From positions 1 through 36,620 of IMG/VR virus record IMGVR_UViG_3300012920_000110: a stretch of 36,620 bases of DNA; one strand, written 5' to 3'. Positions 1 to 36,620 of this stretch are shown here, piece by piece. The notes below the pieces were generated by a model that saw only the letters and a list, made by a program, of their open reading frames with translations, had not been told where the DNA came from and searched no databases. The position numbers were made by a program, and so were the translations under genes. Source of the DNA: a virus. Positions within the stretch are counted from its first letter, which is position 1. Every line of letters starts with the position of its first letter.

Positions 1-123
1 AGAAGATGCTACGCAACAATCACCGTTGCCAAGCATCGTTACAAGTGCATCAAGGTCCGCAGGTCTGATGCAGCAGAACTACTTCACGCCATGTGGCAGG
101 AGAGCAAGAACCCAACCAAGTAA
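1..123 (+). CDS. 3' end of an unidentified gene (partial)
   Basis: Reading frame 1 is open from the first base of the window to a TAA at 121-123, giving the last 40 residues of a protein that begins outside the window. The fragment is basic and ends in SKNPTK. The next gene starts four bases after the stop, the same tight packing as the rest of this block, which supports it being a real coding end and not chance. No family can be assigned from so short a tail. Confidence 0.55.
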   Translation, partial: RRCYATITVAKHRYKCIKVRRSDAAELLHAMWQESKNPTK

Positions 124-127
124 ACCA

Positions 128-301
128 ATGGACATAGAAGCAATCATATCAGACGGGCCGCGAGCCTACGCAAACTGGACACAAGCAGACATCGACCGCG
201 AGCTGCACGAGTATCACCAATGGCTGGACGAGCAAGCCGAAGAAGCTCGACGGGCAATGGATGAAGACACCGAGTATATCAAATCACAAGAAACCAGATA
301 A
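128..301 (+). CDS. Small acidic helical protein, 57 aa, unknown function
   Basis: I start this gene at the ATG at 128, just after the stop of the upstream partial gene; a longer in-frame version starting at 26 would overlap that gene for most of its extra length. The 57-residue product is highly charged and acidic (EEARRAMDEDTEY near the C-terminus) and looks entirely helical. There is no Shine-Dalgarno sequence. It stops at 301, one base before the next start, so it is probably translated together with its neighbours. I do not recognise the family. Confidence 0.5.
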   Translation: MDIEAIISDGPRAYANWTQADIDRELHEYHQWLDEQAEEARRAMDEDTEYIKSQETR

Positions 302-302
302 G

Positions 303-662
303 ATGTTACTAGCAATCGTAATTACTTCATGGGTTCTCGCAGTAGTTCTCATCCTTAGATTCCTCGCTGTGTCCTGCAAGCCGTATGACAACCCTTTCGA
401 TCTACTCCTTGAGCTGGAGCAGGAAGAGGAGGAGGAGGACTACCTAGACTGGGAGGTGGAGGAGTGCCACCGCTGCGGGGCAGAGAATGTTTTATCCCCT
501 GACGCTTCATCTTGGTTCGACGAGGGGTTCGTTCATGAGTGGGAGGACGCAATCTTTTGCGAGCGTTGCTTCTATGACAAAGGAAAGAACGGGCAACCCT
601 ACCTCACTGACCTCGACGACATGCAGCAGAACCCCTACTCATACCTGCCTCGCGGGTATTGA
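303..662 (+). CDS. Membrane-anchored protein with a Zn-ribbon-like Cys motif, 119 aa
   Basis: The ATG at 303 follows the previous stop by one base and places a clear hydrophobic segment at residues 1-24, read as a transmembrane anchor or uncleaved signal. A run of glutamates follows (about 38-45), then two CxxC pairs (C55/C58 and C86/C89) that could bind one zinc ion as a zinc ribbon. An upstream in-frame ATG at 261 would put charged residues before the membrane segment and overlap the previous gene, so I prefer 303. A membrane-tethered zinc-ribbon protein in an accessory phage block could bind a host protein or nucleic acid, but the function is unknown. Confidence 0.6.
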   Translation: MLLAIVITSWVLAVVLILRFLAVSCKPYDNPFDLLLELEQEEEEEDYLDWEVEECHRCGAENVLSPDASSWFDEGFVHEWEDAIFCERCFYDKGKNGQPYLTDLDDMQQNPYSYLPRGY

Positions 663-671
663 TCCAAAGAA

Positions 672-700
672 TTGACAACGTAAATACGCCAATCTAAATT
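672..700 (+). promoter_or_regulatory. Sigma70-type promoter upstream of the 723 gene
   Basis: A perfect -35 hexamer TTGACA lies at 672-677, followed by a 17-base spacer and TAAATT at 695-700, which matches the -10 consensus at four of six positions. The expected start of transcription is near 707, giving a leader of about 16 bases before the ATG at 723. It sits in the only gap of note (60 bp) in this gene-dense block. Confidence 0.55.
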
Positions 701-703
701 GGC
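688..703. promoter_or_regulatory. Perfect palindrome overlapping the -10 box (operator candidate)
   Basis: GCCAAT (688-693), four bases, then ATTGGC (698-703) form a perfect inverted repeat covering the -10 element of the promoter at 672-700. A dimeric repressor bound here would block transcription. I saw no second copy elsewhere in the window. Confidence 0.4.
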
Positions 704-722
704 ACAACTTGAATAAATAAAT

Positions 723-1139
723 ATGGCAACACCACTGAATAAACCAGTCCACCGCTTGATAGAAATCGGCGGGGAAAAATACCTCGCATCATTAGAACCA
801 GCTATTGACGGGCAGCCCCCGACTTATGCTCTGAGAAAAATGCGGACGAGTAACGTGCATCGAATGAGCATGGAGTCCTTGCTGAATCCTGAACCTGAGA
901 AGGAAACTCACAAGACCAAGGATGAAGAACCTATCCGCAATGTGATGCGACCCACTCACCATAGGTCTATGCAATGGACCCCGCTCCAGCAGAAGCTGAC
1001 GGTGATGGAGGAAATCAAAAGTAAACTCACCGTCTTGGATCTTGAATACAAGTTGAAGGTGGAGATCCTGCAAACTCTGGAGGACATCATTGATATCGAG
1101 CACGAATTGCACAGTGATTCCTGCACCACTAATCCTTAG
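723..1139 (+). CDS. Hypothetical protein, 138 aa, with helical C-terminus
   Basis: This is the first gene after the promoter at 672-700 and starts at an ATG behind an A/T-rich leader without Shine-Dalgarno sequence. The N-terminal half includes a short beta-looking segment (LIEIGGEKYLASLEP); the middle is polar and rich in Lys, Glu and Pro; residues from about 88 onward are charged and helical, suitable for a coiled coil. It ends two bases before the nuclease-like gene at 1142, so the two are probably co-transcribed. No family recognised. Confidence 0.6.
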   Translation: MATPLNKPVHRLIEIGGEKYLASLEPAIDGQPPTYALRKMRTSNVHRMSMESLLNPEPEKETHKTKDEEPIRNVMRPTHHRSMQWTPLQQKLTVMEEIKSKLTVLDLEYKLKVEILQTLEDIIDIEHELHSDSCTTNP

Positions 1140-1141
1140 CC

Positions 1142-1726
1142 ATGATACACGTTCATCTGGATGAGCACGACTTAGAGAAGTGCAAGTCCCATGCAAGGCG
1201 GATAGTCTCACACTTTGACAAGTTGAGTTCACTGGGGTCGGGGTCTTACAGCCACAATAATGTAGGCAGCAATCTAGTCGGAGTTAAATCTGAGATGGCT
1301 GTGAAGCATTGGTTTGCGATCAATGGTTTCTACGGAATCAAATGTGGGTATGAGAAGTTTAGATCCAGCAAGGGAGATCTAGGGGTAGAAGGATGGTCGA
1401 TAGAGGTGAAAGGTCTACGCCCCCAGCAATGGGAAGAGCATAAGAGATGCATACCCCCTAAGCAGTTGGACAAGTATGTTCAGAGGAATGCTATGGTAGT
1501 TTGGACTACAACTACTGGAGATACAAAATCTAAACATGTCACAATGCGGGGATGGAACTTTGCTACTGATGTTTACCTCAGAGGCATACCGCGTGTGACC
1601 ATCTGCGATAACGTGGGTCTCGCGAACGATGATGACATGCGAAAGATGGAGACACTCCTGACTACGCTAAGAACTAAGAACCCACATCAGACTGAGCTTC
1701 CCTTAACTCGAACCATAACAATTTGA
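1142..1726 (+). CDS. PD-(D/E)XK endonuclease-like protein, 194 aa
   Basis: The order of residues fits a PD-(D/E)XK nuclease core: a helix glutamate E51 (in VKSEMAVKHW), then D79 (KGDLG), then the E-x-K pair E88/K90 in SIEVKG. Such folds bind Mg2+ and cut DNA in many phage nucleases and restriction enzymes. The remaining C-terminal half carries a beta-rich stretch and a basic tail. The gene follows the 138-aa gene by two bases. Likely roles are host DNA breakdown, recombination or packaging-related cleavage; the substrate cannot be told. It has the same motif order as the 177-aa protein encoded at 28562-29095 but little obvious similarity beyond that. Confidence 0.6.
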   Translation: MIHVHLDEHDLEKCKSHARRIVSHFDKLSSLGSGSYSHNNVGSNLVGVKSEMAVKHWFAINGFYGIKCGYEKFRSSKGDLGVEGWSIEVKGLRPQQWEEHKRCIPPKQLDKYVQRNAMVVWTTTTGDTKSKHVTMRGWNFATDVYLRGIPRVTICDNVGLANDDDMRKMETLLTTLRTKNPHQTELPLTRTITI

Positions 1727-1730
1727 ATAA

Positions 1731-1991
1731 GTGCTAGTGAGAAAAATCAGGAAGGGTTTATACGAAGTTATCGACATGCAGTATAACAACTATCGTGTCG
1801 AGGACTCCACCAGAATTGGTGCCTTCAATAGACCGCACCCCTTCAACAAGATAGGCAAGGCATACAGGTGGGGGATATGGGAGCAAGCCAATGGCGAGTG
1901 GGAATACCTCGACGGCAACCCAACACTAAAAGAATGTCTCGATGTGATAGCCACTTGGGATGCTGCGTCACAACTAGGAAAAGATTTATGA
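1731..1991 (+). CDS. Hypothetical protein, 86 aa, GTG start
   Basis: The reading frame opens with a GTG at 1731, four bases after the preceding stop, and has no ATG near the start, so GTG is the likely initiator. The product is small, aromatic-rich and beta-looking at its N-terminus (RKGLYEVIDMQYNNYRV) with a W-containing central part. Its TGA overlaps the ATG of the next gene (ATGA at 1988-1991), indicating translational coupling. No function recognised. Confidence 0.55.
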   Translation: MLVRKIRKGLYEVIDMQYNNYRVEDSTRIGAFNRPHPFNKIGKAYRWGIWEQANGEWEYLDGNPTLKECLDVIATWDAASQLGKDL

Positions 1992-2176
1992 AGAAGAACC
2001 CAACCGCAATAGCACTACTTGAGTCTTTAGAAAACTACATAATAGATCTCAAAGAATACTTGGATGAACCAATCAATGATGTTGAAGAGATGAGCTACGA
2101 CTTAAAGGACAAGGCGAACGCTTTGCTGGAGGAGTTCAATGACATCATTGGTAACACCCCAACAACTTATGAATAA
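1988..2176 (+). CDS. Small acidic helical protein, 62 aa
   Basis: I start at the ATG at 1988, which overlaps the previous stop as ATGA, rather than at the upstream in-frame start at 1868 that would lie within the preceding gene. The product is mostly acidic helix, with heptad-like leucines (LLESLENYIIDLKEYL) that suggest a small helical-bundle or coiled-coil protein. Its end overlaps the next start at 2169. Function unknown. Confidence 0.5.
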   Translation: MKKNPTAIALLESLENYIIDLKEYLDEPINDVEEMSYDLKDKANALLEEFNDIIGNTPTTYE

Positions 2177-2351
2177 AAAAATAAAACTAAATACAATGCA
2201 GAGAATCCTGCTGAATGACTATCGTCACCAGCAGAGGAAAAAACTAAAGGACCATACAGACCTTGAGCACTACGTCTACTGTCCTCGAACCAAGCAATGG
2301 CATGACAAAGCAATTAATAAAAATGAAATCGTTGTTCCCAAAACAATCTGA
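2169..2351 (+). CDS. Small basic protein, 60 aa, overlapping the helicase start
   Basis: The ATG at 2169 lies just before the stop of the 62-aa gene, an overlap typical of this block. The product is basic, with a KIKL start and a QQRKKLKDH segment, and a short HYVYCPRTKQW part. Its 3' end overlaps the 5' end of the helicase gene in another frame by about 50 bases. The overlap and small size leave some doubt, but the frame is continuous with the coupled gene chain. Confidence 0.45.
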   Translation: MNKKIKLNTMQRILLNDYRHQQRKKLKDHTDLEHYVYCPRTKQWHDKAINKNEIVVPKTI

Positions 2352-3729
2352 GTCTAGAGATTTCTTTTATAGGCATTTGTTGAGCGGAAGGAATACCTTG
2401 GATTCATCGCAGATGGGGACAGGTAAAACTGTGGTAGGCGCACAACTCGCTAAGAAACTTTTAGATTATGAGGGCTTCGGCGACCATTGGTATGAGAGTG
2501 TCGCAGTGATCTGTCCCAAAGCTGTGTTCCCTTCATGGCGAGCAGAGCTGGAAGAGTGTGGTCTCGCAGACCGTGTAAAGTTTATCCTGAATGTTGAGAA
2601 GTTGCGTAGGGGGACCACGCCTTTTGTAAAGAAGGTGGGCAAGAAGAACTTCCGCTGGGATCCTTTAGAGATGCACAACTGCTTGGTCCTCATCGATGAG
2701 ATTCACAAGCTCAAGGGACCGTGGACCCTGAATGCAAACCTATTAGTTGCCCTCGTAAATGACCATATCTTAATACATGGCATGAGTGGAACCCCGTGCG
2801 AGTCTCCTATGGAGATGCGCCCACTGGGATACATGCTTGGGATGCACAACAATAATCAGCCGAAGGTGTCCAGTGCTGGTGGAAAAATACCCAGCTACTT
2901 CCAGTGGCTGCGGGAGATGCGTTGTGAGAAGGGACACTGGGGCGGGTATGAAATGCAAGACCCTGAGTATGCTTTAACTCGTATGCGTAGGGATATGTAT
3001 GGACCCTTCGGGACCACTAAAGGTCTCACCGTTGCCGACTTCCCTGAGTCCTTCAGAGAGAACCGAGTTCTCGTAGACCCCATCGAGTTTACCAACAACG
3101 ACAAGATCGTTAAGGAATATAAGAAACTCAACATGACCGCTGATGAAGTGAAGGCTTATGTCGAGGACGGCAAATCCCCTGACCACATAGTGGATGAGGA
3201 AGACCCCATCATCGTAAAGATCCTGCGAGCAAGACAGCAGTGTGAGCAATACAAAGTTAAGGACATCGCGACGATGGCACAGGACGCAGTGGAAGAGGGC
3301 TATAATGTAGTAGCATTCCTCAACTTCACTGAGAGCTTGCGTGAGTTAGCCACCCTTGTCGGTTGCGAATACATCGACGGCTCAACTCCAGAGGATTTAC
3401 GGAATGAATACATCGATAAGTTCCAGCGAGATGAATCAAACATGCTGGTAATTAATGCCGCAACTGGTGGGACTGGTATCTCACTCCACGATACAATCGG
3501 TAACAGACCCCGCCTGTCTTTGATATCTCCCAGCTTCAACGCAAAAGAGTTTGCTCAAGTGATAGGACGGATACACCGCAACGGTGCTAAGTCTGATGCC
3601 CTGCAAAAGATCTTGCTTTCAGACAATTCCATTGAGGAATACGTGATGGAAGCAATCAACAAGAAACTAAATAACATGAACACCATTCACCACTCGCGCC
3701 CATGCGAGATGAATACAACACATTACTAA
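2302..3729 (+). CDS. Superfamily 2 (SNF2/DEAD-like) DNA helicase, about 475 aa
   Basis: This protein has the ordered motifs of SF2 ATPases: a Q-like LFPKQ element at about 11-15, Walker A MGTGKT (38-43), the DEIH Walker B box (132-135), motif III SGTP, and a C-terminal RecA lobe with FLNFTES, ATGGTG and motif VI IGRIHRNG. ATP hydrolysis would drive movement on DNA or remodelling of DNA-bound proteins. The length matches phage SNF2-type helicases such as those near replication genes. Possible starts are TTG 2263, ATG 2302 and ATG 2323; all keep the Q-like motif, and 2323 has the A/T-rich leader seen elsewhere in this phage. It stops one base before the next gene. Confidence 0.85.
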   Translation: MTKQLIKMKSLFPKQSESRDFFYRHLLSGRNTLDSSQMGTGKTVVGAQLAKKLLDYEGFGDHWYESVAVICPKAVFPSWRAELEECGLADRVKFILNVEKLRRGTTPFVKKVGKKNFRWDPLEMHNCLVLIDEIHKLKGPWTLNANLLVALVNDHILIHGMSGTPCESPMEMRPLGYMLGMHNNNQPKVSSAGGKIPSYFQWLREMRCEKGHWGGYEMQDPEYALTRMRRDMYGPFGTTKGLTVADFPESFRENRVLVDPIEFTNNDKIVKEYKKLNMTADEVKAYVEDGKSPDHIVDEEDPIIVKILRARQQCEQYKVKDIATMAQDAVEEGYNVVAFLNFTESLRELATLVGCEYIDGSTPEDLRNEYIDKFQRDESNMLVINAATGGTGISLHDTIGNRPRLSLISPSFNAKEFAQVIGRIHRNGAKSDALQKILLSDNSIEEYVMEAINKKLNNMNTIHHSRPCEMNTTHY

Positions 3730-3730
3730 T

Positions 3731-4096
3731 ATGAAAGAACCTGAAAACACAACCGCAACAGTTATCCAAATTGAATCCCCTATCATGGGTGATGAACCCA
3801 TATCAGTTGCACTCAAAGCAAAGAGAGACGAACACCCAATGAACCCTTCGGGGTGGAGCATCATTGCTTTCACACCCTCAGCAAGTGTTCGATGTGTCCG
3901 TGCTCACCAACCAACACACCTTACGCTATTCATCAGAAGCATCATAGGTTTGTGTGGACATCGCTTATCTGTTTATGGTTCTTACACTCCTTCAGAGTTA
4001 GGACCAGACTATAACAGAGAGAATGTTTTGTTTAGCAAGATAGAGGAGGGTGTTCACAAGATAACAGAAGGTGAGTTTAATGCGGCACGTAGTTAG
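3731..4096 (+). CDS. Hypothetical protein, 121 aa
   Basis: The ATG at 3731 follows the helicase stop by one base, so the gene is probably co-transcribed with it. The product has an unstructured acidic N-terminus (about 1-35), a central beta/helical part with a short hydrophobic stretch (LTLFIRSIIGLCG), and a charged C-terminus. It ends inside the next gene. I recognise no family. Confidence 0.5.
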   Translation: MKEPENTTATVIQIESPIMGDEPISVALKAKRDEHPMNPSGWSIIAFTPSASVRCVRAHQPTHLTLFIRSIIGLCGHRLSVYGSYTPSELGPDYNRENVLFSKIEEGVHKITEGEFNAARS

Positions 4097-4322
4097 AGCA
4101 GTATACGAAAAGACAACACCTCGCTTACTGGTTCAAGGAGATTACATAGAAGATTATGTGGACCCAGCAACCGTGCGGGTGTTTGCCATCTGGACTAACT
4201 TTGCTGGAGAAGATCTGGTAGGACCAGAGATGGTAGCCAACAACAAGGTTGCAGATAAACTGGCGAACAGAACTGCTGTCTACTTAACTAAACTTATGAG
4301 ATCAAATGGAACTGATCAGTGA
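4080..4322 (+). CDS. Hypothetical protein, 80 aa
   Basis: The start is taken at the ATG at 4080, which gives MRHVVRAVYEK; an in-frame GTG at 4071 is an alternative. The start overlaps the last 17 bases of the preceding gene. The sequence alternates beta (RLLVQGDYIEDYV) and helical segments and has no recognisable active site. Its last 17 bases contain the start of the 31-aa membrane microprotein. Function unknown. Confidence 0.5.
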   Translation: MRHVVRAVYEKTTPRLLVQGDYIEDYVDPATVRVFAIWTNFAGEDLVGPEMVANNKVADKLANRTAVYLTKLMRSNGTDQ

Positions 4323-4401
4323 GCGAGAACTAATAGGAAGCTTATATATTTTATTGGCTTTCCTGTTAGTGACGATAACTCTAATCAAATTTAATCTATG
4401 A
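4306..4401 (+). CDS. Single-pass membrane microprotein, 31 aa
   Basis: A short frame from ATG 4306 to TGA 4399-4401 encodes 31 residues: a charged start MELISERE, then a continuous hydrophobic stretch at about 10-28 (beginning GSLYILLAFLLV) and a KFNL tail. The start lies inside the end of the preceding gene and its stop overlaps the following start as ATGA, so the frame exactly fills what would otherwise be a 75-bp gap. This placement, and a clean transmembrane segment, argue that it is real. It could be a small membrane regulator or an exclusion-type peptide; the function is not known. Confidence 0.5.
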   Translation: MELISERELIGSLYILLAFLLVTITLIKFNL

Positions 4402-4814
4402 ACATAGCGAAACTATTAGAACTCCACGACGAGACTACAAAGAAATGTCGTCATATAATGGAGGTGAAGAACAACGACTACACTGGGGGCAAGGGATCTG
4501 ATGATCCCTTTGCCAACTTTAGATGCTCAACCATCTTGGATGTGCATCCTGTAACTGGAATCCTGATGCGTGTAATGGACAAGATCCAACGCATTAAAAC
4601 ATTCACGAACGATGGGCAACTATCCGTGGCGGGGGAAACAGTTGATGATGCGTGTGAGGATATCATCAACTACGCAATACTAGCTAAGGCTATGCTGCGC
4701 CAAGAACGCGAGACAAAAAAAGAACACCCTCCCGAATCCGAGAGGTGTTCTTATGATAACTATGAAGCATTGAAAGAGACTGTGTCCCAATCAATAAAAG
4801 AAAAGATACTCTAA
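4398..4814 (+). CDS. DUF1599-like (nucleotide modification associated domain 1) protein, 138 aa
   Basis: The product resembles the phage DUF1599/Nmad1 family: a KNNDYTGGKGSDDPFANF loop near residues 24-42, an Arg/Lys-rich helix (MRVMDKIQRIK), and a VDDACEDIINYAIL helix typical of the C-terminal part. Family members are all-helical, related in shape to MazG/dUTPase-like nucleotide enzymes, and are often found with phage base-modification genes; no catalytic activity is claimed here. The start overlaps the upstream microprotein stop (ATGA). The last part of the gene contains the terminator for the opposite strand, and its stop overlaps the convergent gene's stop by four bases. Confidence 0.65.
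   Translation: MNIAKLLELHDETTKKCRHIMEVKNNDYTGGKGSDDPFANFRCSTILDVHPVTGILMRVMDKIQRIKTFTNDGQLSVAGETVDDACEDIINYAILAKAMLRQERETKKEHPPESERCSYDNYEALKETVSQSIKEKIL
4715..4752 (-). terminator. Intrinsic terminator for the leftward late operon, inside the plus-strand gene
   Basis: Read on the minus strand, AAGAACACC (4752-4744) pairs perfectly with GGTGTTCTT (4728-4720), with three further inner pairs possible across a one-base bulge, and is followed by a run of seven Ts (4721-4715). It lies about 60 bases past the stop of the 74-aa minus-strand gene. The T run is only on this strand, so it acts one way. Confidence 0.75.
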
Positions 4815-5035
4815 TATCTTCCCTTCTTCTTAGTAGGGGACATTCTTTTCTCAACCGCTTCGGCGTAAGACATATTGTCTTGCTTCTTAGCGGTTTTCTT
4901 TTTGCCTTTCTTTTTCTTCGGTGAGTGACCGAATCCTTTGCTTTTCATTTTAACGTGCTGTTCGTATGTGTTTGCTTTGTATGCTTTACCATCTTTGTCA
5001 TACATCATGTGTGGTTTGAAGTCTTCTTTTTTCAT
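4811..5035 (-). CDS. Small Lys-rich basic protein, 74 aa
   Basis: The product is strongly basic, with an unstructured KKKKGKKKTAKK segment at about 40-52 and a second KKKGRY tail. It starts with MKKEDFKPHMMYDKDGKAYK. It is the last gene of the leftward block, five bases after the giant gene, so it is probably made with the virion proteins. Such a peptide could bind DNA inside the capsid, but that is inference only. Its stop overlaps the convergent gene's stop. Confidence 0.6.
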   Translation of the reverse strand: MKKEDFKPHMMYDKDGKAYKANTYEQHVKMKSKGFGHSPKKKKGKKKTAKKQDNMSYAEAVEKRMSPTKKKGRY

Positions 5036-5040
5036 AATCT

Positions 5041-8000
5041 TTAATCGTTTAGTGGGACGTATCGTTCGTATTTATTAGAGTAACTATCTACTTTGTTTAG
5101 TCGAGATCTACCTACTTCGGTTTCCATTAACTTGTTTGCTATGAACTTACTTATCACTGGTCTGTTCATGTAGCCGTGGTAGTTCATGTTCAGTCTTTCT
5201 TTGCTCACTCCTTTTGTTTTTGCTTGAGCAAACAGTTCATTCCACGAAACACCTAAGCGATTGTAACCCCGCATAATTCTGCGGAACTCATTGTTGTATT
5301 CCAATCTTCTGTCATAGATCCTGTCATACAGGTTGTAGATCTCTGAGTTTGTCATGCTGTCATTCGTCAGATACCTGTTCATTCTTGAGTTGATCTCCCT
5401 GTATTCTTCTGTGTGATCTCTCAAGTAGGATCTCAATCCGTTAGCTAGATCTACCTTATGTGGTTTAACAGGAGCGAACTCACTCAGGATCATACCAAGT
5501 GGGCTACTTAGAATAGATGTATCGGGTCTGTCTCCTTCCAATGCCTTCCAAGTTCTGCGGAGTTTGTTAAAGGATCTAGGCTCATAAGATTTCTCCCAGA
5601 CATGCACTAATATGTTTTTCATATTACCTGCCCAGTCTTCTTTTGAATCGATGATCCTTTGACCATACTGGTTCTCATTATTGAATACATCTTGAATAGT
5701 CCCTGCCAGAATCTGCTCGTTGTAGTATGGTCTCAGCAACCCAGTGAGGAGTTCTCCCGTTGCTTTAAACGGACTCACCCTGTCCATGAGATTCACTCCT
5801 TCTCTGAAATCGAATAGTGTTTCGAATGATCTGGATACCGCATCCGTTATTACGGAGAAGGGATTCATGTAAGTTAAGTCCAGTGATATTAAGTCCTCAC
5901 CTTTCGCAGCATCCTTCGGAACCATTCCAAAGAATTTGGATACGCTTGGTGGGAAGAAGTAGAACGTGTGATCACGAAGGTAATGGGGCATTCCTTTTCG
6001 CAATGCTTCGTCTTCGTCCTCTCCAATCTTAGCGAACACTATACGAAGGAGAGCAGGAAGGGCGAATGTGAATCCCATAGTTGTCATCATCCCCGACAAT
6101 CTTCGGAGGTAACGCTTTCGCATAACTGGGTTCTTCCTTCCTAGTTCTTTCTCTTCAGCGAGGAGAACAAAAGTATTACCCATAACTCTGGGAATCTCTG
6201 CTGCGAACCTGACGTAAGGCGCAAACAGTAGTCCAGTGGGACTTCTCGATAGCCATTTGATAGCGGGTGGTGCTTGGCTATATGACTGAGAAACCAACTT
6301 AACTTTCTTAGCTGCCGCCCTCTTGAGATCAACTGTAATCTTAGGCTCTTTATTATCATCCAAGATAACTTCCCCCCTACTGTTACGTTCCACCAAGTTG
6401 TAGAGCTTGGAGGTTTTGTCTGCCTCAGCCATTGCAGCTTCCTTTAAGTTGTTAAGCTCAAACTCATACAGACCTATCTTGTAGTAGGCATCCATAGCAG
6501 AAGCCAATCGGGTAGCAGTCCTTACCGCTTTATCGTATGCCGCCTTACTCTTGCCCGTTAATGATTCAGCTTTCTTCGCCAGATTTGCGAGTGAGTTTTC
6601 TACATCAGGTATTGATACTTTAGAAGTAAGGAGATCGCGCAATGCGTTTGCTTCCATCTCATCACCCCAGACATTGAAGGAAGCGAGGACTGTTAGCTCC
6701 GCATCCATCTCTGCTCTCGATCCCATTGCTGCTCGAACGATCATCGAGTTGTTATCTAACCCGATCATTCCTTTAGCAACCCCACCAACTTCTCCAAAGG
6801 CTTTACCCATGCCACCGTAGTAGCCTTGCATTGGACCAAAGAACATGGCGTTGCCCAACATGTTACGCACATAGAAACCTACCGATCCAAGTGTCTTAGC
6901 TGCGAGAGAAAGTCCCGTAGCACGGTGACCATATTGCAAAGCTTTACTAGCCATGTAAGTCATGGCGCTAGATGTTTCTTTAGTTGCAATCTCAGCCCGA
7001 TCTTTAGCAAGCATTTCTTTGAAGTCTTTCGCGACATCGGGGTGGACGTAGTGACCCTTCACTGGGTTCCAATCGGTCTTCCCTTCATCGGTCTTGAACT
7101 TCACGTAGTTCGAATACTTCTGTTGCTCTGGTGGTAGCTCTAAATCTTTGGCTATCTGTTCTGGTGAGATGAGCCAAGGGTTGTCCCCCATAGTTCCATG
7201 CTCAAGAATTCGGTTAAAGAAAGCTTGGTTAGCCATAACTCCAGCCACATGACTTAAAGTATATGCCAAGTTAGTGATCCCACCTTCGTCCCCATACTCA
7301 CCAAGAAGTTTCCTTAATTCAGATGGGACATTTTTCTTAGAGTTTAACTCTTCGACCAGAGATCTAAGTGGACCACCTGTAAATTTCTTTTGGTTGAGCA
7401 TGATGCTTCGCCCACCATCTGCTTGTTGGAAGATGTCTATCTCCGCAGTGACACCCTTCTTCTCGTAAGAGTTGATGAACTCTATCATCATCTCTTTACC
7501 CTTTGTGTTTGCTGTAGATCCTTTTGATTGTAGATCTAGCTCTACGTTTGTGGTTGCATCAGCCTTAGATAGACCTTGTCTCATTTGCTCCTTTATATGG
7601 AACTCCATGTATCTATCAGCAAAGAAGTTTATTGCGTCTTGTCTTATCTTGACATACTCAGGATCGGTAGACTCCCGTATTGTTTGTAGGAAATCATTGT
7701 CCTCAAACATACGATACCTTCTTGTGATGTAGATGCCACGGTTCCCATCGAAAGTAGCTTCGAATAGGTTCTCGCCCGAAACAAAATCGCTGAACAACTC
7801 ATTACCTTTTGCGGACAACTCGTCTGTGAGTTTACGCATATCGAGGATCAGCTTGTGTGCATCTGGTGAAAGCGCCATCAAATCCTTCAGTGCCTGATTC
7901 CTGTCAGCTAAAAGCTCATTGTGGTTCTGCTTCCTGAGTTTGTTCGCGGTTGCTACCTTTTTCTGTTCAGCAAGATCCAGTAAAACATCCCGTTGCTTTG

Positions 8001-11000
8001 TGCTCTTGGCGAGATTTGCTTTGCCTCGATCCTTATTGAACTGTGCTTCAATTTGATCTACCTGTGCGTCCGTTAATTGAGAACCCATGTTAGAACCAGA
8101 AGCTCTGGAGATTAACTCAGGGGGTATATCAATTCCCTCAGAAGCAAGACGGGAAATAATTTCGTCATGATTTTCTTTGAAGTCTTCAACTAACTTCTTG
8201 GTTTCTCTGACGAAGGCTTCACGCTCTTCGTTGAAGCGGATGATATCCCGATCCGCGTAACCTCTGGTAACACGACCGAACATACTGGAAGGAGACTGAT
8301 ATGTCCCAACCTCCATCAATGGAAGGTCGAGCATCTCGATCCAGTTACTAAAGTCTACAGAGTCCCCGTCTAATTCTTTTGGTATGAGTGAACCTGCACC
8401 CCAGCGGGACTGCAATCTTACTCCTCGTCCACTATCTGCTGAAGTGTCTCCAGATAATCTTCCTCTTCGCTGGTTGGCGGTGGATTCAACAAAAGATACT
8501 GCATTGTTTCCTCGTTCGTTTCGGAAGACTTCGTTGGCTGCGGACGCATAGTCGGGGGCTTCTCCTTCATCTGCTTTTGATCCGAACTCTGCGTGGACTG
8601 CTTTTTCATAATACCAAAGTATAGCTTGTGCTTCTGCTGGAACCATTCGGACTCCAGTCTGCTGTTCTAACTTATCTATAGCATCCAACATTGCAAGTCG
8701 AATAAACCTACGATGTCCTCCGCTTTGTGGGGCTTCAACTAATTCATACCCACTATCGATAACTTTGTAGAGTGCGTTAACAGATTTCCTAAGTTCATCT
8801 GTTATTGGTTCCGCCTTTTCCATCTTACCCTTGAACGTGACCCATGAACCCTGAGCATTGTCCCAGAACATTTGTCTGTTGTCCGCTTTGACCCAGAACT
8901 TCGCGAGCTTTAGCACAACTTCTGTGCTCATCTTGCGCTTCCTCCCAAGCCCTGCTTCCTTGAACAGCTCTCCTTTCGGATCTTGTTTGGCGTAAGCTAG
9001 TAGTGCCTTTACTACTCTCTCTTTCTTTTCTTTTAATTTCTGCGGGGTATCTCTACGGACTTGTGCTCCAGCAGTTCTTCCTAAAGTCCGCATGAACCAG
9101 CGGTCCATAGTTACCGTATCAAAGTTACCATTGAGGTTGTTATGGAACGATCCAAGTTTAGCGCCGAACACAAGCGAGAATGGAACCTTCTCGTCAATAA
9201 GCTCCCCAGTCGTAAGGTCAGAAGCTTTCTTAGCGGTGTATCCAAAGTCCCTAACTAGTCTGCCCCGTAGCTCTGCAACAGTTCCTGTTGTTGACAGGAA
9301 TTCTTCGACATATTCCCAGCCATACTGATCAATCCACTTGTCTAGAAGTTTGAAGTGGTTCTGAATTGTTTTCGTTCTCGACCCACTTGGTTTGACATCA
9401 GCGTTGTAAAACTTGCCAGTCTCTTTCCACTTCTGATAAACCTTCCACGAGTCTGCGGTTTGGTCTTTTACTTTGTTACCGTTCGATGTGATGGCGAGCA
9501 TCGCCTTGAAAACAAAATTGTCCTCTGGGTTTTTGATGTCTGCATCTAGCTCTTCAAAGATATCAACCGCCATCTGGACACGCTCTTCATACCAAGACAC
9601 AAATTCTGGGTATTCGTATAACGCTCTTTCCAATACTCCGTGTAAGCGGGAGCCTAACTTAGATATGTCATTGTAGTAAGCCTCTTCGGTTTTCTTGCTC
9701 TTCCAATTCTTAGCGGAACCTTTCCAGTTTTTGTCCCAGATGATGTTGTCTTTCTTGTCGTTCTGCAACTGCATCATCTTCGCCAACTCATGTGGCTTGC
9801 TACCCAAGATACCAGAGGCTACTTCTACTGCCCCTTCAAACATTGCTTTGTCTACTGCATCCTGCGCCTTGTTAACTTTGACGGTGAATACATCCGCACC
9901 AATCCTAGATTGGAGTTTGGGCTGTGATGCAATCAAGAGGTTGGTTGCCTTACGTTCTACTTTGTCGAAGACTGCCTCAAGTTCTGGCTTGTAGAACTCT
10001 GCCTTCTGGTTGTTCTGATATTTGTTACCACCAGTCTCTTTACCAACCCCTGTTTTATCACCTTCGAAGATCAGGAAGTAAGCGGTGCCGTCTGGACCAA
10101 TCGCGTTAGCTGCTTGCTTAATAACTTGATCACGAGCACTAGGTTCCTGCACCACATTTAGCACGTTATTAACGGTGGCAGTGTCTGCCTTACCATCTCT
10201 GATTGCATCGACTGCCAGTGCATTGTGGTCGGGGTTTCTGTTGAAAGGGTCGTAAACGTAGTTGGTGACATTAAACTTCTCGGCAAGAAGCTCTGACCCG
10301 TTGTCAAATTTACCACCACCAATGTCTGCATTGATGCCACCTTCAACAAATTCAACAACCTTTCTATCGGCAAGACTCCCAAATGTAGCGGGTGGTTTTG
10401 TCTGGTTGATGGAAGTATCTGCCGCAGTGAACTCTTGATTCTTTGGGTAGTCCCACAAAGCATCAGAACCTATTCTCGATTGTAGTCTTGGTGAAGCTTC
10501 TGCATCTTCATCTTCTCCGCTATCAGGATTAGTAGACCTGTTTATCTCCAAGTTCTTTAACAACTGACGCATCGTTGCTTCGGGGTCAGCAAGATCAAAG
10601 CGCATACCATTTGGCGTGAGCCTGTAACGTGCTTCCATTGCTCGCACTTCCCTAACAACATTGTTCACAGCGTTTCTCATTTCTGGAGAAACGTCTTTCA
10701 AAGTTCTAGCGTATGTCAGTTTAGATAGGAGACCTTTGAAGTAGAACTTCACAGTCTCTAATGTTGATGGGTTCCTGAGTAAGAAATCAACTTGCTGGTT
10801 TGTCTCAGAACCACGCATTACTTTCTGAACGTGGATACGCAGTTGTTCTTCTGCCAAAATAAATCTCTCAGTCCTACTGACTTCAGGATCTGAACTTCTA
10901 AATCTCTCCAGAGCATCTGCTCTTTCAGCTTCAGGGTAGTATTGTTCTATGATGCTCTGTGCATCCAGATCAGAAATACTATCCATGAGAACTTCGATCT

Positions 11001-14000
11001 CCGCTTGGGATAGTCGTGCGAAAGAAGCGGTATGTGCAATCTCCTCATTTAAGATAGCAGCAATTATGTGCTGTCTTCTGATCGGTTTGCCATCGGCAGC
11101 GGCTACCATCTGAGCAACTTTTGCTGCGGCCCTTCTGCCGTTGAAAACAATTGTCTCTGTTTCTGGATCGAACTCAGCGATAACATCGATTGTGTTATCC
11201 ATTACGATAGCAATTTCTGGTGGGACGTAGTTCTGTGCGAACAGGAAGAACTCTTCCGCTGCGTTGTCTAAGGCTTCGTTAGCTTGAACTTCTTCAGCCA
11301 TGCCAATACTAGATGCTAGTCTTGACCTAGACTTCTGCCTCGTCACAACTTTACCTGCAACCTGACCCGCGAATCCTGCACCCGTTTCAGGTTCTGGGAC
11401 TGCGCCTTTAGTGGTCAGGTCTAGTTGAGTCTCTAGTGCTTTCTTAAATTTCTCGTCGGACCTAGCAAACAGTTGGGATATTAAGTCGGTGACACGTTGT
11501 GCAAAGGTCCGTTGTCCAGTAGCTTTGGGAATTGATTTAATAAATCCTTGGAACTCTGAAGAAGTTAAGAAAACAGAAATGAATTCCTCTACATTAGAGA
11601 GGCCATACATCACTGTGTCTGGTGCATTTTGTTCCGCAGCCTTTCTACGCAAGATCTTTAGGACTGATTCGATGCGGTTGATTGCTGTGTTTTCAGCGGG
11701 AGTCCTTGCATCAGCGGACTTACCTAAAACACGATTAGCGAAAGCATGGACTATCTCGTGTAACAATACATCAGTTACGCCACGATCACTTCCCCTAGCT
11801 ATGTTGATAACGACATTGGGATCTCCGTTGCCGTCTACATAAAAGTTACCTGCGTAATCTGCGGAGGTAGTCTCGAAAGAAAACTTAATGCTCCTAATAA
11901 ACTCTTTGTCAGTGAGGAGAACTTTCGCGATAGCAACATGCGTATCGTTGGTGTTCCTAGATACGATTCTTTCTAAGGCTGCGATGACAGACTCTGGATC
12001 GTTTCCTTCTATGCCCAACGTATCCAACACTGCTTGGTTTACGGCGGCATTAGCTTCCATAGACCTGCCATTAATAACGGCTCTCTGCAAACTACCTTCA
12101 ATATGCTTGCCAATATCTATGTGGAAAGTGACAGCTTGATCGTCTGTTACATTGTAATCTTCGCCAGCAATTTGCTGTAGATCTACTCGCACTTGAGCAC
12201 GGAAATCAGCGTCTTCACTAATGTCTGTCTCTACTGTTGAGTTTGACAAGTTGAGTATACGAAGAATTTTTCGGACTGACTGACCTTGATCTCCGAAGCT
12301 ATCTTGTTGTAACGCGAGTTGGAAAGCTCTGGCGGCGCTATTACTTTCTTTGTTTCCCTTAGATAAGAAATGAACCAACTCATCGAATAGCTGATCAGGA
12401 GTCATTGAATAAGCCCTGCCTGTTTCAGAATGATATTCGGCGTCGAGCAATGAGGCCACCGCTGACTTCAGCGTTGTGTTGTTATCTAAAGACTCAGCTC
12501 CTAAGTTAAGCAGCGCGGTTATGTAATCACGAGTTCCTCTCTCTGGAAGTGGGGGTAGCGGGTTTGCCTTAGCTCCGACTGCTCTATCGTTTGGAGTAGG
12601 TGCAGTTTCAGGATCATTGAGGATAGGATTACCAGCCTCCATAACGCTGACCAAACCTCTAGCTGCTCTTTTGCTACGTTGAACTTGTTGGTTAAAGAAA
12701 TACTTAGACTCCGTTTGAACCACTTGTGCTACTACGAAAGGCGTTGAGCTAGTTGATTCTTCAGCGGCAACCTTACGTGCGTGTTCATAGATAGCGACTT
12801 GCATTTCAAGACTGGCAGCGATAACTGCACTTTCTTTGAATTGCTCTTGTAGCTTTAGGTATCGTGGGTCGTTCTCCAGAACCTTAGTTATCTGCGACCC
12901 ATCTCGTGCTCGCTTCAACAATGTAGAAAGTTTGATTCTACTTTTAGTGTTGAATGGGTTTCTTACTTTTGTCTCTTCGTCTATCTCTACACCAGACTCT
13001 TTGAGTTCGTTAAGTCGATTAGCTAGTTCCGAAATGCGGGAGTAGTCTTCTTCCAAAGCGCCTACCTTATGGAAGGCAGTTCTGGCAGAGACCATGCCTC
13101 CTGATTCCTGAACCATGATGTCGGAAACAAAGAACTGCTTCCCTCTTTTTATTAGTCTGAAAGACGGGTTGACCTTGCCTTCCCTGATGAGAGTTTCAGA
13201 AACAGGGATCGCGATGCCACTCTCAAGAAGAGTAACCATAGCAACGGGGTCATTGTCGAACACTCCGTTACCGTCTGCATCAAGATATACCTTACCTGCG
13301 GGTCCGTATATCTGTGGCAGAGCTGCCCCATCAACAGGCGTTTGTTCTGGTTTGCTAACTGGATACTTCGCTTCAATCCTTCTCTTTAACTCCTTAGTTA
13401 AAGTTCTCAATCGAGCTTTATCTATATTCTCAATAGAAACACCAAGCCTATGAAGCTGTTCGATAGTGAGTGTGTGGGCGTATCCGTTATCGACTAGCTG
13501 TTGGAGTTCAGCGATATCATTCTCTGAAGCCCCCTCCTTGTCTGAAGCCGCTTGATCTTTCTTGGTTTGAGCTAGTGTGTCATCAGCGAGCTTGCGTAAT
13601 TGCTTCGCATCATTCTCATCTAGCATTCTTTTCTCAGCGACAGCTTTATCCAAAGCTGCTCTCATTCTGGCAGCGGCTTCTGTTCTGCCAGCGTTTTCTG
13701 CTTCCTGTATTCTACGGGATAAATCTTTATGTAGCCCCCTTCGGTAAATAATATCACCGATCATTTCCTTGTGTTCCTCTTCAGGGGTAAGTTGGGTATT
13801 CTTTGCAGCGTGTTGTGAGGTTGTTTCCGCAAGACCTTCAACAGAATCTCCTGATACTTCTGCAACAACATCTGCCTCCGCACCGCCGCCTACTCCTTCA
13901 GTGCTTCCTTGGCGCTGAAGATTCTTAGCATCTTCTTTAGCGAGTTCTTTCCTCACTGCTTCAGGAGTCATCTCGTTCTTCAGCAAGAACTTTAACTCAT

Positions 14001-16797
14001 CTATTGTGGCTTGATCTGCCCCCTCAAGTTCAGGTGGGATAGTGTCCTCTTCGTCATCAAGAACATCATCAACAGTTGCCTCTAGTGCAGGACGTTCAGA
14101 TCTCTTGTATTGCCTTACTAATCTCTCCGCTTCTTTTGCGGTAGTAGGTGCTCCTACTTCCCTGAGTTTTTCAGTAAGCCCTTTGTCTTTGACATCTTGC
14201 TCGAACTGTTTGAATGCTTCACGCTCAACTCGTGCCGCTGCTGCGGTGTCCAAAAATTTACTCGGTGCAATATTCTTAGCTGCTTTACTTACAAGATTAC
14301 CACCACCACCTAATGCAGCACCTACGATAAATCCGTGCCAGACTTGACCCATCCTATCAAAGAACGAAGTATCTTCTTCTGTAAAGGCATCTGTTACTAG
14401 GGTGTTGAAGAACTCGTCTAAGGCTTCTTCCCGCCCCTCATCCCAAGCGGATCTAATAAGTCCTTTCGGGGATTCAATCATGTGTTTGCGTGTAACCTTC
14501 TTGAGAGATTCCTTCATCACCGCCACGAATTCTTTCGTGCCTACATTCCTACCCAGAATATTAGAGGTTATCTGTTTTATCTGCTTGCCGCTCATCCCCC
14601 TCAAGAATGTTTCCTCCAGACCACCTCTACCTAAAGCAGAAAATCCAGCGGTAATAACCCCAGTGATAGTTCCTGCAACAAGCGCACTGTCAAAAGCTGC
14701 GGCATGAGCTTCTTCTTTTACTCGTTGTTGACTCCAACCATCATCCCAATTGCCATCAACAAAATGTTCGTTTGTTAACTTGTCTTCCAATGTTTGATAT
14801 ACCGCACTGTAAGTGCCACCGCCTGACCTACTCGCAGCAGGTATGAACGTAGACGCAGTGATGTTCAGTCTTTTAGCTAAACGACTATTGAATGCGTTAA
14901 CAGCTTTGACCGTTGCACCCTTTGACAATCCCTCTATTCCTGCTGCTTTTATGATCCTATCGGCAGCTTGATCGGCAGTTTCTTTACCCACTTGTCTAAG
15001 TGTGTTCTTGCCAATAGACTTAATCGCTGCCCTAGCTGTAACTGTAGCAGAAGATTTAGCAGCTATATATGTAGCGGATGCGGCACCACCAGCGACATTA
15101 CCTACAGCGACAAGCCCTGCTGTAAGTAAAGCATCCGCCATCATAGGAGCTACTGCCTCCAGTATGTCTTGCCCCGAACCCATCTCCATCCCGAAGACGC
15201 GAGCTACTTCCCTACGGTGTGCATTTTCTTTTGCGATATCTAGTAGACCTTCTCTACCCCAGTCGGTATCCATTGCGGCCCCAACTCCGTAAACAATACC
15301 AGTAAGTCCGCCCCACACAGAACTCATTACCCCGCCAATCCTGTGTCCGATCCTACTGATATCGTGTTCAGTTTTGAAGTTTTCTAAGATCGTGGAATTA
15401 CTTAGACCCTGTTGTCTTCCCTCGATAAGAGCTGCATTGATATCATCAGCAAAATCCTCATCACTTCTAAGTAGAGCAACTATCCGATCAAAGTCTTGCA
15501 CGAGTGCAAGCTCTCTTTGTTTGTTGGCAGTTTCCCTAGCAACCCCCTCTACCCCTGCTTGATCTAGGGCTTTGTTAAAATTTACTGGATCAAGGAGTAA
15601 ATCAGAAGCTACTAAAACTCCACTAAACCTAGTCTTATGGACGTTCTGCCCTAGCTCCCCTTCGTTGTCTGTAAACTTAGTGAACTGAGATATTTGTTGT
15701 TTAGCGTCTCCTTCAAATGCCAGCTCGATGGTAAGGTCATTTATAACATCATCGAGAACCTCTCCGCTGTAATCAGTTAGGCGAGAGAGTTCTTGAATAA
15801 GTCCTGCTTTAGTTCTCTCAGGTGCATCCGCATAAGTTTCCCTAAGTCTGTTTCTGGTTAGCTCCCTAAGATATTCTGCTTCTTTTTCATTATCACCTGT
15901 GATGTTCGCAAAAGTAGCGAGACCTCCTTTGAATAATTTATTGAATCCATCACTTAATCCGTGATTCAGTCTATCGCCAAAGTCCCAAGTTTTTCTATCG
16001 GCATATTCTTTTGCCAACCCAAGTAGCCTGACTTTAGCATCGGTTATTTTTCCAAAACCTTTATCAACGTCTCTCGTAATTAACCTTTCATCTTGGCTGA
16101 AGATTAGGTCTCTTATTTCTTGTTTGGCTAAGAAGCGTTCTTCAACTTCGTAGCGCATCAACCCATTGGCCTCGGCTAATTTTTCTCTCTTGTGGCGAAG
16201 ATTAAATAAGTGTTCTGGTCTTACACCATACTTGGCAGCAGAATTTAGAAGGTCACCTTCTGACATTCCGTTAGGGATTCGTCCCCCCAAAAATATCTCA
16301 TTGCCATCTTCGTCTTCATAGACAGCAGCATTTATTTCACCCCTCTTAATTAGCTCTTTAAATTTTTTCTCGTTAGTCTTACGGACTATCTCAGCAATCC
16401 CTATTTCCTGTGATGGGTCACCAAGACCTGAATCATAGGCAACTAAAGCTCCCCTATCTTCAGCAGATAGGAACTCCATGTTGAACTCATCATCCCCTAA
16501 AAGATCTTTTACTGACGTTCTAAGATCTCTTTTGTTAATAGAATTTAACTTAGCGTTAACCTCTTCTACATTTTCAGTAGTTACTAATTCGTTTAGTGAT
16601 AACGCTTCGTTTAGGTTATAAGAAAGCTGACGCTCAATCCTTTCGTCATACTTGCCAGCATCAAGATACTCTTGTCTTAGATGTTTTACATACCTACCAA
16701 AACTTTCGACTTGATCGTCGTATGGGTTTTGGGCTGACCAATCGTCATACGAGGTCTCGATAAAATTGTTTGTTGTTGTGTCGCTTTGATCTGTCAT
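5041..16797 (-). CDS. Giant multidomain (polyvalent-type) protein, 3918 aa, probable internal/ejected virion protein
   Basis: One uninterrupted frame covers a third of the window. Order seen: helical N-terminus; alanine/glycine-rich hydrophobic helices (about 490-575 and 820); acidic linker; an EF-hand-like DADGNGVFD loop at 1173; an intact zincin motif HEIVH at 1680-1684; a second degenerate site EEIAH at 1918-1922; a Rossmann methyltransferase-like region starting DIGGG at 2158; a DUF7178-like Trp-rich region (about 2350-2560); long helical regions; glycine-rich hydrophobic helices (about 3300) and one near 3565; helical C-terminus. A motif LQSR(I/W)G separates the central domains. Position after terL and two helical proteins parallels T7 gene 14-15-16, so I infer an ejection protein carrying effector domains. 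No RNA polymerase or lysozyme motif was seen. Start at ATG 16797; no Shine-Dalgarno sequence. Confidence 0.8.
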   Translation of the reverse strand: MTDQSDTTTNNFIETSYDDWSAQNPYDDQVESFGRYVKHLRQEYLDAGKYDERIERQLSYNLNEALSLNELVTTENVEEVNAKLNSINKRDLRTSVKDLLGDDEFNMEFLSAEDRGALVAYDSGLGDPSQEIGIAEIVRKTNEKKFKELIKRGEINAAVYEDEDGNEIFLGGRIPNGMSEGDLLNSAAKYGVRPEHLFNLRHKREKLAEANGLMRYEVEERFLAKQEIRDLIFSQDERLITRDVDKGFGKITDAKVRLLGLAKEYADRKTWDFGDRLNHGLSDGFNKLFKGGLATFANITGDNEKEAEYLRELTRNRLRETYADAPERTKAGLIQELSRLTDYSGEVLDDVINDLTIELAFEGDAKQQISQFTKFTDNEGELGQNVHKTRFSGVLVASDLLLDPVNFNKALDQAGVEGVARETANKQRELALVQDFDRIVALLRSDEDFADDINAALIEGRQQGLSNSTILENFKTEHDISRIGHRIGGVMSSVWGGLTGIVYGVGAAMDTDWGREGLLDIAKENAHRREVARVFGMEMGSGQDILEAVAPMMADALLTAGLVAVGNVAGGAASATYIAAKSSATVTARAAIKSIGKNTLRQVGKETADQAADRIIKAAGIEGLSKGATVKAVNAFNSRLAKRLNITASTFIPAASRSGGGTYSAVYQTLEDKLTNEHFVDGNWDDGWSQQRVKEEAHAAAFDSALVAGTITGVITAGFSALGRGGLEETFLRGMSGKQIKQITSNILGRNVGTKEFVAVMKESLKKVTRKHMIESPKGLIRSAWDEGREEALDEFFNTLVTDAFTEEDTSFFDRMGQVWHGFIVGAALGGGGNLVSKAAKNIAPSKFLDTAAAARVEREAFKQFEQDVKDKGLTEKLREVGAPTTAKEAERLVRQYKRSERPALEATVDDVLDDEEDTIPPELEGADQATIDELKFLLKNEMTPEAVRKELAKEDAKNLQRQGSTEGVGGGAEADVVAEVSGDSVEGLAETTSQHAAKNTQLTPEEEHKEMIGDIIYRRGLHKDLSRRIQEAENAGRTEAAARMRAALDKAVAEKRMLDENDAKQLRKLADDTLAQTKKDQAASDKEGASENDIAELQQLVDNGYAHTLTIEQLHRLGVSIENIDKARLRTLTKELKRRIEAKYPVSKPEQTPVDGAALPQIYGPAGKVYLDADGNGVFDNDPVAMVTLLESGIAIPVSETLIREGKVNPSFRLIKRGKQFFVSDIMVQESGGMVSARTAFHKVGALEEDYSRISELANRLNELKESGVEIDEETKVRNPFNTKSRIKLSTLLKRARDGSQITKVLENDPRYLKLQEQFKESAVIAASLEMQVAIYEHARKVAAEESTSSTPFVVAQVVQTESKYFFNQQVQRSKRAARGLVSVMEAGNPILNDPETAPTPNDRAVGAKANPLPPLPERGTRDYITALLNLGAESLDNNTTLKSAVASLLDAEYHSETGRAYSMTPDQLFDELVHFLSKGNKESNSAARAFQLALQQDSFGDQGQSVRKILRILNLSNSTVETDISEDADFRAQVRVDLQQIAGEDYNVTDDQAVTFHIDIGKHIEGSLQRAVINGRSMEANAAVNQAVLDTLGIEGNDPESVIAALERIVSRNTNDTHVAIAKVLLTDKEFIRSIKFSFETTSADYAGNFYVDGNGDPNVVINIARGSDRGVTDVLLHEIVHAFANRVLGKSADARTPAENTAINRIESVLKILRRKAAEQNAPDTVMYGLSNVEEFISVFLTSSEFQGFIKSIPKATGQRTFAQRVTDLISQLFARSDEKFKKALETQLDLTTKGAVPEPETGAGFAGQVAGKVVTRQKSRSRLASSIGMAEEVQANEALDNAAEEFFLFAQNYVPPEIAIVMDNTIDVIAEFDPETETIVFNGRRAAAKVAQMVAAADGKPIRRQHIIAAILNEEIAHTASFARLSQAEIEVLMDSISDLDAQSIIEQYYPEAERADALERFRSSDPEVSRTERFILAEEQLRIHVQKVMRGSETNQQVDFLLRNPSTLETVKFYFKGLLSKLTYARTLKDVSPEMRNAVNNVVREVRAMEARYRLTPNGMRFDLADPEATMRQLLKNLEINRSTNPDSGEDEDAEASPRLQSRIGSDALWDYPKNQEFTAADTSINQTKPPATFGSLADRKVVEFVEGGINADIGGGKFDNGSELLAEKFNVTNYVYDPFNRNPDHNALAVDAIRDGKADTATVNNVLNVVQEPSARDQVIKQAANAIGPDGTAYFLIFEGDKTGVGKETGGNKYQNNQKAEFYKPELEAVFDKVERKATNLLIASQPKLQSRIGADVFTVKVNKAQDAVDKAMFEGAVEVASGILGSKPHELAKMMQLQNDKKDNIIWDKNWKGSAKNWKSKKTEEAYYNDISKLGSRLHGVLERALYEYPEFVSWYEERVQMAVDIFEELDADIKNPEDNFVFKAMLAITSNGNKVKDQTADSWKVYQKWKETGKFYNADVKPSGSRTKTIQNHFKLLDKWIDQYGWEYVEEFLSTTGTVAELRGRLVRDFGYTAKKASDLTTGELIDEKVPFSLVFGAKLGSFHNNLNGNFDTVTMDRWFMRTLGRTAGAQVRRDTPQKLKEKKERVVKALLAYAKQDPKGELFKEAGLGRKRKMSTEVVLKLAKFWVKADNRQMFWDNAQGSWVTFKGKMEKAEPITDELRKSVNALYKVIDSGYELVEAPQSGGHRRFIRLAMLDAIDKLEQQTGVRMVPAEAQAILWYYEKAVHAEFGSKADEGEAPDYASAANEVFRNERGNNAVSFVESTANQRRGRLSGDTSADSGRGVRLQSRWGAGSLIPKELDGDSVDFSNWIEMLDLPLMEVGTYQSPSSMFGRVTRGYADRDIIRFNEEREAFVRETKKLVEDFKENHDEIISRLASEGIDIPPELISRASGSNMGSQLTDAQVDQIEAQFNKDRGKANLAKSTKQRDVLLDLAEQKKVATANKLRKQNHNELLADRNQALKDLMALSPDAHKLILDMRKLTDELSAKGNELFSDFVSGENLFEATFDGNRGIYITRRYRMFEDNDFLQTIRESTDPEYVKIRQDAINFFADRYMEFHIKEQMRQGLSKADATTNVELDLQSKGSTANTKGKEMMIEFINSYEKKGVTAEIDIFQQADGGRSIMLNQKKFTGGPLRSLVEELNSKKNVPSELRKLLGEYGDEGGITNLAYTLSHVAGVMANQAFFNRILEHGTMGDNPWLISPEQIAKDLELPPEQQKYSNYVKFKTDEGKTDWNPVKGHYVHPDVAKDFKEMLAKDRAEIATKETSSAMTYMASKALQYGHRATGLSLAAKTLGSVGFYVRNMLGNAMFFGPMQGYYGGMGKAFGEVGGVAKGMIGLDNNSMIVRAAMGSRAEMDAELTVLASFNVWGDEMEANALRDLLTSKVSIPDVENSLANLAKKAESLTGKSKAAYDKAVRTATRLASAMDAYYKIGLYEFELNNLKEAAMAEADKTSKLYNLVERNSRGEVILDDNKEPKITVDLKRAAAKKVKLVSQSYSQAPPAIKWLSRSPTGLLFAPYVRFAAEIPRVMGNTFVLLAEEKELGRKNPVMRKRYLRRLSGMMTTMGFTFALPALLRIVFAKIGEDEDEALRKGMPHYLRDHTFYFFPPSVSKFFGMVPKDAAKGEDLISLDLTYMNPFSVITDAVSRSFETLFDFREGVNLMDRVSPFKATGELLTGLLRPYYNEQILAGTIQDVFNNENQYGQRIIDSKEDWAGNMKNILVHVWEKSYEPRSFNKLRRTWKALEGDRPDTSILSSPLGMILSEFAPVKPHKVDLANGLRSYLRDHTEEYREINSRMNRYLTNDSMTNSEIYNLYDRIYDRRLEYNNEFRRIMRGYNRLGVSWNELFAQAKTKGVSKERLNMNYHGYMNRPVISKFIANKLMETEVGRSRLNKVDSYSNKYERYVPLND
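8398..11319 (-). repeat. Four dispersed copies of an interdomain motif, consensus [RK]L[QA]S[RS][IW]G, in the giant protein
   Basis: Copies lie at residues L1827 (RLASSIG), L2105 (RLQSRIG), L2295 (KLQSRIG) and L2795 (RLQSRWG). They fall between the intact zincin, the degenerate zincin, the methyltransferase-like region, the DUF7178-like region and the following helical region. In the three LQSR copies the Leu, Ser and Arg codons all differ (TTG/CTC/CTA, TCC/TCT/TCG, CGC/AGG/AGA), so the likeness is kept at protein level and is not a recent DNA duplication. Confidence 0.75.
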
Positions 16798-16824
16798 AGC
16801 AGAAGCAGTTATGTAGGTTATGTA

Positions 16825-18105
16825 TTAATCTAAATCGTTTAGTATACGCACACCGCGAATCGCGTCTCCCTGTTCTCTAAGTTTGCTGTCCTCCACGGCA
16901 GCTCTTTCGGAGGCTTCAAGTGCCTCTAAAATTTGTCTACCAGCCTCTGTATCCTCTGCGCCTACCGCTCGGATTGCCTCTCGTTGAGCACTTCTAACGA
17001 TTGCGCTTAACTCTGCTGCGGTTTGTTGTGGTAAGATTCTTTGGTCGCCAGCGGCGTTAAGTCTACCCATTTCTGCCTCTTGTTTAGCTTGGTTCGCAGA
17101 TACTATAGGATCTACTTTTTTAACCATACCACCACCTGCTGTCTTTTCTCCTCTGACACTTCTCCGATCAGACGCCTCTCGTCGTGCCTCAGCTTGTCTA
17201 CGCATTACTTCGGCGCGAGCTTGACCTAGATTCGTTATCCCTTGTATCCCAACTTGAGATAGTGGGGCGTTTAAATTATCCCTATAGTATTGATCTACTC
17301 TTGTCTTTAATTGCTCTGGTGTTTCTCGTTCCCGTTTTGTTGGCTCCCCTTTAGCTACTGCATCAATAAAAGAAGAGATGCTTCTTAGCTGGTCAAGCTT
17401 ATCATCTAAGTCTGCTTTGATTAGTGATTCTGCTGCCTTACCCTGCTCTATCTTAGTTTTATCCCGTAAGGCTTCCTTACGATCTTGAGTTTCTTGGAAC
17501 CTAGATTGATTGTATCTTTCTAAGATTCTTTCTTTATCTGTAACAATCCCATCACTACTGGTGAAAGTTGAAAACTCTTCAGGGCTAAGTCCACCAGATT
17601 GAGCAACTTGAAATAGGGTTCCGCTTTGTGCGTCTTGCTTTCTTTCTTTCTCTAATCTCTGAGCTTGCTGTGCTTTGATGGAAGATTCTGCGGATCTATA
17701 TATCAGACTAGCAGAAGGGATCTTAGAAATTATTTCTGCGTTCTGGATTCCATACCTAGCAATCTCTTGCTGTTTTTGGAATGCATCTTTATTGGGGTCC
17801 GCAACAATAAAGTCTAAATCTTTAGTTACTTTAGCCGTCTGCTCTTGGTTGTTAATCTTTTCTCTTTCCTTCTTTTGTTTTAATTGAAGATCAAACAAAC
17901 CGCTTTGATAAGCTAACTCAGCGTTTCTCTGTTGCTGAAATTCTTTTCTAAGTTGAGATTGAATCTGCAACTGTTCCCCCATATCTCGATCTTCTAAAGC
18001 ACCAAGGTATGCCCGCTCAGATCTTTTCAAATTATAAGTATTTCTAAGAGGGCGTATATTGTCCGCAAAGAAATCATCAGTGGCTACATCAGTTAGTTCC
18101 GCCAT
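16825..18105 (-). CDS. Coiled-coil, probable internal virion protein, 426 aa
   Basis: The product is almost wholly charged helix, rich in Gln, Glu, Lys and Arg, with long coiled-coil-like stretches (for example QLQIQSQLRKEFQQQRNAEL near residue 45) and no enzyme motif. It lies between the 292-aa gene (two bases upstream) and the giant gene (27 bases downstream) on the minus strand, so the three form one transcription unit. By size order and position it resembles the middle member of a T7-like internal core set (gp14-gp15-gp16), although no sequence similarity can be shown here. Confidence 0.65.
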   Translation of the reverse strand: MAELTDVATDDFFADNIRPLRNTYNLKRSERAYLGALEDRDMGEQLQIQSQLRKEFQQQRNAELAYQSGLFDLQLKQKKEREKINNQEQTAKVTKDLDFIVADPNKDAFQKQQEIARYGIQNAEIISKIPSASLIYRSAESSIKAQQAQRLEKERKQDAQSGTLFQVAQSGGLSPEEFSTFTSSDGIVTDKERILERYNQSRFQETQDRKEALRDKTKIEQGKAAESLIKADLDDKLDQLRSISSFIDAVAKGEPTKRERETPEQLKTRVDQYYRDNLNAPLSQVGIQGITNLGQARAEVMRRQAEARREASDRRSVRGEKTAGGGMVKKVDPIVSANQAKQEAEMGRLNAAGDQRILPQQTAAELSAIVRSAQREAIRAVGAEDTEAGRQILEALEASERAAVEDSKLREQGDAIRGVRILNDLD

Positions 18106-18107
18106 CT

Positions 18108-18986
18108 TTACGCAAAGTTAAATTTAAAGTCGCCTTGTGGCATAAAGTCTGGATCAGCTTTAAGTCTTTCTTCCATCCTCTCCATAAGCATTCTTTGCAG
18201 CCTCCTATTGTCACTTCGTGCCGCATCAACTCTATCTTGAGAATCAGCTCTTGCTAACATAAATCCTTCCGACACCGTAGAGGGTCCGCTTGCTTCGGGA
18301 GATCTAGCGTAATCTAAAGCAGCAGCATTTGCTGCTTCTATGAAACCTTTTCTCTTTAACTCTCTAGCGAGCCTCAGTTTACCTTTCCTACTATATTTTT
18401 TGCGGGTATTCCCAACCCCAAGAGTTCTATTTGGGTCGTTAGCTCTCGCAAAAAAATCTTTGTATTCTTTATCTTTCTTTGCAGCGGCTGTGTCCTGCCC
18501 TGCAATCCTGTCAAACTGCTCATCAGTTACTCCTAGCTCTGTTGCCCTTTCTCTAAGAGCACTCATTCTTTCCTCGTCCCCTACCGCTTTCCCCATGTCA
18601 TCTCTAAGGAAGAGGCGTTGCTGAAGGTTCTCATTCTTTCTCTCTTGCTCTTCCCTAAAGTTTTTTTCAGCTTGTTGGACTGAACGAAGGGCTTGAATGC
18701 GTGGGTTGTTCCGCATCAATGCTGCAAGAATTTGCCCACCCGCTTTGTTCATTGCGGCTTCTTCTTTCCTCCTCTTACCAATTCTACTTAAAGCTAGTCC
18801 TAATCCTAATCTATTTGCTTCTGCTTCTCCAAATCCTCCTAAGCCCATGCCCACAGGTCTCATACCTATTGATGATTGATTTGGATTCAGATCACCCTTG
18901 TAAGGGGATGTAAAAGAAGACTTCAAGTTGGGATTAGCCCCAATAGGTGAGAAATTAGAATTTCCATAAGGTGATCCGTTCGCCAT
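18108..18986 (-). CDS. Probable internal virion protein, 292 aa
   Basis: The N-terminus is unstructured and rich in Asn, Ser, Pro and Gly, followed by a short glycine-rich hydrophobic segment (about 45-66, MGLGGFGEAEANRLGLGLAL) and then a charged helical body. This layout fits a small membrane-associating ejection protein such as T7 gp14, but I cannot show homology. It follows terL after 32 A/T-rich bases and precedes the 426-aa gene by two bases. An A/T-rich TATATT element in the 32-base gap might serve as an extra -10 box. Confidence 0.6.
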   Translation of the reverse strand: MANGSPYGNSNFSPIGANPNLKSSFTSPYKGDLNPNQSSIGMRPVGMGLGGFGEAEANRLGLGLALSRIGKRRKEEAAMNKAGGQILAALMRNNPRIQALRSVQQAEKNFREEQERKNENLQQRLFLRDDMGKAVGDEERMSALRERATELGVTDEQFDRIAGQDTAAAKKDKEYKDFFARANDPNRTLGVGNTRKKYSRKGKLRLARELKRKGFIEAANAAALDYARSPEASGPSTVSEGFMLARADSQDRVDAARSDNRRLQRMLMERMEERLKADPDFMPQGDFKFNFA

Positions 18987-19018
18987 AACTTAAAATATAG
19001 TATTTAAAGTAAGAAAAG

Positions 19019-20806
19019 TCAATCGACTAGGGTAGCGTCAGCGTTCTGTAAAGCATTAGATAAGAACTTCATACTTCTTCTGGGTCTTCTTAAAGAGGAG
19101 TCTCCTTCTTTTGGCGGGTCAACTGCCACTAATCCTAAGCGTTGACGGGCGCAATCTAAGGCCAAAAATGCTGCATCGGCAAGGTCAGGGCTGCGGCCAA
19201 AGCGAGCCTTGAACTCTGGTTTTGACTCAATTTTCATGCGCAACGTCGATCCTTTTACGTGGTCGTAGTTTCTACCAGTTATTTCTTGGGCTAAATCAGA
19301 GGTTACTCCAAAGACTTGACGAGTTCTCATTAGCTCTTTACCCACAAACCAAAGCTCGGACACCCGATTCACATAGAGTTCAGTGCCTATCAACTTGCTG
19401 TTTGCACTTACTCTTTTGTCGCTGGCCTTGCCACCGAAGGATATGCGCATAAATCTGTTGGACCATTCACCTGCCAACACATCGCAGAATGGAGCACCAG
19501 CTCCAGTTGCATCGACGCTTACATTTTCTGGAGGTATGTTTAGCTTTTCGCAATGCTCTCTAATCTGTCGGACAATCTGATATGTCCTTGGAACAGCTTT
19601 ATTTGTTGCGTCATCATTTAAATGAATGGCTTTACCAAACTCTATAACATACTGACCAGAGTGGTCATAACCACATTTAGCTGTGTAAAGTATAGTCCTG
19701 TCCCCTCCGTTAGTGAAAGCGGGGTCAATACCACAAAGATTTACGGGGGTGCTTTGCCACTGAACAGAGTGCATAGCCTTGCTAGTGGTAATCTCATTCT
19801 CTGTATAAATCCCTGTAGTCTCATCGCTATCAAAGAAAACAGCTCGAACCATTCGCATGTAACCCCTGCTCTCAATCCCTAGTAGTGCTTTGTCTTCTGC
19901 TAGTTTTTCTTCGGTAGGTAGCCAAGGGTATATTGTTTCCCCAGCTAAAATGTTTGGTGATCGCTCTCCGTCTAAGCGGATATATTTACCTTTCCATTTT
20001 GTGTCCCATTCATCAGCGGTGTTCGTATCGACACTATCCCAACCATCTATAGGAGTTGACCAGACACCGAACGCATCGAAGCGACTGTTGGGGTTGGACA
20101 TACCAATCATTTGAAATGATGGGTTTTTACTCAGGTTCGTGAGACCTGCGTTAAGAATAGCTTCAGAAAGTTCCGACAACTCATCACCAATCAAGATCAC
20201 CCGTTTCTGCTTGATACCTATGAACTTACCAACAGCTTCTTTAGTTTTGCTTTTTTCCGCTGATATCAACGAGAGACCTGCTCGCTCAATCAAAACATCT
20301 TTCTCATTTATGTAAGCGGCGTTGCCAATTGAATCCCTGATCTTGATCGGTGCATCATCAATCACGGATAGGAGAGACATCACACTACCCCATATACGTT
20401 TACGAGCCTCCCGAAGAGTAGTCGAAGTCATAAGAACCAGAGTGTCTTGTGGTTGGCACAGCCAGTTCACAATCCCCCACGCAGCCATAGTATGGGATTT
20501 ACCAGAAGAGGCACTCCCTCCTATAGCTAAATATTTATTCTCCAGAGCAGCACGAATCATCATCTCTGCCCAAGGATGCCGCACCATTAATTTTTCTGGG
20601 AGATCTTCGTTGTTCCAGAGTTCATCACATATTCTCCAGAAGTAATATTCACGAGCATTGATGTCCTCGTGTTTTGCAAACCCATACAGCAAAGCAGTTA
20701 TTAAACTAGTAGGAGGCAACTGGAAACCACCTACATCCATCCGTTTGGTTTTGGCGTCGATTCTTGGTTCTAGTAACTGCTTGCTCCTTTCCGCTATTAA
20801 AGCCAT
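19019..20806 (-). CDS. terL: Terminase large subunit, 595 aa
   Basis: The ATPase half has Walker A GSASSGKS at 97-104 and a Walker B ending in D208-E209 (ILIGDELSEL). The nuclease half has the RNase H-type acidic residues: D361 in CGIDPAF, a second acidic residue in VSVDATGAG, and a C-terminal one in SPDLADAAF. Together these cut and pump DNA into the prohead through the portal. The 595-aa length is usual for podovirus terminases. It begins 26 bases from the divergent TerS-like gene and heads the leftward block that includes the giant protein. No Shine-Dalgarno sequence; the ATG is preceded by an A/T-only run. Confidence 0.93.
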   Translation of the reverse strand: MALIAERSKQLLEPRIDAKTKRMDVGGFQLPPTSLITALLYGFAKHEDINAREYYFWRICDELWNNEDLPEKLMVRHPWAEMMIRAALENKYLAIGGSASSGKSHTMAAWGIVNWLCQPQDTLVLMTSTTLREARKRIWGSVMSLLSVIDDAPIKIRDSIGNAAYINEKDVLIERAGLSLISAEKSKTKEAVGKFIGIKQKRVILIGDELSELSEAILNAGLTNLSKNPSFQMIGMSNPNSRFDAFGVWSTPIDGWDSVDTNTADEWDTKWKGKYIRLDGERSPNILAGETIYPWLPTEEKLAEDKALLGIESRGYMRMVRAVFFDSDETTGIYTENEITTSKAMHSVQWQSTPVNLCGIDPAFTNGGDRTILYTAKCGYDHSGQYVIEFGKAIHLNDDATNKAVPRTYQIVRQIREHCEKLNIPPENVSVDATGAGAPFCDVLAGEWSNRFMRISFGGKASDKRVSANSKLIGTELYVNRVSELWFVGKELMRTRQVFGVTSDLAQEITGRNYDHVKGSTLRMKIESKPEFKARFGRSPDLADAAFLALDCARQRLGLVAVDPPKEGDSSLRRPRRSMKFLSNALQNADATLVD

Positions 20807-20815
20807 ATTTTAATA

Positions 20816-20843
20816 ACAATAAAGCATTTAACATGGGTATCAA
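20816..20843 (-). promoter_or_regulatory. Candidate promoter for terL, mostly inside the divergent gap
   Basis: On the minus strand TTGATA (20843-20838; five of six to the -35 consensus) is separated by 16 bases from TATTGT (20821-20816; four of six to the -10). Transcription would start within a few bases of the terL ATG, giving an almost leaderless message. The -35 lies inside the first codons of the divergent gene. This is a by-eye match only. Confidence 0.3.
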
Positions 20844-21408
20844 TCCGAAAGAAGAAATCCAACAGAGAGCAGTTGATATGTATCATGCTGATTGGAAAAC
20901 GTCAGCCATCGCAAAAGAACTTGGTGTTCATGCGGGAACGGTGAGGCGTTGGTTTAAAAAGAGAGGCATACCCGCTAGAAAGAATGGTCCTGTTGTGTCG
21001 GAAAAAGAAGAGGAAATCGACATGACTGTAGAAAATGTCGATGGGGTAGACCTAGATAAGCTTACAGATGAAGTGGCGAAACTCGCTAGGCATGATGCAA
21101 GAATCAAAGAAGAACAGGATATTTTAAATATTGCGGAGAGTCAGGCGAGTCCTGCTGACCAATATCAAAACTACATAGCACAAGCTGCGATTAGATTGGC
21201 CCGCGACAGCATGAAAAATATTAGTGGGCCAAGAAACGTAAAGGAGCTTTCTGAGTTAGATCAACTTATAAGAAGAAACTTAGGGTTGAATTCCAAAGCT
21301 GGTGGGGGTGCCGCAAACAAGATGCAGATAGATATCTCTATCTTAAATAACAAGAAAGCGGATAGGGGCAACGGAACTATTATAGACATAGAATCTAATG
21401 ATCCATAA
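20833..21408 (+). CDS. HTH protein, probable terminase small subunit, 191 aa
   Basis: Residues about 10-45 form a helix-turn-helix (WKTSAIAKELGVHAGTVRRW) of the kind at the N-terminus of terminase small subunits and transposase-like regulators. A long acidic middle and a helical oligomerisation-like part follow, with a glycine-rich NSKAGGGAANK stretch near the end. Being next to terL supports a DNA-recognition role in packaging, but the gene is on the opposite strand and could instead be a transcription regulator of the divergent promoters. I start at ATG 20833; a longer frame from 20764 would run into the terL coding region. Confidence 0.65.
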   Translation: MGINPKEEIQQRAVDMYHADWKTSAIAKELGVHAGTVRRWFKKRGIPARKNGPVVSEKEEEIDMTVENVDGVDLDKLTDEVAKLARHDARIKEEQDILNIAESQASPADQYQNYIAQAAIRLARDSMKNISGPRNVKELSELDQLIRRNLGLNSKAGGGAANKMQIDISILNNKKADRGNGTIIDIESNDP

Positions 21409-21730
21409 CTTCGACAACTTTTCTTGGGATTATAACCCAGAGGAAGATCCTTACATAAAAAGGTCTATATCTTTTGATGGAGACCCTAGAGAAGTAAGAT
21501 ATGCGGAGGTAATATTTTTCAACCAACTCGAACACGCTTTGATTGGTATTGTTGATAAACCAAATGACCCTCCTGTCGCTTGCTATAGCAGCGCAAAATC
21601 TTTGCGTATCTTACAAGATGAACATGGTCTAAGTGCGGAAGACGCTCGGCTCGCACTAGAGCAACTTATGGACACTGACTTTGGACCACAAGCCCCACAG
21701 TTTATAGACACAAGTATAGTAGAAAAATGA
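21398..21730 (+). CDS. Hypothetical protein, 110 aa
   Basis: The ATG at 21398 overlaps the end of the HTH gene by 11 bases, and the stop overlaps the next start (ATGA). The N-terminus is acidic and aromatic (FSWDYNPEEDPY), the C-terminal half is helical (SAEDARLALEQLMDTDFG). It may be a small regulator or partner in the replication module. No family recognised. Confidence 0.55.
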   Translation: MIHNFDNFSWDYNPEEDPYIKRSISFDGDPREVRYAEVIFFNQLEHALIGIVDKPNDPPVACYSSAKSLRILQDEHGLSAEDARLALEQLMDTDFGPQAPQFIDTSIVEK

Positions 21731-21954
21731 AGCTCTTTAAAAACAAAGAACTTGTTCACAACCCAAAAGTTATCCTCCGTAATAAGGATGACAAAGATGT
21801 GTCGTTTGTGACCAAGCAACTTGAAGGAGCTTTTTATAGAGTTATTCCTAGCAATGCTAGAGAGATACTTTTTTTACAGGGGTTAAAGAAAAACATTTTT
21901 GTATACACACCAGCTTCTGGTGATGGTCTAATAGTTACACTTAATTTGTTTTGA
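21727..21954 (+). CDS. Small beta-rich protein, 75 aa
   Basis: Starts in an ATGA overlap with the preceding gene, and its TGA overlaps the TTG start of the resolvase gene, so it is coupled on both sides. The sequence is basic at the start (MKLFKNKELVHNPKVILRNK) and then mostly beta-like with aromatic residues. No motif recognised; it may be a cofactor of the replication or recombination proteins next to it. Confidence 0.5.
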   Translation: MKLFKNKELVHNPKVILRNKDDKDVSFVTKQLEGAFYRVIPSNAREILFLQGLKKNIFVYTPASGDGLIVTLNLF

Positions 21955-22436
21955 TCGTAGGAATCGATAATGGTTTAGATGGTGGCTTATGTGCCATAGC
22001 TAAATTTGATGGCAGTGTTATCGACAAGGTAGCTATGCCTACCAAGTGGGTTTGTAAAAAACGAGAAGTCGATACCATTAAGATCAAAGAGTGGTTGTTA
22101 GATTTTAACACACCATTTGTATTAGCAATCGAAGAGCCGCTGCCACACGCAAAGAGTTCTCAAGCTGTCCGTTCGATGGCTCTCAGCTTCGGAAAAATAA
22201 TCGGCATGGCTGAGACAAATAATTATGAGGTGTTTAGAGTGTCGGTCCATAAGTGGCAGAAGATCATGCTAGGGTTCAGACCCAAAGGAACAACAAAGCA
22301 AACCGCACTAGCCAGAGCAGAAGACATTGCTCCAGAAGAAAGTTGGCTGAAGAATAAGAGGTGTAGAAAACCTCACGATGGTATGGTGGATGCCTTCTTG
22401 ATCGCCCGTTATTTATGGGAGATAGAAAAAACTTGA
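21951..22436 (+). CDS. RuvC-like Holliday junction resolvase, 161 aa, TTG start
   Basis: The RNase H-fold acidic residues are in place: D6 in VGIDNG at the first strand, E61 in LAIEEP, and D143/D147 in HDGMVDAFLIA at the end. The length of 161 matches RuvC-type nucleases, which cut four-way junctions, and phages use these to resolve recombination or replication intermediates before packaging. No ATG lies before the essential GID motif, so the TTG at 21951, overlapping the previous stop (TTGA), is the only sensible start. The gene sits upstream of the DUF2800 nuclease in the replication module. Confidence 0.85.
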   Translation: MIVGIDNGLDGGLCAIAKFDGSVIDKVAMPTKWVCKKREVDTIKIKEWLLDFNTPFVLAIEEPLPHAKSSQAVRSMALSFGKIIGMAETNNYEVFRVSVHKWQKIMLGFRPKGTTKQTALARAEDIAPEESWLKNKRCRKPHDGMVDAFLIARYLWEIEKT

Positions 22437-22479
22437 AAAAGTCTTTGACCCTACAGAATGACTATGAGACTGTGGGCGC

Positions 22480-23595
22480 ATGAATTTACCCGCCCACTCT
22501 GAAAGAGGACATGCAGAGTTCTCTCCCAGTAGTTTAAAATACTGCGCTGGCTGCGCAGGATATAAAGGGAGAGAAGGGACAAATGCTGCTGCTGAAATGG
22601 GGACAAGGATTCACGAGGCAATCGAAATCAATGACCCATCAAACTTACGATCCGAAGAAGAAGTTTCTATATTCCAAGAGATCATTGCTGATCAAAAGGA
22701 ATATCTTATGAATTACGATGGTAAGGAGCTTACCGAAAGTCACGCTGAGATTCTTTTAGATATTGAGTTGCGTGGAACTTCTACTTACGGGACATGTGAT
22801 TTTCTTAACGTCTATGGGGGGACGGAGGGGGTGTTGATCGATTACAAAACGGGTATCAGTAAGATCGACACCCCCGATAAGAACTGGCAATCTAAAGCAT
22901 ACACGGTCGGTTGCTTTCAGCGATTCCCAGAACTTGAGACAATTGAGTTTGTTTTTTTCATTCCTCAAAGAAACGAGATCCTGTCTCACAAATTTAGTCG
23001 GTCGGATTTAGATGAGCTTATCGATGAGTTATCTTCTGTAATCCTTGAAGCCGAAAGAGTCAGACCTAAGTGGGATAGTGGAACTCCTGATTTGTCTGAA
23101 CTTACCCCTACTGTTAACTGTAGGTTTTGTAAGTTCGAGGATATATGCCCCGCTCTAGGTGGATTGGTTGTTGAAGTAGCAAAGAAAATTAATCCTCATC
23201 TACCTGATGTAGATATTGATTCAACAGAAGACCCAGAAGTCTTAGAACAACTGTGGGCAATTGCTAAGATTGTAACTAACTGGGCAGATGGATTTAAGAA
23301 GAGAGCCGTCTCGCTTGCAGAAGATGGACTTGAGTTTCCAAACTTACGCCTCAAGAAAATGGCTGGGCGTAGAAATGTGACCGACAATAAAACCTTTATT
23401 TCGATTGCTGAAAAATATGGTGTTGACACTGAAACCATCCTAAGCCATGTAAGCTTTCCTCTTGCCAAGATTGCCAAAGCTGTTGGTGACACAGCAGACA
23501 AAGGTGGTAAGAAACAACTCGCTAATGAGTTTTTAGATTCCTGTGAAGAATCAGGGATCATCGAACATTCGCCCCAACGACGAACACTGTCGTAG
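22480..23595 (+). CDS. DUF2800-type PD-(D/E)XK exonuclease with Fe-S cysteine set (Cas4/AddB-like), 371 aa
   Basis: The N-terminal HSERGHAEFSPSSLKYCAGC pattern is typical of phage DUF2800 proteins. Nuclease residues follow: H45 (GTRIHEAIE), D107 (GTCDF), D121/K123 (IDYKTG) and a QSKAY motif. Cysteines C22/C25 at the start and C214, C217 and C223 (CRFCKFEDIC) at the end of the nuclease domain match the iron-sulfur staple of Cas4 and AddB. A long C-terminal helical domain follows. The enzyme probably resects DNA for recombination, in partnership with the ssDNA-binding protein encoded just downstream. Confidence 0.85.
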   Translation: MNLPAHSERGHAEFSPSSLKYCAGCAGYKGREGTNAAAEMGTRIHEAIEINDPSNLRSEEEVSIFQEIIADQKEYLMNYDGKELTESHAEILLDIELRGTSTYGTCDFLNVYGGTEGVLIDYKTGISKIDTPDKNWQSKAYTVGCFQRFPELETIEFVFFIPQRNEILSHKFSRSDLDELIDELSSVILEAERVRPKWDSGTPDLSELTPTVNCRFCKFEDICPALGGLVVEVAKKINPHLPDVDIDSTEDPEVLEQLWAIAKIVTNWADGFKKRAVSLAEDGLEFPNLRLKKMAGRRNVTDNKTFISIAEKYGVDTETILSHVSFPLAKIAKAVGDTADKGGKKQLANEFLDSCEESGIIEHSPQRRTLS

Positions 23596-23598
23596 GGA

Positions 23599-23633
23599 AA
23601 ACAAGAAACAAGAAACAAGAAACAAGAAACACG
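23599..23633 (+). repeat. Five tandem heptamers AAACAAG abutting the start codon
   Basis: Four exact copies of AAACAAG (23599-23626) and a fifth AAACACG (23627-23633) run straight into the ATG at 23634. This takes up the whole gap between the nuclease and the ssDNA-binding-like gene. There is no Shine-Dalgarno sequence, so this A-rich, structure-free run is likely to be the ribosome entry region. Confidence 0.9.
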
Positions 23634-24290
23634 ATGAGTGAAAAAACTGAGCTTGCACACGCAGCTCCTACAAGCAGTCTGACAACATCCGCTATTTCGG
23701 ATACGTTAGATCAAAGCGATATTGATATCCCAAGAGTCAATGTCGTTCAAAAGACCAGTGACATTACTGGTCCTGATGGAAACCCAGCACCGTATGGTTC
23801 TCTGGTATTAGATAAGCGAGTTATTCTCGCGCAACCTGAAGAAGCAATTCAAGTAGTTCCCCTAAGTGCAATCAAAGCATGGCGGGAAGATGTTCCGTTT
23901 GACTCGGATGACATCCCTAGAATTGCAAACTCTTCAGAGGAAAAGCAGCAACTCTCTATGGATTCGGAATACCCAATCCTTGAGTTCGCTGAAATCACTC
24001 TCTTGTTCAAAGGTGGTGATGACCCAGAAGCATTCCCTTTCCCACTCGGAAAAGACAACTATGCTATGGGTCGAATTAACGTAGCTAAAGATGCTTATAG
24101 GCAGACCTTTAAACGGCTTGCTACATTCGCAGTCTTCAACAAAAAGACTCCAATACACAAGCGTCTATGGAACTTCCAGTCAACTGCGATCACTCGCGGA
24201 AAGTATAGCTGGTTTGCTCCTTCTCTTACTATTACCAACGAAGAACCAAGTGATGAGGTCGTTGACTTTATTGGAGGTTACTTAGGATAA
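23634..24290 (+). CDS. Putative single-stranded DNA-binding protein, 218 aa
   Basis: The assignment rests on context and shape. The gene lies between the DUF2800 nuclease and the polymerase, a place where phages of this type carry their SSB. The product is a beta-rich protein with an unstructured N-terminus (about 1-30), aromatic residues spread through the core, and an acidic segment (NEEPSDEVVDF) at the C-terminus like the partner-binding tails of SSBs. No family motif is certain. Its AAACAAG-repeat leader suggests high expression, which would fit a stoichiometric ssDNA binder. Confidence 0.5.
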   Translation: MSEKTELAHAAPTSSLTTSAISDTLDQSDIDIPRVNVVQKTSDITGPDGNPAPYGSLVLDKRVILAQPEEAIQVVPLSAIKAWREDVPFDSDDIPRIANSSEEKQQLSMDSEYPILEFAEITLLFKGGDDPEAFPFPLGKDNYAMGRINVAKDAYRQTFKRLATFAVFNKKTPIHKRLWNFQSTAITRGKYSWFAPSLTITNEEPSDEVVDFIGGYLG

Positions 24291-24535
24291 TGGCTGAGAT
24301 AACAGATGCAGAAGTTCTCAGCAATGAGATCCAAAAGTTGGAAGGCATCATATCCAAAATTGATGAAGCTCTTGTTGCAACCCAACATGATCTTCGCGTC
24401 ACCAAAATGGTGAAAGAAGTTTTGGAAGAGTCCTTAGCAAATAGGCCGCAGCAAGAATTGATGGATATTCTTGGCATACCAGAAGTGGTAGAGCTTGCTT
24501 CTCCTGAAGCAACTGTGAAAGACACCGATAACTAA
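24290..24535 (+). CDS. Small coiled-coil protein, 81 aa
   Basis: The ATG overlaps the previous stop as TAATG. The first 55 residues form a heptad-like helix (EVLSNEIQKLEGIISKIDEA) suited to a coiled coil, with a short acidic tail. It is the last gene before the structured leader at 24536-24670. The coupling to the ssDNA-binding-like gene suggests it acts with it, but the function is unknown. Confidence 0.6.
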   Translation: MAEITDAEVLSNEIQKLEGIISKIDEALVATQHDLRVTKMVKEVLEESLANRPQQELMDILGIPEVVELASPEATVKDTDN

Positions 24536-24557
24536 CCAATTCCGACAAGGAAGGGGA

Positions 24558-24575
24558 ATGCGGCGGCATAGGTAG
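24558..24575 (+). CDS. Possible five-codon leader peptide MRRHR
   Basis: ATG CGG CGG CAT AGG TAG encodes Met-Arg-Arg-His-Arg. It is preceded by AAGGA six bases upstream, one of the very few well-spaced Shine-Dalgarno-like sequences in the window. The codons coincide with the left arm of the antiterminator-like pairing. It may be chance in a G-rich stretch, so this is a low-confidence call. Confidence 0.25.
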   Translation: MRRHR

Positions 24576-24624
24576 TTGCTGGTTATTATCATCCCCCAAG
24601 GGGTAATCGCATAAAAGCCCCTAC

Positions 24625-24662
24625 TACCCCGCCCTCTTTATCGGGGGTGGGGTATTTAATTT
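24625..24662 (+). terminator. GC-rich intrinsic terminator-like hairpin 17 bases before polA
   Basis: TACCCCGCCCTC (24625-24636) pairs with GGGGGTGGGGTA (24643-24654) over 12 pairs, two of them G-U, with a six-base loop, and is followed by TTTAATTT. The T tract is interrupted, so termination may be partial. It stands between the end of the 81-aa gene and the polymerase start. Confidence 0.6.
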
Positions 24663-24670
24663 AAAGTATT

Positions 24671-26434
24671 ATGGACAGATATATTTACGCAGTAGACTTT
24701 GAAACCTACTACGACAAAGAGTGTAGTATCAAAACACTGGGGACGCTTGGCTACTTTAGTCATCCTCAGTTTGACGCCTATATGGTTTCTGTTGTGGGGA
24801 CTGATGGGACTAAGTTTGTAGGACACCCCAAAGACTTCGTGTGGGAGAAACTTAACGGACAAGTTGTGCTTTCGCATAACGCCAGCTTTGACGAGACGTT
24901 GTATTACTACGGGGTAAATCAGGAATGGTGGGACTCTTGTGATCCTTACGAGTGGCACTGCACGGCGGACTTAGCCGCTTACTGTAAGCTCCCAAGATCT
25001 TTGAAAGGGTCAACGGCAGAGTTGTTTGGTCTTACTGTAGATAAAAGCACGAGGGATAATATGTCAGGTAAGCGATGGGAGGAAATGACTTCTGAGTTCA
25101 AGGAGGAGGTTTGTGAATATGCCATCAAAGATAGTGAGCTTTGCTTGAAGTTATGGGAAACGCTTAGTGATAAATGGCCTGAGTTTGAAAGAAACGTAAG
25201 TAGTCTTAATAGAAAGATCGTTCAACAGGGTATCCCGATTGATGAGGATCTACTTAAAAAGCAACTCGAAACAATTAAATTGAAGCTCTTTGAAGCTGAA
25301 GAGAACATTCCTTGGTTGGGGGATAAACCCCTACTTAGTAGGGCGGCTTTTGATGAGCAATGTCTACTAGTTGGTATCAAGCCCCCAGTAAGTTTGGCTG
25401 CGACAGATGCAGAATCTCAACAGTGGATAGAATACCATAGTGGTGAGCATAAATGGATATCTGCTGTAAAAGACTGGAGAAGGATAAACTCCCTCAAGAA
25501 AAAGTTAGAAAGTTTTGATTATGCAACTATGCCCAACGGTAGGTATTACGGAGGGTGTATGTATTTTGGCGCACATACAGGAAGGTTTAGTGGGTCGGGC
25601 GGCAACTTAAATTTACAGAACTTACCCAGAGAAGAAATGTTTGGGGTAAACCTTAGACATTTAATAGCGCCCAATAATGACAAAAGATTAATTGCTGTAG
25701 ACCTTTCTCAGATTGAAGTTCGGACTTTATGCTGGTTAGCTGGCGATTCCGAAATGTTGAAAGAGATTGAGCAAACAAATGATATCTACGAAGCATTCGC
25801 CATCAGGTTTGGAATGTGGAAATCAGAAGATGGATCTATTAAGAAAGAACCAAAACTTAGACATGCAGTAAAAGGGATGGTTCTTGGCTGTGGCTATGGC
25901 GCAGGTGCGACTAGGTTCTCTGAAATGTCTGGTATTTCTGAAGAGGAAGCGGGTAAGCGAGTAAAGAAATATCGGATGAAGATGAAGAAAGTTAAATCCC
26001 TATGGGAAGAATACACAGGTGAGATTGAAGGATCACATGTATCGAAGGCTGAATTTACAGTAGACCTGCCAAGTGGCAGGGTTATTAACTATGGCAGATT
26101 AAAATCTTTTGCTGAGGGTGGTCGTAACCATTATCTAACTAAAGTCCCAAGACATGGAAAGAGTGTCACCGTGCGTTTGTGGGGAGGACTTGTTGCGGAA
26201 AACGCTAGTCAGGCACTGGCGAGAGATATTTTTTCTGATATGCTGCTTCGCGTTGATAAAGCGGGGCATAAAATAATTATGCACGTTCACGACGAAATGG
26301 TTATTGAATCACACAAAGACGAAGCTGAAGAAACTCTCGCGGACATAATAAGGATTATGTCCAAACCACCACAATGGATACCCAACATTCCAGTAGAAGC
26401 AGAGGGGTCAATACTAACAAAATATGAAAAATGA
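24671..26434 (+). CDS. polA: Family A DNA polymerase with 3'-5' exonuclease, 587 aa
   Basis: The proofreading domain has exo I (D9, E11 in AVDFETYY), exo II (SHNASFDE) and exo III (YAIKDSEL). The polymerase domain has motif A (D344 in AVDLSQIEVR), motif B (R397, K401, Y409 in RHAVKGMVLGCGYG) and motif C (H540-D541-E542 in HVHDEMV). At 587 residues it is the compact phage form without a 5' nuclease. The residue at the E. coli Phe762 position (K+4) is Leu405. It replicates the phage genome with the primase-helicase that follows, whose start overlaps its stop (ATGA). Confidence 0.96.
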   Translation: MDRYIYAVDFETYYDKECSIKTLGTLGYFSHPQFDAYMVSVVGTDGTKFVGHPKDFVWEKLNGQVVLSHNASFDETLYYYGVNQEWWDSCDPYEWHCTADLAAYCKLPRSLKGSTAELFGLTVDKSTRDNMSGKRWEEMTSEFKEEVCEYAIKDSELCLKLWETLSDKWPEFERNVSSLNRKIVQQGIPIDEDLLKKQLETIKLKLFEAEENIPWLGDKPLLSRAAFDEQCLLVGIKPPVSLAATDAESQQWIEYHSGEHKWISAVKDWRRINSLKKKLESFDYATMPNGRYYGGCMYFGAHTGRFSGSGGNLNLQNLPREEMFGVNLRHLIAPNNDKRLIAVDLSQIEVRTLCWLAGDSEMLKEIEQTNDIYEAFAIRFGMWKSEDGSIKKEPKLRHAVKGMVLGCGYGAGATRFSEMSGISEEEAGKRVKKYRMKMKKVKSLWEEYTGEIEGSHVSKAEFTVDLPSGRVINYGRLKSFAEGGRNHYLTKVPRHGKSVTVRLWGGLVAENASQALARDIFSDMLLRVDKAGHKIIMHVHDEMVIESHKDEAEETLADIIRIMSKPPQWIPNIPVEAEGSILTKYEK

Positions 26435-28596
26435 AATACAGATACCTTAAAAACCTCAGAGATAAGAAATGCACGGCGTGTGATGACATGTCGAAGATTG
26501 TTTCAAGTAGGCCCACATTTAAATCTAAAGCAGCTTACAGAGAATGGTGTGGTAAGAAAACCACAGACCATTGCTTCTTTAGTATGTGCGAAGGACTTAA
26601 CTCAGGCGCACGTATCGAAGGAGAGAATAAAGTAGTTAAGGTTCACGGGGTTGCTGCGGACTATGATGCTCCAGTTGATTGGGTGAATGCAGATAATATT
26701 ATCGCGGCTAAGTGTGTCGGATGTATGCCCACATGGAGGGCTAAGACTTACAGCGGGTATATTCGTGTCTTGTTTGAGTTTGAGGAAGTATGTTCGGTCC
26801 CTCACTTTATCTACAAACCATTTATGGCAGAGCTGAAGAAGCTCATAAACTTTTCAAAGATCTTTGCAGGGTATGATAAGAAATCTGAAGAACCCTCTCA
26901 ATACTTTGAACTAGGGACAGATTGGGTAAACCTTGGTGGCAAAGTCCCTCCTAGTGTTGTGCAGACTGCCTTGATTAAGGCGGCACAAAACAATCCCCCT
27001 GAGTCTAAAGAGACCTCGATACCTATTGAAGAAGTCGCGGCTGAGGTTGAGAAGAGATTTCCAAACAGGTGGATAGGAGACTTTGAAGTTGGATCTAGGG
27101 GTCCGTTGTTCTGGATTGATGACGGGATTGATCGTGAGGGTTGTCAGGTTTTTGAGGATGGTATGATCGTCTACTCAGACAGGGATCAACCTTGGAAAAC
27201 ATGGAGAGATATTTTTGGTAAGTCCTTTGTTAAAGAATATGAAGAGAAAAAAATGGGAGGACTGCTGGATGAGTATTGGTTCAATGGTAGGCAGTTCTTT
27301 AAACTTCTTCACGGTGCTGCTCAGATAATCCCAAGAGATCAACTCGTGCTTGAGTTAAGGCAGCGAGGGTTTAGACCAAAGACAAAGAAGGGGGAGAATA
27401 TATCAGAAGTTGAAAACGCTATCTTAGTAATCAGCAATCAGAATAGGATTAATGAGATTGCGCCCGTTGTATTCAGAAGAGACAAGAGAGTTGTAGATTT
27501 CAATGGGTTGAGAATTTTAAATAGCTCAAACATCGAACCAATCATGCCAGCGGAGAGTGGTGATGTTAGTGAATGGCCTTGGCTCTATAAATTCTTTGAC
27601 CAGTTCTTTGTGGATTCTACCCCTATAAGAACTAAGAATTATTTCTTTGCATGGATGAAGAGATTCCACAATGGCGTAATCAACAACAAAGAAGATCAAG
27701 GACAAGCATGCATATTTGTTGGGCCAGCTAAAATGGGTAAGACACTTATGTCTAATAAGATTATCGCGGCAGCAGTGGGCGGTTATGCTGATGCCAGTGA
27801 TTATCTTTCTGGTGGAACTAAATTTAATAAAGACTTAGGTAGAGCTGCTTGTTGGGTCATTGATGACACAGTTAGTGCAGCTTCTTTTCAAGATCAGCGG
27901 CGAGCTACAGAACTTATTAAGAGGGGTGTAGCTAACCCAAGGATCGAGTTCATGGCTAAGTATGCTGATGCGGTTACTCTTCCGTGGGCAGGTAGGATTA
28001 TTGTAAGTCTCAATGATGACGCTAATAGTATGAGTGTTATCCCAACACTTGACTCAAGTAATAAGGATAAACTTATGGCGTTTAAGATAAACCCCACACC
28101 TTTTAAGTTCCCTCCCAAGGAACAACTTGAGGCAATCATTGCACAAGAGCTTCCTCATTTTTTGAAATGGCTCGCCGATTGGAACCCACCTGTTGAAGTA
28201 TTGGATGATGACAGGTTTGGCGTTAAAAGCTTTATCGACAAGAGTATTGCCCATGCCGCCTACGACAACTCAAGTAGATCACAAGTAGCAGAGCTTGTTG
28301 ATTTCTTTGCCAAAGCTGCTCGTGAGAATGATATCGAAGGGGAGTGGAGCGGGACTTTAACTGAGTTCCAGCGAGCTTTACACACCTACAACAACGGCAG
28401 AACTTTAGGTTCCTCAAACAAAATTGAGTTCGTGCGGAATGGATTAGCACATATGGAAGATGGCGGTAAGTCCAACTTGAAACTTAGGCCCATCAAGTCT
28501 GTTGGTAAGGGCGGTGGTAAGATATGGACTATCAATATAGAGGAGAAATATGATATCGACTTTACAGAGAGTTCGCAGGACGCAGTGCTTCAATAG
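26431..28596 (+). CDS. Primase-helicase, D5/DUF5906-like SF3-type ATPase, 721 aa
   Basis: The C-terminal half has Walker A GPAKMGKT at 431-438, Walker B WVIDD (475-479) and a sensor-like RIIVSLNDD, the set seen in phage DUF5906/D5-like SF3 helicases. The N-terminal part carries a D77-Y-D79 pair (HGVAADYDAP) that may be the metal-binding acid pair of an archaeo-eukaryotic-type primase; this half is less certain. Unwinding plus priming would serve the polymerase encoded just before it. Translation is coupled to polA by ATGA. Its last 35 bases overlap the convergent nuclease-like gene. Confidence 0.85.
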   Translation: MKYRYLKNLRDKKCTACDDMSKIVSSRPTFKSKAAYREWCGKKTTDHCFFSMCEGLNSGARIEGENKVVKVHGVAADYDAPVDWVNADNIIAAKCVGCMPTWRAKTYSGYIRVLFEFEEVCSVPHFIYKPFMAELKKLINFSKIFAGYDKKSEEPSQYFELGTDWVNLGGKVPPSVVQTALIKAAQNNPPESKETSIPIEEVAAEVEKRFPNRWIGDFEVGSRGPLFWIDDGIDREGCQVFEDGMIVYSDRDQPWKTWRDIFGKSFVKEYEEKKMGGLLDEYWFNGRQFFKLLHGAAQIIPRDQLVLELRQRGFRPKTKKGENISEVENAILVISNQNRINEIAPVVFRRDKRVVDFNGLRILNSSNIEPIMPAESGDVSEWPWLYKFFDQFFVDSTPIRTKNYFFAWMKRFHNGVINNKEDQGQACIFVGPAKMGKTLMSNKIIAAAVGGYADASDYLSGGTKFNKDLGRAACWVIDDTVSAASFQDQRRATELIKRGVANPRIEFMAKYADAVTLPWAGRIIVSLNDDANSMSVIPTLDSSNKDKLMAFKINPTPFKFPPKEQLEAIIAQELPHFLKWLADWNPPVEVLDDDRFGVKSFIDKSIAHAAYDNSSRSQVAELVDFFAKAARENDIEGEWSGTLTEFQRALHTYNNGRTLGSSNKIEFVRNGLAHMEDGGKSNLKLRPIKSVGKGGGKIWTINIEEKYDIDFTESSQDAVLQ

Positions 28597-29095
28597 GTAG
28601 GTGATACCCATCAACCTTGTAAGTGAAGCCCCAGTCATCTGGCTCACCTCGTTTCTTATATTCACCCGACTTCTGAATCTTGTGTCCTGTAGCCCAACCA
28701 AGCATCCATGCTCTGGTAAAGTCTTTACGCACCCTGACAAAGTAGTAGGCGTTAGCAGGTAACTTTTTACCTTCAGCACAATTAACGGAAGCAGTGTAAT
28801 GGGGTTGTGGTTTGCCAGCACAACTCTTGGCCTTCACATCTATCTTCCGTTTACCTAGTTCATAATCGTGGGTATATATTTTATCTCCCACGTATATGGC
28901 TTCAGGATACAGTTTTTCAAAAGCTACTTCTCCTAAGAACCCTGTCATCCTCCCTGCCCCTCTTGTAAATGAGTTAGGTAGCACCCCTAAATCTTCGCTT
29001 CGCTCGAACGCTTCTTTTATATCATTGCTGTTAGGCGTAAAAATAAGCATCCCCTTAGTCCTTGAAAACTGAGGGGGGAGCTTCTTGCGTTTCAT
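28562..29095 (-). CDS. PD-(D/E)XK nuclease-like protein, 177 aa
   Basis: Ordered residues E56 (GFLGEVAFE), D77 (THDYELG) and D86-x-K88 (KIDVKAK) match the PD-(D/E)XK core. The residues after the core are beta-rich and aromatic (ANAYYFVRV; RAWMLGWATG), as in the Vsr/restriction-like branch. It is the last gene of the leftward tail/lysis block and is coupled to the zincin gene by ATGA at its start. Being made late, it might trim or cut DNA around packaging or break host DNA; the substrate is unknown. Confidence 0.65.
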   Translation of the reverse strand: MKRKKLPPQFSRTKGMLIFTPNSNDIKEAFERSEDLGVLPNSFTRGAGRMTGFLGEVAFEKLYPEAIYVGDKIYTHDYELGKRKIDVKAKSCAGKPQPHYTASVNCAEGKKLPANAYYFVRVRKDFTRAWMLGWATGHKIQKSGEYKKRGEPDDWGFTYKVDGYHLPIEALRPANSL

Positions 29096-29391
29096 CCGCT
29101 ACTTATTCGTTTGCTAATTCTGTCCCAAGCAGGAAAAAATATTTCATCCATACAACGAACTATTGCTTCTTCCTCATAACGCTCGCAATACCCTAGTCCA
29201 GATATAGCGAACGCTGCGTGGATCATCTCGTGCCTCAAGGTTTCTATCATTTCTTTTCCCTTGAGGCTCTTATCTAGTGTTATGACTTTCTTCCTATTGG
29301 AATAAAGGCCGTAACAATCATCATCTCCTAAATCTCTAAACTGCACTCGGACTCTGATACCCGCGAGAGTGACGCTCTTGGGGATAACCAT
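29092..29391 (-). CDS. Small zincin metallopeptidase-like protein, 99 aa
   Basis: A HExxH motif (H54-E55-M-I-H58) lies in a helix (LRHEMIHAAF), and a following YEEEA (E73-E75) could give the third zinc ligand. The short N-terminal beta part (IRVRVQFRDLGDDDCYGLY) is like the SprT-like and phage minimal zincins. It probably cleaves a peptide bond, but the target is not known. Its start overlaps the amidase stop (TAATG) and its stop overlaps the nuclease start, so it is translated with the lysis genes. It might act in virion processing or host takeover. Confidence 0.7.
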   Translation of the reverse strand: MVIPKSVTLAGIRVRVQFRDLGDDDCYGLYSNRKKVITLDKSLKGKEMIETLRHEMIHAAFAISGLGYCERYEEEAIVRCMDEIFFPAWDRISKRISSG

Positions 29392-29936
29392 TACCCATAG
29401 AAGTTGTTAATTCCTTCCGCATATACCTTAGCTAATCTCCCGATATTAGACCTAATAAGATTCACATCATTTATATTGGAACCAAAGAATGGCTCGGCGA
29501 TACAAGCATAACAAGGAGTCTTGCGAAGAAAGAGTGCTCCTCGTTGACCCCTACCCCGTGGCTTTACACCGCGTGAACGGAGTTCGGGGTATTCTTTTTC
29601 CATAGCCTCATTTAGTTTAGTGGCTAACCTTTTACCCCCGCGACTAGTTTCCCAATGCAACCACTCATGCCCTGTAGCTTTAGGGCCAGCAGCATTGAAA
29701 TGAAATTCTATACATGCATCAACTTTGTCTTCTCGCATTTTACGAGATACATAATTCATAGCACCTACATAACTGACGGCATTGTAGTCATCATATATTT
29801 TGTAGGGGACTTTTAGATGAGGGGTGATTAATGGAATCAATTCCGAATTAAACTTGTGCTCACTTACGCTGTTATCTCCTACAGTGTAAGCTCCACTATC
29901 CCCTTGTCTGGAATGTCCTATAGCTAGTCCTATCAT
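29391..29936 (-). CDS. N-acetylmuramoyl-L-alanine amidase (Amidase_3 family), endolysin, 181 aa
   Basis: The zinc-binding and catalytic pattern of Amidase_3 is complete: H8 (AIGHSRQGDSGA), E26 (VSEHKFN), H79 (EFHFNA) and E148 (IAEPFFG). These enzymes cut the bond between muramic acid and the stem peptide. The gene encodes only the catalytic domain with no signal peptide or wall-binding domain, which suits a holin-dependent endolysin of a Gram-negative host. Its start overlaps the holin-like gene's stop (ATGA). Confidence 0.93.
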   Translation of the reverse strand: MIGLAIGHSRQGDSGAYTVGDNSVSEHKFNSELIPLITPHLKVPYKIYDDYNAVSYVGAMNYVSRKMREDKVDACIEFHFNAAGPKATGHEWLHWETSRGGKRLATKLNEAMEKEYPELRSRGVKPRGRGQRGALFLRKTPCYACIAEPFFGSNINDVNLIRSNIGRLAKVYAEGINNFYG

Positions 29937-30106
29937 TTCTTATATTTAAAAATCAAACGGTAGAGCGATACCGCTGCTACTGCGATACCTAGAACAAGTG
30001 ATATGACACGAAGCCAATATTCTATTTGCTCTTGCATCGATGCCGCTATCGCAATGGTAGGGGTCAAAGTCCCCAAAAGAGTGTCTATTAGTTTTGAGGA
30101 GTTCAT
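29933..30106 (-). CDS. Holin-like membrane protein, 57 aa
   Basis: A frame from ATG 30106 to TGA 29933-29935 gives 57 residues with a short N-terminal helix, a hydrophobic segment at about 31-51 (RVISLVLGIAVAAVSLY) and a basic tail FKYKK. This is the build of a small class II/III holin. Both ends are coupled: its start overlaps the stop of the lipoprotein frame and its stop overlaps the amidase start (ATGA). The direct link to the endolysin supports the role. The 62-aa membrane protein at 30424-30612 is the alternative holin. Confidence 0.7.
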   Translation of the reverse strand: MNSSKLIDTLLGTLTPTIAIAASMQEQIEYWLRVISLVLGIAVAAVSLYRLIFKYKK

Positions 30107-30345
30107 TTGTTTCCAATAATAATTGCCCTTCGATAAGAGTAATCGCTGTGAAATTTATGTTCTTTCCTACCAGTCAATTTACCCTCAACAAAATGATACT
30201 GTGTGCCTTCAATCAGAGTTATAGTCGGAGGATCGTAAAGCGAACTGTCGTTCACGACTGAGTCTTTTGCCCAATCTTTCGATGCGCAACTTTGCAGAAG
30301 GACTGCCATTACTGGCAAGCTCATCAATCTCATCTTCGATCTCAT
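30103..30345 (-). CDS. Lipoprotein, o-spanin-like (Rz1-type), 80 aa
   Basis: The N-terminus has a basic start, a short hydrophobic segment and a lipobox LQSC with C20, so the mature product should be lipid-anchored, probably to the outer membrane. The body is polar with a Lys/His/Arg-rich C-terminus. The start lies inside the 71-aa gene in another frame, the same nested order as Rz/Rz1. The stop overlaps the holin-like start. Alternative in-frame start at 30333. It may link to the 71-aa protein to disrupt the outer membrane at lysis. Confidence 0.6.
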   Translation of the reverse strand: MRSKMRLMSLPVMAVLLQSCASKDWAKDSVVNDSSLYDPPTITLIEGTQYHFVEGKLTGRKEHKFHSDYSYRRAIIIGNK

Positions 30346-30424
30346 CTAAATAACGTCTGTTCTTTGAATGCATATACGCCACAAAAGCTTCTAATGCGGC
30401 AGTTACTAAACGCATGAAGCGCAT
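30209..30424 (-). CDS. Possible i-spanin-like (Rz-type) protein, 71 aa
   Basis: The first 20 residues are weakly hydrophobic (RLVTAALEAFVAYM), followed by a charged coiled-coil helix (KNRRYLDEIEDEIDELA) and an Arg-rich end. This is the domain order of an inner-membrane spanin, although the membrane segment is short and the call rests on the nested lipoprotein gene. The start overlaps the 62-aa gene's stop (TAATG). It may instead be a small cytoplasmic helical protein. Confidence 0.45.
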   Translation of the reverse strand: MRFMRLVTAALEAFVAYMHSKNRRYLDEIEDEIDELASNGSPSAKLRIERLGKRLSRERQFALRSSDYNSD

Positions 30425-30612
30425 TACTTATCTTTGGCCTTTCCTACATTTAGCGCCAACCACTCAACAACCCGATATAGTTTGCGGACGATGCTATCGT
30501 CTTTAGGAGTTGGAGTTAGAGCGCAGAGAGCAGAAGCTGCTGCAACTACTGCGGTCAATGTAGCGAGAATACTTTCTTTGTTTTCGCTTAGATACTGAAT
30601 TAGTTCTGTCAT
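30424..30612 (-). CDS. Holin-like small membrane protein, 62 aa
   Basis: A transmembrane segment at about 14-32 (SILATLTAVVAAASALCAL) is followed by TPTPKDD and an amphipathic helix ending NVGKAKDK. Small phage membrane proteins of this build sit next to lysis genes and are usually called holins or antiholins. It begins three bases after the adaptor-like gene and opens the lysis cassette. With the 57-aa protein it may form a holin/antiholin pair; which is which cannot be told. Confidence 0.6.
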   Translation of the reverse strand: MTELIQYLSENKESILATLTAVVAAASALCALTPTPKDDSIVRKLYRVVEWLALNVGKAKDK

Positions 30613-30615
30613 AAT

Positions 30616-31575
30616 TTATAGTATGTTAGGGACGCGACTGTTTGATCCTGATGGATCAAAGAATATTGTTGGTTTTGCTGCTCCCCTATATGCGTCCAAT
30701 TCTTCATCGAGGAGTTGCTTGCAAACGGACCAATGGTAATTAGCCCTTTCAATGTCTGCGTTGTCTTCTGCTACGCTGCCTAGTAATGCATGTTTTATTG
30801 CATTTAAGTTGCTAGGAAAAACAGGATCGTAGCTGTTAATTAATGTTTTAAACTTCCGCTTAACTAAAAGTCTCAGTGTCTTAGTGTTCGGCGTAAGGTT
30901 GTTATTGATCCTGTATCTTCTAAACCTGCTAACCTTATTGGATTCCTGAACATCTGCGAGGTGCAGCGTGTCGGTAGCATCCGCGTTATTAACAGCGGTA
31001 ACTCTGACAGGAGCAGGTAAAGTGCTGTCACCATTTCTTATTTCTTCTATGGTGCTAAATAAAACAGTTGAAGTAACGGTGGCGGAAGTAGCTGTAGCTA
31101 TAGTGGGTTCAAAAGTTACCGTTACAGGAGTAGAGCTATTATTTAAACCCGTTACCTGTATAAAGTCATTAGTGGTTCTAGGAAGTGTTGTCTCTGGAGC
31201 AATTGGTGTTACTTCAATTTTGTAGTATTTAGAAGCCTCTAGCTCATTAATAGTCGGGACAAACCCATCATCAACCAGACCATACATAGCCAATGTGGTC
31301 CCATCGTTATTTCTTCCAGTCAATCTATAATCGTGGAACTGAGATCTTACCTTTTCAGGTTCATTCTCAAGCAAAGCGGATACCACAGCCTCCCCTTCAG
31401 GAAGGGTGAAGTTGTCATCCGTTGTGCTAATTACGGTCTCATATAAAAGATCCCTCCACATGCCCATTGCATAAAGGCGTGGGAGAACAAGATTAAGCTC
31501 CTGCATGAAGCTTGAACCTACAGTTTTGTATTTAGAGAGGGCTTCTTCTACCCCCGCTACAGTCAAAGTAGCCAT
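30616..31575 (-). CDS. Head-tail adaptor/tail tubular-like protein with a beta insert, 319 aa
   Basis: The N-terminal helix (LPRLYAMGMWRDLLYE, about 30-45) and the C-terminal helical part (about 225-295, with KHALLGSVAEDNADIERAN) resemble podovirus adaptor proteins (T7 gp11-like) that bind below the portal. Between them, at about 110-215, lies a Thr/Ser/Val-rich beta domain (PVTVTFEPTIATATSATVTS), which makes the protein longer than the usual adaptor of about 200 residues. It is followed at once by the lysis cassette. The adaptor call is by shape and is not certain. Confidence 0.55.
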   Translation of the reverse strand: MATLTVAGVEEALSKYKTVGSSFMQELNLVLPRLYAMGMWRDLLYETVISTTDDNFTLPEGEAVVSALLENEPEKVRSQFHDYRLTGRNNDGTTLAMYGLVDDGFVPTINELEASKYYKIEVTPIAPETTLPRTTNDFIQVTGLNNSSTPVTVTFEPTIATATSATVTSTVLFSTIEEIRNGDSTLPAPVRVTAVNNADATDTLHLADVQESNKVSRFRRYRINNNLTPNTKTLRLLVKRKFKTLINSYDPVFPSNLNAIKHALLGSVAEDNADIERANYHWSVCKQLLDEELDAYRGAAKPTIFFDPSGSNSRVPNIL

Positions 31576-31619
31576 ACCTAATGATAATGGCTAATTGTCT
31601 CAAGGTCAAGGTATCAACT

Positions 31620-31638
31620 TTATCAAGTATTTTGATAA
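31620..31638. terminator. Weak A/T-rich hairpin between structural genes
   Basis: TTATCAA (31620-31626) and TTGATAA (31632-31638) form a seven-pair stem with a five-base loop, just after the 555-aa gene's stop on the minus strand. It has no GC clamp and no strong T tract, so termination is doubtful; it may be an RNA processing or stability site. Confidence 0.25.
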
Positions 31639-31640
31639 GA

Positions 31641-33308
31641 TTATTCAGCAGGTGGTATAGGATCAGGGCATGAATCAGTGAGATCTGAGTCAGGACACTT
31701 GACAAATTTCAATTCAGCACCATCGCTATTGCCCGAAGGAGGCTTGATAAACTGTAGTGTAGACCCGTCATATTTATACACCGTCACAGGTGAGGTAGTC
31801 GAAATTGCGCTCGTGCAAGAAAAGCTCCCCGCAGTGGTTGAGCTAATCCCCGTTACTGTAACGGCTGAGGTAACCCCTGTCACAGTGCTGGGTCCATTAA
31901 TAGTTGTGATAGAAGCAGGTGTAGCTTCTAGGCCGCTATTTGTAATTTCATATCCTAAGACCCAATAACATGCCTCACTATTTCCTGAGTAGTTAGAAGT
32001 AGATGTTTCTACACAAATCTTAACCCAAGGCAATGTCTCCTCAGCTCCCCCAGCCCACATAGTATTGTGAGGAGTTCCCTGAATAATACTGTCATTTTCT
32101 ATGCTATCAGTTGTATTGCATTTAATTACCTCGACAGTTCCGTTGTAAACTGTGTCTGTAGCTAATGTCTGAACAGTGACAGACTCGCAACTTAAATTCT
32201 GGAAACACTTAACTAATCCATCCTCCACAACGGCAACCCCCTTATCACCTATCTTCCAGTGCTTATTGTATCTGTTGCCGTAAACCTTTATTTCATCTCC
32301 AATAGTTTTTACTTGGACTTGAGCTAACCCAGAAATTTTTTCGGGGTTGGGGGATGGCACCTCTTGACCCCTATCGTCGATACTTCTTAACTGATGGAAG
32401 TCTGTAGACTTTAAATACTGCTTATAAACATTGCTCCCAAATCCTATGTTTTGAAAGCTGTTGTATCCCGCTATCCACCACATAGGGCCGCGATGACCTT
32501 CTAATCCTCCTGCTAGGAGAACTTGCCTGTCTTCTTGCTTATCTAAATTTTCTCGCGCTTCTTTCTGATAAGCCTTTTCATTCAACTCATCGTTACCCCA
32601 ATGGTTGCGATACAGCTTACCATCTCGAATCCAGCATATGGGTATATTGTATTCCCCATTATTAGCAACTAGTTCAAGCCTCGATTCATCTGGTGGAACA
32701 AAATGAGAACAGATTGGGGGGTAGCAACTACCATCATCTGCCATATCAATTTTCTTTAATCGATATGTAGGGCCATCCCCTGTGAATGGTTCCCCAGTAT
32801 CTATGTCAAATCTCTGCTGCCCAGCATCATCGAGCTTAGGTTCAGATATAATCTGTCCGTGATTGTCAGTTGTGTATTGGGCATAGATGACACAATCATC
32901 TGATGTTTCTATAACCAAAGGAGTTAACTCATGTATTTTTACAGAGTGATTATTAATATCTGCATCGTTGTTGTTTAGCGGATGGATCTCATACAAGTGA
33001 GCTTTCGTTATACAAATCTTCTTGTCTCCTTCAGGCTCAAACCTATATGGCTCATGTTCTTGCCTATATACAAACTGATCGTGGCTAACTTCTTGCCCCG
33101 CAAAATTAGTTCTTGTTCCAAAGCTGTGATGAAAATCATCCTCACCCACAAGCATAGGGCTTGGCCTTATTTCTTCAACAGGCTCTAGCTGTGGCTCAGT
33201 TATGCTTACGTCTGCTGGGCTAACGCTCCCATCAATGTTTTCCTCTACATCTCCTTCAGAGGATCTAGAAAAAAATCTTTGTAAGCTTTTGAATATACCA
33301 TCCGCCAT
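31641..33308 (-). CDS. Structural (tail-associated) protein, 555 aa, unknown family
   Basis: The N-terminus (about 1-75) is acidic and unstructured, the middle is rich in Trp and Tyr, and the C-terminal 120 residues are a Ser/Thr-rich beta segment (ATPASITTINGPSTVTGV) ending in a short Cys- and Pro-containing tail. The Cys count is high for a phage structural protein. It is placed between the 427-aa protein and the adaptor-like gene, so a tail or tail-spike/neck role is likely, but I cannot name the family. It starts one base after the 427-aa gene's stop codon. Confidence 0.55.
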   Translation of the reverse strand: MADGIFKSLQRFFSRSSEGDVEENIDGSVSPADVSITEPQLEPVEEIRPSPMLVGEDDFHHSFGTRTNFAGQEVSHDQFVYRQEHEPYRFEPEGDKKICITKAHLYEIHPLNNNDADINNHSVKIHELTPLVIETSDDCVIYAQYTTDNHGQIISEPKLDDAGQQRFDIDTGEPFTGDGPTYRLKKIDMADDGSCYPPICSHFVPPDESRLELVANNGEYNIPICWIRDGKLYRNHWGNDELNEKAYQKEARENLDKQEDRQVLLAGGLEGHRGPMWWIAGYNSFQNIGFGSNVYKQYLKSTDFHQLRSIDDRGQEVPSPNPEKISGLAQVQVKTIGDEIKVYGNRYNKHWKIGDKGVAVVEDGLVKCFQNLSCESVTVQTLATDTVYNGTVEVIKCNTTDSIENDSIIQGTPHNTMWAGGAEETLPWVKICVETSTSNYSGNSEACYWVLGYEITNSGLEATPASITTINGPSTVTGVTSAVTVTGISSTTAGSFSCTSAISTTSPVTVYKYDGSTLQFIKPPSGNSDGAELKFVKCPDSDLTDSCPDPIPPAE

Positions 33309-33309
33309 A

Positions 33310-34593
33310 TTACTCGTAGCTAGGCTTATGCACAGTCCACTTAGTTCTTAAATAACCGCCTCTTGCTGGTTCCTGAGTATCTTTAGCCACATGCGTATCA
33401 GGTATGGTGGGAGGGTTTGTCACAGGAATATTTTTCACATAGGCGGCATACTTGTAGACTGGGTCTACTGTCCCAGTTGTGCAAGTAAGTGACCCCCCAT
33501 TCATCAAACATGGTGGGATGTTAACCCTAACGTATGGAGTCCCGAAGGTGAATGATTGAGGCTCAAAGTTCTGGACTTCAGGCTTGCCACCATTAGATGC
33601 GTCGAACTTATTTGGAGACCAAGACACTTCTACATCAGTAGTGCAAGACCCTCTAAAAGCCTCTGGATTCATATGGTAATCAACAAAGGCTAGGTTTTGA
33701 CCATCATGTCTTTCCCAGTTAACTATTTCAATACCCGCCAGAACAGGGGGAAAAGTATGATCCATAGCAGTTGAGTAACTATCTATGGTTATGTTTTTTC
33801 CTGTTGCGGGGACTCCTGCAATAACTTCTTTCTTTACTACTTCAAACCAGTCGGCGGATATCTGTCTTCCTTCTCTGTAGTAACCTATTCTTTTCCCATC
33901 TGAATCTCTTGTATTTGTTTTCCAAAACACATGCCCTCCGTCAGCAATCAAAGATTCTATTGTGGCACTGGTCGCGGGAGTAGTGGTGCTGTCAGATATT
34001 GTCTCGCCTTTGAAGTGATAGCTTACAGTCTGTGTTAAGTTGTAATGCGATAAATTATCCCATGCTAAAGTCTCTACATTTTCTGGGACAAAGTATGTCC
34101 GCTGCTCTACAACAAACACACCATCAAGCTCTTTGTCTCCAATCCGTTTCTGCTCTCTGCCCATGAGCTTATACCCCTTACCAGTAAAGTTGGCAGAGGT
34201 AGGCGCAACAGGCATGTCTGTCCCTGCTGCATGATCGGCAGAGTCTTCAGTAAATGAAGATCTAAGATCCACATAAGTTCGGACAACTGTATTAAACTTC
34301 GTCTGCCCCAAGCTTGCTTGAGAGTATTCAAAGTTATATTCGTCCTGAGAAGATCTAGTGTTAACGTAGAAATAATAATAAAGCTGACCATTAGGATCAG
34401 CTTGACGAACGTGGGCAAGAATGTGGTTAGGAAAGTTTACTGTATCTGGGTGCGCCGTCCCATAAGCAGGTGGTGTCTTCCCCACCCGCTGGGCATCTAC
34501 AGTCTCATAAAACAGTAAGTCTTGAACATTCGGCGAAACGAATGTTAAGACTGTCTGTCTTTGAGGACTGGGTTGATTCCTTTGAACAGGCAT
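33310..34593 (-). CDS. Structural protein, 427 aa, unknown family
   Basis: The product is beta-rich with many Tyr, Thr and Asn residues and no enzyme motif. It opens with a polar MPVQRNQPSPQRQT arm and ends in a segment with three Cys (one in IPPCLMNGG). Genes on both sides belong to the tail region, so a tail-tube or nozzle-type protein (T7 gp12-like) is possible, but size and sequence do not prove it. The start overlaps the 66-aa gene's stop (TAATG). A GAGGAG just upstream is the end of that gene and lies too close to the ATG to act as a normal Shine-Dalgarno site. Confidence 0.55.
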   Translation of the reverse strand: MPVQRNQPSPQRQTVLTFVSPNVQDLLFYETVDAQRVGKTPPAYGTAHPDTVNFPNHILAHVRQADPNGQLYYYFYVNTRSSQDEYNFEYSQASLGQTKFNTVVRTYVDLRSSFTEDSADHAAGTDMPVAPTSANFTGKGYKLMGREQKRIGDKELDGVFVVEQRTYFVPENVETLAWDNLSHYNLTQTVSYHFKGETISDSTTTPATSATIESLIADGGHVFWKTNTRDSDGKRIGYYREGRQISADWFEVVKKEVIAGVPATGKNITIDSYSTAMDHTFPPVLAGIEIVNWERHDGQNLAFVDYHMNPEAFRGSCTTDVEVSWSPNKFDASNGGKPEVQNFEPQSFTFGTPYVRVNIPPCLMNGGSLTCTTGTVDPVYKYAAYVKNIPVTNPPTIPDTHVAKDTQEPARGGYLRTKWTVHKPSYE

Positions 34594-34793
34594 TACTCCT
34601 CAACTTCTTCTAATTCCTCTACCTCTTTTGGTTCTTCTTCAGCTCCTTCATTGAGGGCGGAAGCAAATTTTCCAATGAGGAAACTACCTGCCCCCGCAAC
34701 TTTCCCCCCACCCAGTGTAGGGTGCTTAATAGCGATATCAATAAGTTGGATAGTGGCTGCGAGTTGGTTATTATCTAATTCAATGCTTTTCAT
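34593..34793 (-). CDS. Small protein with acidic tail, 66 aa
   Basis: The first 45 residues are helical with a glycine-rich hydrophobic part (GGGKVAGAGSFLIGKF); the last 18 are almost all acidic (EEEPKEVEELEEVEE). It starts a sub-operon after a 43-base gap that may carry a promoter, and is coupled to the 427-aa gene. An acidic-tailed small protein in a structural block may be a chaperone or a decoration protein. No family recognised. Confidence 0.5.
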   Translation of the reverse strand: MKSIELDNNQLAATIQLIDIAIKHPTLGGGKVAGAGSFLIGKFASALNEGAEEEPKEVEELEEVEE

Positions 34794-34802
34794 ATGTTAG
34801 GG

Positions 34803-34831
34803 AAATTACGGGGCTATGGTTGTTTTTTCAA
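34803..34831 (-). promoter_or_regulatory. Candidate promoter upstream of the 66-aa gene
   Basis: On the minus strand TTGAAA (34831-34826; five of six to the -35 consensus) is followed by 17 bases and TAATTT (34808-34803; three of six to the -10). The predicted start lies a few bases before the ATG at 34793, so the message would have almost no leader, as for the terL candidate. Confidence 0.3.
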
Positions 34832-34836
34832 GGTTT

Positions 34837-35523
34837 TTAAACGAAAAAAGATTTGAGATGTCCAACTCTAAGCTTGGGGACTACAAGTGGTTTTATTCCT
34901 GTCGTAGCATAACAGTTATTACAGAAACTTACATCCTCAAATGACATATCTCTCACATCGATTTTGCCCCCTTTTTTGTCCTTACACCCTTTGATTTCTA
35001 CAGGATTGAGCGGGTAATAAGGGTATTCCATTTGTTCATAAATAGATCTATGAACTTTGGTGAATCCAAACCCACACCAGTCTACCTTAATTAACTTCGA
35101 TGGTGCCTCTTCTGCTTTTTTCTCCATGAAATCCCCAGATAGAAAAGGCATATGTAAATGCTCACGGAAGTAATCTTCATTCCACTTGCCCACCATTGCC
35201 GTATCCGATTGGTCAGATTTATACCACCCCGTCACAAATTTATGTTTGGGGTCTATACGGTGTAAGTATTCTACTTGTTCGATGGTGAACTGAATATCTG
35301 AATCAATCCAAAACAACCATTCAGCTTCTACGGGTCTTGTGTCGTAGTTTCCTCTGCCTCCTGTGGCTAAGAAATTTCTAGCGAAATTTAAGAACAAACC
35401 ACTACAGGTAAATATCTGTGAATTGTTTTTCTCGCACCAAGACTGAAGCTCTAGGTATTGTTGAAATAACTTACCATCTATACCTCTATGATCTATTGGG
35501 ATTAAAAATACTGTGTTAAGCAT
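34837..35523 (-). CDS. Glycosyltransferase-like (GT-A fold) protein, 228 aa
   Basis: The N-terminal IPIDHRGID opening, an ARNFLA element (48-53) and a D74-S-D76 motif after a hydrophobic strand (EWLFWIDSDIQFT) match GT-A glycosyltransferases, where the DxD binds a metal and a nucleotide sugar. The C-terminal half has a VDWCGFGFTKVHR element as in such enzymes. It overlaps the end of the tail-fibre gene by eight bases. It may glycosylate a virion protein or alter the host surface after infection; the acceptor is unknown. Confidence 0.65.
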   Translation of the reverse strand: MLNTVFLIPIDHRGIDGKLFQQYLELQSWCEKNNSQIFTCSGLFLNFARNFLATGGRGNYDTRPVEAEWLFWIDSDIQFTIEQVEYLHRIDPKHKFVTGWYKSDQSDTAMVGKWNEDYFREHLHMPFLSGDFMEKKAEEAPSKLIKVDWCGFGFTKVHRSIYEQMEYPYYPLNPVEIKGCKDKKGGKIDVRDMSFEDVSFCNNCYATTGIKPLVVPKLRVGHLKSFFV

Positions 35524-36620
35524 TGGCTAAAGATTCGATGTATTCGACTGAGGAAGTGTCCACTTCAGCAGGGCTTTCTGCTATGGCCTCCTCCTCTTCA
35601 TCTTCTTCAACATCAACCTCTATGACAAGTTTATCAATATCTTTTCTCTCCCCATAAACAACGTAGTAGTAATTCAAAGGCTCATCAGTATTTGATCCGA
35701 CAACAACATCTCCATTGGCCTCCATAGAAGAAACAAAGAGACATTGATTAGGTCCAATAGCTGTAAGCTCTACTGACATACTATCGGGATCTACTAACCC
35801 GTCCCAGTAATCAGGCATCGTTATAGTGGAAGAAGTGCTCTTGCCTCGGAAGTATACTCCAATCTCTGGTCCCTCAAGACAGGCGTGAACAAGCTGCTTG
35901 TTTTCTTTTGTCGGGTGATCAATTACGAAACTCTTATAAGATCCTTGAATGCTACCATTGACTTGTAGTGCGTAGTAACCCGATACAGAACTGGTTCCTA
36001 TACCTACGTTGCCTTGGATAAGCATTCCGTTAGTAGGAGCCGTAGCTGAAGTATAACTAGCTCCAATAGCTACACCCCCATTAACTGCGAGTTTGCTCGA
36101 AGCAGTTGTAGTTCCTATTGCAAAATTACCTCCGCTAGTAATCGCACTCTGCACCCCACTACTAGAACTTCCTCCATTCGGTCTGAATCTAAACCCTTTC
36201 CCAGATGCCGCAGCAAAATACATTTGATCAGCAGCTTTAGCAAAGATTCTATGGTGACCATTTGTTAAGTTAGTTGTTCCAATTCCGAATGCTCCGTAGT
36301 CCCCACCAAAAGTGCCATCAACATCAATCTTACTGTTTGCATCAGTGATAGTGACATCAGCTAAAGAAGCGTTGCTTCCTGATTTGTAAAATGTAGAAGC
36401 ATGATTCCCATCTAGTTTATCCGCATCTAAACCAGATCCAGATCCATCTACAGTCTTGATAAGAGTAAGGATCTCACTAGCTGTCTGATCGGCTGTAGCT
36501 CCGCTTTCAATACCGTCCAACTTAGAGTGGTCGGCGTTTGTGAAATTGTTATCTGTTTGTGAAGCTACAGAGAAGTCGAGAGTCCCATCTGAGTCTTGGT
36601 AGGTAACGGTAATCCCACTC
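35516..36620 (-). CDS. Tail fibre protein, C-terminal part (5' end outside the window)
   Basis: The frame is open to the window edge; a TTG at 36520 is not the true start, because 33 more in-frame codons upstream give fibre-type sequence (NNFTNADHSKLDGIESGATA). The part seen has an ADHSKLDGIESGATADQTA fibre element, a glycine/Ser-rich beta shaft with G-I-G-T-type repeats (about 80-175 from the TTG), and a conserved end domain beginning HPTKENKQLVHACLEGPE, known from cyanophage fibres. The tail is acidic (DVEEDEEEE). It likely binds the host surface. No SDERLK motif of an S74 chaperone was seen. Confidence 0.85.
   Translation of the reverse strand, partial: SGITVTYQDSDGTLDFSVASQTDNNFTNADHSKLDGIESGATADQTASEILTLIKTVDGSGSGLDADKLDGNHASTFYKSGSNASLADVTITDANSKIDVDGTFGGDYGAFGIGTTNLTNGHHRIFAKAADQMYFAAASGKGFRFRPNGGSSSSGVQSAITSGGNFAIGTTTASSKLAVNGGVAIGASYTSATAPTNGMLIQGNVGIGTSSVSGYYALQVNGSIQGSYKSFVIDHPTKENKQLVHACLEGPEIGVYFRGKSTSSTITMPDYWDGLVDPDSMSVELTAIGPNQCLFVSSMEANGDVVVGSNTDEPLNYYYVVYGERKDIDKLVIEVDVEEDEEEEAIAESPAEVDTSSVEYIESLANA

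Follow-up and report, generated by a model that had tools for sequence, protein, structure and literature searches.

A predicted pseudoknotted RNA element in the leader of a phage DNA polymerase gene represents an unlisted family of structured RNAs in uncultured phages

Structured RNAs in the leaders of phage replication genes are exemplified by the pseudoknot of the T4 gene 32 leader and the operator of T4 gp43, both of which serve autogenous control and each of which is bound to a single gene. In the ZTP (pfl) riboswitch two helical parts are joined by a pseudoknot that runs from the P1/P2 junction to the loop of P3. The put sites of phage HK022 suppress termination via the zinc-binding domain of the beta' subunit of RNA polymerase. 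These sites, putL and putR, are two stem-loops acting on RNA polymerase as a cis RNA of ~70 nt, which suppresses intrinsic as well as Rho termination (PMC9378689). The element described here resembles the two T4 systems in being a structured RNA in the leader of a phage replication gene but is, unlike them, found beside dozens of gene families. It has the topology of the ZTP riboswitch, judged by the general layout of the latter; however, the ZTP consensus appears to be different, the element has no match in Rfam, and no purine or folate genes are consistently found nearby. Like put it is a phage RNA of about 70 nt, presumably acting in cis, that is located upstream of terminators without overlapping them. 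Compared with the published description of put, i.e., two stem-loops for which no pseudoknot is described, the element does not fit, as it consists of three helices and a pseudoknot, all four of them covarying.

The window, i.e., the whole stretch of DNA analysed, comprises 36,620 nt of IMG/VR virus record IMGVR_UViG_3300012920_000110. On its plus strand a small upstream gene with an open frame of 81 aa (24290..24535), the stop codon of which lies 17 nt 5' of P1, is followed by the conserved structured RNA element of ~75 nt (24551..24625), the sole covariance-model match in the window (81.9 bits), and by an intrinsic-terminator-like hairpin (24625..24654) that ends 16 nt before the start codon of a family A DNA polymerase gene (24671..26434; 587 aa; Pfam PF00476, PHROG 17). 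The polymerase gene is overlapped by a gene of 721 aa (26431..28596) with a match to Pfam DUF5906, which was labelled primase-helicase in the initial annotation. A small open frame is found at the same place as the upstream gene in relatives of the polymerase locus both with and without the element. The hairpin, already recognized in the initial annotation and convincing, is predicted from sequence hallmarks, with a stem of 12 bp (-23 kcal/mol) and the T-rich tail TTTAATTTAA, and the window leader folds better than shuffled sequences (z = -2.75). Elsewhere in the window about a third of the record (5041-16797, minus strand) encodes a protein of 3918 aa without a Pfam match.

Among the polymerase relatives in IMG/VR the upstream block is conserved far above the needs of a leader peptide, with the consensus GGYA-WUGYGR-CGG..loop..UGGUYA..AUCRCC-P3-GUAAYCRCAUAAAAG-P3'. 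Four helices account for this pattern: P1, P2, P3, and a pseudoknot of 5 bp (UGYGR/YCRCA) that links the P1/P2 junction to the loop of P3. In the window P1 is formed by GGGG (24553..24556) and CCCC (24594..24597), P2 by CGGC (24564..24567) and GCTG (24578..24581), directly after which comes a conserved GTYA, and P3 by GGGG (24600..24603) and CCCC (24618..24621); P1 and P3 covary. The 5' strand of the pseudoknot, TGCGG (24559..24563), which shows compensatory changes, pairs with TCGCA (24607..24611) inside the P3 loop TAAYCRCATAAAAG. The fold is compact and retains invariant unpaired bases. Many members also have an enclosing outer helix, P0, for which cognate flanks paired better than mismatched ones in 56 elements (permutations were as good in 5/2000) and again in 43 others (0/5000); P0 is not evident in the window leader.

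The fold of P1, P2, and P3 with the pseudoknot, and its conservation, is near certain on the comparative evidence. In an alignment of 35 sequences 96.9% of the cells are paired with 127 two-sided changes, and the covariation score is 0.492 compared to 0.139 for shuffled and at most 0.125 for slid structures. As the first searches had fixed part of the pseudoknot, the test was redone on 29 matches, many of which had been reached via polymerase homology or the covariance model, which contains no pseudoknot. Here 98.3% of the cells are paired, with 113 two-sided changes and a covariation score of 0.551, and four of the five pseudoknot pairs show compensatory changes while none is broken. Covariation thus holds also in sequences found without any sequence pattern. 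The exchanges seen are U-A/C-G, C-G/U-A, G-C/A-U, and G-C/U-G; for example, U-A becomes C-G in two matches from bacterial genomes, G-C becomes A-U in L240 and G-C becomes U-G in L227. The middle pseudoknot pair is intact in all of 83 elements, as C-G in 49 and as U-A in 34, and the last pair is G-C, G-U, or A-U; in 43 further matches 214 of the 215 pseudoknot cells are paired. Several positions of P3 show all four Watson-Crick pair types, and the G-U pair of P2 (24565/24580) is invariant across both alignments. In alignments made with the model, the counts for P1 to P3 lean toward that model. Two coding explanations were rejected. The stretch GGTAAYCRCATAAAAGCC, which reads GNRIKA, is not a conserved coding sequence, since the length of the P2 loop varies by single bases and the helices covary. 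Pseudoknot-driven readthrough of a stop codon was also discarded, as the upstream frame in phase with the polymerase gene meets a TAG at 24569-24571.

The leader had initially been read as an attenuator in which translation of a five-codon arginine peptide, or the supply of arginine tRNA, decides whether the replication genes are transcribed. The frame ATG CGG CGG CAT AGG TAG (24558..24575) is present with an AAGGA upstream, as is the pairing of 11 bp between GGCGGCATAGGTAGT (24562-24576) and ACTACCCCGCC (24623-24633) with a bulge of 4 nt, and Shine-Dalgarno sites are indeed rare in this phage (a core at 2 of the 26 gene starts surveyed in the window). These features are not conserved among relatives, however, where the frame is 4 to 42 codons long, begins with ATG or TTG and has no common stop, so that it most likely encodes no regulatory peptide. 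The AAGGA is found only in close relatives of the window, where it is part of a mini-hairpin, TTCC-gacaa-GGAA (24540..24552), that is absent in L013, L015, L016, L017, and more distant members. The two CGG triplets proposed as arginine codons are letters of the pseudoknot strand and the base of P2, and the first is TGG in several relatives, in which the pairing partner in the pseudoknot has changed too. Nor did the proposed antiterminator hold up: the left arm of the terminator pairs equally well or better with 267 of 1000 shuffled elements, forcing the antiterminator state costs 12.5 kcal/mol relative to the minimum-energy fold, and cognate pairings between element and terminator are no stronger than mismatched ones in 27 leaders (permutations at least as good as cognate: 0.64 for the whole element, 0.47 for the P2 region). 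The locus resembles the peptide attenuators of amino-acid operons in having a structured leader and, by sequence hallmarks in the window and its relatives, an intrinsic terminator between leader and first gene, but it differs from them in having neither a conserved leader frame rich in the sensed amino acid among the relatives compared nor a conserved competing antiterminator in the 27 leaders and 1000 shuffles. Sensing of arginine tRNA or translation by a leader peptide is therefore hardly credible. The wider suggestion that the leader controls the polymerase remains plausible because a conserved structured RNA is followed there by a terminator-like hairpin; the part that is evolutionarily conserved, i.e., the pseudoknot and the P1-P2-P3 fold, had gone unnoticed.

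The element is a member of a family of structured phage RNAs that is carried by many unrelated uncultured phages and unlisted in Rfam. A pattern based on the consensus retrieved 20 and then 106 stretches of IMG/VR contigs, most of them from phages without a polymerase of the window type, and in total at least 256 elements (~250 loci), at least 108 of them non-redundant, were found in IMG/VR. Under model R1 the scores of the elements found by pattern span 52-86 bits, the best of the remaining matches reaches 12.7, and later variants score 34-80. A first pattern for P3 variants without the GG/CC closing pairs gave only chance matches because that pattern altered the innermost pair as well; a better one gave at least 120 matches, at least 115 of which have the 5' strand of the pseudoknot. 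As the searches reach only sequences near the patterns, the family size and the consensus are biased toward these. One clear copy was present in each of the 25 records scanned (30-138 kb). Two copies were found in one contig in L099 (1572-1645 and 2032-2104, separated by an ORF) and, in tandem, in L106 (22-96 and 122-198). In Rfam 15 no family except tRNA reached the gathering threshold for the window and 20 loci, and scans at low threshold gave only noise with no meaningful sub-threshold match, the ribozymes and riboswitches of Rfam being among the families that were not matched. Similarly, no convincing match was found by blastn at E 10 in 50,697 records of cultured phages, and the core strings were absent from 5.39 million open-access papers, to which the literature search was confined. 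The element is nearly absent from cellular genomes. An exact pattern gave two genuine matches in 84,980 cellular species: one belongs to Cerasicoccus, the other to a phage-like contig from an Altibacter bin. The model gave two further strong matches in 388 genomes of the Cerasicoccus phylum and no match in 199 genomes of the Altibacter family. The leader on the Altibacter contig (L129; NZTP01000071.1) is almost identical to that of a phage locus (L012), which may reflect a host link or a binning error.

The genomic setting was assessed for the 108 non-redundant elements among the matches listed, with ORFs called mechanically on IMG/VR contigs that may be fragments. Both called neighbours are on the same strand in 65/108. 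The called downstream ORF is co-oriented with the element in 81/101 and on the other strand in 20/101, some of these calls being doubtful, and the upstream ORF is co-oriented in 89/102 and on the other strand in 13/102. From the upstream stop codon to the element the median distance is 14 nt, and the downstream start lies a median of 59 nt away; in 64 of the 89 co-oriented cases it starts no more than 30 nt from the upstream stop codon. The neighbours are diverse, falling into 55 downstream and 49 upstream protein clusters, and although they are often replication genes they do not represent any single regulated pathway. About 32 elements among the matches listed precede a polymerase of the same family as that of the window, and one (L343) adjoins an unrelated phage polymerase. 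Other neighbours are Gp2.5-like or other SSB-like proteins, Sak4-like proteins, exonuclease VIII, HNH endonucleases, dCMP deaminase, a replication initiator, RIIB, a glycosyltransferase, the large terminase, and tRNA. In several contexts other than polymerase, P0 or P3 lies 5-18 nt before an ATG that lacks a Shine-Dalgarno sequence, and in six loci (L054, L070, L084, L099, L103, L116) 5-7 U are found within a few bases after P3. Some elements, as in L070/L116, are near the end of a gene run.

In contexts other than polymerase, e.g., in L040, L043, L103, and L205, P3 is succeeded by a pyrimidine tract (about CACYYUUUUY); in the L040 group this tract is GCACCTCC, with a by-eye likeness to the 3' end of 16S rRNA. 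The element is directly beside a tRNA gene in a few loci, with tRNA-Thr after it in L070 (2970-3128) and L116 (8132-8288) and tRNA-Met(CAT) before it in L078 (2469-2636). L126 (5490-5813) was grouped with these cases, and in the Cerasicoccus locus a tRNA-Met(CAT) is found ~170 nt before the element. Clustering with tRNA genes is nevertheless not a general rule, as it applies to 3/256 elements among the matches listed. In L041 (6115-7390) and related contigs the element is preceded by a gene for a protein with HTH and HNH endonuclease parts. Behind the element comes over 1 kb of DNA rich in repeats, which may be an origin or control region and in which no convincing co-oriented gene lies close by.

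Within the polymerase clade the terminator and the element can be separated. The element was present wherever polymerase identity was at least 67% and enough upstream sequence was available, the picture was mixed at 64-66%, and no polymerase locus below 64% had the element. Leaders with the element have a GC-rich hairpin 3' of it that ends 8-21 nt before the start codon where properly located, leaving no room for a promoter behind the terminator. Relatives without the element (~54-66% identity) mostly have canonical terminators by eye, e.g., GCCCACCCCGAC..GGGGTGGGCTTTTTC. A second scan, the automated U-tract counts of which cannot be relied on since the hairpin boundaries extended into that tract, detected hairpins of -12 kcal/mol or lower in 25/25 leaders with the element and 43/49 without. 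One of the former (L231) has no separate terminator, its scan hairpin of -14 kcal/mol being the element itself, and in several other element-bearing relatives the U-tract is poor. As the terminator is kept with or without the element, it is the trait held in common, to which one subclade has added the element. The median intergenic length is 77 nt without the element and 143 nt with it, and the short stretch in the former places the terminator only a little way behind the upstream stop codon. Terminators in the vicinity of a stop codon are suppressed by ribosomes, with termination reaching its maximum beyond ~30 bp (PMC4824070). In the window the distance from stop codon to terminator is 89 nt, so that suppression by ribosomes should be lost and other means of read-through are to be expected. 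This spacing is the main argument, and an indirect one, that the element may act on the terminator of the polymerase clade. A simple strand-exchange switch is not supported, as no strand of the element pairs with the left arm of the terminator in a conserved way in the 27 leaders. In four polymerase leaders without the element (L247, L259, L266, L279) a different long hairpin block, e.g., TCATAGAGGGGACTCACCCGTATGATGATCATGCTGTGGGGGCGTG, is found at the same place and may be another leader RNA; L263 and L272 bear a partial resemblance to it.

As to function, the reading that we tentatively favour, at somewhat short of even chances, is that of a cis-acting regulatory leader, which would govern read-through into the polymerase gene in this phage and the start of translation in other members. 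The element would be made as part of the mRNA and fold as the RNA leaves RNA polymerase. Its folded state, probably determined by a ligand or a bound protein, would control the frequency with which transcription continues beyond the terminator at 24625-24654 into the polymerase gene and its successor. Where a terminator is lacking, translation would instead be gated by P0 or P3, positioned a few bases ahead of the start codon. A role in cis is suggested because the neighbours are mostly co-oriented and because the terminator of the polymerase clade sits 8-21 nt before the start codon. As in riboswitches there is a highly conserved folded domain with covariation. The terminator might serve as an expression platform but shows no strand coupling, and P0 near the ATG might do so in several members. 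On the other hand, the neighbours do not share the pathway of one ligand, and the absence of a common target gene among the 55 downstream and 49 upstream clusters is unusual for a ligand-sensing riboswitch. Gating of the next gene makes little sense in L041-type phages, with more than 1 kb lacking a convincing co-oriented gene; the lack of common targets and these gene-poor contexts weigh against a classical riboswitch. The downstream ORFs called on the opposite strand, the poor U-tracts in several element-bearing relatives and the lack of conserved strand competition also count against a cis-acting leader. It is conceivable, at less than even probability, that the element is a new class of phage RNA that is independent of any particular gene, is usually present as a single copy per genome across many unrelated uncultured phages, and makes a contact specific to its fold rather than sensing a metabolite of a single pathway; the contact may be with RNA polymerase, the ribosome or a host defence factor, or the element may cleave itself.

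More specific alternatives are each unlikely to a different degree. A free-standing small RNA, usually one per genome, that is transcribed from within the upstream gene or cut from the mRNA and acts in trans on a host or phage factor is rather unlikely. The single clear copy in 25/25 records, the dozens of unrelated neighbourhoods, the 5-7 U after P3 as at the 3' end of an RNA, and the directly adjoining tRNA genes of L070/L116 and L078 would suit it, yet the element is mostly co-oriented with and close behind an upstream gene, no dedicated promoter was identified, the site is held constant through the polymerase clade, P0 reaches close to a start codon in several members, and adjacency to tRNA is rare. 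A processive antiterminator like put, i.e., a nascent RNA that binds the transcribing polymerase and carries it through the terminator without a ligand, is unlikely. In its favour, the element stands immediately before a terminator that transcription has to get past, neither overlaps nor pairs with this terminator and is not bound to one gene. Elements located toward the close of a gene run (L070/L116) count against it, as does, by comparison with the published description, the pseudoknot, which is never mentioned for put. Improbable, too, is an element for RNA processing or stability (an exonuclease block or a self-cleaving ribozyme) that fixes where the upstream message ends (3') or where the downstream one begins (5'). 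The short distance to the upstream stop codon (within 30 nt in 64/89 co-oriented cases) and the compact pseudoknot with invariant unpaired bases agree with this, whereas the lack of a match to any known ribozyme in Rfam and the 13/102 upstream ORFs on the other strand do not. Proximity to replication genes and the repeat-rich DNA of L041-type phages could point to an element of the DNA itself, e.g., a replication origin or a single-strand initiation site, but co-orientation with genes and the G-U pair that is invariant in both alignments speak for RNA, and a DNA element is accordingly very improbable.

Widespread structured phage RNAs are seldom described outside cultured models. With a clear consensus, strong covariation, hundreds of examples in IMG/VR and no entry in Rfam, a searchable model of this element could be released now. 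The polymerase clade, in which the terminator is kept and the element is present or absent, provides a natural comparison. If the element controls read-through into phage DNA polymerase genes it would represent a regulatory layer that is missing from phage annotation, whereas action in trans or on RNA polymerase would make it a new means of taking over the host.
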